20,413 nt of DNA, taken from IMG/VR virus record IMGVR_UViG_3300035688_000079, positions 1 to 20,413 of that record, one strand, 5' to 3'. The translations under genes and the position numbers were made by a program. This stretch comes from a virus. The notes beneath the pieces were generated by a model. The model ran no database searches, was not told where the DNA came from, and saw only the letters and a list, made by a program, of their open reading frames with translations. This document shows positions 1 to 20,413 of this stretch, in pieces (the first letter of the stretch is position 1; each line of letters begins with the position of its first letter).

Positions 1-2352
1 TTCCCGCAGGTTCTCCTTCTGCGCTAAGAGTTCCTGGGCCCTGAGGCTGAGGGTCCCCATGTCCGTGATGTTCTTCGCAGGAAAGGACTCTTCAATTACG
101 CCGTAAAGCAGCTGCGTGGCCAGGTTTGTGGACGATGCGACCAGGGATGCGCCGGCTCCGGCGCCGACAGCGTACACGGTCGTATCAATCTGGGACCAAT
201 CTTCATCGTGGGTTGATTCAGTTTCCTGGTTGCCTTCCAGGATGGTGATGTTCTGCACGACCCCGAAACTGGGGGCGAAGTCTAGGGTCTTGTTGGCGTT
301 GAGTCGGAACAGCCAACCGGTCGCGTTCTGAATTTGAATTAGGGCGTCGTAGAGGGTTTCGTAGCTGGCTACGATTTTGATGTTTGAGCCGAAAAGCGAT
401 ATCGACCCGGCAGTGATCCCGCATGGGTACCGGGTGAGCAGGTCGGTTATGATGTTCTTCGGGTCGTCGAGGTAGGTTCGGTTCACAATGCGCCGCTGAA
501 GGGTGATCACTTCGCTGACGCCGTCGATGGTGAGGAGCGGCGTTGCACCGCTGACTCTCTTTCGATGCGTGATGCGGCCGGCGAACTCTTTCACGCCAAA
601 CCGGTAAATCTCAACCGCCCACCATCCCCCAACACTAACGTTCATCGAGGGTGTTGACACGCTGAACGGTTGAGGCTTGAAGTCAGTTGAGAGCGTGTAG
701 TTTCCGGCGCTGAAAACAACTTCCTGGCCGGCAACGAAGACCTGGTAGTCCTTTGAAGCGTCAGGCGAAACTTGGCCATAGTAGATGTCGATGAGTTGTT
801 GGCTGGCTGAGGGGGCGTAGGCTGAGTCGCCGCCGAAGACGGCTAATACTCCACCGAGGCCAGGGGCACTACCGGGGGTGAATACGGTCTGTACTTGGCC
901 ATTCGCATCCGTGGTTGCACTCGTGGGGCTGCAGGTCCCTAGGTTCGGCGTGAATGAAATCGTTTTTCCTGTCACAGGGTTTCCGGTCGCGAGGTCCGTT
1001 AGCGTGGCCGTCACGAGGGCGCTTCCTAGGGAAAGGCCGCTGCCAGCCCGGTAGACGAGAGTGTTATTCGCGACGATGGTCTGTGTGCTTTGGTTCGGAA
1101 TCCAGGTGTAGACGTCGCCGCCCCAGATGGTTATGGTGGAACTCGTGTAGAGGAGTGCGGTCCCGTCGGTGTCGTACACTTTGAAGTAGCCTGAGAACCC
1201 GTATGCCGTAGTGATCAGGCTGCTGACGGAGATGGTTACTGGGGTTCCAGGAGCGGGACAGGTGGCTGATCCAACGAGGCCACCGCCTGCGTTGTATAGT
1301 TCAACCTTCTGGCCACCAAGCAGCGCGTTGATGGTGATGACTTGGTCGAGCATGATGATGAGGTCGTCGAAGGTGCATTGGGCGCTGCGATTATCCGCGC
1401 CCGCGGAGGCGTTGCGCAGTTTGAGTTCGAGGGTCTGCGTTCCTGTCTGCGTGACCGCAATCCATCCCGAGTCGAAGAAAACGTTATCCAGGGACCTGGC
1501 TTCGGTCTGCACGTCCTGGTCGAAGATGGTTTGGCTGCCGATGGCGTAGCTGGCCTTCCACACGTTGGCGCCGGTAACATAGCCGAAAGAGTCAACCAGG
1601 AAAGTGCCGGCATTATTACTGAATCCAACATTCCCTGGCTGAGTATCTGGCGCTGGAACAGAGGCATCACTGCATGTTCCGATCTGAACGTTATCCCTAT
1701 AGAGCTTGACGTTGCCCGCAGTCCAGGCCACCATGTAATTGTGGTAGCCGGCGACTATGGCGCCGCAATCCGTGGTTGTCGCCAGGCCTCCAGAGTTCGT
1801 GTACAGTTTAACGTGGCCCACGCCATCCAAGTTGAATTGGATGGCAATGGCGGAAACGGCATCAGTGGCAAGGTAGACGGATACGGTACCTTGAATGGGG
1901 CTGTCGGCTTTGCAACACACGAACGCGTTGTAGTACACACTTGGTGGGAGCTGGAAAGCGGCCTGGTTGGTGAAGGATGCCCCCGCGGGAATGCTGCAGA
2001 TGCTGTTGGCAACGGTGCAGGTGCCGCCACCATTCCACTTCGTTGCGTCGAGGCTGCTTCCTGGGAAATCATCCATGATGGAAGCCACGTAGCCGGGCCC
2101 ACGGAACAGGCGGGTTACACGGTTAGCGCCGGACCCCACGGCCACGCTCTTCGTGAACCTGGCATACGCGTTACTTGGCCAGCTGCTTAGGGTTTCGAGT
2201 TGAAACGCGCCGGCGCCGCTGTGGGCTTTTCCAATCTTGCTGCCCAGGGCGGTTGTTGTTCCGCTCTTGTCGAAAGCCCAGCCGTTCAGGTAACTCTCAC
2301 AGTTCTCCGCGAGAATCAACCCGGTGCTGCCTAGAATGATGACGCCGGTCAT
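1..2352 (-). CDS. Tail tip/baseplate hub protein with lectin-like and Ig-like domains (C-terminus cut by window edge)
   Basis: The frame is open for 784 codons and leaves the window without a stop. The ATG start overlaps the tape-measure stop as ATGA. Residues about 94-257 read as a concanavalin A/LamG-like jelly roll (opens DDFPGSSLDATKW, closes FLVDSFGYV). Residues about 426-525 fit a bacterial Ig-like (Big_1/invasin) repeat, with GNPVTGKTISF, TTDANGQ and GGDSAYAPSAS. From about 570 the chain becomes a phage hub-type domain (WWAVEIYRFGVKEFAGRIT, then LLTIDGVSEVITLQRR and LTRYPCGIT), resembling siphovirus Gp37-like or late-control-D proteins. The position right after the tape measure fits a tail-tip protein that caps the tube and contacts the host. 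The domain names come from sequence pattern. Adhesion through the lectin and Ig parts is inferred. Confidence 0.85.
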   Translation of the reverse strand, partial: MTGVIILGSTGLILAENCESYLNGWAFDKSGTTTALGSKIGKAHSGAGAFQLETLSSWPSNAYARFTKSVAVGSGANRVTRLFRGPGYVASIMDDFPGSSLDATKWNGGGTCTVANSICSIPAGASFTNQAAFQLPPSVYYNAFVCCKADSPIQGTVSVYLATDAVSAIAIQFNLDGVGHVKLYTNSGGLATTTDCGAIVAGYHNYMVAWTAGNVKLYRDNVQIGTCSDASVPAPDTQPGNVGFSNNAGTFLVDSFGYVTGANVWKASYAIGSQTIFDQDVQTEARSLDNVFFDSGWIAVTQTGTQTLELKLRNASAGADNRSAQCTFDDLIIMLDQVITINALLGGQKVELYNAGGGLVGSATCPAPGTPVTISVSSLITTAYGFSGYFKVYDTDGTALLYTSSTITIWGGDVYTWIPNQSTQTIVANNTLVYRAGSGLSLGSALVTATLTDLATGNPVTGKTISFTPNLGTCSPTSATTDANGQVQTVFTPGSAPGLGGVLAVFGGDSAYAPSASQQLIDIYYGQVSPDASKDYQVFVAGQEVVFSAGNYTLSTDFKPQPFSVSTPSMNVSVGGWWAVEIYRFGVKEFAGRITHRKRVSGATPLLTIDGVSEVITLQRRIVNRTYLDDPKNIITDLLTRYPCGITAGSISLFGSNIKIVASYETLYDALIQIQNATGWLFRLNANKTLDFAPSFGVVQNITILEGNQETESTHDEDWSQIDTTVYAVGAGAGASLVASSTNLATQLLYGVIEESFPAKNITDMGTLSLRAQELLAQKENLRE

Positions 2353-4664
2353 ACGGTCCCCCGCTTGCCTCTGCCCGCGTCACGGTAGAGTGTCTGAACG
2401 AGGCGTTTCTCGAGGAAGGTTTGGATTTGCTGGCCGTCCAGGTAGATGCTGATAGGTAACGTGATCGCCTGACTCGAGGGGGCTACAGGGGATCCAGTCG
2501 CGGTGGGTGCTGCCCCGGCAACTGCTGTCCCTCCAGTTTGCATAGTGGAAAGGATGCCAGTGGGACCTGAGAATCCTTGGGCGAACTCTCCCTGGAGGGC
2601 AGCCATGCCGGCGTGTGTTTGCGCGACCATCTCAGCCATCATGTCCGGCCAGATAGAATGATGCGTTAGGCTATTCCAGAGGTTTGTTGCAGCCTGGGCG
2701 ATGGCGCTCATCGCACCCTGCACGAGGTCCCCTAACGTGCTCATGGCTGACGCGGCGGCATTCTGCATGTCACTCCACGCAGTGGCCAGCGCGGACTTCG
2801 CATTGGTGATGAAAGAGCTGATGGTGGATGTGATGGCAGCGAACTCAGTGTTCGCAATTTTGCCGAGATTATCGAAAGCATCACTCCAATTGCCCTGCAG
2901 AATATCCAAGCCGACTTGGAGGGCTGACGCGAGGAGTGGGCTCTGGCCTTGAACGGCGGCTATCGTCTTAGCGAGGGAATCTTCGATGCCTGCAAGGCCG
3001 TCCGACCATGAGGCTTTAACTGCCGTGATGGCTTGAGTGAAGGCGACCTGCATTTTGCCGAAGAGGCCGCCGGTTAGCGCGTTGAGTATGCCGGTTATGG
3101 CTTGCGTGGTGACCGCGAGCACCGCATCCCAGAGGTCTTGCCAGAGAGAATGCCCCACAAGCCAGTTGTAGAAGGCTTGGAAGCCGTCGGTGATCCACTT
3201 GAAGAATGCGCCGAGGGCGTTCCGTATCGCCGTCAGAATTGGGACTATGAAGTCCGCGGCGTCCTTGAAGGCCTGCGCAAACAGGTGTATGACTGGCGTT
3301 ATGACCTGGATTACAACAACGAGGCCCTTGATCACCAGGACGATGGCTTCCAGGATGGCTTGGAAGAGGTTGAAGTCGCTGCCACTGCCCGTAATAGCTT
3401 TCCATAGCTCATTGAACGCGTCCCAAAGAGGCTGCAGGGCTTGCATCAGTTGGTTGAAAGCGTCCTGCAAGGATTGGAGTGCAGGCATCAGGTCCCCCTT
3501 GACAGAGTCCCAGGCGTCGTTGAAGGATTTGACGAGGCCCGACCACACACCTTGGAAAGCGGACACGGTGCCCTGTATGCCCGGCAGCTTTCCGATCGCT
3601 GCAAAGAACCCCTCCACCGCGGGGATGGCTTTCGTGAACCCGTCAACGATCGGGAGAAGCGCTTCCAGGAGAGAGGTCAAGGCCGGTAGGAGTATGGCGC
3701 CAATCTTCTCGCCAAGCGTCGTAACCGCGTTCGCTAACCGCTCCTGGAGACCTGCGTAGGTCGTCGCCTGCGCCGCCGCGGTTCCACCGTACTGGTCGTT
3801 CACCTGGCTGAGAACGTTCGCGTAATCCATCGCCAGGGCTTTGCTGCCCTGGAAGTTGATGCCGAGGGCTCCGACAATCGTGGAGAGTTGGTCGCCGCTG
3901 ATGGCGCCGGCCTTCCACGCGGTCTCTATCTCTTTCACAATAGCCGCGTGCGTCATCATTTTCCCGCTGGCATCCGCCACGGCTAGGCCTGCGGCGGCCA
4001 TGGCATCGTCAAAGGATTTCAGTTGCGCCGTGGTGCCTGTTTCCAGGTTGACCGCCATTTCCTTAATTGCTTCCGTGCCAAGGGACGTCTGTTTGGCTAC
4101 GGTAGCGACGTCAATTCCGTACCGGACGAGTAGCATGCTGTTTCCTTGGAAGGCTTTTCCAAGCGCCGTGGCTGCGGTGCTGAGGTCGATGTGTTTGGCG
4201 GCCGCAATGTCAACGGCTGCGTTGAGTGCGTCGAGGGCTTGGCTGGTGTTCATTCCATAGGTGAGGAGGACTTGCATCGAATTGGTGAGGTTCAGATCGC
4301 TCTGGGTTGTCGATTCGCGGATTTTGTCGATGCCCGTCTGCAGTTGAAGAGCTGTCGCATCCCAGGCTGAGCCTGTGAGGTGGAGAACGCTTTGAATCCC
4401 CGTCCAAGCGGTCTGCATGTTGCCGGCGGCCGTGACGCTGTCCTGCAGGCCTTTGACTACTTCACCGATCCCTACTATGGCGGCGCCGGTTGGGCCTCCA
4501 ACCGCGAAGCCTTGGATCACTTGGCCAAGTTGCGAGAAGCCTGGGCCGAGGGTCTGCAGCTCCATGCCGATTAGGCCCATGGAAGCAGAAATCTTTCCCA
4601 TCACGCCTGAGGCTTCGTCGATGGCCTTCACAGTCATGACTATGCTGCCGATACTAACACTCAA
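2349..4664 (-). CDS. Tail tape measure protein
   Basis: At 771 residues this is the longest complete gene in the window. It is rich in Ala, long helices and hydrophobic stretches, including about 430-465 with ILEAIVLVIKGLVVVIQVI, as expected of a tape measure that sits in the tail lumen and may later enter the host membrane. The N-terminal third has the typical helix-rich pattern (VMTVKAIDEASGVMGKISAS). The C-terminus, after a Pro/Thr linker, ends LYRDAGRGKRGTV. TTG is preferred as start because GGTGG lies 6 nt upstream; an in-frame ATG nine codons later is the alternative. The gene follows the tail assembly chaperone and precedes the hub. By the usual rule of about 0.15 nm per residue, the tail would be near 115 nm. 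Confidence 0.93.
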   Translation of the reverse strand: MSVSIGSIVMTVKAIDEASGVMGKISASMGLIGMELQTLGPGFSQLGQVIQGFAVGGPTGAAIVGIGEVVKGLQDSVTAAGNMQTAWTGIQSVLHLTGSAWDATALQLQTGIDKIRESTTQSDLNLTNSMQVLLTYGMNTSQALDALNAAVDIAAAKHIDLSTAATALGKAFQGNSMLLVRYGIDVATVAKQTSLGTEAIKEMAVNLETGTTAQLKSFDDAMAAAGLAVADASGKMMTHAAIVKEIETAWKAGAISGDQLSTIVGALGINFQGSKALAMDYANVLSQVNDQYGGTAAAQATTYAGLQERLANAVTTLGEKIGAILLPALTSLLEALLPIVDGFTKAIPAVEGFFAAIGKLPGIQGTVSAFQGVWSGLVKSFNDAWDSVKGDLMPALQSLQDAFNQLMQALQPLWDAFNELWKAITGSGSDFNLFQAILEAIVLVIKGLVVVIQVITPVIHLFAQAFKDAADFIVPILTAIRNALGAFFKWITDGFQAFYNWLVGHSLWQDLWDAVLAVTTQAITGILNALTGGLFGKMQVAFTQAITAVKASWSDGLAGIEDSLAKTIAAVQGQSPLLASALQVGLDILQGNWSDAFDNLGKIANTEFAAITSTISSFITNAKSALATAWSDMQNAAASAMSTLGDLVQGAMSAIAQAATNLWNSLTHHSIWPDMMAEMVAQTHAGMAALQGEFAQGFSGPTGILSTMQTGGTAVAGAAPTATGSPVAPSSQAITLPISIYLDGQQIQTFLEKRLVQTLYRDAGRGKRGTV

Positions 4665-4682
4665 CCAAAACCACCTACCGCA

Positions 4683-4692
4683 TTTTTTAGTA
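4683..4692 (+). promoter_or_regulatory. Possible TATA element for the plus-strand gene at 4734
   Basis: A T-rich TTTTTTAGTA stretch lies about 45 nt upstream of the plus-strand ATG. An archaeal start site about 25 nt downstream would leave a leader of roughly 20 nt containing AGGAAG. The match to a TATA box is only approximate. Confidence 0.22.
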
Positions 4693-4733
4693 ACTAGCGG
4701 ACGAAGTTTTCACGAATAGGAAGCCGATCGGGA

Positions 4734-4991
4734 ATGAACGCAGAAGCATCAAAGATCGTGAAGCTAAGGGTCCTCCGGGACGAACGGTATCCCGTCTTTA
4801 CACCGTTGGATGTTGGCCACCCTCTCTACGAAAAGGGATGGGAGGTTGAAGTCGAACTCAGCGAAGAGGAGTGGAAATTTGTCCAGAAAGCGACACAAGA
4901 TTTCGACAAAGCGCAGCACATTCTGGAGCAGGCCTATGAAAAGGCGTACTCACAAAAAGCGAAAGCCTCGAAAGTTTCCTTCTATATCTGA
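4734..4991 (+). CDS. Unknown 85-residue plus-strand accessory protein
   Basis: This gene sits on the strand opposite to the tail operon, between the chaperone and the tape measure. I do not recognise the family. The N-terminal half has a beta-like pattern (KIVKLRVLRDERYPVF, then GWEVEVELSEEEWKFV). The C-terminal half is a charged helix (FDKAQHILEQAYEKAYSQKA). The composition is charged and soluble, without Cys or membrane segments. Codon usage and the absence of a competing minus-strand gene support it as real. Its isolation on the opposite strand fits a separately transcribed accessory gene. A weak AGGAAG lies about 11 nt before the ATG. Confidence 0.65.
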   Translation: MNAEASKIVKLRVLRDERYPVFTPLDVGHPLYEKGWEVEVELSEEEWKFVQKATQDFDKAQHILEQAYEKAYSQKAKASKVSFYI

Positions 4992-5019
4992 TCGAGATAG
5001 GCGAAGGCGAACTCTGACA

Positions 5020-5181
5020 CTAGCGCCTCGGATGCTGTTTCTTCCAAATCAGAAGCAGCCAGTTTCGCTGCAGGGGGGTGAGCTCATCCATGCGGTCCGT
5101 CAGCCGGTAACCGAACCCGGTAACCAGGACCTCGAGAGGGGCCGAGTACACGGACCCCTCAGCGAAAGCGCCTAAGCGCCT
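5020..5181 (-). CDS. Tail assembly chaperone C-terminal extension, reached by -1 frameshift
   Basis: This is the -1 frame reading that continues from the chaperone gene after the slippery site. It gives about 53 further residues and stops at TAG 5020-5022. The reading (SAPLEVLVTGFGYRLTDRM, then DELTPLQRNWLLLIWKKQH) has the look of the 'T' half of lambda gpGT-type proteins, in which a frameshifted minority product binds the tape measure during tail assembly. It lies between the chaperone and the tape measure, as in lambda. It has no plausible independent start near its beginning, and the frame is entered exactly at the CCCAAAA heptamer. Expression as a fusion is inferred from this conserved arrangement. 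Confidence 0.83.
   Translation of the reverse strand, partial: RRLGAFAEGSVYSAPLEVLVTGFGYRLTDRMDELTPLQRNWLLLIWKKQHPRR
5136..5160 (-). promoter_or_regulatory. RNA hairpin downstream of the frameshift site
   Basis: In the minus-strand RNA, GAGGGG and CCG pair with CGG and CCCCUC around a six-base loop, with one bulged U. This makes a nine-pair GC-rich stem. It begins 20 nt after the CCCAAAA heptamer. That is farther than the usual 5-9 nt, so a stimulatory role is possible but not certain. Confidence 0.45.
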
Positions 5182-5549
5182 TTTGGGATCCCGGTTAGCC
5201 CGCTGAGCTCGAAGCTTTTCAAAATCAATTTCAGGGATTCCATCGGCATCAGCACTTTGGCCACGTCTGGGGTGCCTGTTGCGATGGCTGCGCCCTTCTG
5301 CAGGAACAGCATGTTCGACGCCATCTTGTCCCTGTTGCCGATATCCTTCAGGTCCACGTTGGAGGATTGCAGGAGGTCTGCTAGGTCGGCATCGCTCATG
5401 GGGCCAACTTCGAAATTATGCAGCTCGTTGTCTATGCCCTTGACTTCGACCGGCTCATGGTACTTGGTGCCTTTGGCGATGAGTTCGGCGAGTTTCTTGT
5501 TTTGCGCTCGAGCTTCCAGGATTGCTTCCCGCTTGGTTTCTTGACTCAA
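5172..5549 (-). CDS. Tail assembly chaperone (unshifted product)
   Basis: This 125-residue acidic/helical protein lies just before the tape measure, where tail assembly chaperones occur. A charged N-terminus (QETKREAILEARAQNKK) is followed by a compact alpha-helical core (MSDADLADLLQSSNVDLKDI). The chain ends SGLTGIPKGA at TAG 5172-5174. TTG is the start: GGAGG lies 8 nt upstream, and the codon overlaps the stop of the preceding gene. The last codons ATC CCA AAA GGC contain a canonical slippery heptamer leading into a -1 extension, which is itself strong evidence for the family. The role is to coat the tape measure while the tail tube polymerises. Confidence 0.87.
   Translation of the reverse strand: MSQETKREAILEARAQNKKLAELIAKGTKYHEPVEVKGIDNELHNFEVGPMSDADLADLLQSSNVDLKDIGNRDKMASNMLFLQKGAAIATGTPDVAKVLMPMESLKLILKSFELSGLTGIPKGA
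5181..5187 (-). other. Programmed -1 ribosomal frameshift site CCCAAAA
   Basis: The heptamer is in the correct phase (C CCA AAA) relative to the chaperone frame, and two codons separate it from the zero-frame stop. Both tRNAs can re-pair after slipping back (CCA to CCC, AAA to AAA). The -1 frame is then open for more than 50 codons of coding-like sequence. Confidence 0.85.
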
Positions 5550-5869
5550 ATCTCCAACCTCCTTTTCTTGTTGTGAATCTCAGCAAGCGCTGAGAGGTCA
5601 CCGTTCAGGGCCCTCTCCACCTGGCCAGCCCGTAGCAGAAAGAGGGGCCCATTACTCACAGTCTGGAAAACGATTCGTCCCCCAGTCCCCTGAATCAGGG
5701 ACCGGATGCGTTCCACCTCGCCAAGCCGGCAACTAACCACCATGCCGAAGGATACCAGGAATTGCAGGTCGGGGCTACCGCTAGGCGGTGTTGCGTCCGG
5801 AAAAATAGTAGGGGTCTTGGACGCTAGTTTCTCTAATTCTCTACGATTCTCCATTCTCCATCTCTCCAA
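5546..5869 (-). CDS. Unknown 107-residue tail-module protein
   Basis: The gene lies between the tail tube and the tail chaperone and overlaps the chaperone start. The N-terminus is charged and helical (RWRMENRRELEKLASK). A Pro/Ser linker follows, then an alternating strand/helix segment of about 60 residues (FLVSFGMVVSCRLGEVERI, then TGGRIVFQTVSNGPLFLLR) that could be a small ferredoxin-like fold. I do not recognise the family. Two starts are possible: TTG at 5869, or ATG five codons later, which has GGAGAG close upstream and is perhaps more likely. Its position suggests a tail assembly or tail-tube accessory role, but this is inference from location only. Confidence 0.72.
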   Translation of the reverse strand: MERWRMENRRELEKLASKTPTIFPDATPPSGSPDLQFLVSFGMVVSCRLGEVERIRSLIQGTGGRIVFQTVSNGPLFLLRAGQVERALNGDLSALAEIHNKKRRLEI

Positions 5870-5898
5870 TCTTACGCGATTCTACAAAGAAGCAGGGC

Positions 5899-6363
5899 CT
5901 ACGGGCCTGGGGTCTCGCTGAGTGTTGAGAACTTGAAGTCCCAGGTTTCCATCAGGAACCCGTCCGGGCTCTTGAGGTCCTTTGAGTAGAGGCCGATGCA
6001 ACCCGTGAGAAGCGTCTTGCGTCCCGACGTCTTGTTCTTGACCTCAACGTAAAGCGGCGTCAACGCGACGGTCGTGAAGGCGCCCACGTTCGATTCGAGG
6101 GTCCCAGTTCCACCAGAGACCACGGCGACCTCGTCGTGCCAGCGTGTTACGGTGCCGGTGCACTTGATGAGTTTCTCATGAACCTCAGTCGTGCGAAAGC
6201 CGATACCTGTGGCTACTTCTGTGACGCCCTGGTCGACCTTGTACGAGATGCTCTCCAAGTTGGTTAGGGGCGTTGCAGCTGCCGCAGCTACGGCACTAAT
6301 TCCTATGCGGACTTCAACCTCATCACCATCATATTTTACCAAAGATTGTTCACGCTCCGCCAC
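5899..6363 (-). CDS. Major tail tube protein
   Basis: This 154-residue, beta-rich protein has the composition of siphovirus tail tube proteins. It is rich in Thr, Val, Gly and Ala, with a long beta-hairpin region (LIKCTGTVTRWHDEVAV) and a closing segment FLMETWDFKFSTLSETPGP. It is upstream of the chaperone and tape measure and downstream of the neck and terminator genes, the conserved position for the tube subunit. The GTG start is the first possible codon after an in-frame TGA; its ribosome-binding site is weak. A perfect inverted repeat sits immediately upstream. The family assignment is from pattern and gene order, not a catalytic motif. Confidence 0.78.
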   Translation of the reverse strand: MAEREQSLVKYDGDEVEVRIGISAVAAAAATPLTNLESISYKVDQGVTEVATGIGFRTTEVHEKLIKCTGTVTRWHDEVAVVSGGTGTLESNVGAFTTVALTPLYVEVKNKTSGRKTLLTGCIGLYSKDLKSPDGFLMETWDFKFSTLSETPGP

Positions 6364-6376
6364 GTCTCAATGAGAC
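6364..6376. repeat. Inverted repeat GTCTCA-A-TGAGAC before the tail tube gene
   Basis: Six-base arms with a one-base spacer abut the GTG start of the tail tube gene. It could be an operator or a small RNA structure shaping translation of a highly expressed gene. A palindrome this short can arise by chance. Confidence 0.35.
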
Positions 6377-6390
6377 TATGACAAGGAAAA

Positions 6391-6744
6391 CTACTGGAAC
6401 GCCCACATGATCCCGTACAATATTGCGTCGAGAAGCTTCTGTCCTCCAGCATCCCAGGCTGGGCGTATGAATGGTTCCGCGGCCATGCGGCGGGTCCCCA
6501 TTTCAACGTATAGCGCGTAGTCGGCCTTGGCGCCCAACTCCAAGGTGAGCTCGCCAGGGTCAGCCTTGTGGTAGATGGTGCTTTGCAGGAAGCCGGTTCT
6601 TACGGGGACTATCTGCCTCGCGGTGGCCTCCATCTCCTGGCCGGCTGCCGCGAGCTGGTCCCCTATCGCCTGCTTGATCAGCGCGGTGCCCTTGATGAGT
6701 TTCGGCGTCACCGTGTCCGATGTGATCTTAATGCTGAAAGCCAA
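6391..6744 (-). CDS. HK97 gp10-like neck/tail-completion protein
   Basis: The 117-residue protein carries the recognisable signature of HK97 gp10-like proteins: a helical N-terminus with repeated Ala/Glu (AAAGQEMEATARQIVPVRTG), the 'PVRTGFLQSTI' turn, then ALYVEMGTRRMAAEPFIRPA. Family members of 110-150 residues act at the head-tail interface or in tail completion. It starts with TTG directly after the stop of the gene upstream and lies between the tail terminator and the tail tube, as in many siphoviruses. The short C-terminus (KLLDAILYGIMWAFQ) is hydrophobic, also usual. Confidence 0.88.
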   Translation of the reverse strand: MAFSIKITSDTVTPKLIKGTALIKQAIGDQLAAAGQEMEATARQIVPVRTGFLQSTIYHKADPGELTLELGAKADYALYVEMGTRRMAAEPFIRPAWDAGGQKLLDAILYGIMWAFQ

Positions 6745-6966
6745 TTACTTTTTCCAGCCTAGTAGTTTGACGTCGTCGTGGAAGCCGCATAGCGTGCAGA
6801 GTACGCTTGGTCGCACGGTCCCGTCAGTTTCAATCGTATGCCTGGCCAAGGAGAGCAGGTCGTTTCCGTCGTTGATGTACACCGTTGGCTTTCCGTCCTG
6901 GGCCTGGTAGAAATGCCAAGTCAATGGTTGCCAGTCGGCGTTCAACGCCTTTGGGAGTTCGCGCAT
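6745..6966 (-). CDS. Unknown 73-residue protein with a CxxC motif
   Basis: This small gene sits between the tail terminator and the gp10-like gene, with abutting ends (ATG start just after the terminator's stop, TAA directly before the next TTG). The middle predicts strands (KPTVYINDGNDLLSL). The C-terminus has CTLCGFHDDV, a CxxC with a nearby His. That could bind zinc, perhaps as a dimer, because only two Cys are present. I do not recognise a family. Co-directional packing with no intergenic space supports it as a genuine virion or assembly gene. Confidence 0.7.
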   Translation of the reverse strand: MRELPKALNADWQPLTWHFYQAQDGKPTVYINDGNDLLSLARHTIETDGTVRPSVLCTLCGFHDDVKLLGWKK

Positions 6967-7416
6967 CTAGGTGGCCAGCTGCCGGTGCGTCCAGAACATG
7001 AAGTCCATGATTACCCTGGCTTCTCGAGTGAGAACGGGGAGTCGAACGCTGGCACCTAAGGGCAGGGCGTCGACGTCTAGCATTTTCCTGAGGCCGTGAA
7101 TGTCGTATGTGCTCCTGAGGGTGTCGATGGCGTTCATCAACGCCTGTTCAACAGCGTCGGCCAGTTGCGAGCATCCTTCCTTATCGTCGAAGTTGCAGTC
7201 CACCTGGAGATGGTACTGTTCCATGACGCCGCGCTTGGTTGAATCCTTGCGCAAGCCTACTCCTGGGCTTCTGCTGGTCCCTGAGACCATGGTGAGGACT
7301 ATGCTTCTGGTGTCGGCGCCTTCGAACGGCAGCTCCTTGTAAATCGTCACTCCAAGGTTCGCGTCTGTGAGAACCGTAACGAAAGCGGCCCGGACGTCTT
7401 CTCGAGGCGTACTCAA
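6967..7416 (-). CDS. Tail terminator/tail completion-like protein
   Basis: The 149-residue protein has the layout of tail terminator proteins (lambda gpU/SPP1 gp17/DUF3168-like). An N-terminal helix with 'REDVRAAFVTVLTDA' is followed by a strand-rich core (RSIVLTMVSGTSRSPG, then EQYHLQVDCNFDDKE), a long helix (CSQLADAVEQALMNAID) and final strands. In the family it forms a hexameric ring that stops tube growth and joins tail to head. The TTG start is well supported by GGTGA 6 nt upstream, located at the end of the preceding micro-gene. Position before the gp10-like and tube genes agrees. The assignment is by architecture and is less certain than for the neighbours. Confidence 0.65.
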   Translation of the reverse strand: MSTPREDVRAAFVTVLTDANLGVTIYKELPFEGADTRSIVLTMVSGTSRSPGVGLRKDSTKRGVMEQYHLQVDCNFDDKEGCSQLADAVEQALMNAIDTLRSTYDIHGLRKMLDVDALPLGASVRLPVLTREARVIMDFMFWTHRQLAT

Positions 7417-7422
7417 AACATG

Positions 7423-7533
7423 TCACCTGTGAATGGCCATGGCAATAGCTAGGACGGCGAGTAGAACGGCGAGGCAGGCCCACAAAGCGAGGTAAAATCC
7501 CTCAAGAAAGCCGGCTAAGAGAGGCCGCTTCAA
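7423..7533 (-). CDS. 36-residue single-pass membrane micro-protein
   Basis: A short frame between two tail/membrane genes encodes a basic N-terminus (KRP) and one long hydrophobic helix (ALWACLAVLLAVLAIAMA) ending in HR. It starts with TTG eight bases after the stop of the upstream membrane protein. Its stop TGA lies inside the AGGTGA ribosome-binding site of the tail terminator gene, so translation of the two may be coupled. Adjacent to another small membrane protein, it could belong to a holin or envelope-disruption set, but nothing in the sequence proves this. Confidence 0.5.
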   Translation of the reverse strand: MKRPLLAGFLEGFYLALWACLAVLLAVLAIAMAIHR

Positions 7534-7540
7534 ATCGAAA

Positions 7541-7822
7541 TCACTTCTTCTTGAAGATGCAGAAGATGGAGACCACCGCGAACGCTAACCCCGCGAAGGC
7601 CAGGGTGTGGGTGAACCACCAAACGACGAGGGCCAGGATGGTGGCCGGCAGGAAGAATATCACTGCCTTCAGAAGGATGATTGCGATAGCGCCGACGATC
7701 AGGAAGACGACGAGCAGGAGTACATCAACCATGAATGGTAGTGGGGTCGTGACCTCGGCAACACTCATGGCCATGGCGAGAGCTAGTACAGTCGTTATCA
7801 ATGCTAAACGGGTTCTTTCCAA
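7541..7822 (-). CDS. 93-residue membrane protein with about three transmembrane segments
   Basis: The start is TTG 7822 because a perfect GGAGGTGA lies 7 nt upstream. The frame stays open further upstream, but that part only mirrors the methyltransferase gene. An N-terminal signal-like helix (RLALITTVLALAMAMSVAE) is followed by two more hydrophobic helices (MVDVLLLVVFLIVGAIAII and FFLPATILALVVWWF) and a final hydrophobic run before the KKK end. Size, topology and basic tail would suit a holin-like protein. In archaeal viruses no holin family can be named from sequence, so the function remains open. It lies between a methyltransferase and a membrane micro-protein. Confidence 0.72.
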   Translation of the reverse strand: MERTRLALITTVLALAMAMSVAEVTTPLPFMVDVLLLVVFLIVGAIAIILLKAVIFFLPATILALVVWWFTHTLAFAGLAFAVVSIFCIFKKK

Positions 7823-7845
7823 AGCATTCTCACCTCCCAGGGTCC

Positions 7846-8382
7846 CTACACGTGTTGAAGTAGGGTGAGTGCGCGAAACCGGGTGTTCGTTCCAACCGCC
7901 AAGCCCACATAGCCAAGCAGCGCCCAGACCTTCTTGTTGTAAATCGGGACTGTGATGTCCACCCAAGCCAAGTTCGAGTCGGTACCCATAACCTGGCCAA
8001 GGTCCCTGATCACTTGGGGCTTGCTGAACGGCTTCTGGCCATACACTGCGAAATCCCTGGCTTCATACGGAGGATCCGCCACGGCCAGGTCGGCCTTGTG
8101 CAGCTGCTTCTTGTGGGCCAGCAGGTTCCTGGCGTCATCACAGATCTGCGGCCGGACCTTCGGGTTGACGTCGTATGTGATTGTTCCAGGGTCGTGAACG
8201 GTCCCGCTGAATAGGTGCAGGATGTGGTGGCAGTCAGGGTAGAGGGCGAGGATGCGGGCCTTCACGGAATGCGGGAAGACGCCATAGTATTTGGTTCGTT
8301 TCTTTCGGAAGAGAGCACCAATTACCCAAGTGCCGTAGAGGCGTCCGTTGTGGACCACGAGCGGCGCATACTGAGGAAACAC
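7846..8382 (-). CDS. DNA N6-adenine/N4-cytosine methyltransferase-like protein
   Basis: Residues 56-61 (HLFSGT) form a SAM-binding motif I. Asp/Asn at 71-73 fit the next acidic motif, and DPPY at 103-106 is the catalytic motif IV of amino-methyltransferases. The order I then IV with about 45 residues between is normal. At 178 residues it is compact and has no obvious separate target-recognition domain, so it is probably an orphan viral methylase that marks viral DNA, perhaps against host restriction. The GTG start lacks a clear ribosome-binding site, and the open frame continues about 15 codons upstream (reading NAQDRADHFSE) without a standard start. It is unusually placed between head and tail genes. 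Confidence 0.75.
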   Translation of the reverse strand: MFPQYAPLVVHNGRLYGTWVIGALFRKKRTKYYGVFPHSVKARILALYPDCHHILHLFSGTVHDPGTITYDVNPKVRPQICDDARNLLAHKKQLHKADLAVADPPYEARDFAVYGQKPFSKPQVIRDLGQVMGTDSNLAWVDITVPIYNKKVWALLGYVGLAVGTNTRFRALTLLQHV

Positions 8383-8434
8383 TTCACTGAAATGGTCCGC
8401 CCTGTCCTGTGCATTGAGAAAGACTCACACTCTT

Positions 8435-8830
8435 CTAGTTCGCTAGTAACTCAGCGATTGGGAACACAAATTTTCGAAGCAGCCAGTCCTTCAAGCGTGC
8501 GTGTGCGCGGCCCTGGTGGATATACATGCGATACCAGGTGACGGGGATGGTCACTGGCAGTTTCCCTTGGGCGACTCTCTTGATTCGGCAGAACGCCAGG
8601 CATGTGAAGTGCGGACGCCTATAGCCCAATTCGGGATGGCAGATGCAATTCCACCGCGTGACCTTAACGTTCGCCGGCGGTGTCATCCGCAGGTAGAGAT
8701 GACCGTCGAGCGCATCACGCATGATCATGGCATTGGGCCCGAACGGCTCGAAGGGGATCAGACGGTCTTTGGGTGGGATTTGTTGTACGCTTGAACCGTA
8801 GGGTAGGTTCTCCCGCAGCAAGAGTACCAA
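8435..8830 (-). CDS. Unknown 131-residue Cys/His-containing protein
   Basis: I do not recognise this family. The middle contains CICHPELGYRRPHFTC and a further Cys (LAFC), a cluster that could bind zinc. A basic C-terminus follows (HQGRAHARLKDWLLRKFVF). In collinear siphoviruses this slot, after the connector, often holds a head-closure protein, but the sequence does not show that fold. TTG 8830 is chosen because GGAGAG precedes it by 2-4 nt and an in-frame stop lies just upstream. The 5' end is only 27 nt from the displaced connector tail, consistent with it once directly following the connector gene. Confidence 0.62.
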   Translation of the reverse strand: MVLLLRENLPYGSSVQQIPPKDRLIPFEPFGPNAMIMRDALDGHLYLRMTPPANVKVTRWNCICHPELGYRRPHFTCLAFCRIKRVAQGKLPVTIPVTWYRMYIHQGRAHARLKDWLLRKFVFPIAELLAN

Positions 8831-8857
8831 ATCTCTCCAGTGCAGAAAACAACATCA

Positions 8858-8908
8858 TTAGCCAGGGGTCGGGTCCGCCCAGTCGTCAACGATCTTATCC
8901 GATGAGTG
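8858..8908 (-). pseudogene. Displaced original 3' end of the head-tail connector gene
   Basis: This short frame reads HSSDKIVDDWADPTPG then stop. The connector gene 1.5 kb away ends RSDKIVDDWNEPTRAQ. Eight residues (SDKIVDDW) are identical and the Asp/Glu-Pro-Thr that follows is conserved, although nucleotide identity stops at the 21-bp repeat. No start codon precedes it. It is best explained as the former end of the connector gene, cut off by insertion of the cassette, with the inserted DNA supplying the present end. Confidence 0.7.
8879..8899. repeat. 21-bp direct repeat, left copy (attachment-site candidate)
   Basis: It is identical over 21 bases to 10365-10385 and in the same orientation; the core includes AGTCGTCAACGATCTTATC. 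Bases on both sides differ between the copies. Inside is a small palindrome, TCGT-CA-ACGA. It lies in the displaced connector tail. Confidence 0.85.
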
Positions 8909-8911
8909 CTA

Positions 8912-9034
8912 CGATCACGACTGCCCACCAGAACGAAACAAGAATCCTGCAGGCGAGCTCTCAGCTTCAAATTGTGAAAAAGAGTTAAATCTGAACTCGA
9001 AGGTTGGAGTTTAGTTGGGCTAGAAGCGTATTCA
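8912..9034 (+). other. Leader region of the cassette gene
   Basis: These 123 bases have no minus-strand coding frame. An A/T-rich stretch at 8971-8990 (ATTGTGAAAA then AGAGTTAAAT) is the best candidate for archaeal BRE/TATA elements. A second weak one (GTTTAGTT) is near 9008. No clear Shine-Dalgarno sequence precedes the ATG at 9035. Confidence 0.3.
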
Positions 9035-10222
9035 ATGAAACATGTCGCGCTCCCTCTAATCGTTGCGCTACTCCTAACAGGCAGTGCAGTTGCTTCTACG
9101 TCGTTGCTTCCCGTCTCGGAAGCCCAACCGACCACTCTCCTGTCCGTTGACTTCACAGGAAGCACGCTCCCAGCAGGCTGGCTCCTTCAAGGATCAGCCA
9201 AATTCATCGGTGGTTTGAATTCTTCATCAGGTTTCGGAGGAATCCAACTTGTCAACAGCGACAGTGAAGAGGGTGCGGCTATCTATGGTACTCCTTTCAC
9301 CACACAGAATATCATCATAGAACTCAGCGGAATGTATACGCCAGGATGTACTTTCGAATTCTATTGTGACCACCAAGAATCGGATGACTTAGGCGTCGGA
9401 TTTTACTCTGATGGCCCATTAGCCAGTGTTGGGTCACACAATCCAGCCTCGTCCAATGGCTATTACGCCTCTTATGAGTTCTTAGGAGGCGGGAGTAATA
9501 TCCCTAGTCTGATTCATGATGGGCATAGTGTGTCGTTGGGAGGGAATCTGCCACCGTGGGGAACGAACTACCTATTTACGGATACGATGGTCACGCCGAC
9601 ATCAGTTTCCATGAACACATTAACTAGCACTAACGGCCCTTTCACACAAGCGCCTTCGATAAGTCTGACGAATATGCTAACGTACAACAACGCGACGGGA
9701 CTTGACAACTCCCATTCCACGCTTTACATAGGCGGCGCGACAGTCACAGGGTTCGTACACAATCCATGGGCCTTCATCTACGTTTACTGGTTGCGTATAT
9801 TGAGTTACTCAACATCAATCTCTAGCGAGATGTCGACCTTAATTTCTGGGACAAGCCAGACACAGACTGTTGTTGCACCCATTACTCAGTTTGTGACCCA
9901 GACTGTAACCTCAACTCAACCGCCGCTCACTCAAACACAGAGTGTTACTCAATCCATTACTCAAACTGTGACCCAAGGACAGACTACGCCAACGCCTGTA
10001 CTCAGCACGGCCGGCGCGAATAGCGTACTCTTGTACGCGGTTATCGGGGCGGTAGTAGTAGTGGCCGTCGTGTTAGTTGGGGTCTTCTTAGCACTGAGGA
10101 GCAGAGGCGACAGAGGAACTGCGAGGCCTACGTATGGCGCGGTCAAGGTTTGTCAGGTGTGTGGTAGCCCACTCTCGGGGCTTGAGCGGTTCTGCGATAG
10201 ATGTGGTGCGCCCCAGGGCTAG
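9035..10222 (+). CDS. Membrane-anchored surface protein: signal peptide, lectin-like ectodomain, Ser/Thr/Gln stalk, TM helix, zinc ribbon
   Basis: The 395-residue protein starts with a signal peptide (HVALPLIVALLLTGSAVAS). The ectodomain of about 240 residues is beta-rich and resembles a concanavalin A-like fold (opens VDFTGSTLPAGWLLQGSAKF). Residues about 276-322 form a low-complexity stalk built from TQTVTQ-like repeats. A membrane helix at about 331-354 (LLYAVIGAVVVVAVVLVGVF) is followed by Arg-rich residues and a cytoplasmic zinc ribbon with CQVCG and CDRCG. This layout is common in archaeal cell-surface proteins and unlike virion genes. It is on the strand opposite to the operon and inside the repeat-bounded cassette. 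A role in surface modification, adhesion or superinfection exclusion is inference. Confidence 0.88.
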   Translation: MKHVALPLIVALLLTGSAVASTSLLPVSEAQPTTLLSVDFTGSTLPAGWLLQGSAKFIGGLNSSSGFGGIQLVNSDSEEGAAIYGTPFTTQNIIIELSGMYTPGCTFEFYCDHQESDDLGVGFYSDGPLASVGSHNPASSNGYYASYEFLGGGSNIPSLIHDGHSVSLGGNLPPWGTNYLFTDTMVTPTSVSMNTLTSTNGPFTQAPSISLTNMLTYNNATGLDNSHSTLYIGGATVTGFVHNPWAFIYVYWLRILSYSTSISSEMSTLISGTSQTQTVVAPITQFVTQTVTSTQPPLTQTQSVTQSITQTVTQGQTTPTPVLSTAGANSVLLYAVIGAVVVVAVVLVGVFLALRSRGDRGTARPTYGAVKVCQVCGSPLSGLERFCDRCGAPQG

Positions 10223-10340
10223 TTGTCCAATAGTACGCCGACTTCACAGCGCACGAAAGGCGGAGGCCTACCGCATACCCGCTACTATCTGTAACACTGC
10301 TAGTCCAGAGACGGATGGACCTGCATTAGGGACATCGCTC

Positions 10341-10790
10341 TCACTGAGCTCGCGTTGGCTCGTTCCAGTCGTCAACGATCTTATCACTTCGGTATGGGGT
10401 GGATGCAGTGTATGGGTACCGCTTGATCCAAGGCGTCAGCAGGTCCTGCAGATCCTTGGGAAGCACCGCCTGAACAGGGATTGAGAGTTGGAACATGGTC
10501 TCGTGGACCAGCGGGCCCATCTTGTTCATGACCATGTACTGAACCATGTTCGACGCAGCTCGCGCCGCAACATCCTGGATGGCTGGGGGAATTGCGCCTG
10601 GAAAGTCGACGTCGAAGTCCCGTTTGCAGTACCGGTTGATGTGGCTTTGCGCTCGAGGAATCAGCGTGGCGTCTATGAAGCTGTCGAACGCGGCCTGGTT
10701 AGCGTAAGGAACGCCTGGCGTTACGTTGAGGGCATCCCATTTCGTGGCCGCGTACTTCTCAACCTCGGTGTGGTTGGTCCACGGCGTCAT
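10341..10790 (-). CDS. Head-tail connector (gp6/gp15-type adaptor)
   Basis: The 149-residue, mostly helical protein follows the major capsid gene, where phage adaptor proteins lie. Its features match the HK97 gp6/SPP1 gp15 class: a helix with SHINRYCKRDFDVDF, a following IPPAIQDVAARAASNMVQYM helix that would form the connector ring, and a C-terminal helix (LPKDLQDLLTPWIKRYP). ATG is preceded by GAGGGT. The last 15 residues come from the inserted cassette side of a 21-bp repeat; a displaced alternative ending lies at 8858-8908. In the virion it would join the portal to the tail. Confidence 0.8.
   Translation of the reverse strand: MTPWTNHTEVEKYAATKWDALNVTPGVPYANQAAFDSFIDATLIPRAQSHINRYCKRDFDVDFPGAIPPAIQDVAARAASNMVQYMVMNKMGPLVHETMFQLSIPVQAVLPKDLQDLLTPWIKRYPYTASTPYRSDKIVDDWNEPTRAQ
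10365..10385. repeat. 21-bp direct repeat, right copy (attachment-site candidate)
   Basis: This copy lies in the coding sequence of the connector and encodes DKIVDDW on the minus strand. It is identical to 8879-8899. Target-gene sequence lies to its right and cassette sequence to its left. Confidence 0.85.
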
Positions 10791-10840
10791 ACCATCTACC
10801 CTCTACTATCTGACAATTACGAGAATGAGTTGGAACGGGA

Positions 10841-10861
10841 CCTCACCATGAAAGAGTGAGG
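10841..10861 (-). other. Hairpin between capsid and connector genes
   Basis: CCTCAC pairs with GTGAGG around a nine-base loop. It is the second of two hairpins in the 116-bp gap between the major capsid gene and the connector, a gap that holds no gene. It may help adjust expression of downstream genes. Confidence 0.3.
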
Positions 10862-10873
10862 CGAGAAATTCAC

Positions 10874-10893
10874 GCCCGTTCAATGAAACGGGC
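10874..10893 (-). terminator. Hairpin after the major capsid gene, possible attenuator
   Basis: GCCCGTT and AACGGGC form a perfect seven-pair stem with a six-base loop, 13 nt after the capsid stop codon. It is followed only by a weak T-rich run (AATTTCT). Structures here often lower expression of genes after the capsid gene or protect the 3' end of its mRNA. Confidence 0.45.
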
Positions 10894-10906
10894 AATCCTG
10901 AGAACT

Positions 10907-11890
10907 CTAGCTGTGTATGCCTTCTAGTTCAGCGATCGCTGCGGCTACGCCGATTTGGGGTTGCAGCCACTGGCGCATAATGAACGCATCATACCCAGCC
11001 TCTTCATTGCGATATCGGGCTGCTTCGGTCGGTCCCGCGCCGAGTATGAGTCCGCTGACCGTGTCGAGTACGTATGCGCTTGTTGTGGGGGTCATGAAGA
11101 AGTCGCTGTATCCTGTTACGCCTGGTAGGCCGGGTATGGGGAATCCGCCGCCCTTCGACAGGTCTGGGTAAACTGCGCCGGCTAACTGGCCTTTCACGAA
11201 GTCGTTGCCGAAGAAAGCCGACCACCCAGTCGGGTGGGCGACGACCGCGTTAGGCCTAAACCCGGCTGTGGCGATGCTGACCATAACGCCGATGATGTCC
11301 TTGTATGGGTTGTTGGCGCTGCGCCCGCTGGTAATCGTACCCCAATCGGTACCCGCGGTTTCTTGGGATTCGGTTCCAGCGTCTAGGGCTGCTGCGATCT
11401 GGTTGTTTTCGCTGGCTGCTAGTGCGCCTGCGGCGTCTCGGGTTTGGGTTCCGAAGATGTCCACGTTGGCCGTCTTCTGAACTTCATCCGAGATGACGAT
11501 GTGGGTGACGTTCTTCCAGAGCGAGAAGGTTAAGCTAGTCCATCCAGCCGCTTCCAATGAGGCCTCCGTTAGCGGTGGAACCTTCTCCTGCGCTGTGGGC
11601 TTGGTGAATATTGGAATCGTTGCTTTGAGTTCGTTCATGTTGATGACGCGGCATACGTTGCGCAGGTTGTAAACCGGCCTTTCCAGGCCTAGGATCTCCT
11701 GCAGTAGTATGGGGATGTTGACGGCGCTGATGTCTGCGATGCTGAAGAGCTGCGCCTGTTTCGGGTTGGCGAGGTTCATCAATAGCGCTTGCGTTTCGCC
11801 GACTCTGCCTTGGTAGATCCTCCGGGAAGTCGGGTCGTACCACGCACTGTTTCGGAGCTCTCCAGTTAATCCGCCTTCAAGTTTGTCCAT
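10907..11890 (-). CDS. Major capsid protein, HK97 fold
   Basis: The 327-residue protein has the usual size and position for an HK97-fold capsid subunit: after protease/scaffold and decoration genes, before the connector. Recognisable features are a long N-terminal region leading to 'NIPILLQEILGLERPVYNL', the E-loop/spine strands (LKATIPIFTKPTAQEKVPPL), a spine-helix region rich in Ala with ISDEVQKTANVDIFGTQT, and the P/A-domain pattern FRPNAVVAHPTGWSAFFGND. The C-terminus has FIMRQWLQPQIGVAAAIAEL. ATG is well supported by GGTGA 6 nt upstream. A hairpin follows the stop. It would form the icosahedral shell. Confidence 0.92.
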   Translation of the reverse strand: MDKLEGGLTGELRNSAWYDPTSRRIYQGRVGETQALLMNLANPKQAQLFSIADISAVNIPILLQEILGLERPVYNLRNVCRVINMNELKATIPIFTKPTAQEKVPPLTEASLEAAGWTSLTFSLWKNVTHIVISDEVQKTANVDIFGTQTRDAAGALAASENNQIAAALDAGTESQETAGTDWGTITSGRSANNPYKDIIGVMVSIATAGFRPNAVVAHPTGWSAFFGNDFVKGQLAGAVYPDLSKGGGFPIPGLPGVTGYSDFFMTPTTSAYVLDTVSGLILGAGPTEAARYRNEEAGYDAFIMRQWLQPQIGVAAAIAELEGIHS

Positions 11891-11900
11891 GGCTCTTCAC

Positions 11901-12302
11901 CTACAGGTCGATGCGGATGAGGTCGCCGTCTTGGGCTGCTGCATCGTATGCGATTTCGCTGAGTAGCAATGCACCGGTCCCGGTTGCGCCGGATACGGTT
12001 ACTGAGTAGCCGTCTTGTTCGCTGACTTCGTCGACGTCCGAGGGGACTACGGGTGAGAACTGGTTGATTGCTCCGCCAGCCGCCACCCAGACGACGCCGT
12101 CGACGACAATTTTGCCTTTCATATCTGCGCCGCTGGCAACGCCCTGGTTGGCTATGCCGAACGGTCCCTTGTCGCCAGCCTGCCAGGGCCGGCCGTCTTT
12201 GAGGCTGATGATTTGGCCTTTGGTGATGGTTGCGGTTGCGTTCTTGCTAGACGGGAGGAGGAAGAAGTCGTGGGTCATGTCGATGTCGCCTGCGTTAGGC
12301 AT
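11901..12302 (-). CDS. Capsid decoration/cement protein (DUF2190-like)
   Basis: This 133-residue protein is nearly all beta. Segments such as ATITKGQIISLKDGRPW, GPFGIANQGVASGADMKG and KIVVDGVVWV are typical of small trimeric capsid cement proteins that sit between the protease and the capsid gene in many siphoviruses. A strong ribosome-binding site (AGGAGAG) precedes the ATG, which overlaps the 3' end of the protease/scaffold gene by eight bases. Ten bases separate its stop from the capsid start. It probably binds to the outer shell after expansion and stabilises it. The family is assigned by pattern and context. Confidence 0.82.
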   Translation of the reverse strand: MPNAGDIDMTHDFFLLPSSKNATATITKGQIISLKDGRPWQAGDKGPFGIANQGVASGADMKGKIVVDGVVWVAAGGAINQFSPVVPSDVDEVSEQDGYSVTVSGATGTGALLLSEIAYDAAAQDGDLIRIDL

Positions 12303-12687
12303 GGATTATCTCTCCTTTCTCATCTCGGCGGTAACCGAACATGCGTTCCCTTGCATCTTCAAGCGCGTTGAATGACTGCTCCTGAGTGTGCTTCGCTTTT
12401 GGGCCTGAGGGCATGGAGTCGAGTCGGGCTTGGAATGCTGTCAGTTCTTTCTCGATTGCGTCGAGTGCATCAGCTGACAGTTTCTCTAGCTCGCTGAAAG
12501 CTTGGGCGTGGTCTTTTGGTTCCAGTATGCCACAGCGGGACTTGAGGTCCACTATGGTTTGAGCCTTGGCCATGCGCTGCTTCTTTTCGACCTCGGCCTT
12601 GAACGCCTTGAGCGTTTCGTTCTCTGTCTTCAGTGCGATGTTCGCTGCTTCGAGCGTTGTGACTTTCGCTTGTAATTCATTATCCAA
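12295..12687 (-). CDS. Nested scaffold protein from an internal TTG start
   Basis: Inside the protease/scaffold gene and in the same frame, GGAGG at 12696-12700 lies 8 nt before TTG 12687, as good as any ribosome-binding site in the window. Translation from here gives 130 residues starting DNELQAKVTTLEAANIALK, a long charged coiled coil: exactly the scaffold part without the protease. Lambda C/Nu3 shows the same nested design. A second internal start, ATG 12999, has GGAGGGTGGT upstream and would add the preceding small domain. That the sites are used is inferred. Confidence 0.5.
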   Translation of the reverse strand: MDNELQAKVTTLEAANIALKTENETLKAFKAEVEKKQRMAKAQTIVDLKSRCGILEPKDHAQAFSELEKLSADALDAIEKELTAFQARLDSMPSGPKAKHTQEQSFNALEDARERMFGYRRDEKGEIIHA

Positions 12688-13932
12688 TTTTTGTTCCTCC
12701 TTTGATTGATGCATCTCTCCAGAGTGCTCCTTGCAAAAGTCGGAATCAATCCCCGCCTTCTTCGCTGCACTACACAGCTTCGACAGAACCTCCGATTTCT
12801 TGTCCGACGGGATATCGGTCTGGTTGAATCGGGCCAATGCGTTACGCAAGTGTCCCGGGTCAACGGACCCGTCCGCGTTCTTGTAGGGCAATGATCGTAG
12901 GCTCTTGCTCCCGTTCGGCCCCTTGGCCTCATCAGGAACGTAGGCGAAGCATTCATCCGGGAAGGAAGCATCTCCAAAGGATGCTTGAGTGGTTTTCATT
13001 TCGTTACCACCCTCCATTTTCTGGCCCATTTTTTCTCGGGAACCTTGCGTCTGGTTAGGGCTTGGACTAGGTCCCATAGGATTCATCTCTCCATCACTCA
13101 CAACGGTGTGAGAAGAAAGCGCCAGAGGCGGAACGGTTGGTTCAGCGTCCGGTTTGCCGTGTATGATGATCTCGAGGCGTTCCTCGAGGGCGGTTAGGAT
13201 GCCGCGGGCACTCTGCACCGCCTTCTCCATAACGGTCAGGTCCTGGTTGGTGATCGAAACTTGCTGCTCAGCCGCGCTGGCCAGGGCTTGGTAGAATCCC
13301 GCGTCGTAGGTCGATTCTACGCCTGCCTCCGGGTAGGCGCCCTTGTCAACGAAAAGTACGTGTTCGAAGTTGAAATCATCCACAACTGACACGTCGCCCT
13401 CGAGGTGTTCAACAAACGCCAAGACCGAGGGGCTGACCGCGCTCCATTCGCCACTCTTGATTTTCTCCCAGGCGTAGTCCTTGGTGATCTCGGCGATGCC
13501 GTGAGTGACGTGGTTTGATTCGAAGTCTATGAAGTGGCCAACCGGGGACCAGAGACCTTCATGCGGGGATCCCGGTGCGCCTCCAATCACGTTGCCTTTC
13601 TCACCATCAGGTGGCGGTCCCAGGAGGGGACTGTCCAGCAAGGTCTTGAGGGCTTTCGCTCGAGCGGGGGCGGTGACCTGCCACTTGTTCTTGTTCGGGG
13701 CCAGGTCTATGACGTGGATCTTGGCCAGGTGCTTGCCTTGTTCCTCGTAGGGTTCGAAGGTGGCCTGGTAGGCGAATGAAACTTTCCGGAGGCTCTGCTT
13801 GGCTTTGATGTGGCCGCAGGCCTTCATAGCCTCGTCCCTGCTCATGCCTTTTTTCATGTGGGCAGCGACGCAACTCTCCTGGTCCGGGAACTCCGGCAAG
13901 TTCACTGCCTTGATGTCCTCAACACTCATCAT
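12295..13932 (-). CDS. Prohead maturation protease fused to scaffold
   Basis: The 545-residue protein lies between portal and capsid genes, the place of the prohead protease. Residues about 50-205 have the herpes/HK97-type (U35/S78) protease layout: His at 141 or 144 (SNHVTHG), a likely nucleophile Ser in AVSPSV (about 165-170), then FEHVLFVDKGAYPEAG. A Pro/Ser/Gln linker follows, then residues about 330-400, a small domain seen in other phage proteases (FAYVPDEAKG, LPYKNADGSVDPGHLRNAL, AAKKAGI). The last 130 residues are a coiled coil acting as scaffold. ATG 13932 has a perfect GGTGAT upstream. The catalytic residues are inferred by pattern. Confidence 0.83.
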   Translation of the reverse strand: MMSVEDIKAVNLPEFPDQESCVAAHMKKGMSRDEAMKACGHIKAKQSLRKVSFAYQATFEPYEEQGKHLAKIHVIDLAPNKNKWQVTAPARAKALKTLLDSPLLGPPPDGEKGNVIGGAPGSPHEGLWSPVGHFIDFESNHVTHGIAEITKDYAWEKIKSGEWSAVSPSVLAFVEHLEGDVSVVDDFNFEHVLFVDKGAYPEAGVESTYDAGFYQALASAAEQQVSITNQDLTVMEKAVQSARGILTALEERLEIIIHGKPDAEPTVPPLALSSHTVVSDGEMNPMGPSPSPNQTQGSREKMGQKMEGGNEMKTTQASFGDASFPDECFAYVPDEAKGPNGSKSLRSLPYKNADGSVDPGHLRNALARFNQTDIPSDKKSEVLSKLCSAAKKAGIDSDFCKEHSGEMHQSKEEQKLDNELQAKVTTLEAANIALKTENETLKAFKAEVEKKQRMAKAQTIVDLKSRCGILEPKDHAQAFSELEKLSADALDAIEKELTAFQARLDSMPSGPKAKHTQEQSFNALEDARERMFGYRRDEKGEIIHA

Positions 13933-14032
13933 TTTCGAATCACCAGGAATACCAAGGAGTTCGGCGAGTCCCGTGTTTCGCCTCTCCTTGGACGCTTCTC
14001 GCAGAGAACGGGACCAAAATCCGCGAGCGTAT

Positions 14033-14060
14033 ATCAGATCTAAATCAGAAGTCTATCAGA
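14033..14060. repeat. Three ATCAGA (TCTGAT) copies at exact 11-bp spacing
   Basis: ATCAGA begins at 14033, 14044 and 14055, so the copies fall on one face of the helix. The first and third are part of a ten-base direct repeat, TATCAGATCT. The array lies about 100 bp upstream of the protease/scaffold start, next to a GATATAC sequence on the minus strand. This is the layout of a tandem regulator site, but no regulator is identified. Confidence 0.4.
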
Positions 14061-14163
14061 TCTGCATGCACCACATGCACTTCAGGACTTTCGACCCGTC
14101 AGCTGCTTCAACTTCAACGAGGGGATGATAACAGTAAGGGCAATAATCGGTCGTGTTTGACAC
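14056..14163 (-). CDS. 35-residue zinc-ribbon micro-protein
   Basis: A short frame reads CPYC, then about 17 residues including HPLVEVEAADGSKVLK, then CMWC close to the C-terminus. This is a complete CxxC-x17-CxxC zinc ribbon. Similar tiny ribbons occur next to structural genes in archaeal viruses and proviruses. The start is uncertain: GTG 14163 directly abuts GGAGG, too close for an ordinary start, and no ATG or TTG is available after the upstream stop. It lies in the gap between portal and protease. The role is unknown; DNA, RNA or protein binding is possible. Confidence 0.6.
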   Translation of the reverse strand: MSNTTDYCPYCYHPLVEVEAADGSKVLKCMWCMQI

Positions 14164-14167
14164 CCTC

Positions 14168-14176
14168 CAAATTATA
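14168..14176 (+). promoter_or_regulatory. TATA-box candidate for the plus-strand gene at 14261
   Basis: CAAATTATA preceded by CCTC resembles an archaeal BRE plus TATA element. A transcription start about 25 nt downstream would leave a leader of about 60 nt before the ATG at 14261. It overlaps the start region of the minus-strand zinc-ribbon gene. Confidence 0.38.
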
Positions 14177-14260
14177 CTCGTGATGTGAACAGATGACTGC
14201 TCATGCGGCTAACGACGATAACCCCAAGTGTTGAGCGACGGTTAGTAGTGTTTGTATTAG

Positions 14261-14509
14261 ATGAGTGAAGGTAGCATGAACGCTGACTACGTAATTTATG
14301 TCGCAACCAAACATGGAAGAACTTGGAGATACGTCAAAGAAGACGACGGATGGACACAAACCGCCCCGACAGGTCTCGTCCGTCGGCTCAGCGCAGAACA
14401 GTTGTTGTCGCATCTTTTGCCCCCGCTCTCAGGCGACCAGTCCAACCTTAGCGTCAGAGTGGAACGAAGGGTACGTGGAACAAAGAGGAAATTTGTCAAG
14501 TCGGGGTGA
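14261..14509 (+). CDS. Unknown 82-residue plus-strand accessory protein
   Basis: This gene is on the strand opposite to the head operon, in the gap between the protease and portal modules. The N-terminal half alternates strands and aromatic residues (ADYVIYVATKHGRTWRYVKE). It continues to GWTQTAPTGLVRRLSAEQLL and a basic tail (RVERRVRGTKRKFVKSG). I do not recognise the family; the basic tail suggests nucleic acid contact. The true start may be the ATG five codons in (14276), which has GAAGGT close upstream. It converges on a 45-residue minus-strand ORF. With its own promoter candidate it fits an independently expressed accessory gene. Confidence 0.58.
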   Translation: MSEGSMNADYVIYVATKHGRTWRYVKEDDGWTQTAPTGLVRRLSAEQLLSHLLPPLSGDQSNLSVRVERRVRGTKRKFVKSG

Positions 14510-14537
14510 ATCGGCCCACACCAACACCTCTCAGCCA

Positions 14538-14675
14538 TCACGCATCACTAAGAACCGTTGATTGACGCTTTGTCCGCGCCAGGAGGTCCCGTATGTCTAG
14601 GAGTACCTCGAGGTGCAGAGAGTCGAGGGGTTTTCCAGCCTTCGCGTCGGCTTCCACTTGGGCGCGGGGTCTCAT
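14538..14675 (-). CDS. 45-residue ORF coupled to the portal gene
   Basis: Its ATG overlaps the portal stop codon as ATGA, the commonest sign of translational coupling. The product has a basic, polar N-terminus (RPRAQVEADAKAGKPLDS) followed by an amphipathic helix (LHLEVLLDIRDLLART) and a short tail. Small proteins of this kind are frequent in phage operons. No family is recognised and the role is unknown. Confidence 0.5.
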   Translation of the reverse strand: MRPRAQVEADAKAGKPLDSLHLEVLLDIRDLLARTKRQSTVLSDA

Positions 14676-16294
14676 TGTCCGGTCGGCTCCGTTTCCTGCG
14701 TCTCTGCGAGTTCAGCTGGGTCGAACTTGGCGCCTGGGCCATCCCGTAGGAGCTCGTACGCTTTCGCTTGGTCGATGAAGCCGAGGCCACCATCGTAGGC
14801 GGCTGCTGTTGCTGTTAGGAGTTGGAAGAAGTCAGTTGTGCGAATCTCACGCCACCGATGCCGCACGCGGACCGGCGGGTCCTGGCCTTCGGGAACCTTG
14901 AGGTACATTCGGGTTAGGGGTTCGTACCATTGCTGTTCCACGACCCGCTGTATCCAACGTTGAATATCCGTGATGGGTCCGTCGACGAATGATTCCAGCT
15001 GCGTGTAGCTTGTCGCTCGGTTCACCTGATCGGTGCGGTTGAGGATGAACTTCGGAACTTGGAAGTTGCCGATGATCTCCTGGTCCAGGTCGTTCTTCAC
15101 TGCGACGAGGCTTTGCAGGTCGGGCTTCAGGTCGATAACTTGAATCACCCAACGGTTGTCTGTGGCAACATGTTTGCCAGGCCGCAACGCAGCGATGTGC
15201 GCGTCTATCAAAGCCTGAACATCGGCATCGGTCAAACCTGCTGGCAGCCGGTCGACGTCGAGGCTGTGTATGGCGATGCCGGCCCAGAGAGTTGTCGCAG
15301 CTTCCTTCAAGTCTTCAATGCGAATCTTCGCCCTGGTCTCCACATCGTCCAGGACCGGTTCAATATCGCTGATGCCTTCCCAGTCTGATTCGAGGGAGTT
15401 GTTCGTGAAGTAGAGGAGCTCGCCTGGGGCGTAGAAGTTCTTCTGGCCACGCCACCAGAAACCTTCCAATTCCCAGTCCTCGTTCACATTGGGGCGTAGG
15501 TCGAACAGGCTTAGGAGTGGGAGGGAGATTAGACGCCCAGGTTCCTTTTTCTGGTTGGATTCAATTTCAAAACCGGCCTTGCCATAGATTTTGGCTTTGA
15601 TGATAGCCACGCGCAGAACGTGGTCCAGGTCGACGCGGAGGTTGATTTTGTCAATCCACTGCTTCAACGGCAGGTTAGCATCGATGGCTTGCTGCTGTTG
15701 TTCGGGTGTTAGACCTTCGCCGACGGGTTCCAGGACCGTGTCGAAAGATTCCTTCGTCGACCAGTATGCGAGGGCGTTGATGCATCCGCGCACGATGGCG
15801 TCCATGCGGTAGGCGCGGTAATGCTTCTCCATCCCCTTGTAGGCTTCGAAGATGGTCTGCGTCATGCCCAGATAATACTTGGACTTGGCAGCGGAGAGCT
15901 GGCGGCTTAGGGGCAGGCCACTCAGCTGCATCGCGGCTGCTTCAGCAACACGCCTGGAGCTCGCATGAACGGCAATCCGAACGCCGGACGGTGTTCCTGG
16001 GTAGGGGAAGGAAACCGATTTCTCGCTGACCGTGACGCCAGGCATCCGCTCAAGCGCGGAGAAATCCCCGATTGGGGTCCCTCCTGCAGACCTAGTGCCT
16101 GCAACAGGCCGGCGGTCCCTGGTTGCGGCTTTGGTGGCCATCAACGGCCGCTTGGTCGGTAACCGACCAGCCTTCTTTGGTGCATGCGTGACGGTCCAGG
16201 GAGGCGGCTTGTGTGCACTGCGCGTTTTGCGCATTCTGCGCGTTTTGCGCGGCTTGGGCGGCCAGGGCTTGTTCTTCGACTTGGTCAATGCCAT
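14672..16294 (-). CDS. Portal protein
   Basis: The 540-residue protein is a phage portal of the large-family type (SPP1 gp6/DUF935-like pattern). The core has helical segments such as RAYRMDAIVRGCINALAYW, a wing/clip region with APGELLYFTNNSLESDWEG, the stem region KNDLDQEIIGNFQVPKFIL, and the 'RATSYTQLESFVDGPITDI' helix typical of portals. It lies after the terminase and before protease and capsid genes. A very basic N-terminal extension of about 65 residues (KPRKTRRMRKTRSAHK) is unusual and may contact DNA in the head. Twelve portals would form the DNA channel. ATG 16294 is preceded by GGTGA. Confidence 0.93.
   Translation of the reverse strand: MALTKSKNKPWPPKPRKTRRMRKTRSAHKPPPWTVTHAPKKAGRLPTKRPLMATKAATRDRRPVAGTRSAGGTPIGDFSALERMPGVTVSEKSVSFPYPGTPSGVRIAVHASSRRVAEAAAMQLSGLPLSRQLSAAKSKYYLGMTQTIFEAYKGMEKHYRAYRMDAIVRGCINALAYWSTKESFDTVLEPVGEGLTPEQQQQAIDANLPLKQWIDKINLRVDLDHVLRVAIIKAKIYGKAGFEIESNQKKEPGRLISLPLLSLFDLRPNVNEDWELEGFWWRGQKNFYAPGELLYFTNNSLESDWEGISDIEPVLDDVETRAKIRIEDLKEAATTLWAGIAIHSLDVDRLPAGLTDADVQALIDAHIAALRPGKHVATDNRWVIQVIDLKPDLQSLVAVKNDLDQEIIGNFQVPKFILNRTDQVNRATSYTQLESFVDGPITDIQRWIQRVVEQQWYEPLTRMYLKVPEGQDPPVRVRHRWREIRTTDFFQLLTATAAAYDGGLGFIDQAKAYELLRDGPGAKFDPAELAETQETEPTGQ
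16219..16250. repeat. 14-bp tandem repeat in the portal N-terminus
   Basis: TGCGCGTTTTGCGC occurs at 16219-16232 and 16237-16250. The 18-bp period equals six codons and encodes RKTRRM/RKTRSA, so it probably arose by local duplication of the basic tract. Confidence 0.6.
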
Positions 16295-16410
16295 ATCACC
16301 GACCTGAATCTTCCATCAAGATGCCAATTCGTCGACATGCCTTCGAGAATGCCGAGTCGCCATAGCCCGTTCCCAAGCCAATACTTGAAACGCAAGTAAC
16401 CCTGAATCAT
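16285..16410 (-). CDS. 41-residue ORF bridging the GtrA-like and portal genes
   Basis: The ATG overlaps the stop of the GtrA-like gene as ATGA, and the TGA stop lies 10 bases inside the portal start, so the frame exactly bridges an otherwise empty 112-bp gap. The product is basic and aromatic (YLRFKYWLGNGLWRLGILEG, then TNWHLDGRFRSVIWH). Translational coupling at both ends supports it; the composition is not that of a known family. Confidence 0.45.
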   Translation of the reverse strand: MIQGYLRFKYWLGNGLWRLGILEGMSTNWHLDGRFRSVIWH

Positions 16411-16640
16411 TTTTCGAATACCCACAGTTTGCTAAGTAGGAAGTGAACGCTACCACCGATGATGGTGGTGAGCTCATAGAATCCCAGCTCCACAGCGTTG
16501 AACCGGTAGAAGAGCACCGTCCAAAACAGGTCTGGCAGTCGGCCCTTCAATCCATAGAAGAGTACGGTGCTGATCGCAACACCAACGACGCCGCTAATAC
16601 CGAACTTCAGCAGCTGCAGGAGAACATTCTTCGCTGACAA
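16407..16640 (-). CDS. Short GtrA-like membrane protein
   Basis: The 77-residue protein has the layout of GtrA family proteins: a helix LLKFGISGVVGVAISTVLFY, a second segment (LPDLFWTVLFYRFNAVEL) and the closing signature SVHFLLSKLWVFEK. GtrA proteins (usually about 120 residues, four helices) help move lipid-linked sugars across membranes, and phages use them for serotype conversion. This copy is short, with about three hydrophobic segments, and no glycosyltransferase neighbour is present. TTG directly follows the terminase nuclease stop. Placed between terminase and portal it is an odd insert. The role, perhaps altering the host surface, is inferred. Confidence 0.68.
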   Translation of the reverse strand: MSAKNVLLQLLKFGISGVVGVAISTVLFYGLKGRLPDLFWTVLFYRFNAVELGFYELTTIIGGSVHFLLSKLWVFEK

Positions 16641-17189
16641 CTAGAACGACCTTGTGATCGGCTTGAAGCCTGGGACTGGGGGCGCCCTGGTAGCGAACAC
16701 GGCCAACGCAACCGCCCAAAAGATGTCGTCGTGGGTTCCGTCGGGGTGGGAGAATTGCATCTGGCCGGTCTTGGTTAGTTCGAATTGTTCCACGTTGAGT
16801 TCGCCGGTCAGGTTGACTTCGAACGGGTAGGTGAACAGTTCATTCTCCATGAGCTGCTTGAGGTGGCTGAGAATCTCCTGCTTCTTCGGCAGGCTTAGCA
16901 TGACACCTTCGACGTGTTTGATGCCGCCTTTCTGCATATCCTCAACGATATACTCGCCCACGCCAGTTTGGTCGACAAGGCACTTCTGCACATTGCGAAG
17001 CCTCTCAATGATCACGCGAACTGAACCAATCACGGAAGAGTAGGGGGTTTCGAGGGGCCACCGCTTGTAGTAGACCAGGTCGACCGGTTCCCGGTTCGGC
17101 TGCTTGGAGACCACGGCGATGACGCTGAAGTCGTGTCTTTTTCCGAGGTCGACTCCTAGGAAGTAGGGACCTTGCGGTTCGTTTGGCAA
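16641..17189 (-). CDS. Terminase large subunit, nuclease half
   Basis: The 182-residue protein is the RNase H-like nuclease domain of a large terminase. Metal-binding acidic residues are in FLGVDLGKRHD (Asp 14), LVDQTGVGE (Asp 73) and HDDIFWAVALAVF (Asp 154/155). It normally follows the ATPase domain in one chain, and both parts are in the same reading frame here, but about 250 bp with several stops intervene. TTG 17189 has GAGG 4 nt upstream, so it may be translated as a separate subunit. The domain cuts the DNA concatemer at the start and end of packaging. The C-terminus (PGFKPITRSF) looks complete. Confidence 0.9.
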   Translation of the reverse strand: MPNEPQGPYFLGVDLGKRHDFSVIAVVSKQPNREPVDLVYYKRWPLETPYSSVIGSVRVIIERLRNVQKCLVDQTGVGEYIVEDMQKGGIKHVEGVMLSLPKKQEILSHLKQLMENELFTYPFEVNLTGELNVEQFELTKTGQMQFSHPDGTHDDIFWAVALAVFATRAPPVPGFKPITRSF

Positions 17190-17482
17190 TTTTCCTCAGG
17201 GACCTGCAGGAGTTTGTTGAGTTTATCACTCTCAGAGGGTAGGCCGAGAACACGAATCAAGTTCCCCTCCACGGTAACGAATTGGAAGAGTTGGCACGTT
17301 TCACCGGTTCTCTCGAGAAGCGCCTTAAATCCCCGCACGGTTAGCGTCGCGTCAAACTCAACCTTGTCTTGGCGAATACGAGCCCACCAAAGACCGTCCG
17401 CCGTGTGGTAGAAAGCAACGACTTGGGCGTCATTCCCGTGATTAGAATCCGAAGAAGGAATCGGGGATGAAGGAGGCGTCAG
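17156..17482 (-). CDS. Unknown ORF inserted between the two terminase halves
   Basis: In another frame, a coding-like ORF spans the break in the terminase and overlaps both halves. From about 17420 leftward it reads DAQVVAFYHTADGLWWARIR, VEFDATLTVRGFKALLERTG and LPSESDKLNKLLQVPEEN, a plausible small alpha/beta protein. The only standard start is GTG 17338 (60 residues), which would drop the aromatic N-terminal part. CTG 17482 has AGGTG 8 nt upstream and would give 108 residues. I recognise no family: no homing-endonuclease motif (LAGLIDADG, HNH, GIY-YIG) is visible. A ribosomal frameshift from the ATPase frame is another possibility. Confidence 0.5.
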   Translation of the reverse strand: MTPPSSPIPSSDSNHGNDAQVVAFYHTADGLWWARIRQDKVEFDATLTVRGFKALLERTGETCQLFQFVTVEGNLIRVLGLPSESDKLNKLLQVPEENCQTNRKVPTS

Positions 17483-18311
17483 GGTCGATGCACCTGGTGA
17501 TTAGGTCTTGGGAGAGGAATGCAGTTTCGTCCTCGGTAAATTCAGCTTCGAACTCTCGCCGGAAACGGTCCGTGGGCATGCTGCGGCGCATCTCTTCAAT
17601 GAACTCGGGCTTCGCCAGTTTGGCTTTGACGACGTCTTCCCAGGTTATGTGGTGCTTCGAGAAGTCGGGGTTCTGTGAGAACTTGTAGAAGACCGTGTTC
17701 TTGCCCCAGGGCGTGGAACTCGTGATCAGGCTGCCGTCGGTGGTTTGAAGCATCGGGTACAGAACGTTGAAGAACATCAGCTCGTCATCGCGGAAGAACG
17801 CGGCTTCATCGCAGAGGACCTCCGCGGCGCTATAACCTCTCAAGAGTTGGGGACTGTTCGGTAACGCAACGATTCGGGACCCATTCTTGAAGCGGATGGT
17901 GGTGCGCTGAATTTTGCTGAATATCTGCCGGCGCACGGGCTTGGGGATGTTGTAAATGAAATCCTCAATCTTGTCCATCATGATCATGCTTTGCCTTAGC
18001 CCTGGGGCAACAATCAACCGGAGGGTCCCTGGGTACTGGAGGCAGCGCTGGATCATGCGGGCTGCAAGCGTAGTCGACTTGCCACTCTGCCTGGACCAGC
18101 AGACATAGATGCGCTTCGCCTCGTCTAGGAGTAACTTCACCTGGTACGGTGTCGGAAAGAATTTCAAATATACCTGGCAAAACTTCACTGCGTCCGCGAC
18201 GATTGCCATGTCAAGCGTCTGCGGGCCGGTCGGGTCGTCCGGGTGGCCGGTATCTTCTTTCCGGCGGGCCTCAGCTTCCTTTGTGAGTTTTTGCCGCCAA
18301 CCCATCCGCAT
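17442..18311 (-). CDS. Terminase large subunit, ATPase half
   Basis: The 289-residue protein is the packaging-motor ATPase. Walker A is at about 73-80 (SRQSGKST), Walker B at about 165-170 (VLCDEA) and the coupling motif at about 197-201 (TSSTP). The 'FPTPYQVKLL' adenine-binding segment lies before Walker A. It ends at TAA just after a normal interdomain sequence (AFLSQDLITRCIDPDASF), where intact terminases continue directly into the nuclease domain. ATG 18311 has AGGAG close upstream and lies 41 bp inside the small-subunit gene. The 289 plus 182 residues of the two halves add up to a normal large terminase. Confidence 0.93.
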   Translation of the reverse strand: MRMGWRQKLTKEAEARRKEDTGHPDDPTGPQTLDMAIVADAVKFCQVYLKFFPTPYQVKLLLDEAKRIYVCWSRQSGKSTTLAARMIQRCLQYPGTLRLIVAPGLRQSMIMMDKIEDFIYNIPKPVRRQIFSKIQRTTIRFKNGSRIVALPNSPQLLRGYSAAEVLCDEAAFFRDDELMFFNVLYPMLQTTDGSLITSSTPWGKNTVFYKFSQNPDFSKHHITWEDVVKAKLAKPEFIEEMRRSMPTDRFRREFEAEFTEDETAFLSQDLITRCIDPDASFIPDSFFGF

Positions 18312-18801
18312 CCGCTCCTAGTTCTTCCAGGAGGGCGCCAACGAAGGCGTCGTCCTGGTGTTTGAGGATGGCCAGTTCTGTGCGTGAGAGGCCGTTGGCA
18401 ACTCGAAGCGCCAGCAACCGTGCCTCAGCATCCTTCGCCGCGTCCTCTGTTTTGCTGTAGGCGAATGCCTCTCTGATGCCCTGCCAAACGAGGTTCTCGA
18501 GCTCGTCCCGTTTCTCGGCTCCTGGAAGCCCCGGTTCCTTCGCAGCCTTCATTGGAACCTTGGTTGGGGTTTGCCTGGCCAGTTGGGCACGGGCAATGAA
18601 CTCCTTCGTCAGCCGCGTTAGGGCTAGAAGATTGGGTACACCCGATGATTGGGTGTACCCACTTTCATACTCTTGCTTGAAGTGCTCTTTCAAGATTATG
18701 CGCAGCTGCTTTGATATTGTGTTACCATCCCTGCGAGCTTCCAGCCTAAGCGTGCCTTCATACACCTTAGGAATACGAACCTTGGGGCTACCCTTTGACA
18801 A
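18271..18801 (-). CDS. Probable small terminase / ribbon-helix-helix DNA-binding protein
   Basis: The 176-residue protein is directly upstream of the terminase ATPase and overlaps it, the position of small terminase subunits. The N-terminus (KVRIPKVYEGTLRLEARRDG, then TISKQLRIILKEHFKQEY) resembles a ribbon-helix-helix DNA-binding motif. A basic Pro/Lys linker follows, and the C-terminus is helical (RVANGLSRTELAILKHQDD, then FVGALLEELGADADG). Small terminases bind the pac or cos site and regulate the motor. The gene carries a perfect inverted repeat at codons about 48-56. TTG 18801 overlaps the end of the preceding gene by 14 bp. The terminase role rests on position and motif, not on family identity. 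Confidence 0.62.
   Translation of the reverse strand: MSKGSPKVRIPKVYEGTLRLEARRDGNTISKQLRIILKEHFKQEYESGYTQSSGVPNLLALTRLTKEFIARAQLARQTPTKVPMKAAKEPGLPGAEKRDELENLVWQGIREAFAYSKTEDAAKDAEARLLALRVANGLSRTELAILKHQDDAFVGALLEELGADADGLAAKTHKGS
18634..18660. repeat. Perfect 10-bp inverted repeat inside the small terminase gene (pac candidate)
   Basis: Arms GGGTACACCC and GGGTGTACCC are separated by seven bases (GATGATT). A perfect ten-base dyad inside a coding gene is unlikely by chance. Several headful phages, such as P22, have their pac site within the small terminase gene, and a dimeric ribbon-helix-helix protein would suit a dyad. It could also be an autoregulatory operator. Confidence 0.6.
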
Positions 18802-19153
18802 CGGTCTTCTTCACCTTCATTGCGGTCTTTTCCACTTTCTTGGCTGCGACTAGGACGTTGTTGGCCACCGCGGTTGCGTACACGATGGCTGGCGCGATAA
18901 TTGTGGCCATGCCAAGCCTGGGATTCTTCGTTCGATGTGCGATCCACCAAGCTACGGCCAGGATGGCGCCCGGGACGACGGCCAGTTTCAGGAAGAATGC
19001 GATCGGGGAGAATGGGCCGCCTAGCAGCAGCACGATTGGGTTAGCTTCAATCCCTCTCCCGCTGCTGACTGCAATCCACGTGGATACGACGTCAGCCGCG
19101 TTGAGGGCGAGAAGGATGGCTGCGAGAATGATTAGAATCCCTGTTTTCTTCAT
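18788..19153 (-). CDS. DUF5658-like membrane protein
   Basis: The 121-residue protein has about four hydrophobic segments and the signature of DUF5658-like proteins: AADVVSTWIAVSSGRGIEAN followed by Pro and a hydrophobic run, i.e. a D-x(3)-T motif then G-x-EANP. The C-terminus is Lys/Val-rich (KKVEKTAMKVKKTVVKG) and would face the cytoplasm. Its ATG directly follows the TGA of the preceding gene, and its end overlaps the probable small terminase. Proteins of this type are widespread in archaea and unexplained. In a virus they may act in the host membrane. Confidence 0.7.
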   Translation of the reverse strand: MKKTGILIILAAILLALNAADVVSTWIAVSSGRGIEANPIVLLLGGPFSPIAFFLKLAVVPGAILAVAWWIAHRTKNPRLGMATIIAPAIVYATAVANNVLVAAKKVEKTAMKVKKTVVKG

Positions 19154-19513
19154 TCAGTGACGCCGGCGTCGCAGAAAGTAGAGGGATGCTGCGAGGGCTG
19201 AGAATGCTACTATGCCGATTGCGTTGAACTCTGGTACTGGCATGTCGCTACATTGGGCGGTAAGTACCGTCATATTCCAAGGCGAGTTTCCGCAGACTCG
19301 GCCCCATGTCTCAGTAGCCGTCGAAGTGTAATTGCCCATCGGATAGATTTGTGTGGTCGTCCACATGCTCAACGTGGTTAAGGATTGTGTGAAGTACACG
19401 GTCTGCGCTGGCCTCGCGAGAAAGCCGACTGAGAGGGATCCTAACGCCACAACGGCAACGATTACAAGTAGGAGACTTATCGGGACCTGCCTAGCCTTCT
19501 TTTTCGTTTTCAT
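19154..19513 (-). CDS. Small surface protein with PEF-CTERM-like archaeal sorting signal
   Basis: The 119-residue protein has a basic N-terminus (KTKKKARQ), a hydrophobic signal/anchor at about 11-31, and a Thr-rich exposed part with two N-glycosylation sequons (NYT at 61, NMT at 80) and two Cys that could pair. A C-terminal tripartite tail follows: PVPEF at about 92-96, a hydrophobic helix (97-113) and RRRRH. In archaea, PEF-CTERM tails are recognised by archaeosortases, which cut the tail and attach a lipid. Its start overlaps the previous stop as ATGA. The virus may use host sorting for a surface-exposed protein. Confidence 0.72.
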   Translation of the reverse strand: MKTKKKARQVPISLLLVIVAVVALGSLSVGFLARPAQTVYFTQSLTTLSMWTTTQIYPMGNYTSTATETWGRVCGNSPWNMTVLTAQCSDMPVPEFNAIGIVAFSALAASLYFLRRRRH

Positions 19514-19755
19514 TTTTGTTCTTCCACCATTGGAACTTTGATTTCAGCAGTCACTACCTCAACGTGGGCCGGTGCCACTGGCGCGAGGTCGAGGGTTGCC
19601 ACCTTCTCAACTTGCAGGGGCACCTTCACAACACGTGCAAGCTCGATGATTTGCTGGATGAGAAGCATCACGGCGGTGAGAGTTTCAGCGGTGATGGGGA
19701 TTTTGATGGTTATGGTGCGCGGTCCCTGTTTTCGCCGGTGCCTCTTCGCCAACAT
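19510..19755 (-). CDS. Unknown 81-residue basic/amphipathic protein
   Basis: The protein has a strongly basic N-terminus (AKRHRRKQGPRTITIKI), a hydrophobic amphipathic helix (TLTAVMLLIQQIIELARVV) and a Val/Glu-rich strand segment (HVEVVTAEIKVPMVEEQK). I recognise no family. It is packed tightly between its neighbours: the ATG is 3 nt after the previous stop, and its own stop overlaps the surface-protein start. The grouping with membrane and surface genes suggests membrane association, but the helix is also compatible with oligomerisation. Confidence 0.65.
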   Translation of the reverse strand: MLAKRHRRKQGPRTITIKIPITAETLTAVMLLIQQIIELARVVKVPLQVEKVATLDLAPVAPAHVEVVTAEIKVPMVEEQK

Positions 19756-19758
19756 TGG

Positions 19759-20256
19759 TCACTGGATTACTTTGATGATTTCTTCAACGAGCTTGCAGGT
19801 GCCATCGTGTGCCCATTTCTTGGGAACTTTATCGACGCCACCGCTATCCTCGTGCGGCTTCCCGTTCCTGAAGACGATAACCCGGTCGACCTGGTACGTG
19901 TCTTGGCTAGCCCTGGTCATCTTCCTGGGCAATTTTACGGCGACCGTGAGGCGTTGAACTCTTGCAATCCAAGCGACGGGGATGGCGTCGTAATAGTCGG
20001 GGCGCCCCGACGTGGTTTCACCAGCAATGATCAGGTAAAGCACCCAGGGGTATTCAGGGTCTGGAACGCAGTCCCAGACTGTGCCCTGTGTTTCCTTCCG
20101 GGTCGAATAGTAATCCGGCCGCACATCAGGGTCGTTCGTCACCCTGCAGGCGTCATGCCAGACAACGAGAACGCGGTCCCCCTTCTGGAGTTCCTGAATT
20201 TCATCAGCAATAGTGGCCGCCCTCTGGGAAGCCTGGTTGAGGTCTTTACCGACCAA
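19759..20256 (-). CDS. Unknown 165-residue beta-rich protein
   Basis: A short N-terminal helix (LNQASQRAATIADEIQELQ) precedes a beta-rich domain that opens KGDRVLVVWHDACRV, the usual look of an SH3-like or small barrel fold. It continues with GTVWDCVPDPEYPWVLYLII and AIPVAWIARVQRLTVAVKL. The C-terminus is charged. I do not recognise a family and see no catalytic motif. TTG is used, overlapping the end of the upstream zinc-ribbon gene by 11 bp; the next gene begins 3 bp after the stop. Confidence 0.7.
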   Translation of the reverse strand: MVGKDLNQASQRAATIADEIQELQKGDRVLVVWHDACRVTNDPDVRPDYYSTRKETQGTVWDCVPDPEYPWVLYLIIAGETTSGRPDYYDAIPVAWIARVQRLTVAVKLPRKMTRASQDTYQVDRVIVFRNGKPHEDSGGVDKVPKKWAHDGTCKLVEEIIKVIQ

Positions 20257-20413
20257 CCGTCTTCTCTTCCTTCATAATGTATTTCCGTGTCTGTTCCTCA
20301 GAACCGAGATGTTGGCACGTCTTGCAGACCCAAACGGTGATGTGGCCTTTCGGCGTCTCCACATCTCTCTTCTGGGCATGGGCTTGGTCGACAACGGACT
20401 CGCATATTCCGCA
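20246..20413 (-). CDS. Zinc-ribbon protein, N-terminus beyond the window
   Basis: The last 55 codons of a minus-strand gene are visible. They start within the window edge with CGIC and continue DVETPKGHITVWVCKTC to a charged C-terminus (EEQTRKYIMKEEKTVGR). Two CxxC pairs about 26 residues apart make a zinc ribbon. The gene overlaps the start of the next one by 11 bp, so it belongs to the same operon. The role is unknown; such ribbons commonly act in transcription or DNA binding. Confidence 0.75.
   Translation of the reverse strand, partial: CGICESVVDQAHAQKRDVETPKGHITVWVCKTCQHLGSEEQTRKYIMKEEKTVGR

Follow-up and report, generated by a model that had tools for sequence, protein, structure and literature searches.

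How could a surface-protein gene have been added at the very end of a virion gene without breaking it, and what kind of recombination could have placed it there? The question is raised by a 20.4-kb IMG/VR virus record (IMGVR_UViG_3300035688_000079), referred to here at its full length of 20,413 nt as the window. Its structural module lies on the minus strand and comprises genes for terminase, portal, an HK97-type capsid protein and a connector, followed by the 8435 gene, a DNA methyltransferase-like gene, a tail-terminator-like gene, a neck protein and a tape measure. The product of the 149-aa gene at 10341-10790(-) is presumably a head-completion ("connector") protein, a role assigned from gene order; it is 76-87% identical to its relatives in four sister viruses (L003, L004, L007 and L006, the last a 40-kb record) and matches one PHROG of unknown function. 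Searches of Pfam and of PDB sequences gave no match to the connector, and its predicted fold, of low confidence (pLDDT 46), gave no useful fold match.

A first-pass annotation of this DNA had described two exact 21-bp direct repeats flanking an opposite-strand surface-protein gene, one repeat within the connector gene and the other in an orphan frame with the same residues, beyond which the two 3' ends differ in DNA while remaining related; our analysis bears out this anatomy throughout. Exact copies of CCAGTCGTCAACGATCTTATC occur at 8879-8899 and 10365-10385, and this is the sole exactly repeated 21-mer of the window; none was found in the four sister genomes. The repeat is not expected by chance, since dinucleotide-preserving shuffles of the window gave zero matches to it even at <=3 mismatches. 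The right copy (10365-10385(-)) encodes DKIVDDW within the connector gene, which terminates ...YRSDKIVDDWNEPTRAQ-stop through a cassette-side tail at 10341-10364(-), where NEPTRAQ-stop conforms to the family consensus N-[ED]-P-[TS]-x-x-Q-stop. The left copy (8879-8899(-)) opens a detached connector 3' end and no gene, because a stop codon lies closely upstream. Its frame reads ...HSSDKIVDDWADPTPG followed by two stops, and the detached second tail is DKIVDDWADPTPG, again with two stops; the 24 nt of this displaced tail beyond the repeat (8855-8878(-)) encode ADPTPG and both stops and run collinear with L004 into the next genes. Only 12 of 24 positions are identical between the two tails beyond the repeat, yet each aligns with tails of the sister viruses. 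Among six alleles compared over the 21-nt core and the 24-nt tail (15 pairs), the window copies agree best in the core (21/21, all other pairs <=18/21) and least in the tail (12/24, all others 13-21/24), a pattern suggesting that the crossover most likely lay inside the 21-bp core, between two molecules with unlike tails. Deletion between the repeats in silico gives an intact connector ending DKIVDDWADPTPG.

To the left of the displaced tail, the DNA remains collinear with L004 through a short zinc-finger-like ORF (8758-8860(-)) and into the 8435 gene (8435-8830(-), 131 aa, conserved). This small ORF, situated between the displaced tail and the 8435 gene, is common only to L004 (about 90% identity over 80 nt). 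Its frame differs from that of the 8435 gene, whose start it overlaps, and the window lacks its usual ATG, a codon within the connector tail.

The 1.49 kb between the repeats hold a single long gene, on the opposite strand at 9035-10222(+). The segment without a sister counterpart is exactly 8900-10340, which matches nothing in any of the four sister viruses and whose boundary coincides with the repeat. The 395-aa product of this moron-like gene has a signal peptide, a beta-rich ectodomain, a TQT-rich stalk, a TM helix at about 325-350 and a zinc-ribbon motif (CxxC..CxxC) at its C-terminus. No homologues were found in IMG/VR, INPHARED phages, GTDB genomes or the sister contigs, and the predicted structure (pLDDT 41) gave no useful fold match. 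The GC3 of the gene is 0.52, versus 0.66-0.74 in the structural genes, an atypical composition as in morons; atypical values were also seen in two other added genes. A weak TATA-like GTTAAA stands 51 nt before its ATG; no significant hairpin or terminator was detected downstream, and hairpins around the cassette were no better than those of shuffles. The signal peptide, TM helix and C-terminal zinc ribbon argue for the host membrane, and against the virion, as the most likely destination of the protein, which makes a swapped virion surface gene unlikely. Its role may lie at the cell surface of the host, superinfection exclusion and adhesion being two examples.

The cassette also contains a short trace of its possible past. 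A leader motif stands ahead of the connector gene at 10797-10812(-), and a second copy (CAGATAGTAGNNGGTA) lies within the cassette at 10276-10291(-), just past the connector stop; elsewhere this motif was seen only ahead of the connector or of a gene at the connector's position. The position of the second copy behind the connector stop hints at a possible origin of the cassette in a second connector region that has since been gutted, although the match is short and the point a weak one.

The first-pass annotation had proposed looking in relatives for an uninterrupted connector beside the 8435 gene, and this arrangement was found in all four sisters: the connector runs straight into the 8435 gene in L003, L004, L006 and L007, with the ends of the two genes overlapping or adjacent. 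The added gene thus lies, in the manner of a moron, between two genes that are contiguous in these relatives. The more distant L005, L030, L032 and L033 are without this gene order or without the full tail. L006 is the closest virus overall (its capsid gene has 96% DNA identity to that of the window), but its connector-8435 region is another allele (80% and 77%). Identity to L006 falls to 72-87% over 8460-10800 and recovers on either side, to mostly 93-100% over 10801-12300, toward the MCP, and to 86-96% over 7860-8459, on the far side. Judged from this profile, the connector-8435 module and its cassette constitute a foreign tract in an L006-like backbone; exchange among related viruses has moved or reshaped this tract, whatever first built the cassette. 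An archaeal host is suggested by protein features. The best host clue is only a 27% match to a Methanomicrobiales-assigned virus, and the MCP has no relatives in GTDB genomes.

Comparable cassettes occur elsewhere in this virus group. In L003, a surface gene (7392-7892, within the segment 7186-8001) lies between the MCP and connector genes, with a stem-loop element (CCTCACTCTTTC...GTGAGG) on each side of it in diverged copies; the element is single in the other four genomes. The product of this gene has a signal peptide, a carboxypeptidase-regulatory-like domain and a VPEF-type C-terminus. The MCP-side copy of the element resembles L004 and L007, and the connector-side copy resembles the window. 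In L007, a MazE-like antitoxin and ParE-like toxin pair (15372-16108) is inserted between two tail genes and is flanked by 45-nt direct repeats, 89% identical, which contain the near-palindrome ATTTCATGAAAT. The flanking repeats of L003 and L007 are unrelated to one another and to the 21-bp repeat. L004 carries two opposite-strand surface genes (1126-4337), one with a transglutaminase domain and one with CBM96, inserted behind the portal gene; neither this 4-kb insert nor the other added genes had flanking repeats above background. A general rule that inserts carry flanking repeats was rejected, for when the edges of 18 unmatched segments were compared, just two, the window cassette and the surface gene of L003, beat all background pairs, the L007 repeat having been found separately. 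That repeats are unrelated or absent among the inserts argues for recombination at any short homology, and not for one site-specific system.

We think it probable that this mosaic archaeal tailed virus gained a moron-like gene, in a form that can be removed again, through recombination at a gene end present in duplicate. The surface-protein gene would have entered at the junction of the connector and 8435 genes, joined by recombination within 21 bp of the connector 3' end between the virus and donor DNA that already bore the gene beside a spare connector end; that this end was already detached in the donor follows from a crossover inside the core between molecules with unlike tails. The connector would have been kept functional by continuation of its reading frame into the spare end (NEPTRAQ), the other end (ADPTPG) being left beyond the cargo, and the direct repeats would make the insertion reversible, recombination between them restoring an intact connector. 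The joining was presumably the work of general homologous or virus-coded recombination and not of a dedicated integrase. Several lines of evidence converge on this reading: the four relatives of the same gene order are uninterrupted at this point; L003 and L007 show a like footprint built of different sequences; the cassette sits in the recombined tract of an L006-like backbone; the cargo is atypical in GC3; no integrase or resolvase was found in the contigs searched; and duplicated gene 3' ends have a precedent in the mycobacteriophages discussed below. Against it, one identity of 21 bp is little for general homologous recombination to work with; the donor must have borne a connector end already detached from its gene, an attP-like feature whose origin is left unexplained; a recombinase may lie elsewhere, since all the contigs may be incomplete; and the cassette was seen in one genome, with no second carrier.

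The attP-like donor leads directly to site-specific integration, the explanation favored by the first-pass annotation. In the form considered here, a small circular cassette, its attP encoding a substitute connector 3' end, would have integrated into the connector 3' end as attB, with a recombinase supplied in trans by a host or helper. The anatomy is formally that of attL and attR, with an identical 21/21 core, diverged tails that both encode a gene end, and NEPTRAQ-stop restoring the reading frame, and archaeal elements are known to integrate into the 3' ends of protein-coding genes (PMC6563490). However, neither the cassette nor the related contigs tested, the 40-kb L006 record included, revealed a recombinase: profile searches found tyrosine recombinase (PF00589) in 0/10 contigs and serine recombinase (PF00239) in 0/11, these contigs being possibly incomplete, and a virus-coded integrase or resolvase was rejected on these searches. 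Pattern scans of IMG/VR, exact and degenerate, found the 21-bp site restricted to connector genes, so that the predicted occurrence of the same site with other cargo in other genomes failed to appear; the sister cassettes have unrelated repeats, and four relatives are empty. What stands of the earlier proposal is insertion where a structural gene ends, together with duplication of that 3' end; site-specific integration as a shared system is not supported, nor is a trans-mobilized cassette. We regard site-specific integration as unlikely, while conceding it some weight. Should a dedicated recombinase act on this site after all, the cassette would represent a new class of non-autonomous viral element, an outcome that present evidence does not favor.

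At the opposite extreme, the arrangement could be plain illegitimate accretion of a moron, a non-homologous joining of two connector alleles around the surface gene in which the 21-bp identity is a similarity of alleles that is complete by chance. This would suit the other added genes that are without flanking repeats above background, such as the L004 insert, as well as the resemblance of the two flanks to different alleles, a feature shared by the two stem-loop copies of L003, which likewise resemble different relatives. Since core identity between relatives never rises above 18/21, and the pair whose tails differ most agrees best in the core, we hold such joining to be quite unlikely. A chimera of metagenome assembly would accord with a structure seen in a single contig, and with a repeat whose length may be close to a small k-mer size, but the structure is coherent, both tails are homologous, the reading frame is restored and comparable repeat-flanked cassettes occur in two other contigs; an artifact is accordingly very improbable. 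Still further removed is transposition with a 21-bp target-site duplication, to which we give almost no credence: an exact direct repeat does surround the insert, but both tails past it are homologous to connector tails (12-21/24), with their shared consensus, and the insert has neither a transposase gene nor a flanking pair of long inverted repeats. Target-site duplication as such was excluded, because its product would be unlike two connector tails.

The mode of gene gain proposed here may be set beside several known systems. Phage morons of the Hendrix/Juhala type usually have no flanking repeats. The window cassette resembles them as a single opposite-strand gene between genes that are adjacent in relatives, with atypical composition and a likely host-modifying product, and differs in its flanking repeats, in a promoter that is no more than suggested and in the lack of any terminator detected. 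In lambdoid phages, short conserved boundary sequences mediate modular shuffling, and Arbiol et al., in 2010, reportedly described regulatory stem-loop cassettes associated with modular shuffling in T4-type phages. The duplicated stem-loop element that flanks the added gene of L003 resembles such elements, whereas the window repeat is coding sequence and not a regulatory element. Elements surveyed in Thaumarchaeota are integrated into the 3' ends of protein-coding host genes by recombinases or casposases (PMC6563490); the window cassette shares with them insertion in a gene 3' end and element DNA that completes the reading frame, but is without a recombinase and has a virus structural gene as its target. 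A parallel for the reading we favor is offered by the Cluster I mycobacteriophages Island3 and Brujita (genes 67/68), where one of two close relatives has an extra gene and, past the insert, a second copy of the 3' end of the preceding gene, about 60 bp; the other relative has a single recombinant copy, and the authors invoke general enzymes recombining the shared ends (PMC3029335). The window insert likewise lies between two copies of a gene 3' end, the connector end being repeated past the insert and single in relatives. The mycobacteriophage case differs in concerning a bacteriophage, genes outside the structural module and a longer repeat, and in that the repeat is the 3' end of the extra gene itself, whereas in the window a detached end stands behind an opposite-strand gene.

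By this analogy the present case would be instructive without being categorically new, an Island3/Brujita-type event with an archaeal tailed virus as its setting; ordinary acquisition of a gene through recombination at short shared sequences accounts for the pattern better than machinery dedicated to gene swapping. It offers a well-bounded example of how such a virus could add a host-modifying gene beside an essential virion gene, the inserted DNA bringing a spare gene end that preserves the latter. A broader proposition is that these archaeal tailed viruses harbor a class of small, non-autonomous cassettes with surface-protein genes or toxin-antitoxin pairs as cargo. Such cassettes would dock through their own copies of virion-gene ends or boundary elements and pass from virus to virus by recombination, without damage to essential genes; we consider this generalization doubtful. 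The virus group, with its empty-site relatives and two more repeat-flanked cassettes, could serve to test whether archaeal viruses gain and lose genes via short boundary repeats.

Additional accessory genes were noted in the same genomes. Outside its structural module, the L006 contig (oriented 3032-7775) has what we take by eye to be DUF3800-like, AIPR-like and DNA methyltransferase genes, with a possible role in defence or anti-defence. In the window itself, an opposite-strand ORF of 82 aa (14261-14509, GC3 0.54) occupies an inserted stretch of some 370 bp that follows the portal gene and is present in L006 but absent from L003.

Follow-up and report, generated by a model that had tools for sequence, protein, structure and literature searches.

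Sequence comparison points to a large terminase naturally made as two subunits, with an orphan reading frame inserted between them, in a virus of probable bathyarchaeial hosts

Few viral proteins are as conserved as the large terminase, in which a motor and a nuclease domain normally form one chain. How, then, is a terminase made from a locus in which stop codons and a reading frame of another phase stand between the two domains? The question is raised by the 20.4-kb virus record IMGVR_UViG_3300035688_000079, whose whole stretch of 20,413 nucleotides was analysed here (the window). An earlier sequence-only reading had offered three options for this locus: separately translated subunits with a small inserted gene, a frameshift product, or an intron removed from the RNA. 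Comparison with relatives supports the first of these best, leaves frameshifting into the middle frame as a rival and speaks against the intron. In our analysis the locus probably encodes its large terminase naturally as two subunits, with an orphan open reading frame (ORF) inserted between the two genes.

Layout of the locus and identity of the terminase halves

In the window, the ATPase and nuclease ORFs lie in one common frame and are separated by several in-frame stops, and the ORF coordinates thus agree with what had been claimed for the two halves. The middle ORF is in the +1 frame relative to the ATPase, overlaps both terminase halves and ends with the stop TAG 17158-17156. Within the window sequence, it has no ATG, GTG or TTG upstream of a GTG at 17338. 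The upper limit of the range first marked for this ORF, 17482, is exactly the candidate CTG. The features of the locus are:

17442-18311, minus strand: large terminase ATPase subunit, 289 aa, ending ...PDSFFGF, stop TAA 17444-17442
16641-17189, minus strand: large terminase nuclease subunit, 182 aa, start TTG 17189
17156-17482, minus strand: middle ORF, orphan protein, +1 frame, 108 codons from CTG plus TAG
17191-17441, minus strand: inserted DNA of about 250 bp, absent from relatives L002, L003, L005, L080 and L087
17491-17495, minus strand: AGGTG within the ATPase gene, resembling a Shine-Dalgarno sequence and 8 nt upstream of CTG 17482
17480-17482, minus strand: CTG, putative non-standard start of the middle ORF, with an ATG one codon later in two relatives
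17442-17447, minus strand: TTC-TAA, where the ATPase frame ends, a candidate site for +1 frameshifting; every clade member has TTY-TAR here
17194-17197, minus strand: GAGG, Shine-Dalgarno-like motif of the nuclease gene, 4 nt before TTG 17189

In the PHROGs search, the ATPase half matches PHROG 7579 (E 4.8e-36) and the nuclease half PHROG 5909 (E 8.1e-12). The ATPase half also matches Pfam Terminase_6N (E 3.4e-13) and carries Walker A SRQSGKST and Walker B VLCDEAAF. The score of the nuclease half against Pfam Terminase_6C falls below the Pfam cut-off; this half carries the RNase H-like motifs GVDLG, VDQTG and THDD, and the homologous part of relative L003 matches the solved phage TerL nuclease domains 5tge and 5m1q. 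The terminase gene is located close upstream of the portal protein gene. Judged by the PHROGs matches, both halves are genuine terminase parts. The locus is like TerL of tailed viruses (Terminase_6 / PHROG 2 and 7579) in its Walker motifs, its RNase H-like motifs and its portal neighbour, but TerL of those viruses is one polypeptide, whereas the window virus would have two with an extra ORF between them. As far as sequence can tell, its two domains do not share a polypeptide, given the stops between them, the separate TTG and the clade-wide split.

Three further genes of the window were recorded. Directly after the nuclease stop, a TTG opens a small membrane-type ORF with a sub-threshold GtrA match (16407-16640, minus strand). 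A DUF5658 protein (18788-19153, minus strand, E 8e-10) is encoded two genes upstream of the ATPase gene. In a window that is otherwise mostly minus-strand, a long plus-strand ORF (9035-10222) probably encodes a protein that is secreted or membrane-bound, and its C-terminus gives a weak zinc-ribbon match.

Age and conservation of the split

Relatives were gathered by IMG/VR scans with both halves and by species-genome scans, which together yielded more than a hundred related loci. In this family terL is mostly intact and in a single frame. Seven other contigs have the arrangement of the window (L002, L003, L004, L005, L010, L080 and L087), L003 and L005 being near-identical. In every member of this group, ...FGF closes the ATPase at GGN-TTY-TAR, with the following coding sequence in the +1 frame. 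A tree built with the seven distinct sequences, the window included and L005 left out, places them in one clade with 99% SH-aLRT support and with L088/L089 as intact sisters. Searching the viral contigs for the junction pattern recovered exactly these clade contigs and no additional ones, and a looser pattern gave two chance-like matches in genomes and nothing else. A more distant contig, L023, has another +1 split (4740-5080) with an extra stop within the nuclease; this copy may be erroneous or decaying. A residue pattern, GFN, at the L082/L083 junction had hinted at an exact fusion; this idea was dropped, as the nearest intact sisters L088/L089 lack the pattern.

Five of the contigs, representing four distinct sequences (L002, L003, L005, L080 and L087), have no comparable insert and yet are split. 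The nuclease comes almost immediately after the ATPase stop, in the +1 frame, in L003, L005, L080 and L087, and after a few extra codons in L002. L010 has a short, different extension of about 31 codons between ATPase and nuclease. Only L004 carries the same insert as the window, at 95% amino acid identity. In the window virus and L004 the inserted segment of about 85 codons is placed directly after the ATPase stop. Since the insert-free relatives are also split, comparison of the sequences makes the split ancestral to the clade, inherited and older than the insert, which was added later at the ATPase stop. This order of events runs counter to the cause first implied, that the insert had split terL. 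In addition, we found no relative whose intact terminase includes the middle segment in frame.

Pairs of clade members have low dN and high or saturated dS on both sides of the split, which argues that neither half is decaying. By this measure purifying selection acts on both halves, while their synonymous sites reach saturation. As for the host, the species-genome scan gave matches in Bathyarchaeota metagenome-assembled genomes (MAGs), and matches occur in 104 of 256 genomes from the class of one such MAG. These matches suggest that the host of the window virus is probably in Bathyarchaeia.

Routes to the nuclease and to the +1 frame

Immediately ahead of the nuclease TTG, L004 carries 10 bases more than the window and yet retains the TTG. 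Its middle ORF is in the nuclease frame and ends with TGA immediately before the TTG; the middle ORF of the window overlaps the TTG in another frame. Because the TTG is kept despite a 10-nt indel that changes the relative frame, a fusion of the nuclease with the middle ORF is not expected; that the TTG survives the indel, together with the GAGG 4 nt upstream in the window, argues for separate nuclease initiation. We consider it likely that the nuclease of the window virus is initiated separately at TTG 17189 behind GAGG. Of the 17 minus-strand genes of the window, seven apparently start with TTG. Readthrough of a stop, and a -1 shift that would carry ribosomes from the middle ORF into the nuclease, were both rejected, as the same join would need different mechanisms in the window and in L004.

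We favour, as the probable reading, a split terminase made as separate polypeptides from overlapping cistrons: the ATPase, a small orphan protein and the nuclease. As the comparison shows, a +1 shift in the linker separated the ATPase and nuclease frames in the clade ancestor. Ribosomes would enter the +1 frame by internal initiation at CTG or ATG behind AGGTG, within the 3' end of the ATPase gene. After the later insertion in the window virus and L004, the +1 ORF would yield the orphan protein, with a putative function of its own, and the nuclease would start anew at its TTG, a step for which support is good. The ATPase and the nuclease would meet on the portal through non-covalent contacts, and there package and cut the DNA. 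Against separate subunits, a +1 frameshift product in the insert-free relatives would have a linker of normal length, and a fused product is possible there.

For the +1 ORF being reached by internal initiation at CTG/ATG behind AGGTG we would give about an even chance, ahead of frameshifting, which we hold only tentatively. In 7/7 clade sequences a +1-frame CTG or ATG lies 12-13 codons before the junction, with (A/C)GGTG 8-11 nt upstream. GGTG is found upstream of five of the 17 gene starts in the window, against a background of 4.4%. No other Shine-Dalgarno-like motif is more frequent than GGTG upstream of these 17 minus-strand starts. Six of the seven clade sequences obtain the CTG from a CCT Pro codon, although CCT makes up only 16% of the Pro codons in the window; the seventh sequence, L002, has ATG in place of CTG. 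With four well-separated lineages counted, terL codon usage alone puts the chance of CCT at about 7e-4 and that of the GGTG-forming Arg codon at 0.024, both patterns having been noticed after the fact. Spotted post hoc in about four well-separated lineages, the conservation of these codons as a start signal is suggestive. Against internal initiation, CTG is a rare start codon and is the sole candidate in most clade members, and the Pro and Arg codons also encode a conserved protein stretch. A background count of start codons in intact relatives was non-discriminating, start codons being common in both off-frames.

The strongest rival is a +1 ribosomal frameshift at the conserved UUY-UAR. In the insert-free relatives its product would be an ATPase-nuclease fusion; in the window virus the ATPase would be fused to the middle protein, and the nuclease would be made from its own TTG. 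We think this somewhat unlikely, and equally so its corollary for the window virus, an orphan domain appended to the motor ATPase with the nuclease as an independent subunit. The +1 relation and the position of the shift site are conserved in 7/7 clade sequences, and the position of the ATPase stop is identical in all members despite saturated synonymous sites. The linker of the +1 product in L003, L080 and L087 is within one residue of that of most intact homologues (24 residues in the insert-free fusion vs 23 in most intact relatives). The +1 product of L003 matches PHROG 2 over its full length (137 bits, residues 29-455), and the ATPase-middle product of the window scores 102.8 bits. In addition, the nuclease, the L010 extension and the middle ORF all continue in the +1 frame, mostly without ATG, GTG or TTG, and +1 frameshifting in an archaeal virus has been predicted for HSTV-2 (PMC5009743). 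The site itself argues for frameshifting in L087, where UUU-UAG would allow re-pairing in the new frame, and against it in the other six of the seven sequences, where UUC re-pairs poorly after a +1 slip. The TTC/TTT ratio at the shift site equals background, and folding revealed no stimulatory RNA structure (z-scores -1.35 to +0.57); neither TTC frequency nor RNA folding thus gave a sign of a slippery codon or stimulatory signal under selection. The independent nuclease start in the window and L004 also implies that fusion is not essential there. Two other ways of decoding the junction were discarded. No tRNA, and so no suppressor or recoding tRNA, was found in the window. As for stop-codon reassignment, the site has TAA in some sequences and TAG in others, and there is a change of frame as well; decoding the stop would therefore not join the ORFs.

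Less likely still is a middle ORF that arose by accident or goes untranslated, its segment being a mere spacer between two terminase genes. Such a reading would account for an ORF with no ATG/GTG/TTG start and no homologues, and only eight substitutions are available to judge it by. The codon usage of the +1 frame, however, falls inside the range of real genes: the middle ORF scores 0.36 per codon, vs 0.54 +/- 0.17 for the virus genes and -0.47 +/- 0.16 for wrong frames, and the other two frames of the insert are close to the off-frame range. Between the window and L004 copies of the insert there are 8 substitutions over 238 positions. By codon position of the +1 frame they fall 3/0/5, which places five of the eight at third positions and none at second; dN is 0.021 and dS 0.072. 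Codon usage and the copy on an independent contig at such high identity suggest that the middle ORF is more than chance, with genuine codon usage. The layout, this codon usage and the L004 copy all uphold the original description of a coding-like ORF in another frame that overlaps both halves and lacks a normal start. Homologues of the middle ORF were found neither in viral contigs beyond L004 nor, in a search run without a positive control, in 256 genomes from the class of the Bathyarchaeota MAG behind L082, and there was no match in PDB, Pfam or PHROGs. The AlphaFold2 model of the middle protein has a pLDDT of 56, too low for a fold search. Insertion by a homing endonuclease was rejected, as Pfam, PHROG and PDB searches found no endonuclease domain in the inserted ORF, in keeping with the earlier remark that no homing nuclease motif is visible.

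The two remaining rivals are very improbable. An intron of about 250 nt (group I, group II or archaeal bulge-helix-bulge), spliced out to join the halves, would suit their common frame in the window, and self-splicing introns are known to interrupt phage terL genes (PMC11878797), but the same insert puts the halves in different frames in L004, the insert-free relatives are split in a +1 relation at the same stop codon so that close homologues offer no uninterrupted frame, and the insert is itself coding-like, matches no Rfam family and folds worse than most shuffles (z +1.38). A sequencing or assembly error, such as the indel that resequencing might have revealed, or a decaying pseudogene, could be suspected from sources that are single metagenomic contigs and from the further nuclease stop in L023, but the same arrangement occurs in seven further contigs (two nearly identical) from several metagenomes and forms a monophyletic clade, with dN low and dS much higher on both sides of the split; on these comparisons assembly error is excluded for practical purposes.

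Parallel splits, known systems and significance

The tree and inspection of the junctions revealed terL split at the same linker in other lineages of the family. L091/L099 show an ATG inside the end of the ATPase gene; L125, L126 and L131 have a TTG preceded by GGAGG, and L101 has an ATGA overlap. L104 has a 977-nt insert between the terL halves. In its 3040-3960 region, a partial repeat of the ATPase-end motif lies ahead of the nuclease. A small cysteine-pair ORF occupies the terL linker of L028; this ORF (720-950) has two CxxC pairs and is in another frame, and the close relative L024 differs in sequence there. In L031, which is more distant and outside the tree, a phosphoesterase-like ORF lies between the halves and the nuclease ATG follows the inserted gene. 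That ORF, of roughly 300 codons (1200-2400), was recognized as calcineurin-like by eye only. By their junctions, related lineages split independently at the same linker, and ordinary starts are seen in L091/L099, L125, L126, L131, L101 and L031. Such parallel splits suggest that separate subunits are tolerated in this family and that insertion into the linker has recurred.

Interrupted terL genes are also known from phages with group I introns, inteins or homing endonucleases (PMC11878797, PMC3322345). Unlike those, the window has no ribozyme, intein or endonuclease signature, and its split persists in insert-free relatives and is inherited by the clade. In Streptomyces phage Hau3, translational bypassing tied to a UUA codon has been predicted in terL (PMC5009743). 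Both terminase genes may thus need unusual decoding, but the proposals for the window are internal initiation or a +1 shift at UUY-UAR, with a start of its own for the nuclease. In haloarchaeal virus HSTV-2, a +1 frameshift is predicted in the tail chaperone gene (PMC5009743, PMC8211752). Two ORFs in a +1 relation in an archaeal tailed virus recall the present case, but the gene is not terL, and frameshifting is only the rival here. In the literature searched, where subscription journals were thinly covered, we found no published terL case that matches that of the window.

These findings matter in three ways. Surveys of viruses based on terL can miscount those in which the gene is split. The locus could serve as a compact example of non-AUG internal initiation or +1 recoding in a virus of archaea. 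Finally, the split clade, together with the independent splits, would provide a natural test of whether packaging needs a covalent link between motor and nuclease.
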